Of a stretch of DNA of 64,000 nucleotides, positions 1-64,000 are shown piece by piece. This DNA comes from Emticicia sp. C21. GTDB lineage: Bacteria > Bacteroidota > Bacteroidia > Cytophagales > Spirosomataceae. The notes beneath the pieces are model-generated. The model ran no database searches and was not told the DNA's origin. It worked only from the letters and a program-made list of their open reading frames with translations. The first letter of the stretch is position 1. Each line of letters opens with the position of its first letter. Where the stretch lies: positions 248,001-312,000 of the forward strand of contig NZ_QVMT01000002.1 in assembly GCF_003418935.1 (NCBI RefSeq). The letters are read 5' to 3'. Position numbers and translations under genes: made by a program.

Positions 1-627
1 ATCCTGCACCATGTCGGCATTGAAAGCCGTAAAAAAACCAAATAGGTGAGAGGTATTGAATAGGGGAACGCCATCTAACAAAACAAGGTTTTGATCCACA
101 TTACCACCCCTTACATTAAAACCCGAAGCGCCTTCACCCACCGTTGAAACACCCGGTAAAAGCATGATACTTCTGATAACATCAGCTTCTCCCATCAGAT
201 TGGGCAGCTTTTTCAGGGTCTTACCTGAGAGTTTTTCAACTCCCATAATAGTGCGATTAACATTGGCGTCAGATTTTTCGGCGGTGATAACTACTTCATC
301 CAGCAGGCGTTCGATTTTTTCAAGACTTACTTCAATGTGTACGTTCTGGTCTAGAACTATTCTATCCGTTTTTATTTTGTAGCCTAGCATCCGAACAGTA
401 ATCTGATAGGTTTTAGGTGCCATATACAAACCAAAATAACCCAATGAGTCAGTATGAACACCAATACTCATACCTGAGAAAAGTATAGTGGCGTTTTCAA
501 GTGGTAAATTTGTTCCTGCTTCTTTTATAGTACCCGAGAAAAGAAAGGTTTTCTTCTGGGCAATAGCGCCTTTATGGATACTCAATAAGAATAGGAGTGT
601 AAAAAAAAGATAGAGTTGTTTATTCAT
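1..627 (-). CDS. TonB-dependent receptor, N-terminal part (gene runs off the window)
   Basis: The reverse strand reads without a stop from an ATG at 627 to the window edge, 209 codons. It begins with a signal peptide (MNKQLYLFFTLLFLLSIHKG, cleavage probably after AIAQ). A carboxypeptidase-regulatory-like beta-sandwich follows (about residues 25-105). Then comes the start of a TonB plug domain containing LLDEVVITAEK, LMGEADVIRSIMLLPGV, GFNVRGGNVDQNLVLLDG and SHLFGFFTAFNADMV. This layout is that of Bacteroidota outer-membrane TonB-dependent receptors of the non-SusC type, which import a substrate using energy passed on by TonB. The substrate cannot be told from this fragment. The barrel lies outside the window. 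Family assignment is firm; the specific role is unknown. Confidence 0.88.
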   Translation of the reverse strand, partial: MNKQLYLFFTLLFLLSIHKGAIAQKKTFLFSGTIKEAGTNLPLENATILFSGMSIGVHTDSLGYFGLYMAPKTYQITVRMLGYKIKTDRIVLDQNVHIEVSLEKIERLLDEVVITAEKSDANVNRTIMGVEKLSGKTLKKLPNLMGEADVIRSIMLLPGVSTVGEGASGFNVRGGNVDQNLVLLDGVPLFNTSHLFGFFTAFNADMVQD

Positions 628-844
628 TCATCATTGGGTTAAGTATATCTCAATTGTAAGCAGAAGCGGATCCGCTCTGGGCAGACCTTCTTATTGAATA
701 AATAATAGGGAGTTCAAGTATAAAAGTTAGTCACGCTGATTTAAAGATATGACGAATTTTATAGGCTTTTAGTTGGATAAAAGGCCTTTGAATTTTGACA
801 AGTCTTTGATTTAGTTTTGCGTAGATTCAATGATAAATATTTAA

Positions 845-866
845 TGGGGCTGGCAAGCCAACCCCA
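845..866 (-). terminator. Probable terminator downstream of the VCBS operon
   Basis: An inverted repeat of nine pairs with one mismatch (TGGGG-C-TGGC, loop AA, GCCA-A-CCCCA) lies 35 bases past the stop of the minus-strand gene that ends at 901. Read on the minus strand it is followed by an AT-rich stretch rather than a clean T run, so it is a moderate candidate for an intrinsic terminator. Confidence 0.45.
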
Positions 867-900
867 CCAGATTTTAATAGCTAAGTGTTTGACTGATATC

Positions 901-3900
901 TTACTTCAATTTCCTGAAAACCTGCATTTTGTCGTTATTTCTCAATACAAAATATAATTGGGCTTTAGGCGTATTAATCACTTTAATATCGCGCACATCA
1001 CCCTCTTGTAAAAAGCCTGTATCTGTAGGTACTAGTGCTTTGAAATCTCCTTTGCCATTTCCTTTCAGAATCAAGCCATAAGAAGCATCGTATCGTGCCT
1101 GATACATATTAGCTCCATAGAAATTGCCACCAATCAACACATCTAAATTACCATCACCATCTACATCTTCTGTTCGAAGTGCCATGATTTTTGATACTTG
1201 TGCCAGATTTGGTAGCGATTTCAATTTAAAAGTTTTATTACCCAGATTTTCGATATAAACCGATTCAAAAGTATTGACTAGCTTTTCTTCGGCACCATCT
1301 AGTTCTTTTGAGTTGAATACCTGTTCAATGGTTTTGCCCGAGAAATCTTTATAATCAACATATTTTTTATTGATAATACTCGGAATCTGCTTACCCATCT
1401 CGTCCTTACCATTTACCGGATACCATTTATCCCCTCTGCTATAAGCTAAGATATGGTCTACCGCATCATTTTTGTCAAAATCTTTGGTAAACATTCTCAA
1501 TTGCCCGCCCTCATGCTTTCTGAATTTGGTGTTGGTACCTAAGTTACCCACTACAAAATCAATATCGCCATCTTTATCAAAATCTCCGGCAGTTATACTA
1601 CTCCAGAAACCAGTAAACTTGCCTAACTGATTATCTATCTGTTTGAATTTGCCTTTGTTATTTTCAAAAGTTTTAATCGGCATCCATTCGCCTACAACAG
1701 TTAGGTCAAGGTCGCCATCTTTGTCTATATCAGTCCATACAGCATCGGTAATCATACCTGCCTGGCGAAGTTCGGGAGCAATATTTTTAGTGGCGTCAGT
1801 AAACTTCCCTTTGCCATTATTCACTAACAAATAAGAATTAGGCGATTTGCCATATTGATAACCAACCACTCGTCCACCAACAAATAAATCAAGGTCACCG
1901 TCTTTATCGAAATCGCAGGCACGAACGCAAGATTTATTATCAAACATTTTTGGTAAGGCATCAGCAGATATGGTAAAGTTTCCTTTGCCATCGTTCAGAT
2001 ATAAGCGGTCAAATTGTTCGACCATTTCTCCATAAAATTCATTACCTCCGGTCACCACATATAAATCAAGGTCTTTGTCGCCATCTGCATCAAAAAATAA
2101 GGCATCTACATCTTCTAATAGAGAATCAGCTTGAAAAGCAGATTGTTTGCTCCTAATGAATCCGCTGCCTTTTTGCAGATATAATTCTCCGGCCTGATAC
2201 TTCGCCCCTCCCACATAAAAGTCTTCCAAACCATCACCATTCACATCACCAACGGCCATTTTTGGCCCTTCAGTAGATACCTTAAACGGAATCAATAATT
2301 CACGGGTAAAATCAAAATAAACGTTTTCCTTATGCACAAACGGAATATTTTCGGCAGTAGTAATATTTTCAAATAGTGGCGTTTGCGGTACTTCAAACTG
2401 ATAAGTGCTACCATCCAGTTTAGCATTGTTCTGGTCTAAAGTAAGGGTTTTGTTAATGGCAGGATTGACAATCACTTCCATTTTCTGGTTTTCCCATATC
2501 ACTATCAGCGAATCTACTTTTGGCGTTTTTCCGATACCAAAAATCAACGAGGGCTCAACTGAACTCATAAAACCACGCGTTGGCATCAACTGTTGCAATT
2601 GTTCACCGTCACTTGTTTTCAATATTACCTTGGCTCCTATACCAAAGGTGTTTTTATCATTGCCTTTCAACTTGACCTTAATGTAGTTATTGCCTACTGT
2701 TTCTCTGCTTTGATTCAGATAAATCCCTGCAGTTTCATTAAGGTTATTCGTAATTAAATCTAAATCCCCATCATTATCTAAGTCGGCATAGGCGCTTCCG
2801 TTAGAGACATTTTCTTCTTCAAAACCCCAGTCAATTGATTTATCCTGAAACTGTAATTCTTTCGTGCCTTTATAGAGATAATTATGCCATTTGCCGCTTG
2901 GCATTTTATCAATAGCCTGTTGGTCTAGCTCATGAGAGGTAGGAAGATTATAATGAAGTGAATCGCTGGCAATGAATTTCAGATAATCTAAATCATTAGG
3001 CCTTCTCAAAATACCATTCGTTACAAAAATATCCTTGATTCCATCCCCATCATAATCAGCCATTAACGGGCTCCAACTCCAATCGGTAGCTGCTACACCT
3101 GCCATCGGGGCAATATCGCTGAAACGCTTGCCACTCATGCTCAGTTGCAAACAATTACGGCTATATTGATTGAAATAACCAAATTGTAGTTTATAGAGAT
3201 ATATATCCAGCGGGTCTTCACCAACCGACGATTTTTCGACTTTTTCATCTTCCGGATACATGTCTAAGGTCATAATATCCTGAAAACCATCATTATTAAT
3301 ATCAGCTACATCAGAACCCATTGAAAAACGACTCAGGTGAGTGAAGTGCTCTTTAATGGCTTCTTTAAATGTGCCATTTTTCTGATTGATATAGTAATAA
3401 TCATCTTCATGGAAATCGTTACTCACATAAATATCTAACCAACCATCGTTATCAATATCAGCAACCGAAATACCTAAGCCATAACCCATAGCTGCCTGAT
3501 AGATGCCGGCTTCTTTGCTCACATCAGTAAACTTGCCATTATCGTTGCGATAGAGATAATCTCCGGCTTCGTTGTCTTTGAGCATGCGGGTATTTACACG
3601 ATCGTAAGAACGGGTATTATGCACCGCATGATTGAGTAGATAACAGTCTAAATCTCCGTCTTTGTCGTAATCGAAGAAAGCGGCTTGGGTAGAGAAACCT
3701 GTGAAGTCCAGGCCATATTCATTAGCTTTTTCAGTAAAAGTCAGGTCGCCGTTATTGATATATAATTCGTTAGAACCTTCCAGACCTTTATAATTTGAAA
3801 CAGCGCATATATAAATGTCCAATAGACCATCGCCATTCACATCGACCATAGTTACGCCTGTTTTCCAGTCAGAAAAACCACCGATTCCAGCCTTTTCTGA

Positions 3901-4230
3901 AATATCCTCAAACTCAACCGGACTATCTTTGGTTTTACCTTTATTAAGATAAAGCTTGCTTTTACCTTGATTTGACACAAAAAACAGGTCGGTTAAGCCA
4001 TCATTATCAATATCCCCTGCTGCTACACCTCCGCCATTATAGAAATAAAGATAATCGAGAATATTGAAATCTTTGGTTTCAGTGATATTGTTGGCAAAAT
4101 CAACTTTACTTTGGGTGGCTGATAGTTTATTGAAAAGCTTTACTCCATCATCTTTCTTTGACTTACTACACGAACTAAAAACTATAACCGATAAACTGAC
4201 TATACTAACTAATTTTACTATTGACTTCAT
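901..4230 (-). CDS. VCBS/FG-GAP repeat lipoprotein with ASPIC/UnbV domain (1109 aa)
   Basis: Large exported lipoprotein. The lipobox FSSC places the acylated Cys at residue 21, so it should be anchored in a membrane, probably surface-exposed. The body is made of many Ca2+-loop repeats of the DxDxDGxxD type (DIDNDGLTDLFF, DVNGDGLLDIYI, DYDKDGDLDCYLL, DINNDGFQDIMTLD), typical of FG-GAP/VCBS beta-propellers. An ASPIC/UnbV segment (RGFMSSVEPSLIFGIG...VDSLIVIW) lies in the middle, around residues 540-600, with a second propeller after it. This is the CRTAC1-like architecture common beside SusC/SusD pairs in Cytophagales. It has no catalytic motif; a binding or adhesion role in glycan capture is inferred. 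The start ATG overlaps the stop of the upstream paralogue (ATGA), so the two are probably translationally coupled. Confidence 0.9.
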   Translation of the reverse strand: MKSIVKLVSIVSLSVIVFSSCSKSKKDDGVKLFNKLSATQSKVDFANNITETKDFNILDYLYFYNGGGVAAGDIDNDGLTDLFFVSNQGKSKLYLNKGKTKDSPVEFEDISEKAGIGGFSDWKTGVTMVDVNGDGLLDIYICAVSNYKGLEGSNELYINNGDLTFTEKANEYGLDFTGFSTQAAFFDYDKDGDLDCYLLNHAVHNTRSYDRVNTRMLKDNEAGDYLYRNDNGKFTDVSKEAGIYQAAMGYGLGISVADIDNDGWLDIYVSNDFHEDDYYYINQKNGTFKEAIKEHFTHLSRFSMGSDVADINNDGFQDIMTLDMYPEDEKVEKSSVGEDPLDIYLYKLQFGYFNQYSRNCLQLSMSGKRFSDIAPMAGVAATDWSWSPLMADYDGDGIKDIFVTNGILRRPNDLDYLKFIASDSLHYNLPTSHELDQQAIDKMPSGKWHNYLYKGTKELQFQDKSIDWGFEEENVSNGSAYADLDNDGDLDLITNNLNETAGIYLNQSRETVGNNYIKVKLKGNDKNTFGIGAKVILKTSDGEQLQQLMPTRGFMSSVEPSLIFGIGKTPKVDSLIVIWENQKMEVIVNPAINKTLTLDQNNAKLDGSTYQFEVPQTPLFENITTAENIPFVHKENVYFDFTRELLIPFKVSTEGPKMAVGDVNGDGLEDFYVGGAKYQAGELYLQKGSGFIRSKQSAFQADSLLEDVDALFFDADGDKDLDLYVVTGGNEFYGEMVEQFDRLYLNDGKGNFTISADALPKMFDNKSCVRACDFDKDGDLDLFVGGRVVGYQYGKSPNSYLLVNNGKGKFTDATKNIAPELRQAGMITDAVWTDIDKDGDLDLTVVGEWMPIKTFENNKGKFKQIDNQLGKFTGFWSSITAGDFDKDGDIDFVVGNLGTNTKFRKHEGGQLRMFTKDFDKNDAVDHILAYSRGDKWYPVNGKDEMGKQIPSIINKKYVDYKDFSGKTIEQVFNSKELDGAEEKLVNTFESVYIENLGNKTFKLKSLPNLAQVSKIMALRTEDVDGDGNLDVLIGGNFYGANMYQARYDASYGLILKGNGKGDFKALVPTDTGFLQEGDVRDIKVINTPKAQLYFVLRNNDKMQVFRKLK

Positions 4231-7200
4231 TTTTTCTGCTTTTTAAAACTGAAAACCTGCGCTTTATCGTTGTTCTTGGCCAGCACGAGCATTTCTTCAG
4301 TTGCATTAGGGTTGTGTATCATTGTTTTTACTTTATACATTTTTCTCACCTGTCCCAGGGTTTTAAATCCTGAGTTATCAGGGTTAATGGCTTCAAACTC
4401 TCCTTTTCCTTTTCCCTGAAGCAATAAACCATAGTTGGCATCAAAACGCCCCCATTCCGGCAAAACATCGTAGAAATTTCCGGCCAGAACAATATCCAAT
4501 ATACCGTCATTATTAAAATCACCAGTTTCAATGGCATAAATAGGAGATAGTTGGGCTTGCATAGGTAAGGCTTTTAGCGAGAAATTCCCCTTGCCATCGT
4601 TAATCAAGAACGAAGTTTGGGTATAGGTAATTTTTTTGCGTATACCATCTTTCATCTGTTCTGCCGTAAAAATATCCTCAATGCTTTTATTGGCATAGTC
4701 TGCATACTTAATGAACTTCTTTTTAATAATAGGCAAGGCTCTTTGTAGTTCGCCTTTTAATACCATCGGATAAGTTTTGCCGTCTTCAGTTACGCATGAG
4801 ATTATCTGCTCGGTAGTACCATTTTTATCAAAATCATTTACATCCAAATAGGCAGGATATTTAACTGAAGCTTTCAATTTGGTATTTTCGCCTAAATTAC
4901 CTACAATAAAGTCTGTATCTCCATCACCATCAATATCAGCTGGTTTCAGGCAATTCCACATCCCTTCAGAATCTTTAATGGTTTCTTTCAAAGTAAGCGT
5001 GCGACCTCTGTCATTCTTAAAGACCACAATACTGCCCCAATCTTGTGTAACCACCAAATCTACAAAGCCATCTTTATCAATATCTATCCATTCGGCATCG
5101 GTTACCATGCCTAAATCATTGATTTGTGGCATGTAGCGTTTTGATAGATTCTTGAATCCTCCGGTACCATCATTGATATATAAATTGCTCGCAGGGCTCA
5201 GGCCGTACTTACCCGGAATCATCCGCGAGCCTACAAATAGGTCTAAATCTCCGTCTTTATCAAAATCAGCAGTGGTTACACATGAACCGTTTTCATTGAT
5301 AGGAGGGAAGCGCAGGTCTCTTTTGAAATTGCCCTTGCCATCGTTTAAGTATAACACATCATGTAGTTCTGGTGCGTTTTCTTCAAATTCATTGCTTCCC
5401 GTTACGACAAATAGGTCCAGGTCTCCGTCTTTATCGGCATCAAAAAACAAGGCATCTACATTTTCGGTAGTACCATCAAAAGCAAAATCCGGCTGATTGG
5501 ATTCTGCAAACTTTCCATTTTTCTGTTGAATATATAGCTTCTTGGGTTGTCCGGTTGCGCCACCCAAATAGATATCATCCAAGCCATCTCCATTTACATC
5601 GCCAACTGCCAGAGCCGGACCTTGGGTAGAGTACTTCTGTTTCAATAAAACATCTCTGTTATAATCAACAAAATTGCTTTCCTGATGGGTATAATCAAGT
5701 GTACTATTAGTAATATCAGTGAATAAGAATTGTTTTACAGATGGAGTAGTGCTAAAAATCTGATTGGCATTTTTATAATCTAAAACCAGACTTGCATCTG
5801 CTTTCGGATTTTTCAATACCTCCATCTTATCATCAGGCCATACAATTTTAAGCGAATCTATATTGGCATTCTGGCCTAAACCAAATACTAACTGGTGGTC
5901 GCTTGACGACTGGAAGCCTCTGTTAGGCATTTGCTGTAATACTTTCTTAGCCCCTTGCTGATACACAGTAATAGTAGCCCCGATGCCATTCAGGTTTTTA
6001 CCTGTGCCTTTCAGATGTATGCGCAGAAAGTGATTTTTATTTACCTCGTTGGTTTTGTTTTTATAAACCGAAAGCGGGGCATTTACATTATTTACTACTA
6101 AATCTAAGTCACCGTCGTTATCCAAATCACCATAAGCTGCACCATTAGAGAAGCCAGGACCTTCTAATCCCCACGATTTAACGACATTGCTAAACTGCAG
6201 ATTGCCATTATTTTTATAGGCATAGTTAGGAATAGAAACGGAAGAGATTTTATCGGTAAATTCTTTATAGTCGAATTTTTTGCCCTCGAGCATTTGTTGC
6301 ATTGTATTTCGGTCGCCCAAAAACTCTACAAAATCCTGATCTGTCAGGTCTTTGGCAATGCCATTGGCTACGAAAATATCTTTCATTCCATCGTTGTCCA
6401 TATCAAAAATCAATGCTCCCCAACTCCAGTCAGTGGCGTGTACGCCTGAAAACTCGCCTATCTCACTAAATGTGCCATCGCCATTGTTCAGGTGTAGCAT
6501 GTTCCGCATATACTGGTGCCAGAAACCACGTTCCTTTTTCATCTCCGACAAATTATAGCTTTCAAAAACACTGGTGGTTTTCAAGCGTCTGTCGTCGGCA
6601 GGCAACATATCTGTTACAAAAATATCCAGGTTACCATCATTATTTATATCAGCAATATCAGCGCCCATAGAGCTAAGGCTGATATGCGCCATCTGGTTTT
6701 CTAAGTCTTCTTTAAATGTACCGTCTTTCTGATTGATATATAGGTAATCACGCTCGTAGAAATCATTAGAAATGTAAATATCCAACCAATTATCATTATT
6801 TACATCACCAATGGTGATACCCAAACCGAAACCAATCAAACTTCCGTAAATACCTGCCTGCTCGCTTGCATCAGTAAATTTCAGACTTCCTTTGTCACTA
6901 TCGTTTCTGAATAATTTATGCCCTCCTAATCTGTCACGCTCATTACGTAAATTTATATAACCTAACCTGTCAATAGGTGTAAAGCTATTGTTAAGCAGGT
7001 ACATATCTAAATCGCCATCACGGTCATAGTCAAAAAAAGCGGCATGCGTAGAAAACCCCCCATCTTCCAGACCTACTGCTTTTGCCATTTCCTTGAACGA
7101 CGGAATACCGTTCTGTCCTACACCCTGATTCATATATAACTGATTACCCCGTTGATCCTGGCTACCTGAATTACACACATAAATGTCTAATAGGCCATCT

Positions 7201-7574
7201 CCATTTACATCGGCAAATGTTACACCAGTCGACCAGAATTTTTTACCTACAATACCTGCTTTAATTGATACATCTTCAAACTGAAAAGTTTTGCCGTCTT
7301 TAATGCCTTTATTGAGATAGAGTTTATTGTCTTCAAAATTGGAGGTAACAAAAATATCAGAGAACCCATCGTTATTTATATCACCAATAGCCACCCCGCC
7401 ACCATTGTAGAAATTGCGGTAATTAAAAATATTGAATTCTTTCTTTTCTAAGCTTCTGTTTACAAAGTCGATACCAGTTTCAGAAGCCGGGAGGGATTCA
7501 AAGAGGGTATCTTCTTTTTTACTACAGGAGAATAGGAAGAAAGAACAAAAAATTATAAAAAGTATTTTTTTCAT
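4227..7574 (-). CDS. VCBS/FG-GAP repeat lipoprotein with ASPIC/UnbV domain (1115 aa), paralogue
   Basis: A second copy of the same architecture, slightly longer than its downstream neighbour. Signal peptide II with lipobox LFSC puts the lipidated Cys at residue 17. Calcium-loop repeats recur throughout (DINNDGFSDIFV, DVNGDGLLDIYV, DYDRDGDLDMYLL, DFDKDGDLDLFVG, DFNNDGILDIVLA). The ASPIC/UnbV core is RGFQSSSDHQLVFGLG...IDSLKIVW in the middle. It lies downstream of SusD, separated by a strong hairpin, so it may be read at a lower level from the SusC promoter or from its own. The two lipoproteins are clearly homologous along their whole length but well diverged, so the duplication is old. The substrate is unknown. 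Confidence 0.9.
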   Translation of the reverse strand: MKKILFIIFCSFFLFSCSKKEDTLFESLPASETGIDFVNRSLEKKEFNIFNYRNFYNGGGVAIGDINNDGFSDIFVTSNFEDNKLYLNKGIKDGKTFQFEDVSIKAGIVGKKFWSTGVTFADVNGDGLLDIYVCNSGSQDQRGNQLYMNQGVGQNGIPSFKEMAKAVGLEDGGFSTHAAFFDYDRDGDLDMYLLNNSFTPIDRLGYINLRNERDRLGGHKLFRNDSDKGSLKFTDASEQAGIYGSLIGFGLGITIGDVNNDNWLDIYISNDFYERDYLYINQKDGTFKEDLENQMAHISLSSMGADIADINNDGNLDIFVTDMLPADDRRLKTTSVFESYNLSEMKKERGFWHQYMRNMLHLNNGDGTFSEIGEFSGVHATDWSWGALIFDMDNDGMKDIFVANGIAKDLTDQDFVEFLGDRNTMQQMLEGKKFDYKEFTDKISSVSIPNYAYKNNGNLQFSNVVKSWGLEGPGFSNGAAYGDLDNDGDLDLVVNNVNAPLSVYKNKTNEVNKNHFLRIHLKGTGKNLNGIGATITVYQQGAKKVLQQMPNRGFQSSSDHQLVFGLGQNANIDSLKIVWPDDKMEVLKNPKADASLVLDYKNANQIFSTTPSVKQFLFTDITNSTLDYTHQESNFVDYNRDVLLKQKYSTQGPALAVGDVNGDGLDDIYLGGATGQPKKLYIQQKNGKFAESNQPDFAFDGTTENVDALFFDADKDGDLDLFVVTGSNEFEENAPELHDVLYLNDGKGNFKRDLRFPPINENGSCVTTADFDKDGDLDLFVGSRMIPGKYGLSPASNLYINDGTGGFKNLSKRYMPQINDLGMVTDAEWIDIDKDGFVDLVVTQDWGSIVVFKNDRGRTLTLKETIKDSEGMWNCLKPADIDGDGDTDFIVGNLGENTKLKASVKYPAYLDVNDFDKNGTTEQIISCVTEDGKTYPMVLKGELQRALPIIKKKFIKYADYANKSIEDIFTAEQMKDGIRKKITYTQTSFLINDGKGNFSLKALPMQAQLSPIYAIETGDFNNDGILDIVLAGNFYDVLPEWGRFDANYGLLLQGKGKGEFEAINPDNSGFKTLGQVRKMYKVKTMIHNPNATEEMLVLAKNNDKAQVFSFKKQKK

Positions 7575-7619
7575 TGGTATAGGTTAAATGTCAGCAGCTT
7601 GGTCTGCCGGCTGTAAAAT

Positions 7620-7651
7620 AAAAAGGCAGACCACATCTGATCTGCCTTTTT
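7620..7651 (-). terminator. Strong hairpin after susD
   Basis: A perfect 11-bp inverted repeat (AAAAAGGCAGA / TCTGCCTTTTT) with a 10-base loop. It lies 16 bases beyond the susD stop and is flanked by A/T runs on both sides. It can act as an intrinsic terminator on either strand, and probably attenuates transcription from susCD into the two VCBS lipoprotein genes. Confidence 0.8.
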
Positions 7652-7666
7652 TAAGCTCATATATGA

Positions 7667-9148
7667 TTAATACCCAGGATTTTGTTTCAATAATGGGTTT
7701 GCATCGATACGAGGTTGAGGAATTGGGAACAATTCTCTGTTTTTATCAAGATTCTTCATGAATTTTCTTTCTTTAGAGAAAGTCCCGAAACGGATCATAT
7801 CGTTACGTCTCCAACCTTCCCAAGCAAATTCACGCCCTCTTTCCGCTAAAATATCAGCTTCAGTTAAAGTAGCCAATGCAGGAATACCAGATCTTGTTCT
7901 GATAGAGTTTACACCTGTTAGAGCCTCAGCAGTTTTACCTAATCTGAAAGCGGCCTCAGCTTTGATCAGGATAGCATCTGCTAAACGGAATACAACAAAG
8001 TCATTGCTTTGGTCGCCATTAGGGTTATTTCTCTGAATCTCATATTTTTGAGAACGAGCACCTGCTATCTGGAACTCAGGGTCAGCATCAGTCATCTGAT
8101 CTTTGTTGAAATCAGTAACAAACGCCAAAGGTTGGTTTTTAGCATCTAACAATGGCGTACCATCAGCTGCATATTGCTGGCCTGTCAACCACATTTTCAC
8201 ACGGGCATCTTTTGAGTCGAAAGAGTTATAGAACTCTGCTAAAGTACAGAAACCATTCCATGGAGCATTACCTAAGTTATACGTACGTTGGTTAGCATAG
8301 TGTAGGGTTCTCATCTGGAAGTTCATACCACCTGCTTTGAAGTTATCGTAAGGCACTGCCCAGATATTTTCAGTTGAGCCTTGATTTTGAACCACAAAGT
8401 TATCTAATGTATTAGCTGATAAAGCATAACCGTTAGCTGAGGTAATAACTTTATTGATAGTATCGTAAGCTTTTTGCCATTCAGGAGCACCTTTATAAAC
8501 ACCTGCATTAAGATATAACTTAGCTAAAAGCATATTAGCTACGTCTTGATTCATACGGCTATATACTTTAGCGGTATTCAGGTTTGGAATATTATCGGTT
8601 AATTCTTTCTCGATGAAAGCATATACTTCTGCACGGGTTTTAGTTCCGGCATTTGAAGCGGCATCGGTTACGATAGGCACATTACCAAACAAATCAATTG
8701 CCATGAAGTAATAGAAAGCACGAATCGCTTTAAGCTCAGAAACTGCTTTCGGGTTACTTTTCACAACTACCATTAATTGGTTTACTTGTGAGATATTACC
8801 AAAGATAAAACCCCAAGCATTATTAATAGGGCCGTGTTGCGATGTCCAGGTATGGCGAGAATACGCCAACCAGTCACCATTATCATACCAGTCACCACCA
8901 CGGGTCGGAACGATTAATTCATCGGTAGTTGCTTCACTTGGGTTAAACCAGTTGTCAGTCATACCTCTTAAACCACCATAAGCAGGCCCTAATACGGCAG
9001 CAATCTGGTCGTCAGTTTTAGGGAAATTACCGTCATCAATAATAGAGCTATAAACCGGCTCTGTAAGGTCAGTACATGACTGCAAGCTGATTAGACCTAA
9101 GCTAAGCGCCGATACAGAAAGTACTTTTATAATATTTTGTCTTTTCAT
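7667..9148 (-). CDS. SusD/RagB family nutrient-binding lipoprotein
   Basis: 493-residue lipoprotein with lipobox LQSC (Cys25). SusD/RagB proteins form the hinged lid over the SusC channel and bind glycans or other polymers at the cell surface. Family traits seen here are an N-terminal TPR-like helical region (KAIRAFYYFMAIDLFGNVPIV, MLLAKLYLNAGVY), the C-terminal FRLADAILIKAEAAFRLG helix, and the closing ERGREFAWEGWRRNDMIRFG segment. Length is normal. It begins 40 bases after the susC stop with no terminator between, so the two form one transcription unit. The substrate is unknown; no hydrolase lies in the cluster to hint at a glycan. Confidence 0.95.
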   Translation of the reverse strand: MKRQNIIKVLSVSALSLGLISLQSCTDLTEPVYSSIIDDGNFPKTDDQIAAVLGPAYGGLRGMTDNWFNPSEATTDELIVPTRGGDWYDNGDWLAYSRHTWTSQHGPINNAWGFIFGNISQVNQLMVVVKSNPKAVSELKAIRAFYYFMAIDLFGNVPIVTDAASNAGTKTRAEVYAFIEKELTDNIPNLNTAKVYSRMNQDVANMLLAKLYLNAGVYKGAPEWQKAYDTINKVITSANGYALSANTLDNFVVQNQGSTENIWAVPYDNFKAGGMNFQMRTLHYANQRTYNLGNAPWNGFCTLAEFYNSFDSKDARVKMWLTGQQYAADGTPLLDAKNQPLAFVTDFNKDQMTDADPEFQIAGARSQKYEIQRNNPNGDQSNDFVVFRLADAILIKAEAAFRLGKTAEALTGVNSIRTRSGIPALATLTEADILAERGREFAWEGWRRNDMIRFGTFSKERKFMKNLDKNRELFPIPQPRIDANPLLKQNPGY

Positions 9149-9188
9149 TTTATTGATATTTTAAATCAGTCTTTGTATATACGATTAT

Positions 9189-12100
9189 TTAGAAAGAAAG
9201 GTTGATACCTGCAGTAAGACCACGTGTTTTGTAGTAAGTCTCACGAACATCAATACCTGGAGCTCTTTGGTTATCTCCATCCACTTTCAATGCCTGACTA
9301 ATTTCCGGATCTACACCAGAATATTTAGTAAATAATAATAAGTTATTACCTGCAATATAGATACGTGCTCTTTTCAGAACGCCCAAGTTAGCCGGTAAAG
9401 TATAACCCAAAGAAGCATTGTTTACACGAACATAATTTCCTGATTCAACATAATAACTCATCGGAATGGTCTGGTTATCGTTGATCGGTGAAGTTAATGC
9501 TGATACAAGGGCATTTGACTCAGCAAGGCGACCATCTTGTCTTCCTAGCAACAATTGGTTGGTGTTCATGATTTTTGCACCTAAGTTGCTTGTTAACTGG
9601 AATTGGAAATCGAATTTTTTGTAAGTAAAGCTGTTGGTTAAACCACCTACAAAGAATGGATTCGGGTCACCAAGGTAAGTTCTGTCACCAGCCTGTTGCT
9701 CTATTTTTCCGTTACCGTCTATATCTTTGAATACATATTTACCATTTTCAATTCTATCAACAATTGCTCCGTAGAATACACCAACCGGTTGTCCTGCTTG
9801 TAGAACCGAGAAGTTTACAGCAGAAGTACCTCTTAATGCACTACCCAAGTTAGTAGTTAAGAATATCTGGTTTTGCGCCTGGAACAAGTCGTTCGATAAG
9901 CTGATAACTTTGTTTTTGTTGAATGAACCTGCAAAAGTTGAGCTAAATGTGAAATCTTTTTTATCAACCCATTGATAAGTTAAAGAGATTTCAACCCCTC
10001 TGTTTTGCATACTACCTACGTTTGCAAGAATAGTTGGGAATACATAACCTTTTTCCTGAGGAGCATTTACTACATATAACAAGTCTTTAGTCTGACGAGT
10101 ATACCAGTCAATCGAACCTGTTAATCTTGATTTCAACAACGCGAAGTCGATACCTGCACCGTAGTTTTCGTTAACCTCCCATTTCAAGTTAGGGTTCGGG
10201 TTACCTTGAATAGCATATGATGGTAAGAAGTCGTTAAGCGTAGCATCGTAGTAAGTACCACTTGTGCCATAGAAACCTCTTGAACGCAAAGGAGCAATAC
10301 CTTCAGAGTTACCGGTTCTACCCCAGCTTACACGAAGTTTCAAGTTATCAACAACCGGGTTTCCTTTTAAGAATGGCTCTTCGCTCAAAGTCCAACCAAC
10401 AGATACTGATGGGAAGAAGCCCCATTTGTTGTTATCCCCGAATTTAGTCGAACCATCACGACGCATATTCACCGTAGCAAAATATTTGTTCATTAAGCTG
10501 TATTGTACACGACCTAAGAACGAAACCAGTTTGTACTCATTTTTATACGAACCCATCAAGTTTGGATTGCTTCTGATACCAAGACCTGCACCTAAGTTAT
10601 TAGGCCCGAAAACGTCAGTTAAGAAGTTGTTATTTGAAGCACCAAAACCGTCAGAAACAACATCCTGATAAGTATAACCTGCCAACACGCTTAAGTTACT
10701 GTTAGAGGTAATAGCTTTAGTATAGTTCAAAGTAGTTTCTAACTGTTTGTCAACTACTCCATCTAAACCTCTTGAAGCAGAGTTTCCACCTACTGTGCGA
10801 AGTAAGTTATCAATAGTAGATTTAGCATAGAAGCTTGAATTTTTGTTTTGTGTACGTAATGTACCACTTACGTTAAAGAACAAGCCATCAATAATTGTAT
10901 AACCTGCCTGTGCATTAAATAGAACGTCTTGTAATCTTTCTTTTTGAGAAATACTTTCAAGAACAGCTAACGGGTTAAAGTTACCAAATGTACCAGGCAA
11001 CTGGAAGTAATTACCATTAGCGCTATAAACAGGGTCAGTAGGACGCATGTTCATCGCAAAACCGATAGCTCTTTCAGGAGCGAAGCTTGCATCAGCCTGC
11101 GAAGCTGACATATTGAACTTCATTAATAATTTCCCGTTGATTCCTTTTGCATCTAAATTCAAACGACCATTTAAACGAGCTTTGCTAGAACCAATCAAAG
11201 TACCAATCTGGTCTAAGTAACCTACTGAAGCTCTGTATGAGAAGTTTTCAGAACCACCAGAAACACCAATATTATGGTTTTGTGACATGGCAGTACGAGT
11301 AATTACTTTCAACCAATCAGTATCAGCACCACCATCATCAAATGTCTGGTTATATTTTTTAGCAGCTTCTCTGAACTGAGCAGCATTCAATAATTCAGGT
11401 CTTTGTGAAATTCTTTCCTGACCCACATATCCATTATAATCAACTGTAGTTGCACCTGCTTTTCCTCTTTTGGTGTTAATCAGGATTACACCGTTCGAAC
11501 CTCTTGAGCCGTAAATAGCAGCAGAAGATGCATCTCTCAATACATCCATTGTCAGGATATCTTCCGGAGCAACGTTTTCAATCGGAGCACCAATCACACC
11601 GTCAATTACATATAAAGGCTCACTACCCGCACTCAATGAACCTGTACCACGAAGACGTACAGTTGGACGAGCGTTAGGGTCACCACTACTTTGTGTAATT
11701 ACCAAACCTGCCACTTTACCTTGTGCAGCCGCTAATGGGTTAGTAACAACCCCAGGGTTGAAATCACGGCTTCCAAGACTTGTTACAGTACCTGAAATTT
11801 CTTTTCTTTTTTGCGTACCATAGCCCACTACTACTACTTCTTCAAGGGCTTTAGTATCATCTAATAGGGTTACATCAACAACAGTCTGGTTACCAACAGC
11901 AACTTCTTTTGTTTCCATACCCACAAAACTGAATACCAATGTAGCATTTCTGGAAATGCCTGCTAGTCTATAGGTACCGTCTACGTTTGTTTGAGTACCT
12001 TTCGAAGTACCTTTTTCCTGCACGGTCACACCTGGTAAACCAGTTCCATCAGTGCCTTTTACAGTACCTGTAACTGTGACATCCTGTGCCATTACCGCAA

Positions 12101-12203
12101 ATGTGAATGATGTGAGTAACAATGCAGCGAGAGTGAAAACAGAATTTTTCACACAAGCCAATAACCGCTCTGAGAAGCGGCCTACTTGGTAGGAATTCAT
12201 CAT
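9189..12203 (-). CDS. SusC/RagA family TonB-linked outer-membrane transporter
   Basis: 1004 residues. A signal peptide precedes AQDVTVTG. A carboxypeptidase-like domain follows (residues about 42-120, GTVKGTDGTGLPGVTV...GTYRLAG). Then the TonB box and start of the plug (EEVVVVGYGTQKRKEISG), the plug motif GSLSAGSEPLYVIDGV, the SusC hallmark SSAAIYGSRGSNGVILI, and a 22-strand-type barrel ending in Phe (AGINLSF). It imports the ligand captured by the SusD partner encoded just downstream. There is no N-terminal STN domain, so it is not expected to signal to an anti-sigma factor. Met2 is an equally possible start. A good sigma-ABfr-type promoter lies about 140 bases upstream. Confidence 0.96.
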   Translation of the reverse strand: MMNSYQVGRFSERLLACVKNSVFTLAALLLTSFTFAVMAQDVTVTGTVKGTDGTGLPGVTVQEKGTSKGTQTNVDGTYRLAGISRNATLVFSFVGMETKEVAVGNQTVVDVTLLDDTKALEEVVVVGYGTQKRKEISGTVTSLGSRDFNPGVVTNPLAAAQGKVAGLVITQSSGDPNARPTVRLRGTGSLSAGSEPLYVIDGVIGAPIENVAPEDILTMDVLRDASSAAIYGSRGSNGVILINTKRGKAGATTVDYNGYVGQERISQRPELLNAAQFREAAKKYNQTFDDGGADTDWLKVITRTAMSQNHNIGVSGGSENFSYRASVGYLDQIGTLIGSSKARLNGRLNLDAKGINGKLLMKFNMSASQADASFAPERAIGFAMNMRPTDPVYSANGNYFQLPGTFGNFNPLAVLESISQKERLQDVLFNAQAGYTIIDGLFFNVSGTLRTQNKNSSFYAKSTIDNLLRTVGGNSASRGLDGVVDKQLETTLNYTKAITSNSNLSVLAGYTYQDVVSDGFGASNNNFLTDVFGPNNLGAGLGIRSNPNLMGSYKNEYKLVSFLGRVQYSLMNKYFATVNMRRDGSTKFGDNNKWGFFPSVSVGWTLSEEPFLKGNPVVDNLKLRVSWGRTGNSEGIAPLRSRGFYGTSGTYYDATLNDFLPSYAIQGNPNPNLKWEVNENYGAGIDFALLKSRLTGSIDWYTRQTKDLLYVVNAPQEKGYVFPTILANVGSMQNRGVEISLTYQWVDKKDFTFSSTFAGSFNKNKVISLSNDLFQAQNQIFLTTNLGSALRGTSAVNFSVLQAGQPVGVFYGAIVDRIENGKYVFKDIDGNGKIEQQAGDRTYLGDPNPFFVGGLTNSFTYKKFDFQFQLTSNLGAKIMNTNQLLLGRQDGRLAESNALVSALTSPINDNQTIPMSYYVESGNYVRVNNASLGYTLPANLGVLKRARIYIAGNNLLLFTKYSGVDPEISQALKVDGDNQRAPGIDVRETYYKTRGLTAGINLSF

Positions 12204-12311
12204 AGGTTGTAATTAAAGTGAGTTAATAAATTGTTCGTAAAAACTTGCTAATCAGGACTTTGTTTTATCGACATCTTATCCAGACTATCCGCTACAATTG
12301 GAATATCCGGA

Positions 12312-12337
12312 GATTAGATAGAACATTACGTCTAATC
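12312..12337 (-). repeat. 7-bp inverted repeat at the predicted 5' end of the susC mRNA
   Basis: GATTAGA (12312-12318) and TCTAATC (12331-12337) are perfect inverted copies 12 bases apart. They sit immediately downstream of the -7 element, so they would be the first bases of the transcript. This could be an operator or a 5' mRNA stem. Confidence 0.4.
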
Positions 12338-12343
12338 AACCTC

Positions 12344-12376
12344 CAAAACTACAAAAAGAAATACTTAAAGTCCAAA
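12344..12376 (-). promoter_or_regulatory. Bacteroidota-type promoter of the susCD operon
   Basis: Read on the minus strand, a TTTG (-33 element, 12376-12373) is followed after 21 bases by TAGTTTTG (12351-12344), matching TAnnTTTG (-7). Both sequence and spacing fit the housekeeping promoter of Bacteroidota. The predicted start near 12337 leaves a leader of about 130 bases. Confidence 0.65.
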
Positions 12377-12924
12377 AAAATGAATTAAAAAATTAAGAAA
12401 TTTCAGAAAAAAACTTGCACAAAACCCATAATCCCTTGTTTTTTAAAGGTAATTTTTAATTTTTTATTTTGCAGAGCAACGCATAAGTTTCAAAAAAAGA
12501 TAAAAAGTAGCACTTGTCAACAATTTTAGAATTTATCAACAAGTAAAAATGGGTGTTTTGTGTATAGTTTTTAGATTCATACGATAAATAAAAAAAATAC
12601 TACTAAGTATGTAATGACAGATATATTTATTTTCATTGTTTGTATTGCCCTGCAATCGTTTCCGCTACATAATTTTTAAACGTAATCATTATTGGAAAAG
12701 TACTAATTTCTTTTTTGTTTATTCAACTATATTCTTTGCAAGAAACAGATAACCAACAGGTTAAAAATGCAAAATAATACCTAGTAAAAAACTGATGCAG
12801 AAGTATTTGAAAAGTAAATTTTATAATCTTATTTTGAACTTTGTATTATATACGTATTGGAATTTTAATCTCTGTACGCAAATAATTCTTTTGTACTTTT
12901 TAAATAAGTTAACATCATATTGAC

Positions 12925-12932
12925 TAATTTTG
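12925..12932 (+). promoter_or_regulatory. -7 element upstream of the FAD/Fe-S dehydrogenase
   Basis: TAATTTTG matches TAnnTTTG and lies 50 bases before the ATG at 12983. No -33 TTG was found at the usual distance, so only this half of the promoter is supported. Confidence 0.4.
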
Positions 12933-12982
12933 GAGTCTGATAAAAACGAGTATAGGATAGACCAATTTAGAATCGACAGATA

Positions 12983-15913
12983 ATGCTTGATGACCAACTG
13001 AAACAGCTTGCCCAGACCTTAGAAGGTGAACTTCATTATGACAAAGTGATGCGGACATTGTATGCTACTGATGCCTCGGCTTACCGTGAAATGCCCCTGG
13101 CAGTAGCTATTCCTAAAAATGAAACTGATTTAAAAAAATTAATATCCTTTGCTAAAGAGAATAATACATCCTTAATTCCTCGAACGGCCGGAACTTCGCT
13201 GGCCGGACAAGTAGTAGGTAGTGGTATTGTGGTAGATGTTTCAAGAACTTTCACTAAAATATTAGAGCTTAATACAAAAGAAAGCTGGGTAAGAGTACAA
13301 CCGGGTGTGGTACGTGACGAGCTGAATATGTTTCTGAAAGAACATGGGTTGTTTTTTGGCCCGGAAACCTCAACTGCCAACCGTGCCATGATAGGCGGGA
13401 TGGTTGGGAATAACTCCTGTGGTTCAAACTCAGTAGTGTATGGCTCAACACGTAACCATTTAATGGAAGTAAAGGGTTATCTGAGTGATGGAAGTTTTGT
13501 TGAATTTAAAGACTTGACTATATCTGAGTTTCAGGAAAAAAGCATGGCTACTGATAATAGCCTGGAAACTAAACTTTATCAGCACATAAGCAGAGTTTTA
13601 AGTGATAAAAATAATCAGGTAGAAATAAGAAAAGAGTTTCCGAAAAGAACTATTGAGCGTAGAAACACAGGTTATGCGATTGATGAATTATTGGAGACGG
13701 AAGTATTTGAGGCTGATTCAAAAGAATCTTTTAATTTCTGTAAACTGATAGCTGGTTCAGAAGGTACATTGATATTTCTGACTGAAATCAAAATTCATGT
13801 AAATCCACTTCCCCCACGATGCACTGGCTTGGTTTGTGTACATTTCGATTCAGTAGATGAATCTTTAAGAGCCAACCTGATTGCCTTAAAGTATAAACCT
13901 TCGGCAGTTGAATTGATAGACCATTATATTTTAGAGTGTACCAAAGAAAATAAAGAGCAACGCTTAAACCGTTTCTTTGTACAAGGCGATCCGGGCGCTA
14001 TTCTGGTAGTAGAATTAGCCCGTGATTCGGTAGAGGAGATTCAGCAACTAGCTATGGCAATGGAGGCAGAAATGCGCGGCGCTGGCTTAGGCTATCACTT
14101 CCCGGTTTTATTCGGCGACGATACAAAAAAGATCTGGACTTTAAGAAAAGCTGGTTTGGGCTTATTATCTAACCTACCGGGTGACGAAAAAGCAGTTGCC
14201 GTAATTGAGGATACAGCAGTAGATGTAAACGATCTGCCGGATTTTATTATAGATTTTAACAAAGTATTAGCTGAAAATGGCATGTCGGCAGTGCATTATG
14301 CACATGCAGGTTCTGGAGAGATACATCTACGCCCGATTATCAATCTGAAAACTGAAGAAGGACATAAGCAATTCAGATTAATTGCAGAAGAGATTTCGAC
14401 TTTGGTTAAAAAGTATAAAGGTTCATTATCAGGTGAGCATGGTGACGGCCGATTGAGAGGCGAGTTTATCCGCCAACAGATTGGGGAGAAAAACTATGCT
14501 TTAATTAAGGAATTAAAACAGGTTTGGGACCCACAGAATATCTTCAATCCGAATAAGATTGTTGATACTCCGCCAATGGATAAATTCCTGCGTTATGAAG
14601 CAGGTCAACAAACACCTGAATTTAAAACGGTATTCAAATTCCATAATCAGGATATACTTCAACATGCCGAGCAATGCAATGGCTCAGGCGATTGTCGTAA
14701 AACAGAATTAAGCGGTGGCACGATGTGCCCTAGCTACATGGCTACCCGCAATGAAAAAGATACTACTCGTGCCAGAGCCAATATGTTAAGAGAGGTGCTG
14801 ACTAAATCGGAGAAACTGAACCGATTTGATAGCAAAGAGGTGAAAGAGGTAATGGATTTGTGTCTGGTATGCAAAGGCTGTAAATCTGAATGTCCATCGA
14901 ATGTAGATGTAGCGAAGTTGAAGATGGAATTTTTGCAGCATTATAACGAAGAACACGGCGTACCTGTTCGCTCATGGCTGGTAGGTAATTATTCTAAAAT
15001 GAGTAATATTGCTTCTTATATTCCGTGGGCTTATAACCTGGTTTTTGATAATGCGCCACTTCGCAAAATCGCCAATAGGGTAGTAGGTTTCCATCCGGAG
15101 CGTACTATGCCGCTTTTACAAAAAGATACTTTGAAAAAATGGTATGATAAGCATATTGCAAAAACCATTGATAAGAATGCTGAGAAGAAAGTATATCTGT
15201 TTTGTGATGAATTTACCAACTTTAACGATGTAGAAATCGGTAAAAAGACAATTTTTCTGTTACAAAAGCTGGGTTATCAGGTCATAATACCAAATCATGT
15301 AGATGCAGGTAGAGCCTATTTGTCAAAAGGAATGCTGAAAGATGCTCAGAAACTGGCTAATAAAAATGTAAGTCTGCTGAAAGATGTTATCAATGAAAAC
15401 ACGCCTTTGATTGGCATCGAGCCATCAGCTATTCTGACATTCAGAGATGAGTATCCAGATTTGGTTGCTGATGAATTAATCTCTCATGCCAAAACTTTAG
15501 CGAAAAATGCCTTGATGGTTGATGAGTTTATAGCCCGTGAAATAGATAAAGGGAACATTAAGAAAAGTAGCTTTACGGAAGAAAAAAGGCTGATTAAATT
15601 ACACGGTCATTGTCAGCAAAAAGCGGTTGCTTCACTGACACCTACCAAGAAGATGCTTTCGTTTCCGGCCAATTATGAGGTGCATCTCATTCCATCAGGT
15701 TGTTGTGGTATGGCGGGTTCTTTTGGTTATGAGCAGGAGCATTTTGATATTTCGATGAAAATCGGTGAATTGGTGCTTTTCCCGACCGTGAGAAAACAAC
15801 CCGAAGAAGTAATTATTGCTGCCCCGGGTACCAGTTGTCGTCATCAGATACATGATGGAACAAGCAGAACAGCTCTACACCCTGTAGAAATTTTATGGGA
15901 AGCGCTGGTATAG
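12983..15913 (+). CDS. FAD-linked oxidase / Fe-S protein fusion (D-2-hydroxyacid dehydrogenase, YdiJ/GlcD-GlcF type)
   Basis: 976-residue two-part flavoprotein. Residues about 20-270 form a PCMH-type FAD-binding domain (IPRTAGTSLAGQVVGSG, GMVGNNSCGSNSVVYGS). The FAD-oxidase C-terminal domain follows, to about 530 (GEHGDGRLRGEF). The second half carries ferredoxin-type clusters (CNGSGDCRKTE...MCPSY and CLVCKGCKSECPS) and the CCG pair of glycolate-oxidase/heterodisulfide-reductase proteins (GHCQQKA, PSGCCGMAGSFGYE). The family oxidises a D-2-hydroxyacid such as D-lactate or D-2-hydroxyglutarate and passes electrons through the Fe-S clusters to the respiratory chain. The exact substrate cannot be read from the sequence. 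No signal peptide; it is a monocistronic-looking gene. Confidence 0.9.
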   Translation: MLDDQLKQLAQTLEGELHYDKVMRTLYATDASAYREMPLAVAIPKNETDLKKLISFAKENNTSLIPRTAGTSLAGQVVGSGIVVDVSRTFTKILELNTKESWVRVQPGVVRDELNMFLKEHGLFFGPETSTANRAMIGGMVGNNSCGSNSVVYGSTRNHLMEVKGYLSDGSFVEFKDLTISEFQEKSMATDNSLETKLYQHISRVLSDKNNQVEIRKEFPKRTIERRNTGYAIDELLETEVFEADSKESFNFCKLIAGSEGTLIFLTEIKIHVNPLPPRCTGLVCVHFDSVDESLRANLIALKYKPSAVELIDHYILECTKENKEQRLNRFFVQGDPGAILVVELARDSVEEIQQLAMAMEAEMRGAGLGYHFPVLFGDDTKKIWTLRKAGLGLLSNLPGDEKAVAVIEDTAVDVNDLPDFIIDFNKVLAENGMSAVHYAHAGSGEIHLRPIINLKTEEGHKQFRLIAEEISTLVKKYKGSLSGEHGDGRLRGEFIRQQIGEKNYALIKELKQVWDPQNIFNPNKIVDTPPMDKFLRYEAGQQTPEFKTVFKFHNQDILQHAEQCNGSGDCRKTELSGGTMCPSYMATRNEKDTTRARANMLREVLTKSEKLNRFDSKEVKEVMDLCLVCKGCKSECPSNVDVAKLKMEFLQHYNEEHGVPVRSWLVGNYSKMSNIASYIPWAYNLVFDNAPLRKIANRVVGFHPERTMPLLQKDTLKKWYDKHIAKTIDKNAEKKVYLFCDEFTNFNDVEIGKKTIFLLQKLGYQVIIPNHVDAGRAYLSKGMLKDAQKLANKNVSLLKDVINENTPLIGIEPSAILTFRDEYPDLVADELISHAKTLAKNALMVDEFIAREIDKGNIKKSSFTEEKRLIKLHGHCQQKAVASLTPTKKMLSFPANYEVHLIPSGCCGMAGSFGYEQEHFDISMKIGELVLFPTVRKQPEEVIIAAPGTSCRHQIHDGTSRTALHPVEILWEALV

Positions 15914-16092
15914 TTTTTTAGCATTAGATTAATGTTAAAATTGTATTATTTTTTGAAAATGTTCTCTAAGATAGGATTATCTTGAGAAATTATATTTTTA
16001 GTATCCACACAAGTATTTGATTTACAGTCTGTTGACAGATTAAAATTGATATTTTTTTTGAACTCAAATTTATAAAAGAAAGTTTTCTTCCG

Positions 16093-16100
16093 TAAGTTTG
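16093..16100 (+). promoter_or_regulatory. -7 element upstream of the esterase gene
   Basis: TAAGTTTG fits TAnnTTTG and stands 29 bases before the ATG at 16130, giving a plausible short leader. A TTTG occurs at 16057-16060, but the 32-base spacing is too long for a standard -33 element. Confidence 0.4.
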
Positions 16101-16129
16101 ATAGTTATTTAGGATACAAAGAGTAAGAA

Positions 16130-17221
16130 ATGAGTAATCGTACACTATTAAGTTTAGAACTAGCAACCCCTGAAGATGATGAGAAACCTGTTTACTTAGC
16201 CGGGAATTTTTGTGATTGGTATCCCGATTTGACAGAGTTTGAAATGGAAAAGGTAGGTAAAGGTAAATATAGGTTCAATTTTTCGCCAGATAAAAATCTT
16301 CCTGAAAAGATAGAATACAAGTACACTCGTGGCGGCTGGGATTTTGTGGAATTAGATTCCTACGGAAACTCTCCGGCTAATCGTGTCATTACCAAAAAAC
16401 AAGGCAGCATAAAGGATTATGTGCCTTTCTGGCGGGAAGATGGCTCAACGGCTTCTATCACGCAATTGATGCCTAAAGTGCAGGTAGTATCTGAGAGTTT
16501 TACTATTCCGCAGTTGGGTACAACACGTGCTATTCATATTCTATTACCCAGCGATTATGAGCAAAATACTGATAAACGTTATCCGGTATTATATATGCAG
16601 GATGCACAAAATCTGTATGGTGAGGGCTCTGATTATGGTAATTGGGAAATAGATAAGCGTTTATCGCTATTAGCCAAACAAGGCAAAGGAGACGTGATTA
16701 TAGTGGCTATTGATCACGGTGATAAAGACCGTTTTAAAGAATATTCGCCTTATACAGTTGAAAAAAAAGGCAAAGGTATGGGTATGAAGTATGCCAATTT
16801 TATTGTGCGTACCCTGAAACCATATATTGATAAAAATTATAGAACCAAACCCGAAGCACAGTTTACGGGCATCGGTGGCAGTTCGATGGGGGGCTTAATT
16901 AGCCTGTATGCAGGCTTAATGTACCCGGAAACTATCGGTCGCATGATGGTATTTTCACCCTCATTATGGGTATCAACCAAGATATATTTTGATATCACTG
17001 AGTTCTTTAGTCCAATTAATACGAAGATTTATTTATATGCCGGGGGTAAAGAAAGCGGAGCGATGATTCCGGGTGTGAAAAAAATCAAGGAAACCATAGA
17101 AAGTCAACATTGGAGTACAGATAAAGTAGATGTAAAACTCTCGCTCGACTCGAGAGGGGAGCATACCGAAAAACGTTGGGGAGAAGAATTTGCTAAAGCC
17201 ATTGCATGGCTGTTTTATTAA
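16130..17221 (+). CDS. Alpha/beta-hydrolase esterase with N-terminal carbohydrate-binding-like domain
   Basis: 363 residues, no signal peptide, so probably cytoplasmic. Residues 1 to about 85 resemble a starch-binding/AMPK-type (CBM48/CBM20-like) beta-sandwich (PVYLAGNFCDWYPDL, KIEYKYTRGGWDFVELD). The rest is an esterase-D/Fes-like alpha/beta hydrolase with the nucleophile elbow GGSSMGG. Candidate acid and base of the triad lie near AGGKESG and RGEHTEKRWGEEF. Such enzymes act as esterases on small acyl esters or siderophore-like compounds; the substrate is unknown. The fusion of a sugar-binding-like module to this fold suggests an acylated sugar or oligosaccharide (inference). The gene stands alone between two others read the same way. 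Confidence 0.8.
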   Translation: MSNRTLLSLELATPEDDEKPVYLAGNFCDWYPDLTEFEMEKVGKGKYRFNFSPDKNLPEKIEYKYTRGGWDFVELDSYGNSPANRVITKKQGSIKDYVPFWREDGSTASITQLMPKVQVVSESFTIPQLGTTRAIHILLPSDYEQNTDKRYPVLYMQDAQNLYGEGSDYGNWEIDKRLSLLAKQGKGDVIIVAIDHGDKDRFKEYSPYTVEKKGKGMGMKYANFIVRTLKPYIDKNYRTKPEAQFTGIGGSSMGGLISLYAGLMYPETIGRMMVFSPSLWVSTKIYFDITEFFSPINTKIYLYAGGKESGAMIPGVKKIKETIESQHWSTDKVDVKLSLDSRGEHTEKRWGEEFAKAIAWLFY

Positions 17222-17283
17222 GACTTTTAATCATTAGATATTACCACGATTGATACTAAATTAAAATTTGGTGTGAGTTGTGG

Positions 17284-17291
17284 TATATTTG
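17284..17291 (+). promoter_or_regulatory. -7 element upstream of leucyl aminopeptidase
   Basis: TATATTTG fits TAnnTTTG and stands 35 bases before the ATG at 17326. It also argues against the in-frame TTG at 17278 as a start, since that codon would lie upstream of the transcript. Confidence 0.4.
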
Positions 17292-17325
17292 TTTAATCAG
17301 CATACCAGATACCAAAAGAAATACA

Positions 17326-18804
17326 ATGAAAATCAATATATCTTCTCAGCTGAGTACGCCGCAAGCTATTGTTTATCCTTTGATAGACAATAATAAATTA
17401 GCAGAAAATCTTTCAAAAATTGCCCGTCAGGCTGGCCTTAATCTGGAAGCTTTACAACAGGATTTTAAAGCAGGTTTAAAGGAAATAATCATGTTTTATC
17501 CTGCCAAAAAAGGGCTTGAAAAAATCTATCTGATAGGTTTGGGAAAGACACCTAAACCAATGGATTTCATCAAAGTATTCCGTTCATTTTTCTATCAGAA
17601 TAAGAAAAAACTGCCTCTTTCTTTAACTATAGACCTCAAAACTTGCAAGCTAGAAAGTAGTATAGAATATGTGGTGAATGGAGCTTGTCTGGCTGAGTAT
17701 GAAATTGGGTTGTTTAAGACAGATAAAAAAGAAGAAACCAATTTCTTTTCAGCTGAATCAACACTGGATATTTTTGTAGCTGAAAAAGGTATAGAACAAA
17801 CGCAATCTTTGGCAGAAATTGGCGAAGAAACTGCTAAGACCCAAATCAGAATTATGACATTGGTTGATGCCCCTGCCAATAAGAAGTATCCCGAAAAAAT
17901 GGCAGAATATGCCTTGAAAGCAGGTGAAATGTATGGTTTTGACGTAAAAGTATTTGATGAAAAAGAATGTGAGGGCTTAGGCCTAGGTGCTTTAATAGCC
18001 GTAGGCAAAGGAAGTACGGAAAATCCACCAAGATTTATTGTATTAGAATATAATCTATCAGCCTTGGCTGATAAACCTTTGAGAAAAATAGGCTTGGTAG
18101 GCAAAGGCGTAACCTTTGATACAGGTGGCGTTTCTATCAAAGGCGCAGGTAGTATGAGTTATATGAAGTCTGATATGGGTGGGGCAGGTGCTGTATTGGG
18201 AACAATAGAACTGGCTGCAAAGTTAAAACTACCTGTTCATCTGATAGGCGTAATTCCAGTGACTGAAAATTGTGTAGATGGCAATGCCTTGAAACCGAGC
18301 GATGTCATTCATACCTATTCTGGTAAAACCATTGAGGTAATTGATACCGATGCCGAGGGGCGTATCATCTTAGCTGACGGCTTATCTTATATCAAGAAAA
18401 ATTACGAACCGGAGGTAATTATTGATTTGGCAACTTTAACCGGAAATTGTATAGCTGCTTTGGGCTATAATGCCGCAGGTTTATTATCTAACAATGATGA
18501 TTTAGCCGACCAATTATTTGAGGTCGGACAAGTAAGCGGAGAAAAACTCTGGCGCTTACCTTTATGGGATGATTACAAAGACATGATGAAATCAGACATT
18601 GCTGATGTAAAGAACCTATCTTCTCTACCAATAGCAGGAGCTATCACAGCCGCTAAATTCTTAGAGATTTTCATAGATGGACATAGTAACTGGGCACACC
18701 TGGATATTGCCGGAATGGCTTTTAGTGATTCTGAATATGGCTCAATGAAATCGGGTACCGCCTTTGGGGTTAGGTTGCTTACTACGTGGTTGAGAGGTTT
18801 GTAA
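17326..18804 (+). CDS. pepA: Leucyl aminopeptidase (M17 family)
   Basis: 492 residues from the ATG at 17326. A TTG 16 codons upstream is in frame but lies before the predicted promoter, so the ATG is preferred. The C-terminal catalytic domain carries the M17 signatures: GKGVTFDTGGVSIK with the metal-binding Asp and catalytic Lys, KSDMGGAGAVLG, and DTDAEGRIILADGL with the second set of metal ligands and the bicarbonate-site Arg. The N-terminal macro-like domain (residues 1 to about 165) is more divergent. The enzyme is a cytoplasmic di-metal hexamer that removes N-terminal amino acids in peptide turnover. Its neighbours show no functional link. Confidence 0.93.
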   Translation: MKINISSQLSTPQAIVYPLIDNNKLAENLSKIARQAGLNLEALQQDFKAGLKEIIMFYPAKKGLEKIYLIGLGKTPKPMDFIKVFRSFFYQNKKKLPLSLTIDLKTCKLESSIEYVVNGACLAEYEIGLFKTDKKEETNFFSAESTLDIFVAEKGIEQTQSLAEIGEETAKTQIRIMTLVDAPANKKYPEKMAEYALKAGEMYGFDVKVFDEKECEGLGLGALIAVGKGSTENPPRFIVLEYNLSALADKPLRKIGLVGKGVTFDTGGVSIKGAGSMSYMKSDMGGAGAVLGTIELAAKLKLPVHLIGVIPVTENCVDGNALKPSDVIHTYSGKTIEVIDTDAEGRIILADGLSYIKKNYEPEVIIDLATLTGNCIAALGYNAAGLLSNNDDLADQLFEVGQVSGEKLWRLPLWDDYKDMMKSDIADVKNLSSLPIAGAITAAKFLEIFIDGHSNWAHLDIAGMAFSDSEYGSMKSGTAFGVRLLTTWLRGL

Positions 18805-18837
18805 TCCTTTATTATATCCACTAATTTTTTATCTCTA

Positions 18838-18871
18838 TTGCTATATTTTTCATAAGATTTTCTTATTTTTG
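18838..18871 (+). promoter_or_regulatory. Candidate promoter of the serine hydrolase gene
   Basis: TTG (18838-18840) and TATTTTTG (18864-18871, fitting TAnnTTTG) are 23 bases apart, slightly long. The predicted start near 18878 leaves a 30-base leader to the ATG at 18908. A 6-bp stem (ATAAGA-TTT-TCTTAT, 18852-18866) overlaps it. Confidence 0.4.
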
Positions 18872-18907
18872 GTTAAAACCTAAACTAAGAAACAGTTTCC
18901 CTATCTG

Positions 18908-20422
18908 ATGAAAAATATTTATTTACTCCTTCTCCTCTTTGTCTTCTCTCCGGCGCTTGCGCAAAAGAAAAAAACGAAAGCTGTTGCCTTTGTCGATACG
19001 CTTAAACAACTGGATACTTTTGTGGATAGAATGCTGGCTGAATGGGGAGTGCCGGGTACGGCTTTATGTATTGTAAAAGATGGCAAACTCCTCTATGCTA
19101 AAGGATATGGTGTAAAAGATATTAAAACTAAAGCACCTGTTACAGCAAATACGCTTTTTGGAATTGCTTCTTGCTCGAAATCATTTACTGCAGCTTGCTT
19201 AGCTATCTTAGCAGACGAAGGCAAATTAGATTGGAATAAGCCAGTAAAAGAATACATGCCCGACTTTCAATTGTATGATGAGTATGCTACTCGTACCCTT
19301 ACTGCCCGTGATCTGGTTTCCCATCGTTCTGGCCTACCACGTCATGATTATGTATGGGTATCTGCTCCGCTCAACAGAAAAGAAATGTTTGATAAGTTAA
19401 AATATCTGCCGCTTAATAAGCCTGTTTATGCCCAGTATCAATATAATAATCTCATGTATATGGCAGCAGGGGTATTAATTGAGCGCCTGTCAGGCAAAAC
19501 ATGGGAAGAGTTTATGCAGGAGAAAATTCTTGACCCAATAGACATGAAAACTACTGTATTGACTTATCCTGAAATGTTGAAAAATACAGATTATTCACTT
19601 TCATATGATGATGAAATGAACCTGGGAAAAGAAGCAGGGTTTGATAGTAATGTGGATGGCATTGGCCCTGCCGGAGCCGTAAAAGCGAATGTAACTGAAA
19701 TGTCGTACTGGCTATTATTACAACTAAACAAAGGGAAAATAGGAGATAAAGTAATTGTTTCAGAGAAAAATCTTAACGAAAACCATACACCTCTGGCAGT
19801 AGTACAACCTGCCGAAGCCAAGTATCCCGAATTGGGTTTTGGTACTTATGGCATGGGTTGGACAATCAATACTTATCGTGGGCATCTGCGTCGTCAGCAT
19901 GGTGGGTCAATTGAGGGTTATCGGTCACAAATGACGGTTTTTCCAAATGATAATCTGGCTGTGTTTATTACCACTAATACAGGCGTAGTCGGCTACAATT
20001 TTGTAAGCACTATTACTAATTATATTGCTGATACTTATCTGGAAAAGAACCTTATAGATTGGAACAGCCGATTGAGGAAAGATTTCTTAGAGGGCAAAGA
20101 AAAATCTGCTAAAGCAAAAGTTGATAATGAAAAGCAACGACAAAAAGATACCAAACCTACGCATGCCATAACCAGTTATGCAGGCACTTATGAACACCCT
20201 GCCTATGGTACATTGACTATCAGCGTAAATGGCGATTCGTTAAAAGCAGATTTTCATACCGAAAAAATCTCTTTGCGGCATTATCATTATGATATTTTTG
20301 AAGCCTTAGGTGACTGGGAGAATATCAAATTTAAATTTCTGATGAATGCCAAAGGCGAGATAGACAGAATATCTGTAGAAATGCCTGCCGCTGCAATGGA
20401 TATTGAATTGAAAAAGAAATAG
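18908..20422 (+). CDS. Serine hydrolase, class C beta-lactamase / Pab87 type
   Basis: 504 residues with a signal peptide (cut after SPALAQ), so exported. The penicilloyl-serine-transferase fold shows its three motifs: SCSK (SxxK, nucleophile Ser) near residue 95, YQYNN (YxN), and HGG (the KTG-equivalent HxG). The C-terminal ~110 residues (from HAITSYAGTYEHPAYGTLTI) match the lipocalin-like DUF3471 tail. Relatives hydrolyse D-amino-acid peptides or esters; true beta-lactamase activity is unlikely to be the main role. A strong terminator follows and is shared with the convergent gene. Confidence 0.9.
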   Translation: MKNIYLLLLLFVFSPALAQKKKTKAVAFVDTLKQLDTFVDRMLAEWGVPGTALCIVKDGKLLYAKGYGVKDIKTKAPVTANTLFGIASCSKSFTAACLAILADEGKLDWNKPVKEYMPDFQLYDEYATRTLTARDLVSHRSGLPRHDYVWVSAPLNRKEMFDKLKYLPLNKPVYAQYQYNNLMYMAAGVLIERLSGKTWEEFMQEKILDPIDMKTTVLTYPEMLKNTDYSLSYDDEMNLGKEAGFDSNVDGIGPAGAVKANVTEMSYWLLLQLNKGKIGDKVIVSEKNLNENHTPLAVVQPAEAKYPELGFGTYGMGWTINTYRGHLRRQHGGSIEGYRSQMTVFPNDNLAVFITTNTGVVGYNFVSTITNYIADTYLEKNLIDWNSRLRKDFLEGKEKSAKAKVDNEKQRQKDTKPTHAITSYAGTYEHPAYGTLTISVNGDSLKADFHTEKISLRHYHYDIFEALGDWENIKFKFLMNAKGEIDRISVEMPAAAMDIELKKK

Positions 20423-20427
20423 TAAGG

Positions 20428-20459
20428 AGTGCCTTCTGAGAAACCAGAAGGCACTTTTT
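20428..20459. terminator. Bidirectional terminator between convergent genes
   Basis: A perfect 11-bp stem (AGTGCCTTCTG / CAGAAGGCACT, loop AGAAAC) followed by TTTT. It fills the 35 bases between the serine hydrolase stop and the stop of the leftward ELWxxDGT gene. Confidence 0.88.
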
Positions 20460-22002
20460 AGTTACAGCCTGCCAGTATTTTCGTCTGAAAAACTGTATTG
20501 CCTTGTGTTCTGAAACCGGGATTGAGTTGTACATATTTCCCTGCCTGATAGGTCACATTCACAGAAGTAGGAATGATATTGGTTCCAGTAGTACTCACAC
20601 TGCTATTTGCTTTCTGATTAGTGGTAATGTTACCGGTAGGAGCGAGTGTAGGCGGACAATTAGAATTTATATCTAATTTCCAGAGTTCTACGTCGAAACC
20701 ATAGCTGGTAGCACGAAAGAAAATTGTTCCATTTACTTCTGTAAAATAAGCAGGAATAGAAGCCATTGATCCACTGGCAATATCGGGCAGTTGTACCGTA
20801 TTATCAGCTATGCCGTCAGTCTGCCATAATTCAGCACCATTGGCAGCGGTAGAAGCCTGAAAGTAAATTTTGGTACCTATGGTTTTAAGTTTAGCCGGAT
20901 CAGAACTGCCATTGCCGGCTCTGATGTCTTTAAATAATACTGTACCATTGGCTGTACCATCAGTTCGCCATAGCTCTATACCATTTATACCATCAGTGGC
21001 AGAAAAATAAAGGTAACTGCCCAAAACGGCTGCTTCATGGGTGCCGCCTCCCTGAAAGCCTGAAACATTGATATCTTTTAATAAAACTGTTCCTGCATTC
21101 GTACCGTCTGACTTCCAGATTTCTACACCATTACCAGCAGTATTAGCTGTAAAATATAAAGCTCCATTAAAAACAATAGGGTCGCTTGGTGCAATCGCAT
21201 TAGATGGGTCATACAAACCTGACTTTACTAATACTGTACCTGCAGATGTGCCATCACTTTTATATAAACCCCAACCGCCATTGTCATTGTTAAAAGCAAA
21301 AAAGTAGAGTTTATTATCAAAACTGATTAATCCGGTTGGACTTGAACTTCCATTTGTATTCAATTCTTTTACTTTTACTGTCCCGCCACTGGTCCCGTTA
21401 CTTTTCCATATTTCTTCATTCAATACATCTGCATCATCATTCGCTACAAAATAGAGAGTCCCATTGACATTGGTTAAATTACGTGGGGAGGAATCGCCTG
21501 ATGGCACAATATCTTTCACCTGGCTTGTTCCACCTATAGTCCCGTTGCTTTTCCATAATTCTCCGTTATTGGCGTAGTAGGCAGTTGTACCAATATTAGT
21601 AATTTCAGAGCCGGAAAAAGTACTTAACTGAATAGTGCCTGCGGTTGTGCCATCTGTTCTGTATAGTTCTCCCAAACCACTATAGGCTGCAAAAAATACA
21701 TAATTGCCAATAGTAATAAATAAAGTAGGGTCTGAACCTTTGAAATACTGGTTATCGTTAGGTTTAATATCTTTTACTAATACAGTTCCGGCAGAAGTTC
21801 CATTACTTTTCCATAATTCGGCCCCTACTGTGCCATCATTTGCTCCAAAAATAAGTGTACCGTTCAGATTAGCCATTCTTGAAGTTTCTCCATAATAAGA
21901 TAAGGAGCCAACAGTGCCATTATAAATATCTTTGACAAGGGTAGGGGTTTGGGCAAATGTTATTTGCGCAAAGAGGCAAAAAGCCGGTAGAATTTTTTTC
22001 AT
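20458..22002 (-). CDS. ELWxxDGT repeat exported protein with C-terminal coathanger-like domain
   Basis: 514 residues with a signal peptide (MKKILPAFCLFAQITFAQ). From about residue 50 to 420 it is built of repeats ending in ELWKSNGTSAGTV or ELWRTDGTANGTV, the ELWxxDGT motif, which likely folds as a beta-propeller of about eight blades. The C-terminal ~70 residues (from NITTNQKANSSVSTTGTN to LNPGFRTQGNTVFQT) resemble the short repeat-stack (3-coathanger) module seen at the ends of secreted Bacteroidota proteins. It has no catalytic motif; surface binding is the likely role. It is divergent from the histidine kinase gene. Confidence 0.85.
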   Translation of the reverse strand: MKKILPAFCLFAQITFAQTPTLVKDIYNGTVGSLSYYGETSRMANLNGTLIFGANDGTVGAELWKSNGTSAGTVLVKDIKPNDNQYFKGSDPTLFITIGNYVFFAAYSGLGELYRTDGTTAGTIQLSTFSGSEITNIGTTAYYANNGELWKSNGTIGGTSQVKDIVPSGDSSPRNLTNVNGTLYFVANDDADVLNEEIWKSNGTSGGTVKVKELNTNGSSSPTGLISFDNKLYFFAFNNDNGGWGLYKSDGTSAGTVLVKSGLYDPSNAIAPSDPIVFNGALYFTANTAGNGVEIWKSDGTNAGTVLLKDINVSGFQGGGTHEAAVLGSYLYFSATDGINGIELWRTDGTANGTVLFKDIRAGNGSSDPAKLKTIGTKIYFQASTAANGAELWQTDGIADNTVQLPDIASGSMASIPAYFTEVNGTIFFRATSYGFDVELWKLDINSNCPPTLAPTGNITTNQKANSSVSTTGTNIIPTSVNVTYQAGKYVQLNPGFRTQGNTVFQTKILAGCN

Positions 22003-22101
22003 AATTATAGGAGATTAACATATCAGATTTCAGACTAATTAATACCCCAAAATTCTCTATATTTTCTAAGCGCATCAATACAGATAATCCTACATTTTAT
22101 C

Positions 22102-22117
22102 TACAGGTTTTCCTGTA
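22102..22117. repeat. Short inverted repeat upstream of the histidine kinase
   Basis: TACAGG-TTTT-CCTGTA is a perfect 6-bp inverted repeat in the 188-base divergent region between the ELWxxDGT gene and the kinase. It could be an operator for either gene; there is no other support. Confidence 0.3.
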
Positions 22118-22190
22118 TTTTGCAGTGTTTTCTTGCAAATCAGGAGTTTAATCTGCTATTTTTACTCATATCTCCTGCGCTCTATTACCC

Positions 22191-24029
22191 ATGAACAAAC
22201 TATTCTATTGTCTGTTTTTTATGAGTTTATGTTTGAAAGGTTTAGCCCAGAACCCTTCTCTTGATTCATTGATTAACCAGATTCATACTTTAGGTAAGCA
22301 AGGACCTACGCCTCAACGCGATACATTAATTATTGCTAAACTAAGTTTATTAACCGAGCGAGCCATTAATCTGGCAGATAAGCGGGCAGACGGCTTATTG
22401 GATTCTTTAGGGCATTTTACCAAGAAAGTGAACTGGTTAAAAGGCAAAGGACTTTATAGCAGAGCGGCAGGTAAAAGACAAGACAGGAACGGCAATTATA
22501 CAGAGGCACTAAGGTTGTATTCAAAAGCCAGTGAAATTTTAACAAAAGCAGGTGGTGACCCTTATGATTTGTGTTATACTTATATACTTACAGGTTTTGT
22601 TTTGAATAATAATGGCAGACCTGATAAGTGCATAGAGTATATGGAGAAGGCCCTACCATTGGCAAAAATGACTCACAATACGAATAACCTTTGCTGGATT
22701 TTAGACTTTTATGGAGATTATAATTATTATGATAATTTCGGTATACAGAACTATGAAAAGGCGCTAAGCTATTATCTGCAAGTTGAAAAACTATTACCAC
22801 GAGCTACCAGTGCCAATCTGAAAGCTGATAATCCGCATTGTATTGCTAATTGCTATTCCCAGTTAGGAAATGAACATCTGGCAAATCATTATAGGGATAA
22901 GGCCTTAAAATATGCGCAGGAAACTAATAACCGGGTGGTGATTTTTGCGATTTACTCTGATCTGGCAGAAATCTATGAAAAGAAAAAACAATTTGCCAAA
23001 GCTATAGAATACCGGAAATTGAGTCTGGAATATGCCAGAAAATCAGCGTGGATGGAAATGATTTCAAGGGCAGAAAATCAGATTTCCCAGACTTATGAAA
23101 TGGCTGGAGATAGCGGGAATGCCTTGAAGTATCTAAAAGATTACAAAACCCATGAAGATAGTTTGGGCAGATTATCGGTAAATCAGAAATACGCCGAACT
23201 GGAAGCCAGTTATAATTTTGAAAAACAACAAACCCGAATCAAGACCCTTGAATATGAGGCACTCAAACAAGCTGACGAAAAGAAAAGTCTGGTAGGTATG
23301 GGTTTGATTTTTAGTCTGCTGGTCGGCATTATTCTAATTGCCTATGTTTTCTGGAATAATAAGCAATTGAAAAAAATTAATGCGGAACTGGTAGAGAAAA
23401 ATGAAGAAATTCAGGGAGCGCTACTGAAAGGTCAAACCATTGAGCGCAAGCGCGTCGCCAGTGAATTGCATGATAATATTTCGGCAAAAATTGCCAGCTT
23501 GCGTTGGCGTTTAGAAGCCATTAATCCGAGCTTTCAGACAGAGAAAGAGAGTAAAATTTTTAGTTCAACAGTTGAGGCATTGTCTGAAGTTTATACCGAT
23601 GTTCGTTTGCTTTCGCATAATCTCCTGCCAGCCGAACTTGAATTGCATGGACTAGCCAAAGCATTAGAGAGTATGGTAAAAGAGATTAATTCATTGGGTA
23701 AAACTAATTTTTCATTGAGTATTTCAACACATGATGAACGTTTTACCAATAAAATAGAGTATGAGTTATTCAGCGTGATACTCGAGCTTTCTAACAATGT
23801 GCTTCGTCACGCACAAGCGCAGGATGCATTTATTGCTTTAACACAGGTGGACAGTAAATTGCGTCTGGTTATTAAAGACAATGGCATTGGGATTTCAGAA
23901 AAAGCCTCAAAGCATGGTATGGGTCTGACTAATATCAAAACCCGTATAACTTCTTTACATGGCGAAATTAATTTTGTGAGTATGCCCGAAAAAGGGACAG
24001 AAGTAGTGGTAATGGTGCCTGTTGTATAA
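22191..24029 (+). CDS. TPR-containing sensor histidine kinase (HisKA_3 / NarX-like)
   Basis: 612 residues. A signal peptide is followed by a periplasmic TPR region (about residues 60-330). One transmembrane helix (SLVGMGLIFSLLVGIILIAY) lies near residue 360, then a short coiled coil. The HisKA_3 dimerisation box ERKRVASELHDNISAKIASL carries the phospho-accepting His in LHDN. The ATPase domain shows the N box (LELSNNVLRHAQAQ) and G box (DNGIGISEK, HGMGLTNIKTR). It should autophosphorylate in response to a periplasmic or envelope signal. Its cognate regulator is almost certainly the NarL-type protein encoded on the other strand, whose stop lies 4 bases from the kinase stop. Confidence 0.93.
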   Translation: MNKLFYCLFFMSLCLKGLAQNPSLDSLINQIHTLGKQGPTPQRDTLIIAKLSLLTERAINLADKRADGLLDSLGHFTKKVNWLKGKGLYSRAAGKRQDRNGNYTEALRLYSKASEILTKAGGDPYDLCYTYILTGFVLNNNGRPDKCIEYMEKALPLAKMTHNTNNLCWILDFYGDYNYYDNFGIQNYEKALSYYLQVEKLLPRATSANLKADNPHCIANCYSQLGNEHLANHYRDKALKYAQETNNRVVIFAIYSDLAEIYEKKKQFAKAIEYRKLSLEYARKSAWMEMISRAENQISQTYEMAGDSGNALKYLKDYKTHEDSLGRLSVNQKYAELEASYNFEKQQTRIKTLEYEALKQADEKKSLVGMGLIFSLLVGIILIAYVFWNNKQLKKINAELVEKNEEIQGALLKGQTIERKRVASELHDNISAKIASLRWRLEAINPSFQTEKESKIFSSTVEALSEVYTDVRLLSHNLLPAELELHGLAKALESMVKEINSLGKTNFSLSISTHDERFTNKIEYELFSVILELSNNVLRHAQAQDAFIALTQVDSKLRLVIKDNGIGISEKASKHGMGLTNIKTRITSLHGEINFVSMPEKGTEVVVMVPVV

Positions 24030-24033
24030 GTTG

Positions 24034-24675
24034 CTACACGATTTTATTATTAACGGCATACATCACAATGCCTATGGAGTTTTTAACCCCTAATTTTTTC
24101 AGAATATTGTGTCGATGGGTTTCTACCGTTGCAGGACTGATAAAGAGTCTATCAGCAATCTGGTTAGTAGATAATTCTTTCGCAATCAATTTTATGATTT
24201 CTAATTCTCTTTCTGTTAATAGACCAGAAGCATTGGTTTCCTGTACCAGATCTCCTATTTTTTTATCCCGGTTTAATAGTTCAAACACTACCGATTCGCT
24301 ATAATATTTTTCTCCCGACGCAATGGTATTAAGGGCTTTTTGCAACTCTGCTTTGCCTGCTTTCTTCATCACATATCCTGATACGCCTGCCTCGAATGCT
24401 TCTTTGATAGTTTCGGCATCTTCTGATACAGTAAGCAATAAGACCTTTATATGCGGATACTTTTGTTTTATTTCTCTGGTCATATCAATCCCATTGAGCT
24501 CGCCCATATTATAATCAGATAGAATGGCATCTATATCGCTGTTGTCTTCCAAAGCCATTAATACTTCTGTTCCACTGCCATAAGTGCCCATTACCTCATG
24601 TTCCGGCATGGTAGAAATCAGCAATTCAAGGCTATCTAATATAAATTTATGGTCGTCTGCAATCAGTATACGCAT
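24034..24675 (-). CDS. NarL/LuxR-family response regulator
   Basis: 213 residues: an N-terminal receiver domain with the phospho-acceptor Asp in AILSDYNMGELNG (near residue 54) and the conserved Lys in YVMKKAGKAEL, then a C-terminal LuxR-type helix-turn-helix (LLTERELEIIKLIAKELST, ATVETHRHNILKKLGV). It is the expected partner of the HisKA_3 kinase, although the two genes face each other tail-to-tail with a 4-base gap and so are not co-transcribed. Targets are not visible in the sequence. Confidence 0.93.
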   Translation of the reverse strand: MRILIADDHKFILDSLELLISTMPEHEVMGTYGSGTEVLMALEDNSDIDAILSDYNMGELNGIDMTREIKQKYPHIKVLLLTVSEDAETIKEAFEAGVSGYVMKKAGKAELQKALNTIASGEKYYSESVVFELLNRDKKIGDLVQETNASGLLTERELEIIKLIAKELSTNQIADRLFISPATVETHRHNILKKLGVKNSIGIVMYAVNNKIV

Positions 24676-24882
24676 ACTACATCGGGTTGAGACACATTAC
24701 TTTGGGCATTAGTAAACAAATATCCAAATTTTTGATTAAAAGAGAGAAGATTTTGCTGTAATTGTTCGGGATAAATAGCTTATTAAAGTATAATAAGTTT
24801 ATTCATTCGAAATTCTTCAAATTTTACTACCTCGCCTTATCGTAAACACTTCTTATTTTTTATTACTATATAAACTCTTGAA

Positions 24883-24915
24883 AGCGAACTGGCCGTCGCC
24901 GCGCGGAAGTTCGCT
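24883..24915. repeat. GC-rich hairpin element (REP-like)
   Basis: AGCGAACT and AGTTCGCT form a perfect 8-bp stem around a GC-rich core containing GCCGTCGCCGCGCGG, in otherwise AT-rich spacer DNA. Related fragments occur at 29213-29223 (GCCGTCGCGGC) and 52125-52132 (CGAACTGG), so it may belong to a dispersed palindromic repeat family. Confidence 0.4.
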
Positions 24916-24957
24916 CCACAACCCCTTTTTGTTAAAAAAACTTAATTCTTTCTTATC

Positions 24958-24973
24958 TACGAAAATTTTCGTA
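24958..24973. promoter_or_regulatory. BlaI-type operator, upstream copy
   Basis: TACGAAAATTTTCGTA is a perfect 16-bp palindrome lying just upstream of the -33 element of the blaI promoter. Its arms TACGAA...TTCGTA recur at 25014-25029. Confidence 0.7.
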
Positions 24974-24979
24974 ATAAAA

Positions 24980-25012
24980 TTTGGAAGTATAATTTCTTTT
25001 CTCGTACATTTG
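24980..25012 (+). promoter_or_regulatory. Promoter of the BlaI/BlaR1-like operon
   Basis: TTTG (24980-24983) and TACATTTG (25005-25012, fitting TAnnTTTG) are separated by 21 bases, the same spacing as in the susC promoter. The predicted start near 25019 falls inside the downstream palindrome, so a repressor bound there would block transcription. Confidence 0.7.
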
Positions 25013-25013
25013 T

Positions 25014-25029
25014 TACGAAATCATTCGTA
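25014..25029. promoter_or_regulatory. BlaI-type operator, downstream copy
   Basis: TACGAA-ATCA-TTCGTA repeats the 6-bp arms and 4-base centre of the upstream palindrome and overlaps the predicted transcription start. Two dimer sites flanking one promoter is the classic arrangement for BlaI/MecI autoregulation. Confidence 0.7.
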
Positions 25030-25081
25030 GATATTCTCCGTCAGGTCAGACTGATACAATTGTTTGATAAAATTTAAAATT

Positions 25082-25468
25082 ATGGAAAAGCAAATAAAAA
25101 TTAAGCCCACCGAGTCTGAATTAGAAATCTTACAGATTTTGTGGGCTTTAGGTAAAGCAACTGTTCGACAGGTAAATGACGAACTCTCCAAAACTAAAGA
25201 GGTAGGCTACACCACTACTCTCAAAATCATGCAGATTATGTTTGAGAAGCAATTAGTGAGCCGTACGGATGAGGGTCGTTATCATGTGTATGAAGCAGCA
25301 GTAGGCGAAGAACCTACGCAGCACATGCTTCTGGACAAATTCATTGACTCCACTTTCCGTGGCTCGGCAACCAGAATGGTGATGCAGGCTTTGGGTAATC
25401 AGCAAGTGAGTAAAGAAGAGTTAGAAGAGATTAAGAAATTAATTGATTCTATCGAAAAAGGACAATGA
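25082..25468 (+). CDS. BlaI/MecI/CopY-family repressor
   Basis: 128 residues from the ATG at 25082; an in-frame TTG six codons earlier is less likely. The N-terminal winged helix (LEILQILWALGKATVRQVNDEL, VGYTTTLKIMQIMFEKQLV, GRYHVYEAA) is diagnostic of the family. The C-terminal helices mediate dimerisation and carry the site usually cut by the partner protease. Such repressors bind palindromes at their own promoter and are removed when the membrane protease BlaR1 senses a signal. The two matching palindromes upstream, and the M56 protease gene 35 bases downstream, support an autoregulated pair. Confidence 0.93.
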   Translation: MEKQIKIKPTESELEILQILWALGKATVRQVNDELSKTKEVGYTTTLKIMQIMFEKQLVSRTDEGRYHVYEAAVGEEPTQHMLLDKFIDSTFRGSATRMVMQALGNQQVSKEELEEIKKLIDSIEKGQ

Positions 25469-25503
25469 CCTATTAAACTAACAATATTATACTTAATTAA
25501 ATT

Positions 25504-27882
25504 ATGAAAAAGCTTTTTGATTTTACTGCCGGAATTCCCGAAAACATTAGTTCAGCATTAGGCTGGACACTTATTCACTCTTTGTGGCAAGGACTTGTCA
25601 TAGTAGTGGCATTTAGTATCTTACGCCATATTTTCAAGACTTCAAGTGCCCGCTACTGGCAAGGTATTGGTGCATTGAGTTTGCAGTTGATTAGTGCCAT
25701 TGTCACTTTCGGAATGGTATATGAGCCTGCCGGAATAGCAGCCACAAAACCAAGATTTACAGCTTTCTTTATCAATAATGCTGTTAATTTAGATGGTGTT
25801 TCAGTATTTGCTCCATCTAAACTAACTTTTATTCAGCAGGCACAACTATTCATTCAGAATAATCTGGATACTTTTGTTTTCTTCTGGTTTATAGGGGCTA
25901 ATCTTCTCCTATTGCGCCTGATTATAGGATTTGTATATGTGCAACAGCTGAAAGTACAGAAAATTACGCCCGTAAGAGATGAGGTATTAGGTATTATGGA
26001 AGAACTACAGGAGAAAATTCAGTTAAATATACCAATCCGTTTATTTGAGTCGGCTAAAGCAGTAGTACCTATGACCATCGGCTGGATAAAACCTATTATT
26101 CTGCTTCCGGCTGGTATAATGTCGGGGCTTAGTATCACCCAATTGGAGGCGGTTCTAGCCCACGAATTAGCGCATATCAAACGCTACGATTACCTGATTA
26201 ATATCTTCCAGAGTTGTGTCGAAATCCTTTTCTTTTACCATCCTGCTACCTGGTTTATCTCGGCACAAGTGCGTGACGAAAGAGAAAACTGCTGTGATGA
26301 TTTTGCAGTAAATATCTGCGGCGACAGACTAGTATTAGCTAAGGCCTTGACACAAGTAGCAACCTTTCAGCATCAGCCACGTTTGGCAATGGCCTTTGGA
26401 GCGAAACGCCAGACTTTTATGGATAGAATCAAGCGCATTGTGGGTATTAATGATGCCAAACCTATGAGCTATGGTAACTGGGCACTTTTTGTAGGTATGA
26501 TATTAATAGTAGCAATGGGTATTGCTTATGGTCAGGATAGAATCGCCAAAAATGACCTTGTTTCAAAAAATACAAATAGTGAGTTTGCTAAACCGGAAGA
26601 GCAATTTGATTTCTACTTTTTTGAAAAAGATAAAAAGAATGTGGGTGTATTTAAAAACAAGAAAGGAGAGATTGTAAAAATCGTGGTAGAGGGTAAAGAA
26701 CTAGCAGGCAAAGATTTTGAATCTATGAAGACATTCGCCACGGAGTTTCTGAAAGCTAAAAACTCAAATTTTGCAATGGTACCGGGTATTGTAGAAGATG
26801 AAATGGATGATGTAAACGAGCAGTTCTTTAGTGAAGAATTTAATACGTCATACACTGCTGATACTTCAAGACTAGATGATGCAGAAAAAGAAATGGAACG
26901 ATTAGGCAGAGAAATGGAGAAGTATGGCCAGGAAATGGAAAAGTATAGCAAGCAGATGGAAGACAAGTACGGCAAGCTAATGGAAAAGCATGGCAAAGAT
27001 ATGGAGCAGGTTTCATTGAAAATGCGTATACCTCAACGGAAGATTGAAAATCTTTCAATAGAGATGCAGGAAGTGAGTTTAGCTATGAGAAAAATAGAAA
27101 ATCAATACCGTGACGTTAGAATGCCTGCTGATGCAGAACAAAAACTGAGAGGCCTGGAGAAAAAAGAGCGTGACCTGGAAAATCAGATGCACATATTTGA
27201 AGAAGAAATGCGCAAAGTGGAGGAGGAGATGGTGCCTATTCAGAGAAAAATGGATCACTTAAACAATCCAATGGATAGTCTGCAAAGATTAATGAGCCGC
27301 TTTGAAAGACCTATGGATAGCCTTGGCCGATTAATGGAAGAGAAAGGAAAGGTAATAGAAAAACTAGCTAAGGAAGAAGAAGCCCGCTTTAAGAAAGAGT
27401 TCAGAGAGTTTGCCGAAATGCTTTTCAAAGAGGGTTTGATTAAAGATAAAAAAGATTTTGAGATTCGTATCAAAGGTGAGAAATTGCTAATCGATTTAGA
27501 GTCTCAATCGCCTGCAACGTATGAAAAAGTGTGGAACTGGATTAATAAAACCTGGGGAAGCCGCATGAGAGGTATCAAAGAAAAAGATTTTACAATAGAG
27601 GCGCATGGAGATAACATTAATTTCAGCACTTACAGCAATGATGGACATATGTATCATCGCTTTGGTGGTATTGTACCTCCTGTACCACCAGTCGCCCCAA
27701 CACCAAGGGCTATTGGAAGACTCGCTGCCATTGCATCAGTTCCAGTTCCTCCGGCGCCAACCGGAGGATATATGAGAACCCCCTCGCCAACAGTTGCACC
27801 TGCACCAGTTTCAGGATATATCAGAACTCCAACACCAGTGGTTGCACCTAGACCAGCCAGAGCGCCCAGAATTTATAACTAA
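25504..27882 (+). CDS. BlaR1-like M56 membrane metallopeptidase with Met-rich coiled-coil extension
   Basis: 792 residues. The first ~340 carry four or so transmembrane helices and the M56 zinc-protease domain with HELAHIKRYDYL (HExxH) between helices; the last helix is WALFVGMILIVAMGIAYG. Instead of the penicillin-binding sensor of BlaR1, the outer part has a linker (about 345-450) and a long coiled coil rich in Met, Glu and Lys with heptad-like repeats (MEKYGQEMEKYSKQMEDKYG). A small globular segment (about 630-720) and a Pro-rich tail (PPVPPVAPTPRA) follow. It probably cleaves the repressor encoded just upstream after an envelope signal. Lack of a beta-lactam-binding domain makes a cell-envelope-stress or metal signal more likely than an antibiotic. 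Confidence 0.88.
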   Translation: MKKLFDFTAGIPENISSALGWTLIHSLWQGLVIVVAFSILRHIFKTSSARYWQGIGALSLQLISAIVTFGMVYEPAGIAATKPRFTAFFINNAVNLDGVSVFAPSKLTFIQQAQLFIQNNLDTFVFFWFIGANLLLLRLIIGFVYVQQLKVQKITPVRDEVLGIMEELQEKIQLNIPIRLFESAKAVVPMTIGWIKPIILLPAGIMSGLSITQLEAVLAHELAHIKRYDYLINIFQSCVEILFFYHPATWFISAQVRDERENCCDDFAVNICGDRLVLAKALTQVATFQHQPRLAMAFGAKRQTFMDRIKRIVGINDAKPMSYGNWALFVGMILIVAMGIAYGQDRIAKNDLVSKNTNSEFAKPEEQFDFYFFEKDKKNVGVFKNKKGEIVKIVVEGKELAGKDFESMKTFATEFLKAKNSNFAMVPGIVEDEMDDVNEQFFSEEFNTSYTADTSRLDDAEKEMERLGREMEKYGQEMEKYSKQMEDKYGKLMEKHGKDMEQVSLKMRIPQRKIENLSIEMQEVSLAMRKIENQYRDVRMPADAEQKLRGLEKKERDLENQMHIFEEEMRKVEEEMVPIQRKMDHLNNPMDSLQRLMSRFERPMDSLGRLMEEKGKVIEKLAKEEEARFKKEFREFAEMLFKEGLIKDKKDFEIRIKGEKLLIDLESQSPATYEKVWNWINKTWGSRMRGIKEKDFTIEAHGDNINFSTYSNDGHMYHRFGGIVPPVPPVAPTPRAIGRLAAIASVPVPPAPTGGYMRTPSPTVAPAPVSGYIRTPTPVVAPRPARAPRIYN

Positions 27883-27930
27883 GAATAAATCTTTGTACCC
27901 AGTTACAGTATTTTATTCCCGGTAAAAATC

Positions 27931-27970
27931 AAATCCGTTCTTATCAACAGAAATTGGTAAGAACGGATTT
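27931..27970. terminator. Bidirectional terminator between blaR1-like gene and aldo/keto reductase
   Basis: A perfect 13-bp stem (AAATCCGTTCTTA / TAAGAACGGATTT) with a 14-base loop, flanked by A/T runs, placed between the two convergent stops at 27882 and 27987. Confidence 0.85.
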
Positions 27971-27986
27971 TCGTTTAGTAGTATCC

Positions 27987-28976
27987 TTACTTATTAACAA
28001 ACTGCATACTCGCAGCAGGATAACGAGTGCCAGCCGCCACATTTTTAGGAGCAATTGTGTTAATTTCGGCTAATTCATCAGCAGAAAGTTTGATTTCAGC
28101 TGCACTAGTATTTTCTTCCAGATACTTTACTCTTTTTGTGCCCGGAATCGGGAAAATATCATCGCCTTGGGCCATTACCCAAGCAAGAGCCAATTGAGAA
28201 GCTGTGCAGCCTTTTTCAGTGGCTAATTGTTTAATTTTATCAACCAATACCAAATTCTTTTCAAAATTCTCACCCTGAAAACGTGGCGACATTCTACGGA
28301 AATCATCTGGTGCTAAATCATTAAAGCTTTTGATTTCTCCTGTCAGAAAACCTCTTCCCAGAGGACTATAAGGAACAAAACCCACACCTAATTCGCGGCA
28401 AGTAGGAATAATCTCATCTTCGGGCTCACGAGACCAAAGAGAATATTCAGTCTGCAAGGCAGTGATTGGGTGTTCTTTAAAAGCTTTACGAAGTGTTTCA
28501 GGAGCAGCTTCTGACAAACCTATATAACGCACCTTCCCTTCTTTTACCAAATCGGCCATGGCGCCTACCGTTTCTTCAATCGGCACATTCTGGTCAACAC
28601 GGTGTAAATAATATAAATCTATGGTTTCTATGTCTAGTCTTTGTAAACTATCCTCACAGGCTTTTTTGCAATATTCAGGAGAGCCGTTAAAACCTCTTAC
28701 AGTTGGGTCCGTAGCGCTTCTTACAATGCCAAATTTGGTGGCTAAAACTACCTCTCTTCTACGTTCTTTTAATACTTTGCTCAGAAGTATCTCATTTTTA
28801 AAGGGCCCATACATATCGGCTGTATCCAGAAAATTTACGCCTAAGTCAATAGCTCTATTGATAGTTCGTAAAGACTCGGCTTCATCGGTATTGCCATAAA
28901 ACTCCGACATGCCCATACAGCCTAAGCCCATTTGCGATGCTATCAAACCCTGATTACCTAATTTGTTTTGTTTCAT
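27987..28976 (-). CDS. Aldo/keto reductase
   Basis: 329-residue TIM-barrel NADPH-dependent oxidoreductase. The catalytic tetrad is visible: Asp and Tyr in [10 protein letters not shown], Lys in VVLATKFG, His in LYYLHRVD. The C-terminal cofactor loop is [14 protein letters not shown]. It belongs to the YajO/AKR13-like group that reduces small aldehydes and ketones; the natural substrate is unknown. No signal peptide. Nothing around it suggests a pathway. Confidence 0.93.
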
Positions 28977-29300
28977 TATGAATGCGGTTGAAGTGTGAGA
29001 TACTATTGAGGATATTATATAAGAATAAGGAGTTTATCCTTTCTGTTAAAACAGTGCGTTAGAACGATTGGTTTGTTGAGAGTTATAGATTAAAGAAATT
29101 TAATCTTTTGCTTTGTCTGAACTTTGATTTACCTGATTTAGGTGATTTTTATGATTTTAAAATGTATAAAATTGTTCATTAGTGAAATCAATAAAATCAG
29201 GCAAAACCGTACGCCGTCGCGGCATAGTTTAGATAAAATAGAAATGCCATTCCCATAAGGAGTAGCATTTCATTTATATAACTCTATATTATATAGTGTA
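28977..29300. other. Intergenic region between aldo/keto reductase and DUF1080 genes
   Basis: These 324 bases hold no gene. They contain the leader of the leftward aldo/keto reductase, a GC-rich palindromic fragment at 29213-29223 (GCCG-TCG-CGGC), and the terminator of the DUF1080 gene at 29241-29271. Confidence 0.6.
29241..29271 (-). terminator. Terminator of the DUF1080 gene
   Basis: GAAATGC (29241-29247) and GCATTTC (29265-29271) pair perfectly and the stem can be extended inward with one mismatch and a wobble (ATTCC/GGAGT). On the minus strand it is followed by TATTTTATC. It lies 30 bases after the stop at 29301. Confidence 0.6.
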
Positions 29301-30083
29301 TTACAGTTTTCTAATCCAGATGTTTCTGAATTGAGTTACGTTACCATGGTCTTGTAAGTGAATTACATCATCACCATGTGCTTCTGGATATGTATGTAAG
29401 CCTATATAAAGCGTTAATCCAAGGATAGTAGTATTGTTTTGAACTACTACGCCATTGTGCAATACGGTGATACGGGCAGGATAATCTATACGGCCATCTG
29501 CTTTGAAACGAGGAGCAGTGTAAATAACATCATAAGTATTCCACTCTAATGGGCTACGCGTTACGTTTACCAAAGGAGCCTGGTCTTTATAAATACTTCC
29601 GGCTTGTCCGTTGCGGTAAGTGCGGTTCTGGTAAGAATCCAATACCTGAAGTTCATAACGATCCTGGAAGAATACCCCGCTATTGCCACGACCCTGGCTG
29701 TTGCCTTTTACTTCGTCTGGCGCGCTCCATTCAATATGTAGCTGGCAATCCCCGAATTTCATTTTAGTTTTAATATCTCCAGTGCCCGGAGCTACCTCTA
29801 ATATACCATTTCTAATATTCCACTTAGGTGCACCACCATCTTTAGCACTTACCCATTGCGATAAATCTTTTCCGTCAAAAAGTATGATCGCATCAGAAGG
29901 GGCATCACCCAGGTTTTTACCCGGGGTTACTACTGGTACTTCTGGATTCCAGATTTCTGTCATATCTGGTTTCATTGGTGCTGGTGAAACTTCCGGTACT
30001 GTAGATTTGGTTTGAGCGTTGGTATTGCAGCTGATTAAAACGGCAATGGCAAATGAAGAGGCTAAAATCTGTAATTTTTTCAT
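29301..30083 (-). CDS. DUF1080 (3-keto-disaccharide hydrolase-type) exported lipoprotein
   Basis: 260 residues with a lipoprotein signal (lipobox LISC, Cys19). The mature part is one concanavalin-like beta-sandwich of the DUF1080 family: IILFDGKDLSQWVS, WNIRNGILEVAPGTGDIKTK, GDCQLHIEWSAP, GNSGVFFQDRYELQVLDS and the final QFRNIWIRKL. Characterised members hydrolyse 3-keto-disaccharides or 3-keto-glucosides in the periplasm, and the fold also serves in glycan binding. Length is normal for a single-domain member. It is transcribed alone, with a terminator just after it and a long gene-free region upstream. Confidence 0.9.
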   Translation of the reverse strand: MKKLQILASSFAIAVLISCNTNAQTKSTVPEVSPAPMKPDMTEIWNPEVPVVTPGKNLGDAPSDAIILFDGKDLSQWVSAKDGGAPKWNIRNGILEVAPGTGDIKTKMKFGDCQLHIEWSAPDEVKGNSQGRGNSGVFFQDRYELQVLDSYQNRTYRNGQAGSIYKDQAPLVNVTRSPLEWNTYDVIYTAPRFKADGRIDYPARITVLHNGVVVQNNTTILGLTLYIGLHTYPEAHGDDVIHLQDHGNVTQFRNIWIRKL

Positions 30084-31074
30084 CTTGAGTAAATAAGGTT
30101 GAATGTTACTATTCTATACTATATATATAGGTATAGATTTAAGTTGCAAGCTACAAGTTTTTTTAAAAAGAATATCTTAAAAATTTGATAAAATTTATTT
30201 CTCTCACTCTTTAAAACCATTCTTTTTGGTCTTAATATCTGCCTACTACCATGCCAAAACCAGTAATGTTTTTTGTACGAATGTACGAAAACGGAAATGA
30301 AACGTACGGAATCGGACAAATTTCAATAATCTATAAATTTTTTTGGCACGCTTTATTTTATTTAAACTACTGATTATCAATGGTTTAAATATATTTTAAC
30401 AAATTTTAAAGTTTTCTGGCACGAGTTTGTCATATATATAAAATGTAAGCATGAGGCGAAAGGACAAAAATGAGGTTTTATCAAAATTTTATTTTGTTTG
30501 TAACCTTTTTTAAAAAGCAAAGTATATACAGATAAAATAATATTTTGCCAAACACCCCAATCGAACCAGAAATACAAAAGAAGTAACCGTTCGTAAGTTA
30601 GCATTGACCGTTTATAAATTGTAAGTTACCAGATTCAGAAAGTCGCTATAATTTTGAGACATCAAAGCAAAAACGAAAACAAAAAAAAGAGGAGAGCGAG
30701 AATAAGAAATTTTAACAAAAATTAAGGTTTCGCGAAATAATGTTCTGACTGAGTCTTTTTTAAAGTTAAATAAAAGGATTTGACGAAATAAAATTTCACA
30801 ACCAATGAATTTTCAAGCAAACAAATTTAATTACCGTTTATCCTTTTAAAATAACCTTTCAAGTAGTTTGTAATGCACAGTACCAAGTAAAACATATATC
30901 TTTGAATCATCAAAACAAAAACAAAATAGCAAAGCAGAAAACAAAAGACATAAAGAGATAAGGAGTTCATAACAAAATAATCCACTTTTATCACAAATGT
31001 CACACTGAAAAACAAAGCTGAGCTAATTTTAAAACATCAAAAAAATTAAGAAAAAGTTTAAAAAAAATAAAATT
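30084..31074. other. Long AT-rich region without a convincing gene
   Basis: Almost 1 kb very rich in A and T runs. Short open frames on the minus strand have low-complexity Phe/Tyr/Leu/Lys content typical of AT-rich noise and no start context. Visible items are two direct GTACGAA copies (30275-30281 and 30283-30289), the CTGGCACG/TTGGCACG pair on either side of 30380, and a TAnnTTTG element at 30897-30904 that probably serves the small-protein cluster. Confidence 0.55.
30897..30904 (+). promoter_or_regulatory. -7 element upstream of the small exported protein cluster
   Basis: TATCTTTG fits TAnnTTTG. The nearest upstream TTTG (30867-30870) is 26 bases away, longer than usual. If used, the leader before the first ATG at 31075 would be about 165 bases. 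Confidence 0.4.
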
Positions 31075-31449
31075 ATGAAAAAGTTAACATCAACCATCGC
31101 AATAGCTTTATTAGCAACTACTCTAGTATTCAACGCCAACGCTGAAGATAAAAAAATGGAGTATAAAAGTAGTAACCTTAATGTAGGTATGTACGAAGCA
31201 GGTCATACAAAGTCAATGAAATTGAATATGACCTTGACAAAAGATAAAGGTGTAGGCGCTACTATCAAATTGATGGACGCAGACGGAAGTATCTTGCACG
31301 AAGAAGTGTTAGGCAAAAAAGTTGAATCATACAAATTGTGTTTTGATATGAGCAACGTGAAAGCCGGTAAATATTATGTAGAGGTTAAAAACGGAGAACG
31401 TATCATTACCAAAGAAATTTTAAAAAGCGCAAGCACTTTAAGTTACTAA
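31075..31449 (+). CDS. Small exported beta-sandwich-like protein, copy 1
   Basis: 124 residues with a classical signal peptide (cut after FNANA). The mature ~100 residues end in a pattern close to the C-terminal sorting/DUF3244-like sandwich of Bacteroidota secreted proteins: a DADGSILHEEV strand pair, CFDMSNVKAGKYYVEVKNG, then ITKEILK. Here that domain is the whole protein rather than a tail. I do not recognise a named family. It is nearly identical in length and very similar in sequence to the next gene, so they arose by tandem duplication. Export is well supported; the function is unknown. Confidence 0.8.
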   Translation: MKKLTSTIAIALLATTLVFNANAEDKKMEYKSSNLNVGMYEAGHTKSMKLNMTLTKDKGVGATIKLMDADGSILHEEVLGKKVESYKLCFDMSNVKAGKYYVEVKNGERIITKEILKSASTLSY

Positions 31450-32048
31450 GCTTCCGACCGTTCATCAAGGTTTATAGCCGATTAACTTAAAATCTGAAAC
31501 ACACAGCTCTAAAAGAGCATCTATTAAATTGAAAAAGCCATTATTTAAAAAGAAAAAATTATGAAAAAGATAACATCAATCATCGCAATCGCGTTATTAG
31601 CGAGTACCGTAGCATTCAATGCTAATGCTGACGACAAAAAAATAGAATATAAAAGCAGCAACCTTAAAGTAGGTATGTACGAAGCAGGTCACACCAATTC
31701 ATTGAAATTGAATATGAACCTGACAAAAGATAAAGGAGTAGCCGCTACCATTAAATTGATGGACGCCGACGGAAGTATTCTACACGAAGAAGTTTTAGGC
31801 AAAAAAGTTGAAGCATACAAATTGTGTTTTGATATGAGCAACGTGAAAGCCGGTAAATACTATGTAGAGGTGAAAAACGGAGACCGCATTATTACTAAAG
31901 AAATCGTAAAAGGTACACATACATTAAGTTACTAAGCCACCGACCGCTTATCAAGTAATATAGCCAGTTAACTAAGAATTTGACACACACAGCTGTTATA
32001 AGCGTCTATTAATTGAAAAAGCAAAGTATTTAACATTTTAACAAAATT
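31450..32048 (+). repeat. Conserved spacers in the small-protein tandem array
   Basis: The two non-coding spacers (31450-31560 and 31936-32048) share blocks: an ACCGACCG-like start just after the stop, TATAGCC, ACACACAGCT, then TCTATTAA and TTGAAAAAGC. In the first, GCTCT-AAA-AGAGC forms a small hairpin (31506-31518). The blocks lie at matching distances from the next ATG, showing the spacers are copies of one unit. Confidence 0.6.
31561..31935 (+). CDS. Small exported beta-sandwich-like protein, copy 2
   Basis: 124 residues, aligning without gaps to the preceding protein. The signal peptide ends FNANA, the core EYKSSNL.VGMYEAGHT is shared, and the segment HEEVLGKKVE.YKLCFDMSN is almost unchanged. 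The tail IITKEIVKGTHTLSY differs most. The 111-base spacer before it resembles the spacer before the third gene, so the duplicated unit includes non-coding DNA. Probably co-transcribed with its neighbours. Function unknown. Confidence 0.8.
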   Translation: MKKITSIIAIALLASTVAFNANADDKKIEYKSSNLKVGMYEAGHTNSLKLNMNLTKDKGVAATIKLMDADGSILHEEVLGKKVEAYKLCFDMSNVKAGKYYVEVKNGDRIITKEIVKGTHTLSY

Positions 32049-32444
32049 ATGATTATGAAAAAGCAATTAAAAAATTTCGCATTAGCTCTAGTAGCAGGTT
32101 TATTCACATTCACAGCTGTTTCAGCAACAGAGTTACCAGATGGTAAAACATTTGACGTAGGCATGTATCGCGTGGTGAACACCATGAAAGTGAACGTGAC
32201 AATTGCTAAAGAACAAGGTAACTGGGTAGAGATTCGTTTGAAAAACGAAAAGAACGAGACGATTTATGTAGAGGTTATCAACAGAAAAGCAACACAATTT
32301 GCAAAGAAGTTTGATTTGCAAGGTTTGGAAGATGGTAAATACCGTTTCGAAATCAGCAATGGTAAAGAAACTATTACCAAAGAAATCAATCTTCAGACAA
32401 AATTGCCATCTGTCTCAGATTATAGAACTGTAGAAGTAAAATAA
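32049..32444 (+). CDS. Small exported beta-sandwich-like protein, copy 3 (divergent)
   Basis: 131 residues (129 if the second ATG at 32055 is used, which matches the MKK starts of copies 1 and 2). The signal peptide ends near AVSA. It keeps the fold pattern of its neighbours (FDVGMYRVVNTMKVNVTI, LEDGKYRFEISNGKETITKEI) but little identity, and has an extra charged strand (EIRLKNEKNETIYVEV) and a C-terminal extension. The last gene of a three-gene tandem array, followed by a strong terminator. Function unknown. Confidence 0.78.
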   Translation: MIMKKQLKNFALALVAGLFTFTAVSATELPDGKTFDVGMYRVVNTMKVNVTIAKEQGNWVEIRLKNEKNETIYVEVINRKATQFAKKFDLQGLEDGKYRFEISNGKETITKEINLQTKLPSVSDYRTVEVK

Positions 32445-32476
32445 AATATCATTAGTATTTAGTTTAGGGTAATCAG

Positions 32477-32514
32477 ACAGCGTTGTGGTTTTTTCCGCAA
32501 CGCTGTTTTCTTTA
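32477..32514 (+). terminator. Terminator of the small-protein cluster
   Basis: Perfect 9-bp stem ACAGCGTTG / CAACGCTGT (32477-32485, 32498-32506), extended by further pairs around a T-rich loop, followed by TTTCTTTATT. Confidence 0.85.
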
Positions 32515-32555
32515 TTCGTTTATTTATATCCGTTAGAGAGATGTGCCAAACAAAA

Positions 32556-32582
32556 AGCCCCGTTTGCCAGGCAAACAGGGCT
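32556..32582 (-). terminator. Terminator of the DUF349 gene
   Basis: AGCCC-C-GTTTGCC / GGCAAAC-A-GGGCT forms a 12-bp stem with one mismatch and a one-base apex. Read leftward it is followed by a TTTTT run. It lies 20 bases beyond the stop at 32603. Confidence 0.8.
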
Positions 32583-32602
32583 CTGATATGAAGCATATTA
32601 TC

Positions 32603-33877
32603 TTATCCTACATTTTGTGCGGCACGTCTCAATTCCTCCAGGATTACTTCTTTCATCAATAACTTGCGTCGTTGTGTCTGAATATTAGAAGTCATGATTT
32701 TATCCATGTCCGGATTACGTGCTACACCGTCGTAGCTTTCAATGAGTTGTTTCAACTCGCCACGAGCACGGGTTACGATGCTTTCCATCTCACGATATTT
32801 GGTTAAGACTTGTTGTCTTTCGCTCAAATAATTGTAATTAGGTAATTTTCTTGTAATTACTTTCATTAAGTAACTTAACTCGAAAATCTTATCGCAAGCT
32901 GCTCTGAAGCGTTCTGCTACGTTGCGTACTGCCAAATGAGAAGGCACTTTGATATTCTTCCAGTCGTTAAGCAATACTTTTGCTCTTTCAGTAGAGGCAA
33001 AGATATCTTTGGCATCTGCTAATCTCTCAGCTTCTTCCATCATTTTTTGCTGTGCTTCTACACGAGGGTCAACTCTGGTTTTAATCTGAATACCCTTGGC
33101 ATTACAATATTTTTCGTAATAAAGAGTCGTTAGTTTTTTGAAACGACGGAACTCGAATTTCAGACGTTTTGGAGGTACATCCCCAACATTCTTCCATTCG
33201 TTTTGTAGTCTTTTCAACTCAGCAAAAGACAACTCCCAGTTACCCATGCGGAATAACTGCTCAGCGCCTTTCACCAATTCCGTGTATTTCTCCATGCGTT
33301 CTGCAATGATTCTGTTTTGTTCTTCGTAGAAAGCTTTTCTACGTTGATAGAAATCATCCAATACTTCACGGAAAACCGTTTCAACATCCTCCTGATAAGG
33401 CTTATCAACAGGTCCTGTTCTAATCCAGCGGGTTTTAATGTCTTGCAGCTTATCAGCTACAACACCCCAGTCAACATCTTCTTTAGCTTCTTTGGCTTCT
33501 TCAATCAAAGCTTGCTTAATAGTAAGGTTGTTGGCTTGGTTACCTACGATCAATCCGCGAAGGTATTCTTCATGCTCATCTAATTTTTTGAGCAATGGAA
33601 TAAAGTCGCCGATACCATCGAAGTTCAGCAGTCGTTTGCGAAGTTGCGTGAGTTTTGTTAAGAAGGAGCCCTTATTCTGGGCCTCCGTGATTTCCGATTC
33701 AAGTTGATTAACCTTGTTTACCGCAATCTGGTAACGGTTAATAAAATACTGGAAAGCTTCTTCTTCTGTGCGTTTTACTTCGCCGATTTGTCGGTCGGGC
33801 ATGTCTAAGTAGCCCTTCAAGAATACCTTACCGTCTTTGATGTAAGCATATTCGTTATCTAATGTTACGCCGTCCAT
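32603..33877 (-). CDS. DUF349 domain-containing protein
   Basis: 424 residues from the ATG at 33877; a GTG four codons upstream is the only alternative. It is almost entirely alpha-helical and charged, with repeated DUF349 units of about 70 residues each containing a W-K-x-I/V motif (DIKTRWIRTGPV, LQNEWKNVGDVPPKRL, LLNDWKNIKVPSHLA) followed by FRR/FRAA helices. The family is cytoplasmic and widespread in Bacteroidota, with no established biochemical role. It is transcribed divergently from ettA and is alone in its unit. Confidence 0.88.
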   Translation of the reverse strand: MDGVTLDNEYAYIKDGKVFLKGYLDMPDRQIGEVKRTEEEAFQYFINRYQIAVNKVNQLESEITEAQNKGSFLTKLTQLRKRLLNFDGIGDFIPLLKKLDEHEEYLRGLIVGNQANNLTIKQALIEEAKEAKEDVDWGVVADKLQDIKTRWIRTGPVDKPYQEDVETVFREVLDDFYQRRKAFYEEQNRIIAERMEKYTELVKGAEQLFRMGNWELSFAELKRLQNEWKNVGDVPPKRLKFEFRRFKKLTTLYYEKYCNAKGIQIKTRVDPRVEAQQKMMEEAERLADAKDIFASTERAKVLLNDWKNIKVPSHLAVRNVAERFRAACDKIFELSYLMKVITRKLPNYNYLSERQQVLTKYREMESIVTRARGELKQLIESYDGVARNPDMDKIMTSNIQTQRRKLLMKEVILEELRRAAQNVG

Positions 33878-34077
33878 AATTAAAATCACATGGCTTGTGA
33901 GTCAAGGGTTGTGGTTTGAAATGGTAAAATTCGTAGTTTTTTTGTATAATGCAAACTTGAATGACGATATTTGAAACAAAATTTTATTCAATGTAGAAAA
34001 AAAGCCTGAAATATGTCATATTTTTCTAAAATTTAATATTAGATCATAAAAAACTATCTAAGAAACCTCAATAAACA

Positions 34078-35742
34078 ATGAGTGAGCAAATTATTTTCTC
34101 AATGGAGCGCGTGAGTAAAATCATTCCTCCAAACCGTCAGATTCTCAAAAATATCTACCTTTCGTTTTTCTATGGAGCAAAAATCGGTGTCTTAGGTCTC
34201 AATGGCTCAGGTAAATCTACTCTATTAAGGGTTATTGCGGGTATCGATAAAAATATCAATGGTGATGTGGTATTTTCTCCTGGTTATACGGTTGGCTTAC
34301 TTGAGCAAGAGCCTCAGCTTGACCCTAATAAAACCGTGCGCGAAGTAGTGGAAGAGGGCGTACAGGAGATTGTAGATTTATTGAAAGAATTTGACGACAT
34401 CAATAATGCTTTTGCTGAACCAGATGCAGATTTTGATAAACTTCTTGAGAGACAGGGAATAGTGCAAGAGAAACTCGATCAGTTGGATGCGTGGGAATTG
34501 GATACACGTTTGGAACGTGCGATGGATGCCCTGCGTTGTCCGCCGGAAGATGCAAAGATTGAAACCTTATCAGGTGGTGAAAAACGTCGGGTTGCCCTTT
34601 GCCGTTTATTGCTCAAACAACCGGATGTATTATTATTAGATGAGCCTACCAACCACTTGGATGCCGAATCAGTATTGTGGTTAGAGGAACATCTTCGCCA
34701 GTATAAAGGAACGGTCATTGCTGTTACCCACGACCGTTACTTCTTGGATAACGTTGCCGGATGGATTCTGGAGTTGGATAGAGGAGAAGGTATCCCGTGG
34801 AAAGGTAATTATTCTTCATGGTTAGAGCAGAAACAAAACCGTTTAGCGAAAGAAGAGAAATCGGAGTCAAAACGTCAGAAGACTTTGCAGCGAGAGTTGG
34901 AATGGGTGAGAATGGCACCTAAAGCACGCCAGGCTAAATCTAAAGCTCGTTTGGCAGCTTACGACCGCATGGTGAGCGAAGATAATAGAGAAAGAGAAGA
35001 AAAACTGGAGTTATTCATTCCTCCAGGGCCACGTTTAGGGAACAAGGTAATTGAAGCCAAAGGTGTGAAAATGGGCTTTGGTGATAGACTACTATACGAA
35101 GACCTGAATTTTAGTCTGCCTCAAAACGGTATTGTAGGTATTATCGGGCCGAATGGTGCCGGTAAAACTACTTTATTCAAACTTATAACCGAGCAATTAC
35201 AACCCCTTGAAGGGACATTTGAAGTAGGAGAGACGGTAAAACTTTCTTATGTTGACCAGGAACACAACCAGCTGGACCCTGCTAAATCAGTCTATGAACT
35301 GGTTTCAGGTGGCAATGAATGGGTGATGTTGGGGAATAAGCAGGTAAATGCCCGTGGTTATGTAAGCCGCTTCAATTTTCAGGGGTCTGATCAGGAAAAG
35401 AAAATCGGTACCTTGTCAGGTGGTGAAAGAAACCGGGTACACTTGGCCATGATGCTGAAAGAAGGTGGTAACTTATTGCTATTGGATGAGCCTACCAACG
35501 ACCTGGACGTAAACACACTACGTGCCTTAGAAGAAGGTCTCGAAAACTTTGCAGGTTGTGCCGTAGTTATCTCCCATGACCGTTGGTTCTTAGATAGAAT
35601 TGCGACGCATATTCTGGCTTTTGAGGGTAACTCGCAGGTATATTGGTTTGAAGGTAACTTCTCGGAATATGAAGAGAATCGCCGCAAGCGATTAGGAACT
35701 GATGTAACACCTAAGCGTATTAAGTATAAGAAATTGCAATAG
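34078..35742 (+). CDS. ettA: ABC-F translational throttle protein EttA
   Basis: 554 residues, the usual EttA length. Two ABC ATPase domains in tandem: Walker A GLNGSGKSTLLR and GPNGAGKTTLFK, signatures LSGGEKRRVALCRLLL and LSGGERNRVHLAMML, Walker B LLLDEPTNHLDA and LLLDEPTNDLDV. The 'arm' and linker between them (REKSE-like helices, then LFIPPGPRLG) are in place. There are no membrane segments. ABC-F EttA binds the ribosomal E site and gates entry into elongation according to the ATP/ADP ratio. Monocistronic, ending in a strong terminator shared with der. Confidence 0.95.
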   Translation: MSEQIIFSMERVSKIIPPNRQILKNIYLSFFYGAKIGVLGLNGSGKSTLLRVIAGIDKNINGDVVFSPGYTVGLLEQEPQLDPNKTVREVVEEGVQEIVDLLKEFDDINNAFAEPDADFDKLLERQGIVQEKLDQLDAWELDTRLERAMDALRCPPEDAKIETLSGGEKRRVALCRLLLKQPDVLLLDEPTNHLDAESVLWLEEHLRQYKGTVIAVTHDRYFLDNVAGWILELDRGEGIPWKGNYSSWLEQKQNRLAKEEKSESKRQKTLQRELEWVRMAPKARQAKSKARLAAYDRMVSEDNREREEKLELFIPPGPRLGNKVIEAKGVKMGFGDRLLYEDLNFSLPQNGIVGIIGPNGAGKTTLFKLITEQLQPLEGTFEVGETVKLSYVDQEHNQLDPAKSVYELVSGGNEWVMLGNKQVNARGYVSRFNFQGSDQEKKIGTLSGGERNRVHLAMMLKEGGNLLLLDEPTNDLDVNTLRALEEGLENFAGCAVVISHDRWFLDRIATHILAFEGNSQVYWFEGNFSEYEENRRKRLGTDVTPKRIKYKKLQ

Positions 35743-35749
35743 GTATAAA

Positions 35750-35786
35750 AACTAAGAAGTCTCACCAAAAGTGAGACTTCTTAGTT
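35750..35786. terminator. Bidirectional terminator between ettA and der
   Basis: A perfect 16-bp stem (AACTAAGAAGTCTCAC / GTGAGACTTCTTAGTT) with loop CAAAA, located between the convergent stops at 35742 and 35794. Confidence 0.92.
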
Positions 35787-35793
35787 AATTAGC

Positions 35794-37104
35794 TTATTTA
35801 TTTCTAAAAAATATTGTAATCGGTACGCCTTCAAAACCAAAATGCTCACGTATTTTGTTCTGTAAGAAGCGCTCGTAGGCTTCTTTGATATACTGTGGTA
35901 AATTACAGAAGAATACAAAAGTCGGCGATGGTGTAGGTAATTGAAGACAATATTTAATCTTGATTTGTTTACCTTTCAACATCGGTGGAGGTGTCTGCTC
36001 GATGATTGGTAACATTACCTCATTCAGTTTAGAAGTAGTAATTTTGAAAGTTTTATTTTCATATACTTCCATTGCTTTCTCAATTACCTGAAAAATGCGT
36101 TGTTTTTCTAAAACCGAAGCAAAAACAACAGGCATATAATTCATAGGAGCAATACGTTCTAGAATCTCCTTCTTCATGCGGTCGGCAGTTTTAGAATCTT
36201 TCTCTACCAAATCCCACTTATTAATCATCAACACAATACCCTTTTTAGAATTATGGGCATTGGCAATGATACTAATATCCTGTGATTCCAGGCCTTTAGA
36301 CGCATCTAATAGAATAATACATACATCTGAATCTTCTAAAGCTTTGATAGAGCGTAGCACCGAATAAAACTCAATACTTTCATGCACTTTAGCTTTTTTA
36401 CGGATACCTGCTGTATCAGTCAGAATAAAGTCTTTTCCATACAATCTGTAATGCGTATCAATCGCATCGCGGGTAGTACCTGCAATGTCTGTTACGATAC
36501 TTCTGTCTTTGCCTGTCAGTGCATTCAGGAATGAAGATTTACCAACGTTCGGACGGCCCAGAATCGCAATTCTTGGAATTCCTTCATTTGGGTTTTCGAT
36601 ACCGTCATCTTCAAATGCTTTCACTACTTCGTCCAACAAATCTCCTGTTCCACCACCATCGGCAGCAGAAATAGCAAAGATTTCGTCACCTAAGCCCATT
36701 TCATAGAACTCTGCTGCGGTTTGCTGGCGCTCAAAAGTTTCAGCTTTATTAGCTACTACAAATACAGGTTTTTTCGAACGGCGGAGAATATTGGCAAAGT
36801 CTTTATCCAGGTCGGTTAATCCTGTCATGGTATCTACCACAAACAGAATAACGCTTGATTCTTCAATAGCAATTTCTACCTGATCGCGGATCGCGCCCTC
36901 GAAAGTATCTTCAGAACCTACTACGTATCCGCCTGTATCAATAACTGTAAAATATTTCTCTGTCCATACAGCCTGCCCATAATGACGGTCGCGCGTCACA
37001 CCCGGCATATTATCAGTGATAGCCACGCGGCTCTCAATAAGACGATTAAAAAGCGTAGATTTACCGACGTTCGGTCGGCCTACAATTGCAACAATATTTG
37101 CCAT
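35794..37104 (-). CDS. der: Ribosome biogenesis GTPase Der (EngA)
   Basis: 436 residues. Two GTPase domains in tandem, the hallmark of Der: first GRPNVGKSTLFNRL, DTGGY and NKAE; second GRPNVGKSSFLNAL, DTAGI and NKWD. A C-terminal KH-like domain ends in EHFGFEGVPITIFFRNK. It acts in maturation of the 50S ribosomal subunit. Length is typical of Bacteroidota, without the C-terminal extension of enterobacterial Der. A -7-like element TATCTTTG (minus strand, 37242-37235) stands about 130 bases upstream. Confidence 0.96.
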   Translation of the reverse strand: MANIVAIVGRPNVGKSTLFNRLIESRVAITDNMPGVTRDRHYGQAVWTEKYFTVIDTGGYVVGSEDTFEGAIRDQVEIAIEESSVILFVVDTMTGLTDLDKDFANILRRSKKPVFVVANKAETFERQQTAAEFYEMGLGDEIFAISAADGGGTGDLLDEVVKAFEDDGIENPNEGIPRIAILGRPNVGKSSFLNALTGKDRSIVTDIAGTTRDAIDTHYRLYGKDFILTDTAGIRKKAKVHESIEFYSVLRSIKALEDSDVCIILLDASKGLESQDISIIANAHNSKKGIVLMINKWDLVEKDSKTADRMKKEILERIAPMNYMPVVFASVLEKQRIFQVIEKAMEVYENKTFKITTSKLNEVMLPIIEQTPPPMLKGKQIKIKYCLQLPTPSPTFVFFCNLPQYIKEAYERFLQNKIREHFGFEGVPITIFFRNK

Positions 37105-37234
37105 AAACCCCTGACCCTTAAAAGGGTATAATTATAGATGAAGACCTCTGAAAATAATAAAAAAACAATTTTTCCAAGCGCCAATAAAGAGAGAGGTCTC
37201 TATTCTCTTTAAGTCGCTGAGTATTAATGGGGTA

Positions 37235-37242
37235 CAAAGATA
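37235..37242 (-). promoter_or_regulatory. -7 element upstream of der
   Basis: CAAAGATA on the plus strand reads TATCTTTG on the minus strand, fitting TAnnTTTG. The nearest CAA that could be a -33 element is 29 bases away, so only the -7 half is supported. Confidence 0.4.
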
Positions 37243-37305
37243 GGGAAAACAGAGGAAATTCTGTTGAGTATCAACACAGTACAAGGGCTTTGGGTTCACA
37301 GATAC

Positions 37306-38205
37306 CTAAAAAATTCCCTGAATATCCTGCCATGAAATCAAAGCAATAGCTACAATAGCCAATAGTAAGCCAATTTTATTCAAGCCAGTAAGCTTTTCTT
37401 TGAAAAATAATCCGGCAATAATTGCCGACACTAAGATAACACCAATATTGTATAAAGGATACACAAAAGCGCCACTATTACCAAAGGCTGAAAGAGCTAG
37501 TATCAGAAAATAGAATGACAAAAAATTAGGTACTCCCAAGGTAATACTAGCCAGAATATTTTTGCCTTCAATTTTCTCTTTACCTCTTATTAGCTGAATA
37601 ATCAATGCAACAGCTCCGGCAATTACTGCTCCTAAGACCATTACTAAGGTAACAGGCACGGTACGGTCAGAAGAAGTAATATATTTCAGATTCAGGTAAT
37701 TAATAGCTGTATTCGTAATACCATAAAGCAAGAAAACAGCGATAGGTAATAGGAAATCTAATCCTTTACCTTTGATTTTTTCATTACTCGGCTTAAATGT
37801 GCTTAAGCCAACAGCTATTACCGCCAGAAGCAAGCCCAGATAGTTTAGTCCATCAAAAGTACGGCCATTGGTTTTTAATATGAAAAGGCTGAAAATAACC
37901 GGAATAACCAAGGAGATATTATTAGCCAAAGATGTTGCTGTGATTCCCATTTTCTGAGTAGAAACACCTGACAATATGAAAGTAATGATAAAGCCAACCC
38001 CTAAAAATAATGCATAATACGGCCAATCTTCCGAGAAATTTAATTCAAAACGCTGTTCTTCCGGCATTAAAGCAAGACCAGTCAGAAAGCAGACCGGATA
38101 ATTAAAAGCAATAGCCTGAAAAGTACTGATTTGGTATTTGGGATAAATGCGAAAGTTTATCAGTAACAATACTGAGAAAACGATACTTAAGATAAGGTAT
38201 AGCAT
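37306..38205 (-). CDS. DMT-superfamily (EamA-like) permease
   Basis: 299 residues, almost wholly hydrophobic, with about ten transmembrane helices, e.g. MLYLILSIVFSVLLLINF at the start and LLLAIVAIALISW at the end. Two internally similar EamA halves are visible: IGLLLAIVAI near the C-terminus mirrors LGLLLAVIAVGLS in the middle. Members of this superfamily export or exchange metabolites; the substrate cannot be predicted. It lies between era and der, 39 bases from the era stop, and may be co-transcribed with era. Confidence 0.85.
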   Translation of the reverse strand: MLYLILSIVFSVLLLINFRIYPKYQISTFQAIAFNYPVCFLTGLALMPEEQRFELNFSEDWPYYALFLGVGFIITFILSGVSTQKMGITATSLANNISLVIPVIFSLFILKTNGRTFDGLNYLGLLLAVIAVGLSTFKPSNEKIKGKGLDFLLPIAVFLLYGITNTAINYLNLKYITSSDRTVPVTLVMVLGAVIAGAVALIIQLIRGKEKIEGKNILASITLGVPNFLSFYFLILALSAFGNSGAFVYPLYNIGVILVSAIIAGLFFKEKLTGLNKIGLLLAIVAIALISWQDIQGIF

Positions 38206-38244
38206 AGTGGTTGATTGTAAAGGAAATCAAAAATAATGGGTACG

Positions 38245-39174
38245 TTATTCGTACCCAAATTTCTCTAATTTATTTCGTTTATTTCTCCAGTCAGGCTCAA
38301 CTTTAATGTATTGCTCCAGGAAAATCTTTTTACCAAAAAATTTTTCCATCTCCAGACGGGCCTCAATTCCTACTTTCTTGATTCTTTCACCTTTATGTCC
38401 CAATAGAATAGCGCGTTGCGTAGTACGTTCTACATAGATTTCGGCACTAATCACAATCATGTCTTCTTTTTCCTTGAAGCTGGTAATTACTACTTCGCTA
38501 CTATAAGGGACTTCTTTGATATAATTAGTAAAAATCTTTTCCCGCATGATTTCAGCCGCGAAGAAACGCTCCGGTTTATCTGTTAATTCATCTTTCGGGA
38601 AATAGGGTGGATGGGTAGGTAAAAAGTTAATGATTTTATCAAATAACTCTCCGATATTCTGATTTTCTAATGCCGAGATAGCAATAACCTCTGTAGCTTT
38701 AAAATTTTCTTTCCAGTAATTAAGCTTCTCTTCGATCTGTTCTGGTTTGGCTAAATCAATTTTATTGACAATTAATAAAATAGGTGTTTCTGTATGCTGA
38801 AGCTTTTCAATTACATCATTTTCATCATGTTTCTCGAAAATATCAGTCACAAATAAAATCACATCAGCATCATCTAATGAGCCGTGTACAAAGTGCATCA
38901 TTGATTTGTGAAGCTCGTAAACAGGCTTAATAATACCGGGAGTATCTGAGTAAACTAACTGAAAATCAGTACCATTGTGCACGCCATTTACAATGCCCAT
39001 AATACGGTGGCGAGTGGTTTGCGCTTTAGAAGTAATAATAGAAAGACGCTCGCCCACTAATATATTCATCAGGGTAGATTTACCCACATTTGGTTTACCG
39101 ACAATACTGATAAAACCAGCTTTATGATTTGGAGAAACTATATCCACAGGAAAAAATATTTTATTTTTTTGCAA
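38245..39174 (-). CDS. era: GTPase Era
   Basis: 309 residues from a TTG at 39174. GTPase motifs GKPNVGKSTLMN (G1), SDTPGI (G3) and NKIDLA (G4) are followed by a C-terminal KH domain (EIYVERTTQRAILLGHKGERIKKVG), the Era layout. It binds 16S rRNA and assists 30S maturation. The start is doubtful: the TTG overlaps a TAnnTTTG promoter element, relatives begin only a few residues before HKAGF, and a GTG at 39147 (300 residues) is a good alternative. It is divergent from the initiator tRNA gene. Confidence 0.94.
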   Translation of the reverse strand: MQKNKIFFPVDIVSPNHKAGFISIVGKPNVGKSTLMNILVGERLSIITSKAQTTRHRIMGIVNGVHNGTDFQLVYSDTPGIIKPVYELHKSMMHFVHGSLDDADVILFVTDIFEKHDENDVIEKLQHTETPILLIVNKIDLAKPEQIEEKLNYWKENFKATEVIAISALENQNIGELFDKIINFLPTHPPYFPKDELTDKPERFFAAEIMREKIFTNYIKEVPYSSEVVITSFKEKEDMIVISAEIYVERTTQRAILLGHKGERIKKVGIEARLEMEKFFGKKIFLEQYIKVEPDWRNKRNKLEKFGYE

Positions 39175-39202
39175 AGATAGTTTTTTATTTCAAAAATAGT
39201 CG

Positions 39203-39210
39203 TACCTTTG
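39203..39210 (+). promoter_or_regulatory. -7 element of the initiator tRNA gene
   Basis: TACCTTTG is a strong match to TAnnTTTG and lies 22 bases before the first tRNA base. Two leftward TAnnTTTG matches (39172-39179 and 39191-39198, minus strand) in the same spacer probably serve era. Confidence 0.55.
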
Positions 39211-39232
39211 CAGTCCGATTTAGGAACAACAT

Positions 39233-39305
<73 letters not shown>

Positions 39306-39311
39306 CAAAAT

Positions 39312-39355
39312 AAAAGCGTAATCTATTGAAAATCAATAAATTACGCTTTTTTTTT
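39312..39355 (+). terminator. Terminator after the initiator tRNA
   Basis: AAAAGCGTAAT (39312-39322) pairs with ATTACGCTTTT (39340-39350), with an inner TATTGA/TCAATA stem, then a run of nine T. Confidence 0.88.
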
Positions 39356-39491
39356 GTCTCTCCGTTACGCATTTGGTTACGCAATATTGAATATACTACT
39401 TACTTTTACTTCATATATTATTATATAAATAATACATATTTTCAGAATCACTATTAATACTATTTAATTATCTCTACAATCCAAAGAGTTG

Positions 39492-39499
39492 ATTGTTTG
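39492..39499. repeat. Target-site duplication, left copy
   Basis: ATTGTTTG directly precedes the left end of the insertion sequence and is repeated exactly at 40930-40937, just outside its right end. An 8-bp duplication is characteristic of ISL3-type transposition. Confidence 0.8.
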
Positions 39500-39565
39500 G
39501 GCTCAAACCTAAAAGTTGTGGGGTAGTTAAATAATTTCGAGATTTGCATTTTTAAGAAAAGATAG

Positions 39566-39922
39566 ATGCAAGGGGATTATAAAGAGATATTGAAGTTATT
39601 ACTTCCTGAAATAATAGTTGAGAATTTTGAGCTTACTTCTTATAAGACTACAGCAGAGGTAATGCATTTATATCTACAAGAGATTAATCAGAGACCCAAA
39701 GAGTTTGAAACTCAGAAATTAGAATCCAAAGGATTTTTTGATGAGATTACAGTTCAGGATTTTCCAATCAGAGGACATAAAGTTTTTCTACACATCAAAC
39801 GTCGCAGGTGGTATAGCTATACACAGCAAAAGGCAGTATATCGAAACTGGGACTTAGTAGCAGACGGCACTCGGATGACAAACGAGTTCGCCGCTTTTTT
39901 AAACGCTATTAATCGATTCTAA
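39566..39922 (+). CDS. Transposase N-terminal region protein (ISAon1-like)
   Basis: 118 residues, intact. It matches the small first ORF of ISAon1-type elements: a helical N-terminus (EILKLLLPEIIVENFEL), the zinc-ribbon-like middle lacking its cysteines, and the closing GTRMTNEFAAFLNAIN. In these elements the ORF lies in a different frame from the catalytic ORF, as here: the next frame opens at 39903, +1 relative to this one. It presumably contributes DNA binding to the transposase; without an intact second ORF it has no obvious use. Confidence 0.75.
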   Translation: MQGDYKEILKLLLPEIIVENFELTSYKTTAEVMHLYLQEINQRPKEFETQKLESKGFFDEITVQDFPIRGHKVFLHIKRRRWYSYTQQKAVYRNWDLVADGTRMTNEFAAFLNAINRF

Positions 39923-40895
39923 TGCAGATGCTACGCAAAGCATTGCTACTTATTATGGAGTGAATGGCAAAAGGCTGCAAGAGCAATATAAGAATTATCT
40001 GAGTGATTTTAAGAGTTGGTCTCAGCGAATTCATGCCAAGAAATGGCTTCTTTTTCCAGAGAATATCGGCAAATACTTATCCATCGATGAGACCAGTCTA
40101 TCAGATGGCGAACTCTACACAATTCTGACTAATAAGGCGGCTAAGGGCAAGAAAGGTAGTATTGTAGCCATTGTAGCAGGCACTAAGGCAGAAACAGTCA
40201 TTGATGTTCTACGAAGGATTCCGGTCAATCTGCGCAAGAAAGTCAAGGAAATTACCCTTGATATGACTGCTAACATGGAGTTAATTGCTAAAAGGGCTTT
40301 CCCTAATGCTACCAGAGTTACCGACCGATTCCATGTTCAGCAACTTGCCTCAGAAGCCTTACAAGAAATCAGAATCAAACATAGATAGGAGGCATTAGAT
40401 GCTGAAAATGATGCTATTGAATTGGCTAAGAAAACAGAAACGGAATATGTTCCTAAAGTACTTTCGAATGGAGATACTATTAAACAGTTATTAGCCAGAA
40501 GCAGGTATGTTTTGTATAAAAAAGAAAATGATTGGACAGAAAATCAGAGGCAAAGAGCGGCTTTGCTATTCGGATTATACCCTGACATTAAATAGGCTTA
40601 CGATTTAACTATGAGTCTTTCTTATATCTTTGAAAACACTAATGATAAGCTATATGGCTTAACAAGGCTAGCTAAATGGCATGAGAAAGTAAGGCAGGCT
40701 GGATTTAAATCGTTCAATACAGTTGCCAGGTCAATACAGAATCATTACAAGACAATCGTAAACTTCTTTGAAAATAGAAGCACTAATGCTTCTGCGGAGT
40801 CTTTTAATGCCAAGATAAAAGCGTTTAGAAGTCAATTCAGAGGTGTTAAGAATATTTCGTTCTTCTTATATAGACTCACCAAAATCTATGCTTAA
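39903..40895 (+). pseudogene. ISL3-type DDE transposase, broken by two in-frame TAG codons
   Basis: One continuous frame from 39903 to 40895. It carries the catalytic acidic motifs: Asp in YLSIDETSL, Asp in ITLDMTANM, Glu in STNASAESFNAKIK. It is interrupted by TAG at 40386-40388, where relatives have Trp in RIKHRWEA (TGG to TAG), and by a second TAG at 40593-40595 in PDIK-AYDL. No shift of frame occurs, so these are two independent point mutations. The frame is otherwise full length, ending FFLYRLTKIYA. The element is therefore not self-mobile. Confidence 0.85.
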
Positions 40896-40929
40896 ATTTA
40901 TTAGCCCCACAGGTTTTTGACTTGATCCA

Positions 40930-40937
40930 TTGTTTGT
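40930..40937. repeat. Target-site duplication, right copy
   Basis: ATTGTTTG, identical to the 8 bases at 39492-39499, directly after the last base of the insertion sequence. Confidence 0.8.
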
Positions 40938-41163
40938 CCCGATAAATTAATTCTTTCAAAATCTTGCTTTTTTTTAAATAAAATTCAATTTTTAAACTCC
41001 TATAATTATTTCAATAAATTAATTAAATCTATAATATAGTTTTATTATTGTTAGGACTACATATAGTAGTATTTTAAAATTAGAGGAGATATTTAATCTA
41101 GACTATATCAGAATCAGTCTTTCTATATTTAAGTAATAGTTAACATTTAAACATATTTTTATT

Positions 41164-41454
41164 ATGGAGTTAGAAATAATAATTGAATGTGAGTATAATA
41201 AAATTCAAGAAATAAAATCTAAACTTGAAAGTTTGCCCGAAGTTAAAAATTATAGGATAATTCAAAACGATGCAATAATTCCTGTTTTCTTAAATAGAGG
41301 TACTTATGGTCAAATAGATATTGTTGAAATTGTAATAAGTTTAATACTTACAGAAATAGGGGAACATGCATATAAACATTTAAAGCAAATGATTAAATCT
41401 GCACTAAAAGATAAAAATGTAAAAATCAAGTCTTCAAAAAAGAAAAAAAAATAG
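41164..41454 (+). CDS. Hypothetical small protein with polylysine tail (96 aa)
   Basis: Not recognised. The 96 residues look like an alpha/beta fold (ELEIIIECEYNKIQEIKSKL, a strand around YRIIQNDAIIPVF, then IDIVEIVISLILTEIGEHAY) and end in a Lys-rich tail (KIKSSKKKKK) that could touch nucleic acid or the membrane. Its stop TAG is one base before the ATG of the next gene, so the two are surely co-expressed and probably work together. Base composition is very AT-rich. A 15-base near-palindrome (ACTAC-ATATA-GTAGT, 41056-41070) lies upstream. No terminator or RNA feature was found between the IS and this gene. Confidence 0.65.
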   Translation: MELEIIIECEYNKIQEIKSKLESLPEVKNYRIIQNDAIIPVFLNRGTYGQIDIVEIVISLILTEIGEHAYKHLKQMIKSALKDKNVKIKSSKKKKK

Positions 41455-41455
41455 G

Positions 41456-43018
41456 ATGTTACCAAATACTCCCTTACTTAAAAATCATATTAGAAATTCA
41501 GGTATTGATAGAAGTGCCTCTTACAATACTAGAAACTTTATTATTAAATATCATACTAAACATTATAAAGAGGAAAAAGATATTGACAAATTTTTAGAAT
41601 ATACTACCTCTTATAATGCTACTATGATACATGAATGGTGTCATTGGATTCAAAATCATTGTACAAGTTTTGGGACATTTTTACATGCTCTTAAATTTTC
41701 GCAAGAAATGACAACTTTTACAAACTTAAGAGAACTACCCCAAGAAATTAAAGGAGAGATTATAAATAGGCGAAAAAATAATCAACCAATTTTCATTCAA
41801 AACTCAAAAACAAAACAACCTATTAAGCAAACTTACTCAAGATATAATTCCGATATTAATTTGTTTTGCCAATTTTGGTTTGATTTTCAATGGGTTATTA
41901 CCGCTTTTGAAGATTCAAGAACTACACATATAAATGGTATGCCAGATAGCGAAGTTTTCGGTTATGCTATTGGTGATATTTTTTTGTTTTACAAAAGTGA
42001 ATTCGGAGAAAGAAAAGTCCCGACTTTAGATGAAGCACGATCTTGGTTTAATTTTGAAGAAAACTCTATTGTAAGATTGAAAATTGGGCCTGATGAATTA
42101 ACTTCAAATTCAATAATGGAATGTGCAGCAACTATTTCTGAGCTTCAATTTTTAATTGGTTCTTTTTTTTCCATTTTAAGAAATAATTCCTTACCGGAAA
42201 TGATAAAAGACAGGTTAGATATTTTACAGAACTTAACATATGGTGTGCCATTTAATACATTCTTGTATATTCTAGGCTATTTTCCAAATCAAATAGAAGA
42301 ATTACTTTCAACGGTAAATATTCTTTGTTTTATTGCGTTAAATCCTCCACTTCCCCCTTATTATATTAATCCCCCGAATTCTAAAAATACTTGGGAATGG
42401 CATGAGATAAATCCTCCTTCAAGATTTATTTTAGCTGCCAAAACAATTAAAAAGATTGGATTGGTAAAGGCACATCCAAATCAAAAAGAAATTAAAGAAT
42501 TTATATTAAAAGTATCAGATGAATCAAAGCTTATTACAATAATAGATGAGCAAAATCTCAATTTAAAGCAAATGATTGATATTGATTTTGCAAATCCAAC
42601 AACTAAATATACAGAAAATAATTTTCTGCACCAAGATTTTTTATTTTGGGTTCAGAATAAGTTTTCAGCGGCAAGAGATAAGTATTTACCGTTTATTTCA
42701 AATACTGGGACTTGTTTTACAGGTGATTTGTCTAGAGATTCAGCGGAAATAATTATTCCACAATATAGAGGACTTGAGTTCACAAACAGCCCCCTTGCTT
42801 GGTCAATAGAGAATAAGATTACATTCAGAAATAATTCCGATTTTGGGAATCATTTTTTGAGACAGGTCGGGGTATGTTATTGTTTATTTGATTTTATTGC
42901 AGGAGTAGGCAAATACGATTTGAGTGAATTTCCACCAGAGCTTAGTAAAAGTAAGAATTTTTCAGAATTTATTTCAAATGGTATTATCAATGGAATTTAT
43001 ATGGAGAATCAAAAATAA
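41456..43018 (+). CDS. Putative zinc metallopeptidase of unknown family (520 aa)
   Basis: Not recognised as a named family. Near residue 60 it has MIHEWCHWIQNHC, an HExxH zinc-binding motif on a predicted helix. A candidate third ligand is Glu in NSIMECAATISELQ near residue 222, an arrangement seen in gluzincin-like proteases. The rest is mixed, rich in Asn, Ile, Phe and Pro, with no signal peptide or clear membrane helix, so a cytoplasmic enzyme is likely. It is the second gene of a tight two-gene unit beside an IS and a restriction system. A defence effector or toxin-like protease is possible but is inference only. Confidence 0.65.
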   Translation: MLPNTPLLKNHIRNSGIDRSASYNTRNFIIKYHTKHYKEEKDIDKFLEYTTSYNATMIHEWCHWIQNHCTSFGTFLHALKFSQEMTTFTNLRELPQEIKGEIINRRKNNQPIFIQNSKTKQPIKQTYSRYNSDINLFCQFWFDFQWVITAFEDSRTTHINGMPDSEVFGYAIGDIFLFYKSEFGERKVPTLDEARSWFNFEENSIVRLKIGPDELTSNSIMECAATISELQFLIGSFFSILRNNSLPEMIKDRLDILQNLTYGVPFNTFLYILGYFPNQIEELLSTVNILCFIALNPPLPPYYINPPNSKNTWEWHEINPPSRFILAAKTIKKIGLVKAHPNQKEIKEFILKVSDESKLITIIDEQNLNLKQMIDIDFANPTTKYTENNFLHQDFLFWVQNKFSAARDKYLPFISNTGTCFTGDLSRDSAEIIIPQYRGLEFTNSPLAWSIENKITFRNNSDFGNHFLRQVGVCYCLFDFIAGVGKYDLSEFPPELSKSKNFSEFISNGIINGIYMENQK

Positions 43019-43373
43019 CTATATAAATATAACATTTCTGATAGTTATTATTTATTTTCGATATTTGAATTTATCACTAACAAAATATAGATGTATTTGT
43101 ACCTTTAGAACTACTATTCAAATTCATATGAACTAGTTATAATAAAATATTAAGATATAAAATCTAAAAATTCTGATAATTAGATAGCTGTTTCTGAAAT
43201 GGTGCCTATAATTTTACATTTAAAAGTTTTTTATCTATTGTTTCCTCTTATTAATATACACGATTATCTTCTATAATAGTAAAGTACGAAACAACAAAAT
43301 GGCTTAAACTAAACAATAACTTAGTTATACTAATTTATACGAAAAGAACAATTATCTGGATTATAAGAAATAC
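43019..43373. other. AT-rich intergenic region before vsr
   Basis: These 355 bases contain no gene, tRNA or recognisable terminator. They are strongly AT-rich with several short A/T runs, and probably carry the vsr promoter, which I could not place. Confidence 0.5.
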
Positions 43374-43811
43374 ATGACAGATGTTCATGACAAAAAGACA
43401 AGAAGCTATAATATGAGCCAGATTAAAGGCAAGAACACAAAGCCTGAGATTATGGTAAGAAAGTTTCTTTTTGCAAATGGGTTTCGTTACAAGCTGCACG
43501 ATAAAAAACTTCCCGGAAAACCAGATATAGTCCTGCCAAAATACAAAACTGTTGTTTTTATACAAGGATGTTTTTGGCATGGTCATACAGGTTGCAGATA
43601 TTTCATAATGCCAAAATCAAATACAGAATTCTGGATAGAAAAAATCGGGCAGAATCAAAAAAGAGATATTGTAAAGTTTTCTGAATTAGAAAAGCTGGGA
43701 TGGCATGTATATCTGATATATGAATGTGAATTAAAAAAGGATAAGAAAGAGCAAACTCTGAATAGCCTTGTGAAGTTTTTAAAAGAAAGGGAAGTTTCTG
43801 CAATTATGTAA
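43374..43811 (+). CDS. vsr: Very short patch repair endonuclease (Vsr)
   Basis: 145 residues. The N-terminus MTDVHDKKTRSYNMSQIKGK and the core GKPDIVLPKYKTVVFIQGCFWHGH are typical of Vsr, the nickase that starts repair of T:G mismatches arising from deamination of 5-methylcytosine. Asp51 and His69 of the active site align with the E. coli enzyme, as do Cys66 and Cys74 near the zinc site. The catalytic-site position equivalent to His64 is Gln (FIQGC). Its presence next to a cytosine-C5 methyltransferase operon is the usual pairing. It converges on that operon with a 4-base gap. Confidence 0.92.
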   Translation: MTDVHDKKTRSYNMSQIKGKNTKPEIMVRKFLFANGFRYKLHDKKLPGKPDIVLPKYKTVVFIQGCFWHGHTGCRYFIMPKSNTEFWIEKIGQNQKRDIVKFSELEKLGWHVYLIYECELKKDKKEQTLNSLVKFLKEREVSAIM

Positions 43812-43815
43812 ATTA

Positions 43816-45495
43816 TCAGGTAAATTTAATCTTATTAAATGCATCCAACGACACATACATAATATCATTGTATTGAGCAACTAATAATCTGCCGTCGTTT
43901 GTATAAAAGCATTTACCATTCAACTGCTTAAAGTTAGGATTAACAAAGTCGTTTGCCTCTTTTTTATTCATTTCTTTTTCATATATAGTAAATTTAGATT
44001 TGCTTGAATCACCAAAGAACTTAATGAATTCTTTCCGGAACTGAAGCTTAGCTTCTTTTCTGAATTCAGAAATTGTTATCTGATTAGAAATTGAATATGC
44101 TTTTAAAATAAACAAAAAATTCATCTGATATTGATGAACAAATAATGTATCTCTATCAAACAGTCTATCTTCAAAATGAAAGGATTTTATAGGAGTTTCT
44201 GATAATAAATTTAGCTTAGGAGTATCAAAATCATTTATGTCGTTGATATAACCATATATAAAGAAATTCGGCGTTATGTTATACCCTTCTGTTATATCGT
44301 CCCGATAACGGATATTTTCTTTGTATACTTCTCCTTCATTCAATAAATCTATATTAAACTGAATTACATTTTTAGCATATGTAAATTGTTTATATTGAGA
44401 TACTTTTCCTGCTAAGGAATCTGCTTTATAATATTTAGAATCACCGATATAGAAAATATTTGATGTATCTATCAAAGATTGATATTCATATATATGGTCA
44501 ATTATCTTACCATCATTATTATATTTTAAGTCATCTAAAGAAATAGATTCTCTGCCTATTTCCTTTTTTATATCCAGTTCATCAGAAAAGAGTTTATCAA
44601 CCATATCTTCAAATATGATGTTATAATTCTTAACCGAAATGAATTCTTCTTTCTTTCTTTTTATATTACTTAAATCGGTTTTCTGAAAATATAATTCACA
44701 TAAGCGAAACATTCTTCTTAACACATCTGAAAAATAACGATGCTTGATTTTTCTGAGTTTAGATAATCCAGAATTTTGAAGCCTTACAAATGCACTGCCT
44801 TCTATCAATTCATAACTTGGATCTATCTTAAGATTTAATTGGTATTCTTTATTAAAATGATTCAGAATGGAAAAAAAATAAGTAATTAATTCTTCTTCAT
44901 TATTGACATTTTTCTTTTTATTAGCAATTTCTAAATAAATAGGCGTATTTAAAGAGTCTAAAAAGGGCATTGACTTTCTTATTGTCTTTTCCCATTTAGG
45001 TTTCCTCGCTCGATTTGATTTAAATTCAATGTGCTTAAAGAGGATAGTGGTTTTATTCTTTTTATAAAAATTTACAAAAGACAGAAGCAGGTCGAGATAG
45101 GTATATTCATTCTCGCCTAAACTTGTATTTAATTCTAAACTATGACTAGCTTGAGTTAAGAGATTTTCAGCATACCTGTTTTTGTACTCTTTGAGGCTAT
45201 TATAAAAGTAAACTAATAATTGTCTTGTCCAATTATAGTGTTCGCTATGCTTAAAAGATTCGTTTGTTTCAAAATGAAGTAGTTCATCTGATGAAATATC
45301 GAAAATCGTCTGATTACTGTCTTTCATGAAAACTTTTGGCAACATATAAGCCAATTCTCCTTTGCTAAAGGAATGATAGTATCCTACTGAATTTATTGTA
45401 GCTTCAGCACCCTTTTCAGTATAAAAATTGGAATTGTCAAAGACTAATTCTAAATCAGAAGTACTATATTTTTGTCCCTCAATCAGAATTTTCAT
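43816..45495 (-). CDS. McrC / LlaJI-type restriction endonuclease subunit
   Basis: 559 residues with no signal peptide. The N-terminal half is a wing-like domain. The C-terminal half carries a PD-(D/E)XK-like nuclease region (candidate EDMVDKLFSDEL, then IIDHIYEYQ and FYIGDSKYY, the DSK giving the Asp-x-Lys). Length and position fit the McrC/LlaJI R2 subunit, which cuts DNA when driven by a McrB-like GTPase. It follows the McrB-like gene by 26 bases in the same operon. The family call rests mainly on context plus the D-x-K motif. Confidence 0.75.
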   Translation of the reverse strand: MKILIEGQKYSTSDLELVFDNSNFYTEKGAEATINSVGYYHSFSKGELAYMLPKVFMKDSNQTIFDISSDELLHFETNESFKHSEHYNWTRQLLVYFYNSLKEYKNRYAENLLTQASHSLELNTSLGENEYTYLDLLLSFVNFYKKNKTTILFKHIEFKSNRARKPKWEKTIRKSMPFLDSLNTPIYLEIANKKKNVNNEEELITYFFSILNHFNKEYQLNLKIDPSYELIEGSAFVRLQNSGLSKLRKIKHRYFSDVLRRMFRLCELYFQKTDLSNIKRKKEEFISVKNYNIIFEDMVDKLFSDELDIKKEIGRESISLDDLKYNNDGKIIDHIYEYQSLIDTSNIFYIGDSKYYKADSLAGKVSQYKQFTYAKNVIQFNIDLLNEGEVYKENIRYRDDITEGYNITPNFFIYGYINDINDFDTPKLNLLSETPIKSFHFEDRLFDRDTLFVHQYQMNFLFILKAYSISNQITISEFRKEAKLQFRKEFIKFFGDSSKSKFTIYEKEMNKKEANDFVNPNFKQLNGKCFYTNDGRLLVAQYNDIMYVSLDAFNKIKFT

Positions 45496-45521
45496 TTTTA
45501 ATCCTTAAGGAATTTAAGTTA

Positions 45522-46940
45522 TTAATCAGAACTTTCCTCAGACGTAGGAGTTAATGGTAATATTTGAACATTTAGAAAATCAAGAATTTTTTTTACATGT
45601 TCAAGTCCATTAGTACCGATAGGGAAAAAATCCTCATAAAACGTACCTCTTTTGAAAATAGAGTTAGCCTCTTCTTCATCTTTAAAAACATCATTCCAAA
45701 GGTAGAATATAGCTTTATTTATAAATTCCTTCAGACTTATTTCATTGGTATCAGACTTAATAAAATAATTACCTATACATTTATCCATTCCTAAATTTTC
45801 ATTCTGTCTGATTATTTTATTAACAGCTTCTATAAAATCAATCCATTTAAACTTTTCATTCCCTATTTTTACTAAGTATTTAAACGACTCATTTTCCTTT
45901 GTTCCTTCTTCTAACTCATACGTTTCAGTATAACAAATAGGGATATACTCCCAATCCCATCTTCTCTTAAACGCACTATCCATCGGAAATAAAGATTGGT
46001 CAGAAGTATTCATTGTTGCCAGTAAGGATAAATTCGGAGGTAATTTCAAGCCATTAACAACACCATCATGGGTTGGACCAAGTTCATTAATTAGATGTTT
46101 TTTCAATGCTTCGTCTGGTGTAACTGTATAATTACTTGTTCTGTCTAATAGCTGAAAAATATCTCCGAAAATCTCCGCACAATTCCCTCTGTTTATTTCT
46201 TCGATTGCGAGATAATATTGATTGTCTTGGTCTTGCCATGCTCTTATATAAATATTTGTAAAAACCTGTGGTACAAACTTATATTTTAATTGCTCCATAG
46301 TTCCTTCATTTTCTGTAGTTGGCTTGTAGGTACCCACAAAAGAAGCATGATCATATTCAGGATGAAAAGTTACTCTTTCATAAAACTTCATATCAAGAGG
46401 TTTGAGAATTTCATTTACTTTATAAGACTTTCCGGTACCTGGAGAACCATAGTAAATTATATTTTCTGCTTTTTCTAAAGCAGAAACGGGGACTTCCTTA
46501 ACAGGATTAAAAGTCTCAGCTAATTCTTCCAATTTGTTAATTGTATTTTTTATATGGCTTTCATCTAAACTTATAATATTATCAACATCCGTATTATCTA
46601 ATAAGGGATAGTTTGCCCAAGCGATTATTTTGCTAATAGTTGAGAAAAGCGGTTTCGTTTGAACTGTAGAGATAGAATTAGCGGTGTTATCTGTATAATA
46701 TCTGCTTTCTAAATTTCTCCATAATGTTTCATCATATCTCGTATGAGGAGCAAAGTTGTTAAGCTCCTCTAATATATCTTTAAAAATTTGTATTAAGGTA
46801 TCTAGTCCTAAAGAGAAAGATTTTATACCTCTTATGCCTGAATTACTAAAAGTTATATATCCGCCTCTTGTACTAAGAGAAAAGTTAAACGGGCTATTAG
46901 GAAATGTTTGTTTTATATACTCTTCTGGGTTTATATTCAT
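45522..46940 (-). CDS. McrB-like AAA+ GTPase restriction subunit
   Basis: 472 residues. The P-loop YGSPGTGKS (around residue 165), Walker B with YLAIEEINRGNCAEIFGDIF, and the McrB GTP-recognition motif TMNTSDQSLFPMD followed by the arginine-finger region AFKRRWDWE are all clear. McrB hydrolyses GTP to move on DNA and activate the McrC nuclease. The N-terminal ~150 residues are the presumed DNA-recognition domain and match no family I know. The ATG overlaps the methyltransferase stop (ATGA), so the two are translationally coupled. Confidence 0.92.
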   Translation of the reverse strand: MNINPEEYIKQTFPNSPFNFSLSTRGGYITFSNSGIRGIKSFSLGLDTLIQIFKDILEELNNFAPHTRYDETLWRNLESRYYTDNTANSISTVQTKPLFSTISKIIAWANYPLLDNTDVDNIISLDESHIKNTINKLEELAETFNPVKEVPVSALEKAENIIYYGSPGTGKSYKVNEILKPLDMKFYERVTFHPEYDHASFVGTYKPTTENEGTMEQLKYKFVPQVFTNIYIRAWQDQDNQYYLAIEEINRGNCAEIFGDIFQLLDRTSNYTVTPDEALKKHLINELGPTHDGVVNGLKLPPNLSLLATMNTSDQSLFPMDSAFKRRWDWEYIPICYTETYELEEGTKENESFKYLVKIGNEKFKWIDFIEAVNKIIRQNENLGMDKCIGNYFIKSDTNEISLKEFINKAIFYLWNDVFKDEEEANSIFKRGTFYEDFFPIGTNGLEHVKKILDFLNVQILPLTPTSEESSD

Positions 46941-48199
46941 AATAGTTGCTTTTTTATCTCGCTAAAAATTGTTTGAATTACAGGTACAGAAACACTATTC
47001 CCAAATTGTTTATACGCTTGTACATCCGATACCGGTATTACGAACTGTTTATCATATCCTTGTAAATTTGCCGCCTCCCTTGGTGTAAGTTTTCTTGGAT
47101 TAGCATCTTTTTGTTCTATCAGGATCTCACTGCCGTCTTTATAATATCTTGCAGATATAGTATTTGTATAGACTGATTCTCCATTGAATAAAGAGAAACC
47201 AAACCCATTACCTTTTTCCTTATGTTCTTTTCTCCTTCTAAGATGACCTGCATGTAATCTATCAGAAATAGTATATTTATCTCCAGGGTTTTCAATTAGG
47301 ATACTTTTTACAGACGTTAATTTGGTTTTATGCAAATCTTCAGACTTAAAGATAGGATTACTATCATTATCCATACCTAAAGGAAAATTGAAGGATTTCT
47401 CAGAATCTTTTAGCCAACCAACTATAAATATTCTCTCTCTATTCTGAGGAACGCCAAAGTTTTTCGAATTCAAGACTTTTTCAGCAACATTATACCCTAA
47501 TTCTTTTAAAGTGGCAATAATGGTCTTTAGAGTATTTCCTTTATCATGGGTTTTTAATCCTTTAACGTTTTCCAGAAAGATAACCTTAATAGGAGTCCCA
47601 TTTTCTTTTTTCCTGTTAATTATATCAGCTACATCAAAGAATAACGTTCCTCTTGTATCTTCAAAACCTTTTCGCAGACCCGCATTTGAGAAAGGTTGAC
47701 ATGGAAACCCCCCACATAATACATCAAATTCATCGGGAATATATTTTTTTGCACTTTCTTTTGTTATATCCCCAAAAGGAACTTCTCCAAAATTTGCTCT
47801 ATAAGTAATCTGAGCATACTTGTCCCATTCAGAAGTAAAAACGCATTTCCCTCCGGAGTTCTGTAAAGCTAATCTAAATCCACCTATCCCAGCAAATAAA
47901 TCAATAAATTTAAAAGTATAATTTTTCGGGGTTGGAAAAGGTACATTTTCAACCTGAAAAAGTAGTTGTTGTATGGCTTCTTCAACGTCAAATTTTACCT
48001 TATTTTCAAGTTCTTTATACTTAATAAATTCATTTATATATTCTCTGGCATCTTCCTCATAATATTTTTTTATCCCATTGTTATAGTTGTGAAGATAATG
48101 TGTTAGTATTGCTGAACTATTATCTTCAGGTTCAACTAATCTGATTTTGATTTTTTTTCCGTCAATGTCTTCTATTGATATTCTTTCCTTTAGTTCCAT
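46937..48199 (-). CDS. DNA (cytosine-5-)-methyltransferase
   Basis: 420 residues from the ATG at 48199; an in-frame TTG ten codons upstream overlaps the likely promoter and is not preferred. m5C motifs in order: I FIDLFAGIGGFRLAL, IV GGFPCQPFSNAG (catalytic Cys in PCQ), VI FLENVKGL, VIII FGVPQNRERIFIVGW, and IX-X LTPREAANLQGY...FGNSVSVPV. An N-terminal extension of ~95 residues precedes motif I. It protects the host from the McrBC/LlaJI-like nuclease encoded downstream. LlaJI systems often have two such enzymes for a non-palindromic site; only one is here, so the site may be palindromic or the other strand unmodified. Confidence 0.94.
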   Translation of the reverse strand: MELKERISIEDIDGKKIKIRLVEPEDNSSAILTHYLHNYNNGIKKYYEEDAREYINEFIKYKELENKVKFDVEEAIQQLLFQVENVPFPTPKNYTFKFIDLFAGIGGFRLALQNSGGKCVFTSEWDKYAQITYRANFGEVPFGDITKESAKKYIPDEFDVLCGGFPCQPFSNAGLRKGFEDTRGTLFFDVADIINRKKENGTPIKVIFLENVKGLKTHDKGNTLKTIIATLKELGYNVAEKVLNSKNFGVPQNRERIFIVGWLKDSEKSFNFPLGMDNDSNPIFKSEDLHKTKLTSVKSILIENPGDKYTISDRLHAGHLRRRKEHKEKGNGFGFSLFNGESVYTNTISARYYKDGSEILIEQKDANPRKLTPREAANLQGYDKQFVIPVSDVQAYKQFGNSVSVPVIQTIFSEIKKQLL

Positions 48200-48226
48200 T
48201 CTATTATTGTAAAATTTACTTTTATA

Positions 48227-48234
48227 CAAAGTTA
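48227..48234 (-). promoter_or_regulatory. -7 element of the restriction-modification operon
   Basis: CAAAGTTA reads TAACTTTG on the minus strand, fitting TAnnTTTG. A start near 48220 would leave a 20-base leader before the methyltransferase ATG at 48199, which supports that start over the upstream TTG. No -33 element was seen. Confidence 0.45.
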
Positions 48235-48287
48235 ATTGAATAGAATTAAAATAATAAAAATACCATTTTTAGTTTCGTTTATTAGAA

Positions 48288-48356
48288 TTTATATCGAATA
48301 AGGTTTTAATGAATAACTGCCAAAGAGGTAACTCATAAACTCTTATTCGATATAAA
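48288..48356. repeat. 15-bp perfect inverted repeat upstream of the methyltransferase
   Basis: TTTATATCGAATAAG (48288-48302) and CTTATTCGATATAAA (48342-48356) are exact inverted copies separated by 39 bases. They start about 55 bases upstream of the -7 element of the restriction-modification operon, a suitable place for an operator bound by a control protein or by the methyltransferase itself. They could also be the ends of a small lost element. Confidence 0.55.
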
Positions 48357-48796
48357 ATCTATTAAAGTCTGGATTTTCGGTAAAGTATTTGTATAGATTG
48401 TAGCTATTCCAAAATTCGATTTAATTATATTAAGATTTAAATTAGTTTTGTCGAAGAGTGTAAGTAATAAGTTGCTATAGGAGAGTTATGGCTTCAAGCA
48501 ACATTGAATAATTAACTGAGATCTCAACACCAGAGTAAATTTTAACCTCTACATAAAAGCCGAATTAGTAGTACTAAGCGTCTGTCAGATAGGTGTAAAC
48601 GAATACCAAACCAGAGACGAACTCTTTGGCCTTGTCCTCTGAATTTTGAATTTGGAAGCCAATAGTTTTTTAGTAAGTCTATAGGCTATCAATTATGAAT
48701 CTATTACCAAGTTATTCCAGCATTTTTATGAATATTGCCCGTTCAAAACAAGGCAGTTGCTCTCCAACAAGCCATGAAATAACTCATACTAAAGGC
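48357..48796. other. Gene-free stretch between the propeller operon and the restriction operon
   Basis: This 440-base region lies between the 15-bp inverted repeat and the last propeller gene. It shows no ORF of real size, no tRNA and no clear terminator. Composition is slightly less AT-rich than its surroundings between about 48480 and 48780, as if it held decayed coding DNA, but no protein family could be recognised in any frame. Confidence 0.45.
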
Positions 48797-51700
48797 TTAA
48801 TGCTTTTTACCAAGGTGCTTTTGTTTTGTTGGAGTATATTTAGCAGTAGCAGGTTTATCTTTTATCCCATATTTTTCTTTAATTTCCTCATCCAGTGGCA
48901 GTAAATATTTATCCCCAAAAACCTTTTTCCATTCTTCTATTTCTTCATAGGTATAGTCTAATGGTTCACCATCCCCATAGCTAAAAAGGTCTCCCTGTTG
49001 CTCTTGTAAGTCTGTTTTGATGATGGCTTTGCCTGAGGCTACGTAGAGGTATTGATTGTCAACTATTTCTGCCTGTATTGGCTCTTTATTGACCCATAGG
49101 GTTTGGAGAATTTTACCTGTAGCAATTTCGTAGGTTTTTACTTTGTGGTTCGAAAAAACTACTAATAATTGACTATCCGATGAAAAGTTTACATAACTAA
49201 TCTTCTCCTCTGATTTTAAAAAGTCATATACTTTACCTGAATCTATTTCCCAGATTTTAGATTTCTTATTGCCATCTATAATAAAAAGCCAGTTACTGTT
49301 ATCGGATATATCCATAAAAGTAATTTCCTCTTCAGGCTTCAAAAAATAAGGCACTTTACCAGTTCCTGATTCCCATATTTTGTATTTACCATCGGCCATT
49401 TTTCCATATAACCATTTACTATCGACTGAAAAATGTACATCTTCAAACTCTTTCTCTGTCTTTAAAAAATCCGGCACTTTACCAGTTTTTACTTCCCAAA
49501 TTTTGTACTTACTATTAGTACTTGAAGTAATTAACCATTTACTGTCTGTAGAAAATTCTATATTGTAAATATTTCCTTCTGATTTTAAAAAATCATACAT
49601 TTTACCTGTTTCTATTTCCCATATTATACATTTATCGCTTAAGTCACTCGTATAGAGCCATTTACTATCCGGAGAAAACACAACATTCCAGATATCCTGT
49701 TCTGATTTCAAAAAATCATACTTCTTATCTGTCCCTATTTCTCTTAGCGTATATTTATCATCTTTGCCTTTCATATAAACCAATCTATTATCAGGAGAAA
49801 AGTGCACATCACTAGTTTCCTCTTCTAACTTCAAAAAATCTGAAATTTCACCTGTATTTAAATCGAATATTTTATGATTGTAATATTGACCCTCTATACG
49901 CAGCCATTTATTATCAGAGGAGAATTCTACACCTGTAATCTTCTTTTCTGTTTCTAAAAAATAAGGTATTTCACCCGTACTTAAATCCCAAATTTTATGT
50001 TCATGATTATGATAATATATATGAAGCCATTTACTATCAGTAGAAAAATCTATCTGCCTAATTCCTTTTTCTGTTATTGTTTCTAAAAAATAAGGTATTT
50101 CACTTGTATATAAATCCCAGATTTTATATTTTAGTTTAGAGTCTATCGTATATAGCCAGTTATTGTCAGGTGAAAAATCCATATGCCTAATAGACTCCTC
50201 ATTTTTCAAAAAACTAGTAATTACATTTATGTCTAAGTCCCATATTTTACAATTTCCCTTAAAATCCATTGTATATAATCTTTTATTGTCTGAAGAAAAA
50301 GACATAAAAAAAACCTCTCCTTCTGACTTTAAGAAATCAGGAGGGTTACCTGAACTCAAATTCCATATCATACGATTATAATTTACACCTATTGCAGACA
50401 GCCACTTACTGTCTGATGAAAAAAGAACACTTTCTATTCTATCATCATAACTCAGAAAATCATATTTCTTACCACTCCCTAATTCCCATATAATACATAT
50501 ATGATTATCTCCTTTCATCAACAACCACTTACTGTCTGGCGAAAAAGAAACTTTGTAATACCCTTCTTCGAGTTCCAAAGAATCATAAACTTCTCTCGTC
50601 TCTACTTCCCATATTTTATATTTATTATCCTCAAGTTCAGTATACAACCACTTACTGTCAGGGGAAAAAGATGCATTGTCAATCGATTCTTCGGAATTAA
50701 GAAAATCATAAACCTCTCCGGTCTCCAATTCCACTATTTTATCTTTAATACCAACATAGAGCCACTTACTATCAGGTGAAAAGTTTAGGTATGATGTCCC
50801 TGCTTCCATCTTCAAAAAATCGTGAATTTTACGCATATTTAGATTCCATATTTTAGAATTATTTTTAACGTCTTTAATATGCAACCATTTACTGTCAGGC
50901 GAAAAATCTATATGTTTAATCTGCTCTTCCGTCGTCAAAAAATCAGGAATTTTGCCAGTACCTAAATCCCATATTTTAGATTTACTGTTAATATCTTTAA
51001 TATGAAGCCATTTACTATCTGATGAAAATTCTACAGCATTAATTTCTTCTTCTGTCTGTAAAAATTCAGGGACTTCACCTTTACCTAAATTCCATATCTT
51101 ATATTTGTTTTTTACATCTTTAGTATACAACCACATATTATCTTTAGAGAAAAATATATCGCTAATTCCTTCTTCTGTCTTCAAAAAATCATAAACTTTA
51201 TTCTTTCCTAATTCCCATATTCTGTATTTTTCAGTAATATCTTTGATATACAACCACTTACTGTCTAATGAAAAAGATACTTTACTAACATCTAATTCTA
51301 TATTTAAAGAATCATAGACCTTGCCCGTTTCTGCTATCCATATTTTAGATTTACAATTAGCATCTCTGGTATAAAACCACTTGCTATCTGAAGAAAAAAC
51401 CACATCAATAATCCCTTTTTCTGACTTTAGAAAGTCATAAACTTTATTCTCACTTATTTCCCATAATTTATGCATATCGTTTTCATCTTTTAGTATCCAA
51501 ATCTTAAGATCCGGAGAGATAGTAATTAAAACATTCGCATAAATTGCCTGTGGAATCTGAGTTTTTTTCCTTTCCCGAAATTGATGCCCATTACTATTAT
51601 TAAAAATCAAAGAGTCTTGTTCCTTAATTATTTTTTTTGTTTTTTCATCTTGTGCCTTGTCCATTGCCTTTTCCAACAACCGCAAACCTTGTATTGGGTT

Positions 51701-52072
51701 TAACTTCCCCGCCTCAGATGACCAGTAGAGAGCGGTAGCATTTTCGGTAGCTATCCGGGCTTTTTTTTCACCCTGGATTGCATTCTTTTCATCTTGTATT
51801 GCTTTTTTCAACCTGCCTTCTATATCAGAAAAAATCTTATTTCTTATTTCCTTTATTTTATTCTTTTGAACTTTATCATTATCAGTCAGGTAATTTTCGG
51901 CATCATCTAAATTACGGAGTGCTTTCTGATATTTATCATTATCGCTGGTTTCAAGAATTTTATTTACATTTTGCATAATGCAATCAAAATCAGTGCATTT
52001 CTCTTTTTGCCCAAATACAGTAGAGCCAAACAATAGCAATGTAATAATCAAAAGTACATTCAATAGTTTCAT
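48797..52072 (-). CDS. Exported beta-propeller protein A (about 20 repeats), nSTAND partner
   Basis: 1091 residues from the ATG at 52072; the frame extends to 52162 but the signal peptide MKLLNVLLIITLLLFGSTVF begins here. After the signal comes a ~140-residue helical domain with a CTDFDC pair and the motif LYWSSEAGKLNPIQGLRLLE, which in fused nSTAND-WD40 proteins links the membrane helix to the propeller. Then about 20 WD40-like repeats of ~41 residues each (pattern FSPDSKWLY...KIWE..TGKVYDFLKSEE) and a conserved C-terminal module (QTLWVNKEPIQAEI, GDLFSYGDGEPLDYTYEEI). It should be periplasmic or surface-located and sense or bind a ligand. Last gene of the operon and a duplicate of its upstream neighbour. 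Confidence 0.82.
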   Translation of the reverse strand: MKLLNVLLIITLLLFGSTVFGQKEKCTDFDCIMQNVNKILETSDNDKYQKALRNLDDAENYLTDNDKVQKNKIKEIRNKIFSDIEGRLKKAIQDEKNAIQGEKKARIATENATALYWSSEAGKLNPIQGLRLLEKAMDKAQDEKTKKIIKEQDSLIFNNSNGHQFRERKKTQIPQAIYANVLITISPDLKIWILKDENDMHKLWEISENKVYDFLKSEKGIIDVVFSSDSKWFYTRDANCKSKIWIAETGKVYDSLNIELDVSKVSFSLDSKWLYIKDITEKYRIWELGKNKVYDFLKTEEGISDIFFSKDNMWLYTKDVKNKYKIWNLGKGEVPEFLQTEEEINAVEFSSDSKWLHIKDINSKSKIWDLGTGKIPDFLTTEEQIKHIDFSPDSKWLHIKDVKNNSKIWNLNMRKIHDFLKMEAGTSYLNFSPDSKWLYVGIKDKIVELETGEVYDFLNSEESIDNASFSPDSKWLYTELEDNKYKIWEVETREVYDSLELEEGYYKVSFSPDSKWLLMKGDNHICIIWELGSGKKYDFLSYDDRIESVLFSSDSKWLSAIGVNYNRMIWNLSSGNPPDFLKSEGEVFFMSFSSDNKRLYTMDFKGNCKIWDLDINVITSFLKNEESIRHMDFSPDNNWLYTIDSKLKYKIWDLYTSEIPYFLETITEKGIRQIDFSTDSKWLHIYYHNHEHKIWDLSTGEIPYFLETEKKITGVEFSSDNKWLRIEGQYYNHKIFDLNTGEISDFLKLEEETSDVHFSPDNRLVYMKGKDDKYTLREIGTDKKYDFLKSEQDIWNVVFSPDSKWLYTSDLSDKCIIWEIETGKMYDFLKSEGNIYNIEFSTDSKWLITSSTNSKYKIWEVKTGKVPDFLKTEKEFEDVHFSVDSKWLYGKMADGKYKIWESGTGKVPYFLKPEEEITFMDISDNSNWLFIIDGNKKSKIWEIDSGKVYDFLKSEEKISYVNFSSDSQLLVVFSNHKVKTYEIATGKILQTLWVNKEPIQAEIVDNQYLYVASGKAIIKTDLQEQQGDLFSYGDGEPLDYTYEEIEEWKKVFGDKYLLPLDEEIKEKYGIKDKPATAKYTPTKQKHLGKKH
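49130..51560 (-). repeat. Propeller repeat array in protein A (~123-bp units)
   Basis: About 20 tandem units of roughly 123 bases, each encoding a FS.DSKWLY blade. Units are moderately diverged; Trp in SKW is nearly constant, unlike SKL in the neighbouring array. Limits are approximate. Confidence 0.7.
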
Positions 52073-52110
52073 GTCATTTACAATCAGATTTTCTTCACAT
52101 TTTAAATAGT
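52073..52110 (-). repeat. Duplication scar: remnant of an nSTAND gene 3' end
   Basis: The bases just upstream of propeller gene A (52073 to about 52094) copy the last codons of the nSTAND-1 gene found before propeller gene B (55106 to about 55127), including its stop (AAATCTGATTGTAAATGAC then ATG). Here there is no nSTAND gene, so a segment containing propeller plus the tail of its upstream neighbour was duplicated in tandem. Confidence 0.75.
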
Positions 52111-52192
52111 TAATTTCCCGTCGTCGAACTGGGGCAATTATCCGTGTTATCCAAGGCGGCACTTACTTTTCTTACTATATTTGCATAGTCAG

Positions 52193-55105
52193 TTATTTCT
52201 TGATACGAACAACACCCTTTTTATTAGGGTGTTCTTGTTTCGATGGAGCGGTTTTAGCCATAGCAGGTTTATCTTCTATCCCATACTTTTGTTTAATCTC
52301 CTCATCCAAAGGCAATAAATATCTATCTCCAAAAACCTTTTTCCACTCTTCTATTTCTTCATAGCTATAATCTAATGGTTCACCATCCCCATAGCTAAAA
52401 AGGTCACCTTTTTGCTCTTGCAGGTCTGTTTTGATTACGGCTTTGCCAACTACAACATATAAGTAGCGGTTATCAATAATTTCAGCACTTGTGGTCTTTT
52501 TATTTACCCAAAGTGTTTGAATCATTTTACCTGTACTCATTTCATATGTTTTTACTTTGTGTTTGGATTCAATAACTAATAATTTATTATCTGTTGGAAA
52601 ATCCACATTACTGATATCCAATTCTAATTTTAGAAAATCAGGAACTTTATTAGTTGAGATTTGCCATATTTTGCATTTACCCATAATGTCTTTCGTGCAT
52701 AACATTTTGCTGTCGGAGGAAAAATCTATGTAATTAATCCCTTCTTCTCCTTTTAAAAAATCATACATTTTACCTGTTCCTATTTCCCATAGCTTAGAGT
52801 TATAATTAAAATCTCTAGTATACAATAGCTTACTGTCTGGTGAGAACAATACATAATTAATTCCTTCTTCTCCCCTTAAAAAATCATACATTTTACCTGT
52901 TCCTATTTCCCAGAGCTTAGTGTTACCTTTAGCATCTCGCGTATATAACAGTTTACAATTAGGTGAGAAATGACTATATCGAATCTCTTTTTCTCCTATT
53001 AAAAAATCATATACCCTGCCTGTGCCAATTTCCCTAAGTTTAGAATTATCCATAATATCTCTCGTATACAATAGCTTATTGTCTGGCGAAAAATGCATAT
53101 AATCAATCCCTTCTTCTAACTTAAAAGAATCAGAAACTTTGTCTGTTCTTATTTCCCATAGTTTACCGTTACCATTAATATTCCTCGTATATAATAGCTT
53201 ACTATCTGGTGAGAAATGTAAATAGTTAATCTCTTTTTCTCCTTTTAAAAAATTATGTTCCCTACCTGTATCTATTTCCCATAGTTTATAGTTGCCCTTA
53301 ATATCTGCCGTATACAATAGCTTACTATCTGGCGAAAAAATTGCATAACTAATTTCCTCTTCCGACTTTAAAAAATCATAAATTTTACCTGTTCGTACTT
53401 CCAATAGTTTAGAGTTGCCTTGACCATCTTTCATATATAACAGTCCACTGTCCGGTGAAAAATTTACATAATCAATCCATATTTCTGATTTAAAAAAAAT
53501 AGGGGCTTTAGTCATTCCTATTTCCCATTGTTTATAATTATAATCAGCATCCATAGTATACAATATCTTTTCGTCTGGCGAAAACCTAATATAACTAATC
53601 GCTCTTTCTCCTCTTAAAAAATCATACACTTTACCTGTTTTGATTTCCCATAATTTACAATTATTATAGACATCCATTGTATATAATAATTTATTGTTTG
53701 GTGAAAAACTTACAAAATTGATCCACTTTTCTCCATTTAAAAAATCATACACTTTACCTGTTCCTATTTCCCTTAGTATACAATTATTATTGGAGTCCCT
53801 AGTATATAATAACTTATTATCTTGTGAAAAAAATACATTTATAATTTCCCCTTCCAACCTCAAAAAATCAGGAGCTTTACCCGTTTCTATTTCTCTTATT
53901 TTACCATTACCTTTAATATCCCTCGTATATAACAGCTTACTGTCTGGAGAAAAAAAAGCATAATTAATTCCATTTTCCCCACTTAAGAAATCATACACTT
54001 TACCTGTTCCTATTTCTCTTAGTTTAGAGTTACCATTAATATCTTTTGTATATAATATTTTGCCATTTGGTGAAAAGTACCCCAAGCTAATACCATTTTC
54101 TCCACTTAAGAAATCATACATTTTATCTATTCCTATTTTCCTTAGTTTAGAGTTATTCATAATATCTATCGTATACATTAACTTATTGTCAGGCGAAAAA
54201 CTCACATAATTAATCTCTCCTTCTGACTTCCAGAAATCAGGAACTTTACTTGTTTCTATTTCTAATAATTTACCGTTACCATTAACATCTCTCGTATATA
54301 ATAGCTTGCTATCTGGTGAAAAAAGTATATAAGTAATCCCTTTCCCCAAATTCAAAAAATTATACATTTTACCTGTTTGTATTTCCCAGAGTTTAGAGCT
54401 ACCTTTTATATCTGTAGTATATAACAGTTTATTATCTGGTGAAAAATTCACGTAATTAATCCCCTTCTCTGACCTTAAGAAATCATACACTTTACTGGTT
54501 CCTATTTCCCATATTTTAGAATTCCCCTGAATATCTCTCATATATAATAGCTTACCATCTTGTGAAAAGGTTGCTACATTACTTTCTACATTACTTTCAA
54601 CATCAAATAATTGAACTCTTTTCTTTTCTTCAAATTGATGATAATTACTATAAATAAATATGGAAGAAATTTGGCCTTTTATCATTTTTATCACTTTTTC
54701 ATCCTGTGTTTTGCTCACGGCCCTCTCCAACAATCTTAACCCTTGTATAGGGCTCAACTTCTCTGCCTCTGATGACCAATACAAAGCCGTTGCATTTTCA
54801 GTAGAGGTCTGGGCGTTTTTTTCATCTTGCAATGCTTTTTTTAATCTTGCTTCTATATCAGAAAAAATCTTATTTCTTATTTCCTTTATTTTATTCTTTT
54901 GAGCTTTATCATTATCAGTCAGGTAATTTTCGGCATCATCTAAATTACGGAGTGCTTTCTGATATTTATCATTATCGCTGGTTTCAAGAATTTTATTTAC
55001 ATTTTGTATAATGCAATCAAAATCAGTGCATTTCTCTTTTTGCCCAAATACAATAGAGCCAAACAACAGGAGAGTAAGAATCAGAAGTAAGTTAAATGGT
55101 TTCAT
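52193..55105 (-). CDS. Exported beta-propeller protein B (about 17 repeats), nSTAND partner
   Basis: 970 residues from the ATG at 55105, one base after the nSTAND-1 stop. Signal peptide MKPFNLLLILTLLLFGSIVF. The ~130-residue helical N-domain is nearly identical to that of protein A (KCTDFDCIIQNVNKILETSD, LYWSSEAEKLSPIQGLRLLE). About 17 repeats of ~41 residues follow (FSPDSKLLYTRD...KLWEIGTGKMYDFLKGEEGINY), much more alike than in protein A. They end in the conserved module GDLFSYGDGEPLDYSYEEI and a Lys-rich tail. Uniform repeats point to recent amplification or homogenisation. It is predicted to lie outside the inner membrane and to work with the nSTAND NTPase encoded immediately upstream. 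Confidence 0.83.
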   Translation of the reverse strand: MKPFNLLLILTLLLFGSIVFGQKEKCTDFDCIIQNVNKILETSDNDKYQKALRNLDDAENYLTDNDKAQKNKIKEIRNKIFSDIEARLKKALQDEKNAQTSTENATALYWSSEAEKLSPIQGLRLLERAVSKTQDEKVIKMIKGQISSIFIYSNYHQFEEKKRVQLFDVESNVESNVATFSQDGKLLYMRDIQGNSKIWEIGTSKVYDFLRSEKGINYVNFSPDNKLLYTTDIKGSSKLWEIQTGKMYNFLNLGKGITYILFSPDSKLLYTRDVNGNGKLLEIETSKVPDFWKSEGEINYVSFSPDNKLMYTIDIMNNSKLRKIGIDKMYDFLSGENGISLGYFSPNGKILYTKDINGNSKLREIGTGKVYDFLSGENGINYAFFSPDSKLLYTRDIKGNGKIREIETGKAPDFLRLEGEIINVFFSQDNKLLYTRDSNNNCILREIGTGKVYDFLNGEKWINFVSFSPNNKLLYTMDVYNNCKLWEIKTGKVYDFLRGERAISYIRFSPDEKILYTMDADYNYKQWEIGMTKAPIFFKSEIWIDYVNFSPDSGLLYMKDGQGNSKLLEVRTGKIYDFLKSEEEISYAIFSPDSKLLYTADIKGNYKLWEIDTGREHNFLKGEKEINYLHFSPDSKLLYTRNINGNGKLWEIRTDKVSDSFKLEEGIDYMHFSPDNKLLYTRDIMDNSKLREIGTGRVYDFLIGEKEIRYSHFSPNCKLLYTRDAKGNTKLWEIGTGKMYDFLRGEEGINYVLFSPDSKLLYTRDFNYNSKLWEIGTGKMYDFLKGEEGINYIDFSSDSKMLCTKDIMGKCKIWQISTNKVPDFLKLELDISNVDFPTDNKLLVIESKHKVKTYEMSTGKMIQTLWVNKKTTSAEIIDNRYLYVVVGKAVIKTDLQEQKGDLFSYGDGEPLDYSYEEIEEWKKVFGDRYLLPLDEEIKQKYGIEDKPAMAKTAPSKQEHPNKKGVVRIKK
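52550..54590 (-). repeat. Homogenised propeller repeat array in protein B (~123-bp units)
   Basis: About 17 direct repeats of roughly 123 bases with very similar sequence between units, each encoding FSPDxKLLYTRD-type blades. Such arrays can expand or shrink by recombination. Limits are approximate. Confidence 0.75.
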
Positions 55106-55106
55106 G

Positions 55107-56729
55107 TCATTTACAATCAGATTTTTGATAGCGATCAATCGTATTTTTTACATTAGCTATAAAAAGTTTATTATTTTTATAAAAAGTAGAACTAGATTTT
55201 CTTTTCATTTCAAATAATTTATTTACCATCATAGAATCAGGGCAATTATCAGGGTTATCTAATATAGAATTTACTCTTCTTAAGATAACTTCATAATCCG
55301 TTATGTCTTTCTGAACTAATGCTTTTTGTGCTTTTTCTTTTTCTTCATCGGCTTGTTGTTTACTACGATAAGCATAATAACTCAGTAAAAAAGAGCCAAT
55401 AAATAATAACACTAATAGAATCTGTAGCCCCATAATTAATAACTTCCTGTTCCTAAGTACTTTTCTGCTTTTCTCAACATACAAAGCCGTTTCTTCATCA
55501 AAATTGGCTATGTCTTTTACTTCATCATATCTTTTAATCATATTGGTATCTAATCGACTTTCTTGGCTTTTACTAAAAGAGATATTCTGAATCAGGTTTT
55601 TAATGAGTCTTTGTTGGGCATTTCGCTGGTTGTCTATAATGGTGGCTAAAATATCGTGTGCCAATTCAAAATATTTATCGTCACGCCGTATCAGACGAGC
55701 ATCTTCTAGCAATTTTAAACAGGTAAACAATTTATCATCTTTTAGCCTGTTTTCAAAATTAAACGAAGTAAGCAATGGTCTTTTTGTTCCGTCCGGGGTT
55801 ACAAAATAGTCTAATATCCACCTCACCTCATGTGGTTTAATCTCCAATTTCCCTGCTATATTCTCTTCTTGATTTGCCAGATAAATGTCGAGTACATTTT
55901 TTACATCCTTAACTTTATCAATGATATCTCGGTCAAGGTGTACAGGTGGCGGGATTATCCCCCATTCCTGCTGTTTGTATTGTTTTTTATAAGCCTGCTC
56001 CCAAAGCTGAGACAGGTATACCTGCAGATAAGCCAGTTGGCTTGTGGCATTACCCTCCAATAGATTCTTAATGACTTGTTCTTTAAGGCCTGGAGAGTCT
56101 GTAGTGATTTCAAAATGCGTAAAAGTACCACTGATGACATCTCTTAATTTCTGGGCATTCATGGCCTCTACTCTTATCTTAAAATCAAACAGATTAGGCA
56201 GGTATTGTTCGTATTCATATAGCCGCCCCAGATATTCTTCTCTGGTTATTAGGATAATTTTGCAGGGTAAATTTCTTTTCAGAAGCTGGTTTAAACTATT
56301 AAAAAAAACGATTTTCTCATCTGATTGCTCTGTGGTATTTTCGGTAGTGTTTAAGGTGAATATTTCTTCAAACTGATCAAAAATAAGGTATACTGGGCGA
56401 GAGTAAGTAATAAAAACTTCATAAACCAATTCACCTAAATCATGAATCGTTTTTGAATTTTCAAGTACGCTACTTAAGGCTTTATGCATGCTTTCATTGA
56501 TAGATTCTCCCTTTCTTATCACGAAGGGGTGCCAGTCCGGCCCATCATAATACTGAGACAACCCGCATTGTACCAGACTGGTTTTGCCTGTTCCCGAAAA
56601 CCCGTACAACAAAACCATTGAGGACATACGTAGTTGTTGATACAGCAGCTTTTCTTCTGTTTTTCTTCCAAAAAACGATAGCTTATCTGCTAGTGTATAG
56701 GCATCTAAGAATTTAAAAGGGCTTTTCAT
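55107..56729 (-). CDS. nSTAND-type NTPase with C-terminal membrane helix (nSTAND-1)
   Basis: 540 residues. The N-terminus has the nSTAND1 pattern SPFKFLDAYTLADKLSFFGR, Walker A GFSGTGKTS (residues 43-51) and Walker B VYLIFDQFEEIF (around residue 115). An ITREEYLGRLYEYEQYLP sensor segment and a winged-helix-like region with FELAHDILATII (around 370) follow. A single transmembrane helix (LQILLVLLFIGSFLLSYYAY, about 433-452) precedes an 84-residue tail with two Cys. The NTPase should be cytosolic and the tail periplasmic. STAND proteins are NTP-driven oligomeric switches. The start overlaps the stop of the CHAT gene (ATGA) and the stop is one base before propeller B, so the three are one unit. 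Confidence 0.88.
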   Translation of the reverse strand: MKSPFKFLDAYTLADKLSFFGRKTEEKLLYQQLRMSSMVLLYGFSGTGKTSLVQCGLSQYYDGPDWHPFVIRKGESINESMHKALSSVLENSKTIHDLGELVYEVFITYSRPVYLIFDQFEEIFTLNTTENTTEQSDEKIVFFNSLNQLLKRNLPCKIILITREEYLGRLYEYEQYLPNLFDFKIRVEAMNAQKLRDVISGTFTHFEITTDSPGLKEQVIKNLLEGNATSQLAYLQVYLSQLWEQAYKKQYKQQEWGIIPPPVHLDRDIIDKVKDVKNVLDIYLANQEENIAGKLEIKPHEVRWILDYFVTPDGTKRPLLTSFNFENRLKDDKLFTCLKLLEDARLIRRDDKYFELAHDILATIIDNQRNAQQRLIKNLIQNISFSKSQESRLDTNMIKRYDEVKDIANFDEETALYVEKSRKVLRNRKLLIMGLQILLVLLFIGSFLLSYYAYRSKQQADEEKEKAQKALVQKDITDYEVILRRVNSILDNPDNCPDSMMVNKLFEMKRKSSSTFYKNNKLFIANVKNTIDRYQKSDCK

Positions 56730-58507
56730 AAGCAGCGTTTTTTGAGAAGTTCAAGATATTGTTTCCACTCACTGCTTATTTCAAGGTAAGCCATGTTTTG
56801 ATAGTCAATATGGTTGCTTCCTTGTTCATTCTCCAAGTAAAACAATTCTTTATTGATGTTTACTGCCCCGGTTATCAGATGCCTGTATTGGAGGTGCATC
56901 TCATCAGTATTTTTTATTCTATTAAAGACCAACAAATCAGATACCGTTGCTTTTTCTATAAACAGTGTATTATCAATCAGGAAAGGAGTAAGATTCAGAT
57001 AGGTCTGTATCTGCTGAATTTCATCTTTATGCAAAACTATAGAGGCATGATCAAGATAATAGTCTTTTAATACTTCATAGTCTTTATTCGGTTCAAGCCC
57101 ACTCCATTGTTGTTTATAAAGAGAATGTTTAAATTGCGGGAGAGACTGACGTCTACGATTCACGTAAATCAATTCAATAGAAGTAAGGCGGTACCTTGCC
57201 AAAAATGTGATATAGGTAAACATTTTGCTTAACCTTATTTCTGCCAGTTCAACTAAATAAGCGGCTTCTTCATCGCTCAGTTTGTCAGTTGAAAGTTTCT
57301 CAAAATAACTTCCCAATTCAAAAAAATCAGATCCATTTTTATCTTCAAAGGCTACTATTTCCTCTATATACAAATCATCTTTATAGTCTTTTAAGATATT
57401 TATCCACTTTTCAAGCGAAGCAATCGTTGATAGATTTACTGAAGTAGAATAGATATTGCATAAGGACGATAAGCTTTGTTTATTAAAAGATATAGTGTCT
57501 GTCAGTAGCAATCGATATAACTCAGCTTGAGTAATAGCAAATAAAATATCTACAATTGTCTGACTTGTTCTGACTAACTCACCTATACGATGTTTATCAG
57601 GCTTATTATAAAAAAAACCTGTTTGTCCTTCCTTATCGGCAATACTTTCGGAAGAATCAAGGCGTTGAAGCCTCTTACTGAGAGAGTAAGGGAAGGCCTC
57701 GAAAATGCATTTTTTGTAAGGATTTATATTAGGAATAGCCCTGTCTTTTTTTAGTCGGGTTTCAATTTCAACATTATATCCTGCTAATTCTCTGATTAAT
57801 GTTTTGAAAAGCCTTGAATTTGGGGTGTAATTTTCGCTATGATATGTAATTAATAGTTGGGAAAAATGCTGTTCTTTCTGGCCAGGACTTGCTCTGATAT
57901 AAATATCCTTTATTTGGTTTTCAAGGAATTGTTCTTCTGCTTCAAGAAAACGGCCAATTTCTAGGTTTTCACTACCTATATTAGTCTGAATAATCTTTAT
58001 TGCCATTTCAAATGCTTTATGAACAGCCTTACCAAAAATGATGAGTTGTTCCACAAATGTTATGGCAAATTCATAAGCCATTTTATCAGCAATTCTTCTC
58101 TCGGTTGCTATGATAACCGGAATCCGGTATTTACTTTGCTTGAAAGTTTTCGGAAATTCGGGTATCCATGCTTCAGTTGAGCATCCATTCAGAAAAACAA
58201 GTTTAAGATTCGGACATTCACTTAATAATTTAATTAGCCCTGTTCTATTGGCGGGTTCACCTTCTGTAAGAAGCTTATCTCCGGCCGAATGGCCACCATA
58301 GTAAAACCAGTAAAGACGTTCTCGTTCAATTTCATTTTTCAGAATGTCAATCAATTCATCTCTGGTTTTTATTAATTTAAGGTCAAAATCATCTTTTAAA
58401 TCCTGTCGGTTTCTGAGTAAATAAGATACTTCTAATAATTCTAATTCCAGAAAAGGTAAATCCTGAAAGGCATTCGCAAAACAGAGCAGATATAATGGTT
58501 TTAACAT
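56726..58507 (-). CDS. CHAT/caspase-like protease (CHAT-1)
   Basis: 593 residues from the ATG at 58507; a TTG two codons upstream is less likely. Residues 1 to about 190 form a caspase-haemoglobinase fold of CHAT type: strand 1 KPLYLLCFANAF, His in FYYGGHSAG (residue 73) and Cys in LVFLNGCSTEAW (residue 109) as the probable catalytic dyad, then IPVIIATERRIADKMAYEFA. The C-terminal ~400 residues are helical and unrecognised, ending with YLNLTPFLIDN, a motif shared with the second CHAT protein at 63069. No signal peptide, so cytosolic. It begins 11 bases after the preceding propeller gene. Proposed role: effector protease switched on by the nSTAND partner. Confidence 0.82.
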   Translation of the reverse strand: MLKPLYLLCFANAFQDLPFLELELLEVSYLLRNRQDLKDDFDLKLIKTRDELIDILKNEIERERLYWFYYGGHSAGDKLLTEGEPANRTGLIKLLSECPNLKLVFLNGCSTEAWIPEFPKTFKQSKYRIPVIIATERRIADKMAYEFAITFVEQLIIFGKAVHKAFEMAIKIIQTNIGSENLEIGRFLEAEEQFLENQIKDIYIRASPGQKEQHFSQLLITYHSENYTPNSRLFKTLIRELAGYNVEIETRLKKDRAIPNINPYKKCIFEAFPYSLSKRLQRLDSSESIADKEGQTGFFYNKPDKHRIGELVRTSQTIVDILFAITQAELYRLLLTDTISFNKQSLSSLCNIYSTSVNLSTIASLEKWINILKDYKDDLYIEEIVAFEDKNGSDFFELGSYFEKLSTDKLSDEEAAYLVELAEIRLSKMFTYITFLARYRLTSIELIYVNRRRQSLPQFKHSLYKQQWSGLEPNKDYEVLKDYYLDHASIVLHKDEIQQIQTYLNLTPFLIDNTLFIEKATVSDLLVFNRIKNTDEMHLQYRHLITGAVNINKELFYLENEQGSNHIDYQNMAYLEISSEWKQYLELLKKRCL

Positions 58508-58518
58508 AGACAATATTC

Positions 58519-61464
58519 TTATTTTTTTATTCCATATTTTTCTTTAATTTCCTTATCTAGCGGCATCAAATATTGACTTCCAAATACACCTTTCCAGTCT
58601 TTAATTTCTTCGTGAGTATAATCTAAAGGCTCGCTATCTCCATAGCTGAAAAAGTCTCCCCGTTGTGCATGCAAATCCATTTTTATAATAGCTTTACCTA
58701 CTGCTACATATAGATATTGATTTTTTATAATCTGAGCCTGCGTTGGTTTTTTATTAACCCAGAGTGTTTGGATAGGTTTAGCTAGATTAGCAAGTTCATA
58801 AGTTTTTATTTGGTGGCCCGTTAAAATTGTGAGATATAGACCATTACCAGAAAAAGTGGCACTATGAATTTGATTTTCATTCTTTAGAATCTCTTCTTTT
58901 TTAGATAAATCCCATATTTTATATACCTTTTTATCATCATTTTCATGATGTTTTGTAATCATATACTTATTATCTGCCGAAATCATTGCTTTATAAATAT
59001 TCTCATATTTTTTTATTAAGGTAGGATTTGACTTAGTAGTTAAATCCCAGATTTTATGAACATCTCGTTTATTACTTGTAATTAACCATTTGCTATCTTT
59101 TGAAAATGTTGCATATATAATAGACTCTTTGCTAAAAAAATCATATTGCTTCTTATCAGCCCAATTCCAGATAGTTTTATAATCGTCGGTCATATTTGTG
59201 GTAATGAGCCATTTTTTTTCAAGCGAAAATGTAGAATCTATTGTTTTTTTTGATTCAAATTTATCAGTCACTAGATTAAAAGAGCTATAGCCTCTATTAA
59301 GAATATGCTTTATATTAATCCATTGGCCATTTATAGAAAATTCCGCTTTCTCAACACCATTAGGATTAAAATGGCTATTTCGAGTGAGAGTTGAATCCCA
59401 GAGTTCGTAGCTATTATCCGATTTTGTTATAAGTAACCATTTATTGTCGTTAGAAAATTTAGCATCTGTACTTGTAGGCAAAATTTTTCTTGACAATGAA
59501 TCCCAAATGTCAGACCTTCCGTTCTTATATTTTGTAGCCACCCATTTATTATCAGTAGATATGGTAATACTTTCAATATCTGAATCCGCAATGACTAATG
59601 AAGAAGTTTTAGTATTGTTTAAATCCCAGAATTTACACTTGGTATAACTGTCTATAGTAATCAGACTATTAGATTCTTTGCCAAATACTATATTCGTGAA
59701 TTTTTCTCTGTCGTCTAAAAAAACGGCTTTTTTAATAGTATCAGCTACACTCCAGAATTTATATTCATTATTCTGGTTTTTTGTAATTAACCATTTATTA
59801 TCTTCTGATAACTTACACTCACTAATTCCTTTAGCATTCTCCGGAAAGCCATTTTTATTCAGTAAACTCTTTAGCGAAATTTTATCGCCTTGTTTTATAA
59901 TAAGCCATTTATTATCTTTCAAAAAGTCAGCACTTTGTAAATTTCCTAAATTTTCTACTAAAAGAGGGTTCTTGCCATTTTTCGAAATATTCCATATTCT
60001 GTATAGTCCGCTCTTATTTCGGGTAATAGCCCAATTGTCGTCTGAGGAGATCTTGACAAAATCTACCATGTAATCTACAAAGGTTTCTTTTTCCAGATTA
60101 TTCGATACATCCAAAAGATAAAAACCCTTAGTATTATCTGGAACAATTATCCATCTGAAGCCTGAAGAAGATTTGGGTTGGTTCTCAGGCTTTCCAGTAT
60201 CTAACAGATTCCAAGCTTTATATTCCCCATTAATCCAAGCCATCATCCATTTACTGTCTTTAGAGAATTCAGCATTAAAAAGCGTGTCATTATTAGCTGA
60301 GAATTTGATTTCTTTACTATTATCTGATAATTGCCAGATAGTAGACTCGTACTTTTTTCCTCTGGTAATCAACCATTTATTATCTCCTGAAAAACTGTGG
60401 GTTCTGATACCTTTTTTCTTGCATAAACTATCTTTTGCATTTTTCTGATTACAAAACAGAAAGTCCTGGCTATTTATATCCCGTGTAATCAACCATCTGC
60501 CATCTTTAGAAAAATCTACATAATTTTTTTCATTTTCAAAGTATTTTTTTCTATTCAGCAAGTCCCAGACATTGTATCTATCTTCACCATTTTCTTTTAT
60601 TGACCAGATTAAGTATTTATTGTCAGGCGAATAAGAAATGTCTTCAATTGCCGTTTTCGCTTTTATAAATTCAAGTTCTTTTTCAGTTGACAAATCATAC
60701 ACTTTATATTTTTGAATGGTATCATGTTCTATAGTAATCAGGCATTTGCTATCAGATGAAAACTTAGTAAAGACAATGCTTTCTTTCTTTAAGAAATCAG
60801 GTTTTTTTTTATTCTTAATATCCCATATCTCATATTTACCGTTACTAAGCTGAATAATAAGCCACTTACAATCTGACGAGAATGCATATTCATTGATATT
60901 TATTCTGTTCGAATATAACAAAAAGCTACTTCGTTCCTGAAATTGACCATAATTGCTGGTATTAAAAATAAGAGACTCTTGTTTTTTAATGGCTTCCAGT
61001 GTTTTTGTATCATTTGTTATTCCCTTTGCTTTTTCCAATAAGCCCAGACCTTGCATTGGGTTTATACTCACCGATTCAGATAACCAATAGGTAGCAGTAG
61101 CTTTATTAGAAGCTTTTATGGCGGCTATTTTTGCTTGATTAGCTATCTTAATCTGCATTTTAAGTTTAACACTTTGAATATTAAGGGCTGTGTTTTGACT
61201 ATCGAGTTTTTCCTTCTGTTTGGTTATTTTTTCAAATAAATCATTAATCCTTTTTTTAACATCTTCCTGTGCATTTTTTGCTTTTAAACAGTTCTTGGCA
61301 GCTACAAGTGCAGAAAAATATTTGTTTAATGCCAGAATATAGGCACTATCTTTTTCAAATTGGGTACCTTGCTTTATCAGATTATCCAATTTATTACAAT
61401 CACCATTTTGACCCAAAAGCCAAAAGCTGTTCAGGAGTAATAGAATAGTATATAAGTACTTCAT
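58519..61464 (-). CDS. Exported beta-propeller protein C (about 18 divergent repeats)
   Basis: 981 residues. Signal peptide MKYLYTILLLLNSFWLLG, then a ~150-residue helical/coiled-coil domain with YWLSESVSINPMQGLGLLE, matching the linker motif of proteins A and B. About 18 WD40-like repeats follow (FSKDSKWLITS...YKIWDL), more diverged than in the other two. The same conserved C-terminal module ends the protein (QTLWVNKKPTQAQI, GDFFSYGDSEPLDYTHEEI). The ATG overlaps the nSTAND-2 stop (ATGA). It is the propeller component of the first cassette; sequence distance suggests the two cassettes separated long ago. Confidence 0.83.
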   Translation of the reverse strand: MKYLYTILLLLNSFWLLGQNGDCNKLDNLIKQGTQFEKDSAYILALNKYFSALVAAKNCLKAKNAQEDVKKRINDLFEKITKQKEKLDSQNTALNIQSVKLKMQIKIANQAKIAAIKASNKATATYWLSESVSINPMQGLGLLEKAKGITNDTKTLEAIKKQESLIFNTSNYGQFQERSSFLLYSNRININEYAFSSDCKWLIIQLSNGKYEIWDIKNKKKPDFLKKESIVFTKFSSDSKCLITIEHDTIQKYKVYDLSTEKELEFIKAKTAIEDISYSPDNKYLIWSIKENGEDRYNVWDLLNRKKYFENEKNYVDFSKDGRWLITRDINSQDFLFCNQKNAKDSLCKKKGIRTHSFSGDNKWLITRGKKYESTIWQLSDNSKEIKFSANNDTLFNAEFSKDSKWMMAWINGEYKAWNLLDTGKPENQPKSSSGFRWIIVPDNTKGFYLLDVSNNLEKETFVDYMVDFVKISSDDNWAITRNKSGLYRIWNISKNGKNPLLVENLGNLQSADFLKDNKWLIIKQGDKISLKSLLNKNGFPENAKGISECKLSEDNKWLITKNQNNEYKFWSVADTIKKAVFLDDREKFTNIVFGKESNSLITIDSYTKCKFWDLNNTKTSSLVIADSDIESITISTDNKWVATKYKNGRSDIWDSLSRKILPTSTDAKFSNDNKWLLITKSDNSYELWDSTLTRNSHFNPNGVEKAEFSINGQWINIKHILNRGYSSFNLVTDKFESKKTIDSTFSLEKKWLITTNMTDDYKTIWNWADKKQYDFFSKESIIYATFSKDSKWLITSNKRDVHKIWDLTTKSNPTLIKKYENIYKAMISADNKYMITKHHENDDKKVYKIWDLSKKEEILKNENQIHSATFSGNGLYLTILTGHQIKTYELANLAKPIQTLWVNKKPTQAQIIKNQYLYVAVGKAIIKMDLHAQRGDFFSYGDSEPLDYTHEEIKDWKGVFGSQYLMPLDKEIKEKYGIKK

Positions 61465-63065
61465 TTCTTCATATATGAGTTATATTTACCTATCAAATCT
61501 GTGATTTCAGGATTATTAGGGGATAGACTATCTGCTTTCATTGCTTTTTCCAGAGCAAACTCAATATCATTACTTGCCTCATAGGTTTTTGCATCCTGTA
61601 TAAGCTCTTTGGCTTTTTGTTTATTGTTTTTTTTTAATAAATCAAAAGCATATATGGCTGCAAGAAAGGCGACCAAAAAAAGTACTCCAGCAACGATAGC
61701 TATATTTTTCCGGGCTTTACTTGTTTTTTCTTTCTCCAGTTTGTCATTCTCATTTTCTCTAAGGCTATCTTCTATATAATCAATAATGTATTGTTCCTCT
61801 TTAAGCTGTGCATCAATTTCATTCTTAAACTTATCATAAAGCTCTACGTTCTGCTCATTCAGATAGCCTTTTTTATTATTGCGTTCAAACAACTGATAAT
61901 TAGTTCTGAAACTGTGGATTAAATTATTAATAAGCCGTTGCTCACTGGTTCTTTTCTTTTCCAGTATAGCCGCAAGGGTATCATGTGCAAGCTCAAAGTA
62001 TACTTTATTCTGGCTTACCAGACGTGCTTTTTCCAGAGCCTTTAAAATATCCTTGTCTTCGGTTTTATCTTTGATTTTATCTTTTTTCCGAGGGCGTTTT
62101 GTCCCATCTTCCGTCACGAAACTGTCTAAGATTCCCTCAATTGTTTTTGTTTCTACCTTTAATTCAGAAGCTGTATTTTGTATGGTTTCATTGACGTACT
62201 TTTCCAGAATATTTTCAATTTTCCCGACAAACTTAAGGGTATCGTCAGTGATAGTAACCGCTGGCAAAGCCTCTTCAGAATGCTCTTGCGTTGCATCATT
62301 ACTATAGGCATAATCCCATAAACGAGAGAGATATACCTGTAAATATGCCAACTGGCTGGTGGCATTGCCTTCAATCAAATTGGTTTGTATCTGTTCTTCT
62401 ATGCTTTCACCACTGCTAATATTAAATCTTTTAAACGATTTCGTGATTACTTCCTCTACATCAGACGGTTTCATGGACTCTATACGCGCCCTGAAATCAA
62501 ATAAAGTGGGGAGATACCATTCATACTTATACAGTTCGCCTAAAAACTCTTCTCTGATAATAAAAATTATTTTAACGATACCGATTTCCGATAAAGACTT
62601 AATGGTTTTTAAAAGCTGTGCTAGTTCTCCTATTTCTCCATCTGCATTTAACCCGTTTTTTTTATCTGCCAAGGTAAATACCTCTTCAAACTGGTCTAAA
62701 AACAAATAAATTGGCCGGTAATATTTGCGATAAATGTCTTTTACGTATGCTACTATATCAGTACTCTGTTGATCAAGTTTTATTTGCTGTAAAGCCGCCA
62801 GAATACTCTGATTGAAATTTCCGTTTCTGGTTACGAACAACGGTATCCAATCGGGCATACTGTATTTCCGGCTTAATCCACACTGAATAAGACTTGTTTT
62901 GCCTGTGCCGGATGGGCCATATACCAAAACAATATTACTTGCAGATAGTAGCTCGTATAGCTTATGCTCTTCATCGGTTCGGCCATAGAAAAGGTCAATG
63001 TCACTCCCCCGATAAGGTGCCAGAAATTTAAAGGGGTTCTTTATTGGAGAGGGTTCAATCGTCAT
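61461..63065 (-). CDS. nSTAND-type NTPase with C-terminal membrane helix (nSTAND-2)
   Basis: 534 residues, homologous to nSTAND-1 over its length. N-terminal pattern NPFKFLAPYRGSDIDLFYGR, Walker A GPSGTGKTS (about residues 50-58), Walker B IYLFLDQFEEVF, sensor IIREEFLGELYKYEWYLP, and FELAHDTLAAIL in the helical region. One transmembrane helix (IAIVAGVLFLVAFLAAIYAF, about 454-473) precedes a ~60-residue TPR-like tail (AKTYEASNDIEFALEKAMKA). Predicted topology is NTPase inside, tail outside. It starts 3 bases after the CHAT-2 stop and overlaps propeller C by 4 bases. Confidence 0.88.
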   Translation of the reverse strand: MTIEPSPIKNPFKFLAPYRGSDIDLFYGRTDEEHKLYELLSASNIVLVYGPSGTGKTSLIQCGLSRKYSMPDWIPLFVTRNGNFNQSILAALQQIKLDQQSTDIVAYVKDIYRKYYRPIYLFLDQFEEVFTLADKKNGLNADGEIGELAQLLKTIKSLSEIGIVKIIFIIREEFLGELYKYEWYLPTLFDFRARIESMKPSDVEEVITKSFKRFNISSGESIEEQIQTNLIEGNATSQLAYLQVYLSRLWDYAYSNDATQEHSEEALPAVTITDDTLKFVGKIENILEKYVNETIQNTASELKVETKTIEGILDSFVTEDGTKRPRKKDKIKDKTEDKDILKALEKARLVSQNKVYFELAHDTLAAILEKKRTSEQRLINNLIHSFRTNYQLFERNNKKGYLNEQNVELYDKFKNEIDAQLKEEQYIIDYIEDSLRENENDKLEKEKTSKARKNIAIVAGVLFLVAFLAAIYAFDLLKKNNKQKAKELIQDAKTYEASNDIEFALEKAMKADSLSPNNPEITDLIGKYNSYMKK

Positions 63066-63068
63066 TTT

Positions 63069-64000
63069 TCAGGAAATTAGCTTATTGAAATGATTGAATT
63101 GGTCATTGATGTCATTGAAAACAACCCGCATTTCTCTAGTATCTGAAATGATAAATGGCATATCTTTAGCCCATAGAGACTCATACGTATATTTATTATT
63201 GGCTATTGTATCAATATAAGAAATATGCGTAAGTGCCTCTTTTTCATACTTTATATTCTTATCAATTAGAAAGGGAGATAAATTCAGATATTGGTCTGAT
63301 TCTATAGACTTCAAGGAATCTTCTAAATCAATTACCACATCCTGCGACACATCTCTGATCTTGGTCATTAATACTGAAAAACTATCTGGTGTCGATTCTA
63401 TTTTTGCCCCCCCTTTTCTATCGTCGGTATCGATTATTTCTGAATCTTTCCATTCATATACTGATAACTCTAAACCAAAACGGGCTTTTGGATGGGTTCT
63501 GTTTTTATATACTGTAATGTTTTTAATAGAAAGAAACTGATAGTTTACAAGAAACAAATTCTGTCCTATCAGATCAACAAGCATTTCCTCAGCACTTTCG
63601 CACCACCGGTTTAACTGACTCTCTTTTAGATTAGAGTTATGAGTTATATCGTCATTAAGTTTCTCAAAAAATTTGGCTACTTCGTCAAGTACATCAATTT
63701 TGAGCTCTATTAACTCCTTTACAAAAAGCTTAGAGTTATCAATATTCAACGCCTTCAACCATGCGTTCAACCATTCTATACCCGCCTTCAAGGGCTTGAT
63801 TTTATTAATTTTTTTAGAAACTGCTTCTTCAAAAACTAATTTTAATGGTTCAGTAGAGGTTTGCTTGTTTTTAACCAGAGAATCACGAATTAAAGATAAA
63901 GTAATACTTAATAATACTTCCTGAATAGTCTGGTAGAATTGTATACATTTCTCCAATCTAGTGATGGTTGGCTTATCGAACCGTTTACCTATATCAATAG
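63069..64000 (-). CDS. C-terminal part of a second CHAT-type protein (CHAT-2, runs off the window)
   Basis: The frame is open to the right edge, at least 309 codons; a TTG at 63956 is only an internal Leu. What is visible is helical and matches the C-terminal half of CHAT-1: LDEVAKFFEKLNDDI against FFELGSYFEKLSTDKL, and YLNLSPFLIDKNIKYEK against YLNLTPFLIDNTLFIEK. The catalytic His/Cys domain would lie beyond the window, so protease identity is inferred from homology and from its place before nSTAND-2. It is the first visible gene of the upstream cassette; the operon promoter is also outside. Confidence 0.7.
   Translation of the reverse strand, partial: IDIGKRFDKPTITRLEKCIQFYQTIQEVLLSITLSLIRDSLVKNKQTSTEPLKLVFEEAVSKKINKIKPLKAGIEWLNAWLKALNIDNSKLFVKELIELKIDVLDEVAKFFEKLNDDITHNSNLKESQLNRWCESAEEMLVDLIGQNLFLVNYQFLSIKNITVYKNRTHPKARFGLELSVYEWKDSEIIDTDDRKGGAKIESTPDSFSVLMTKIRDVSQDVVIDLEDSLKSIESDQYLNLSPFLIDKNIKYEKEALTHISYIDTIANNKYTYESLWAKDMPFIISDTREMRVVFNDINDQFNHFNKLIS

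Follow-up and report, generated by a model that had tools for sequence, protein, structure and literature searches.

The blaI-M56 gene pair of Emticicia sp. C21 probably encodes an autoregulated one-component proteolytic switch that senses the state of the envelope or outer membrane rather than beta-lactams. The pair lies within a contig stretch of 64,000 nucleotides (the window, whose numbering is used throughout), and in its sequence we find two exact operators that are rare in the genome, an intact protease motif and a periplasmic part lacking the motifs of a beta-lactam sensor, while the same operators recur before a second, unlinked target gene. The BlaR1/BlaI design is best known for antibiotic resistance, and the same core is joined here, and in many Bacteroidota, to other sensors. 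No description of this system was found in the open-access literature searched (in the available text of PMC12578637, BlaI or M56 proteins are not the subject).

Operators and promoter of the blaI-M56 operon

The features of the locus are listed in Table 1. As the sequence-only reading had described, both operators are TACGAA-N4-TTCGTA palindromes, here confirmed as exact, and they enclose a -33/-7 promoter. Its boxes are of the Bacteroidota type and are separated by 21 bp. That reading also placed the second palindrome over the predicted start, and this agrees with the flavobacterium -7 consensus TAnnTTTG, which occupies -12 to -5 (PMC9723704, available text), so that transcription is expected to start near 25017, within operator 2. 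The TTTG of the -33 box is conserved across 16 aligned same-genus promoters and operator 1 is retained in the promoters of relatives, many of which carry an additional operator between the -33 and -7 boxes. A set of 100 shuffled versions of the window that kept its dinucleotide content contained no exact palindrome, and palindromes with up to three mismatches were not enriched in it (28 observed vs 32.9 expected).

Table 1. Features of the blaI-M56 locus, in window coordinates (AF2, AlphaFold2 model)
Feature	Position	Strand	Basis
Operator 1, TACGAAAATTTTCGTA	24958-24973	none	exact palindrome; ends 6 bp upstream of the -33 box
-33 box, TTTG	24980-24983	+	read from the sequence
-7 box, TACATTTG	25005-25012	+	sequence; consensus TAnnTTTG (PMC9723704, available text)
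Operator 2, TACGAAATCATTCGTA	25014-25029	none	exact palindrome; one base past the -7 box, covers the expected start
BlaI-family repressor, 128 aa	25082-25468	+	PF03965, 1.6e-26
Gln102-Ala103 of the repressor	25385-25390	+	alignment partner in S. aureus BlaI: Asn101-Phe102
M56 metalloprotease/sensor, 792 aa	25504-27882	+	PF05569, 1.3e-26
HELAH zinc motif, residues 220-224	26161-26175	+	HExxH in 124/124 relatives' proteins
Last membrane helix (inferred), residues 323-349	26470-26550	+	AF2 helix; hydrophobic maximum at 326-344
Periplasmic domain A, residues 367-430	26602-26793	+	AF2 model
Two long helices, residues 453-534 and 542-642, interpreted as a coiled-coil hairpin	26860-27429	+	AF2 model, Met heptads
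DGLI/INGK-type module within domain B, residues 638-685	27415-27558	+	profile match 5.2e-21, profile derived from this protein set
Pro-rich tail, residues 721-792, predicted disordered	27664-27879	+	19 Pro of 72; pLDDT mostly <50

The repressor and the M56 protease

Downstream of this promoter the two proteins follow in the order proposed earlier. The repressor scores 93.3 bits against PF03965 (cut-off 22.6), which places it in the family, and its top PDB sequence matches are BlaI and MecI. Its start was set at the ATG at 25082 in preference to the TTG at 25064 given in the list of open reading frames, because most orthologs start downstream of the latter position. Gly42, Leu47, Lys48 and Gln51 are fixed in 128 orthologs and are absent in all four paralogs of the same genome. 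The repressor-protease core comes with a fixed recognition helix and operator, and the regulon is predictable from DNA alone. The VMQALG motif around Gln102-Ala103 is 80-98% conserved in the 128 orthologs, and the aligned Asn101-Phe102 is presumably the bond cleaved in S. aureus BlaI.

The protease, at 94 bits against PF05569 (cut-off 31) and with HExxH present, is a member of the M56 family. Residues 19-303 match the core of BlaR1 (8exs; Z 19.0, rmsd 4.6, 248 aligned), and H220, E221, H224 and E261 are invariant in 72 sequences. Against the NCBIfam BlaR1 equivalog NF000326 the protein scores 88.6 bits, below the cut-off of 400, with the best stretch at residues 123-351.

The periplasmic part

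Beyond the last membrane helix the AF2 model predicts a pair of long helices flanked by small alpha/beta domains (mean pLDDT 88-97 across residues 461-640), followed by a disordered Pro-rich tail. A Met/Glu/Lys-rich coiled coil with a Pro-rich tail had been recognised from the sequence, and the composition agrees: there are 25 Met in residues 350-792 and 23% Glu+Lys past the last membrane helix, and Pro makes up 19 of the final 72 residues.

The same reading had seen no beta-lactam sensor, and none appears in the window protein by Pfam (no transpeptidase or beta-lactamase family), by motif (neither SxxK nor K[ST]G in residues 350-792) or in the AF2 secondary structure. Nor do the 25 most frequent of the 54 families found in 72 relatives include a transpeptidase or beta-lactamase. 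SxxK and K[ST]G do occur together, at any place in the periplasmic part, in 14 of 124 relatives. The BlaR1 structural match of the window protein stops at residue 303, and absence from the match list is no exclusion of a class-D fold.

The Met content had suggested a bound metal as the signal, and a sensor in which copper or silver, bound by the Met-rich helices, activates the protease would account for the 25 Met and for the score of the repressor against the CopY model TIGR02698 (51.1 bits, under the cut-off of 121.95). However, 13 of the 24 Met-Met intervals in residues 350-792 are exactly 7 residues, as in a coiled-coil core, the same region has no Cys and 6 His, and of the 124 proteins in the set 41 have at least 4% Met in the periplasmic part. 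Cys is absent from the repressor, which hence lacks the CxC metal motif of CopY (PMC7253601, available text), and no metal transporter was found among the scanned proteins. We regard a metal signal as highly improbable.

A module of about 46 residues within domain B recurs as the C-terminal end of a FecR-type anti-sigma factor of the same genome. It was detected in 65 of 124 relatives' proteins and in 12 of 61 sampled family genomes, and a Pro-rich tail (at least 12 Pro in the last 60 residues) is present in 51 of the 124 proteins; the sensor part thus varies among relatives, whose signals may differ. The module has no Pfam family, gave no Foldseek match at E 0.001 or better, and reached a best E of only 0.049 in a profile search of PDB sequences. 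The best structures in VIA-align 2 are weak matches, both at Z 4.1: 8gup with rmsd 3.4 over 75 aligned residues and 7uyx with rmsd 3.9 over 74.

A second target and the distribution of the operators

The genome search for the palindrome that the sequence-only reading had suggested led to a second, unlinked target. The 6.64-Mb genome has four copies of the exact palindrome, two at blaI-M56 and two before an unlinked gene for a PF14905 outer-membrane barrel, and the four sites form two promoters of like build. An ortholog of the barrel gene (76-100% identity) is found in 7 of 11 same-genus genomes. Sites with one mismatch were considered as further targets and rejected: this genome has 10 (42 for the reversed control), at scattered genes and some of them in coding frames.

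In 222 family genomes the double site was found 66 times, with 58 cases by blaI orthologs, 7 before barrel orthologs and one before an M56 gene; the reversed control pattern did not occur as a double site in these genomes. The palindrome might control the blaI-M56 operon only, the barrel-gene operators being a copied promoter fragment with no present function, as the absence of the ortholog from 4 of 11 same-genus genomes and the predominance elsewhere of double sites preceding blaI would allow. We consider this very unlikely, since all 7 same-genus barrel orthologs retain the two operators at a spacing of 54 to 56 bp, though the sequence between them differs, and an operator pair also stands ahead of a 75%-identical barrel protein in a second genus (L249). 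The nine weaker barrel homologs listed (E 1e-100 or better) have no double operators. In Hymenobacter, a PF14905 protein lies downstream of its own triple operator at L123, and a PF14905 gene is third in the blaI-M56 row at L136 and L140. Outer-membrane or secreted proteins are likely added targets in several lineages.

Outside the same genus most of the double sites seen serve blaI-M56 only, which suggests that the shared core is autoregulation and that the output varies. Among the matches listed in a GTDB scan, a blaI match starts at most 160 bp away in 106 of 119 double-operator loci, and at L206, L191, L105 and L207 the blaI start is farther away (193 to 1652 bp). The exact double site was present in 5 of 395 genomes of a phylum sample, including this genome and another of its family, and is therefore a minority form in the phylum. 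In four of the 119 loci tblastn detected no match to any of the three reference genes: at L114, in a Phaeodactylibacter MAG, the PF00144 gene behind the double operator is cut by the contig end; at L133 and L204 the operators are close to the end of the sequence examined, and the gene behind may lie beyond it; the fourth, L205, does not fit the pattern. These four, together with L206 and L256 (one exact site), were left out of the promoter alignment, in which operator 2 was the anchor for 175 of 181 loci. The PDZ domains detected were confined to the third genes of the operons L137 and L141.

Genomes of this kind commonly encode PF00144 proteins, and the beta-lactamase-family genes at three operator loci, as the first gene behind the double operator at L114 (7e-25) and as third operon genes at L177 (7.3e-68) and L262 (1.2e-47), may be chance for that reason. 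They leave room, as do a repressor and protease core of the BlaI/BlaR1 kind, for a signal from cell-wall (peptidoglycan) damage or an indirect beta-lactam response, in which the rod would sense the wall itself or products of its turnover, while the targets would help the wall or destroy beta-lactams. We hold this to be rather unlikely: the missing sensor families and motifs described above speak against it, and so does an outer-membrane barrel as the separate target that recurs. That target favours envelope or outer-membrane state as the signal, in keeping with the envelope stress that had been among the signals first suggested.

Proposed mechanism and comparison with known systems

As far as sequence can tell, the original proposal of a BlaI/BlaR1-like switch with two operators and a non-beta-lactam signal holds. 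The system resembles staphylococcal BlaI/BlaR1 and MecI/MecR1 in its PF03965 repressor, its M56 membrane zinc protease, the presence of more than one operator and the fold of the protease core. Unlike BlaR1 and MecR1, it gives no sign of a class-D-beta-lactamase-like sensor, whose place is taken by long helices with small alpha/beta domains and by a Pro-rich tail; its second target, unlike those systems, is an outer-membrane protein. The operator TACGAA-N4-TTCGTA also differs from the TACA/TGTA of BlaI/MecI systems, and the repressor family and two operators are shared with CopY/CopR (PMC7253601, available text), whereas the repressor here has no CxC metal site and is paired with a protease. 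In the BlaI/BlaR1 scheme a signal activates the protease and the repressor is cleaved (PMC7593790, available text).

For the present system we infer repressor binding, repressor cleavage and the nature of the signal as follows. With no signal, the repressor would occupy the palindromes beside the -33 box and over the start and keep the promoter of its own operon off, and the same repressor would also silence the promoter of the unlinked barrel gene. The M56 zinc protease would reside at the inner membrane, and in the periplasm it would carry a predicted rod of two helices that probably form a coiled-coil hairpin, followed by a flexible tail rich in Pro. This periplasmic part may read a change in the state of the envelope or outer membrane, such as whether the barrel protein is present or how far it is assembled, and the activated protease would then cut the repressor near Gln102-Ala103 and open both promoters.

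FecR proteins commonly read outer-membrane receptors, and the 46-residue module is shared with a FecR-type anti-sigma factor; unlike FecI/FecR, the output here would be repressor cleavage by the M56 protease and not sigma-factor control. In the DegS/RseA sigma-E response an inner-membrane protease is activated by the state of outer-membrane proteins, and the switch proposed here, if correct, would work alike, although the proteins are unrelated. We tentatively raise the possibility, itself somewhat doubtful, of a conserved outer-membrane surveillance system of Bacteroidota in which the M56 protease spans the periplasm with its helical rod, the tail and the new FecR-shared module, gauges the barrel or the outer-membrane distance and cuts the BlaI-type repressor. 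If true, the phylum would have a functional equivalent of the sigma-E response that draws its parts from a penicillin-resistance switch. The module is a defined subject for study, and how these bacteria monitor the outer membrane becomes testable. The barrel gene may have a further promoter, because its leader contains a second TAnnTTTG-like box 52 bp downstream of the second operator.

Promoter and predicted regulon of the switch

Sequence comparisons give good support to an autoregulated BlaI/M56 circuit, with a putative non-beta-lactam periplasmic sensor, and to a predicted second target in this genus, an outer-membrane barrel; no description of this BlaI/M56 switch was found in the open-access literature searched. 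The first gene encodes a repressor of 128 aa (PF03965) and the second an M56 protein of 792 aa. The promoter has the Bacteroidota form, with 21 bp between TTTG and TACATTTG, and exact copies of the palindrome TACGAA-N4-TTCGTA were absent from 100 shuffled windows. In PMC9723704 TAnnTTTG is placed at -12 to -5, so that the start is predicted at ~25017, beneath the second palindrome.

Features of the operon promoter (window positions), the OMP promoter and the M56 protein (residues; AF2 model for domains, helices and tail)
Feature	Position	Remark
Operator 1	24958-24973	exact palindrome
-33 box TTTG	24980-24983	between both palindromes
-7 box TACATTTG	25005-25012	between both palindromes
Operator 2	25014-25029	exact palindrome
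OMP operator pair	C1:363020, C1:363075	exact palindromes
Additional TAnnTTTG-like box, OMP leader	L026:5961-5968	52 bp past second operator
Domain A	residues 367-430	past last membrane helix
Long helices	residues 453-534, 542-642	
Module copy	residues 638-685	the one copy detected
Domain B	residues 651-718	small alpha/beta
C-terminal tail	after domain B	disordered

The palindrome occurs four times in the genome (6,641,932 bases), twice in the window and twice on contig C1, where the pair precedes the gene for an 806-aa protein (OMP) whose carboxypeptidase-like and plug domains accompany a PF14905 barrel (1.9e-100). Both promoters share the order operator, TTTG, TAnnTTTG, operator; the additional box in the OMP leader is a possible further promoter.

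Distribution of the operators

Of 222 family genomes searched for the double pattern (two exact palindromes in a pair), 59 have it, representing 14 of 36 genera, while the reversed control gave no match in the 222. When the 66 double sites of these genomes were assigned to genes by hand, via the coordinates of homologs, 58 lay at blaI orthologs, 7 at OMP orthologs and 1 at an M56 gene. The last (G146:C23, L074:2972-4842) directly follows its double operator with no blaI called between, and may answer to a repressor encoded elsewhere in that genome. A blaI homolog (E 1e-22 or better) is present in 162 of the 222 genomes; among the 60 genomes lacking such a homolog, the double site is present in G106 alone (81% complete), where it precedes the OMP gene. 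Relaxing the pattern to TTTGN and a single operator gave matches in 78/222 genomes (21/36 genera), with two control matches, and 20 of the 26 places missed by the double pattern were inspected: blaI and M56 lie downstream in 19 and OMP in one, the latter 75% identical to the OMP of this genome across 806 aa (L249). Seven of 11 same-genus genomes have an OMP ortholog (76-100% identity), with double operators at all seven; none was found at nine further listed OMP homologs (31-39% identity).

The exact double site occurred in only 5 of 395 genomes sampled across the phylum. GTDB species genomes, when scanned, yielded at least 119 double-operator stretches; the 80 with titles are nearly all from Bacteroidota, six, all MAGs, being labelled Aminicenantes (two), Hydrogenedentota, Phycisphaerae, Ignavibacteria or just bacterium. 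Among the 119 listed, 63 have at least three exact palindromes, and tblastn detected a blaI homolog (40-79% identity) in 110, its match starting within 160 bp of the operators in 106. The nine blaI-less stretches contain OMP in four (L123, L143, L149, L203) and M56 only in L125; blaI, M56 and OMP gave no tblastn match in L114, L133, L204 and L205. In L114 (4-963), from a Phaeodactylibacter MAG, a PF00144 beta-lactamase-family gene stands directly behind the double operator. When the promoters of 175 of 181 loci (redundant set, six dropped) are aligned at the second operator, 56 bp is the most frequent outer-operator spacing (73/175), and three operators are present in 86.

Repressor

Ten residues are fixed in 128 distinct orthologs (Gly42, Tyr43, Thr44, Thr45, Leu47, Lys48, Gln51, Met53, Lys56, His68). 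Positions 42, 47, 48 and 51 are different in all four BlaI-type paralogs of this genome, 53 and 68 in three, 44 in two and 43 in one; 45 and 56 are unchanged in every paralog. Fixation in orthologs and difference in paralogs fit one repressor type reading one operator. The segment VMQALG (100-105) is 80-98% conserved in the orthologs, and in the alignment its Gln102-Ala103 falls opposite Asn101-Phe102, the bond cleaved in S. aureus BlaI. Four more BlaI/M56 loci of this genome (L027, L028, L029, L030) have different recognition-helix residues; two M56 genes lie in L027, their C-termini TonB-like by eye.

Protease and putative periplasmic sensor

HExxH is present in all 124 M56 proteins of the comparison set (106 once near-copies are removed), and His220, Glu221, His224, Glu261 and Arg308 are invariant in the 72 aligned. 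In the AF2 model (mean pLDDT 82.5, pTM 0.50) residues 19-303 match BlaR1 8exs (Z 19.0, rmsd 4.6, 248 aligned), and BlaR1 ranks top in Foldseek too. The periplasmic part of the window protein has no SxxK or K[ST]G motif; both occur somewhere in this part in 14/124 relatives. It contains 25 Met, with 13 of 24 Met-Met intervals being 7 residues, and a Pro-rich tail (at least 12 Pro within the last 60 residues) is found in 51/124 proteins. We infer that the periplasmic sensor reads a signal other than a beta-lactam.

A profile derived from these M56 proteins detected a module of ~46 residues (ELxKDGLI...L.INGKxQPxxVxxKY) in 65 of the 124, with two copies in 24. Copies flank a helical or Pro-rich part in L127, L145, L172 and L213; domain A of the window protein does not match the profile. 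The module had no match in Pfam and no clear match in the PDB. It was found in 12 of 61 family genomes sampled, and among nine further matches all five loci read in frame are M56 by their HExxH region. One other protein of this genome, a FecR-type anti-sigma factor, has it at the C-terminus (E 3.3e-11); the gene of this factor adjoins an ECF sigma gene (L271:3439-5116, G000:C23).

Neighbouring and third genes

Behind 142 M56 genes encoding more than 400 aa (redundant set) the next gene is on the same strand in 50 and the opposite strand in 67, and the edge was reached in 25. Several kinds of third gene recur, as candidate operon members: DUF5916 in Hymenobacter (5 of 5 scanned: L104, L106, L124, L135, L183), PF14905 in L136 and L140, PDZ with a T9SS tail in L137 and L141, PF00144 in L177 and L262, and mixed kinds in the remainder. 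The switch is preceded by genes for a TPR histidine kinase and a response regulator of the LuxR type, and followed by an aldo/keto reductase gene on the opposite strand. The response regulator gene points away from the operators, its start 283 bp from the first, and may also be affected by them.

At 31075-32444 three small proteins (124, 124 and 131 aa) with signal-like N-termini are encoded in tandem, the first two near-alike; some related loci have genes downstream of the operon that resemble this trio, in length only. At 20458-22002 and L271:5219-8122 lie genes for repeat proteins in which ELW..(D/N)GT..GT-like motifs recur, as noted by eye.
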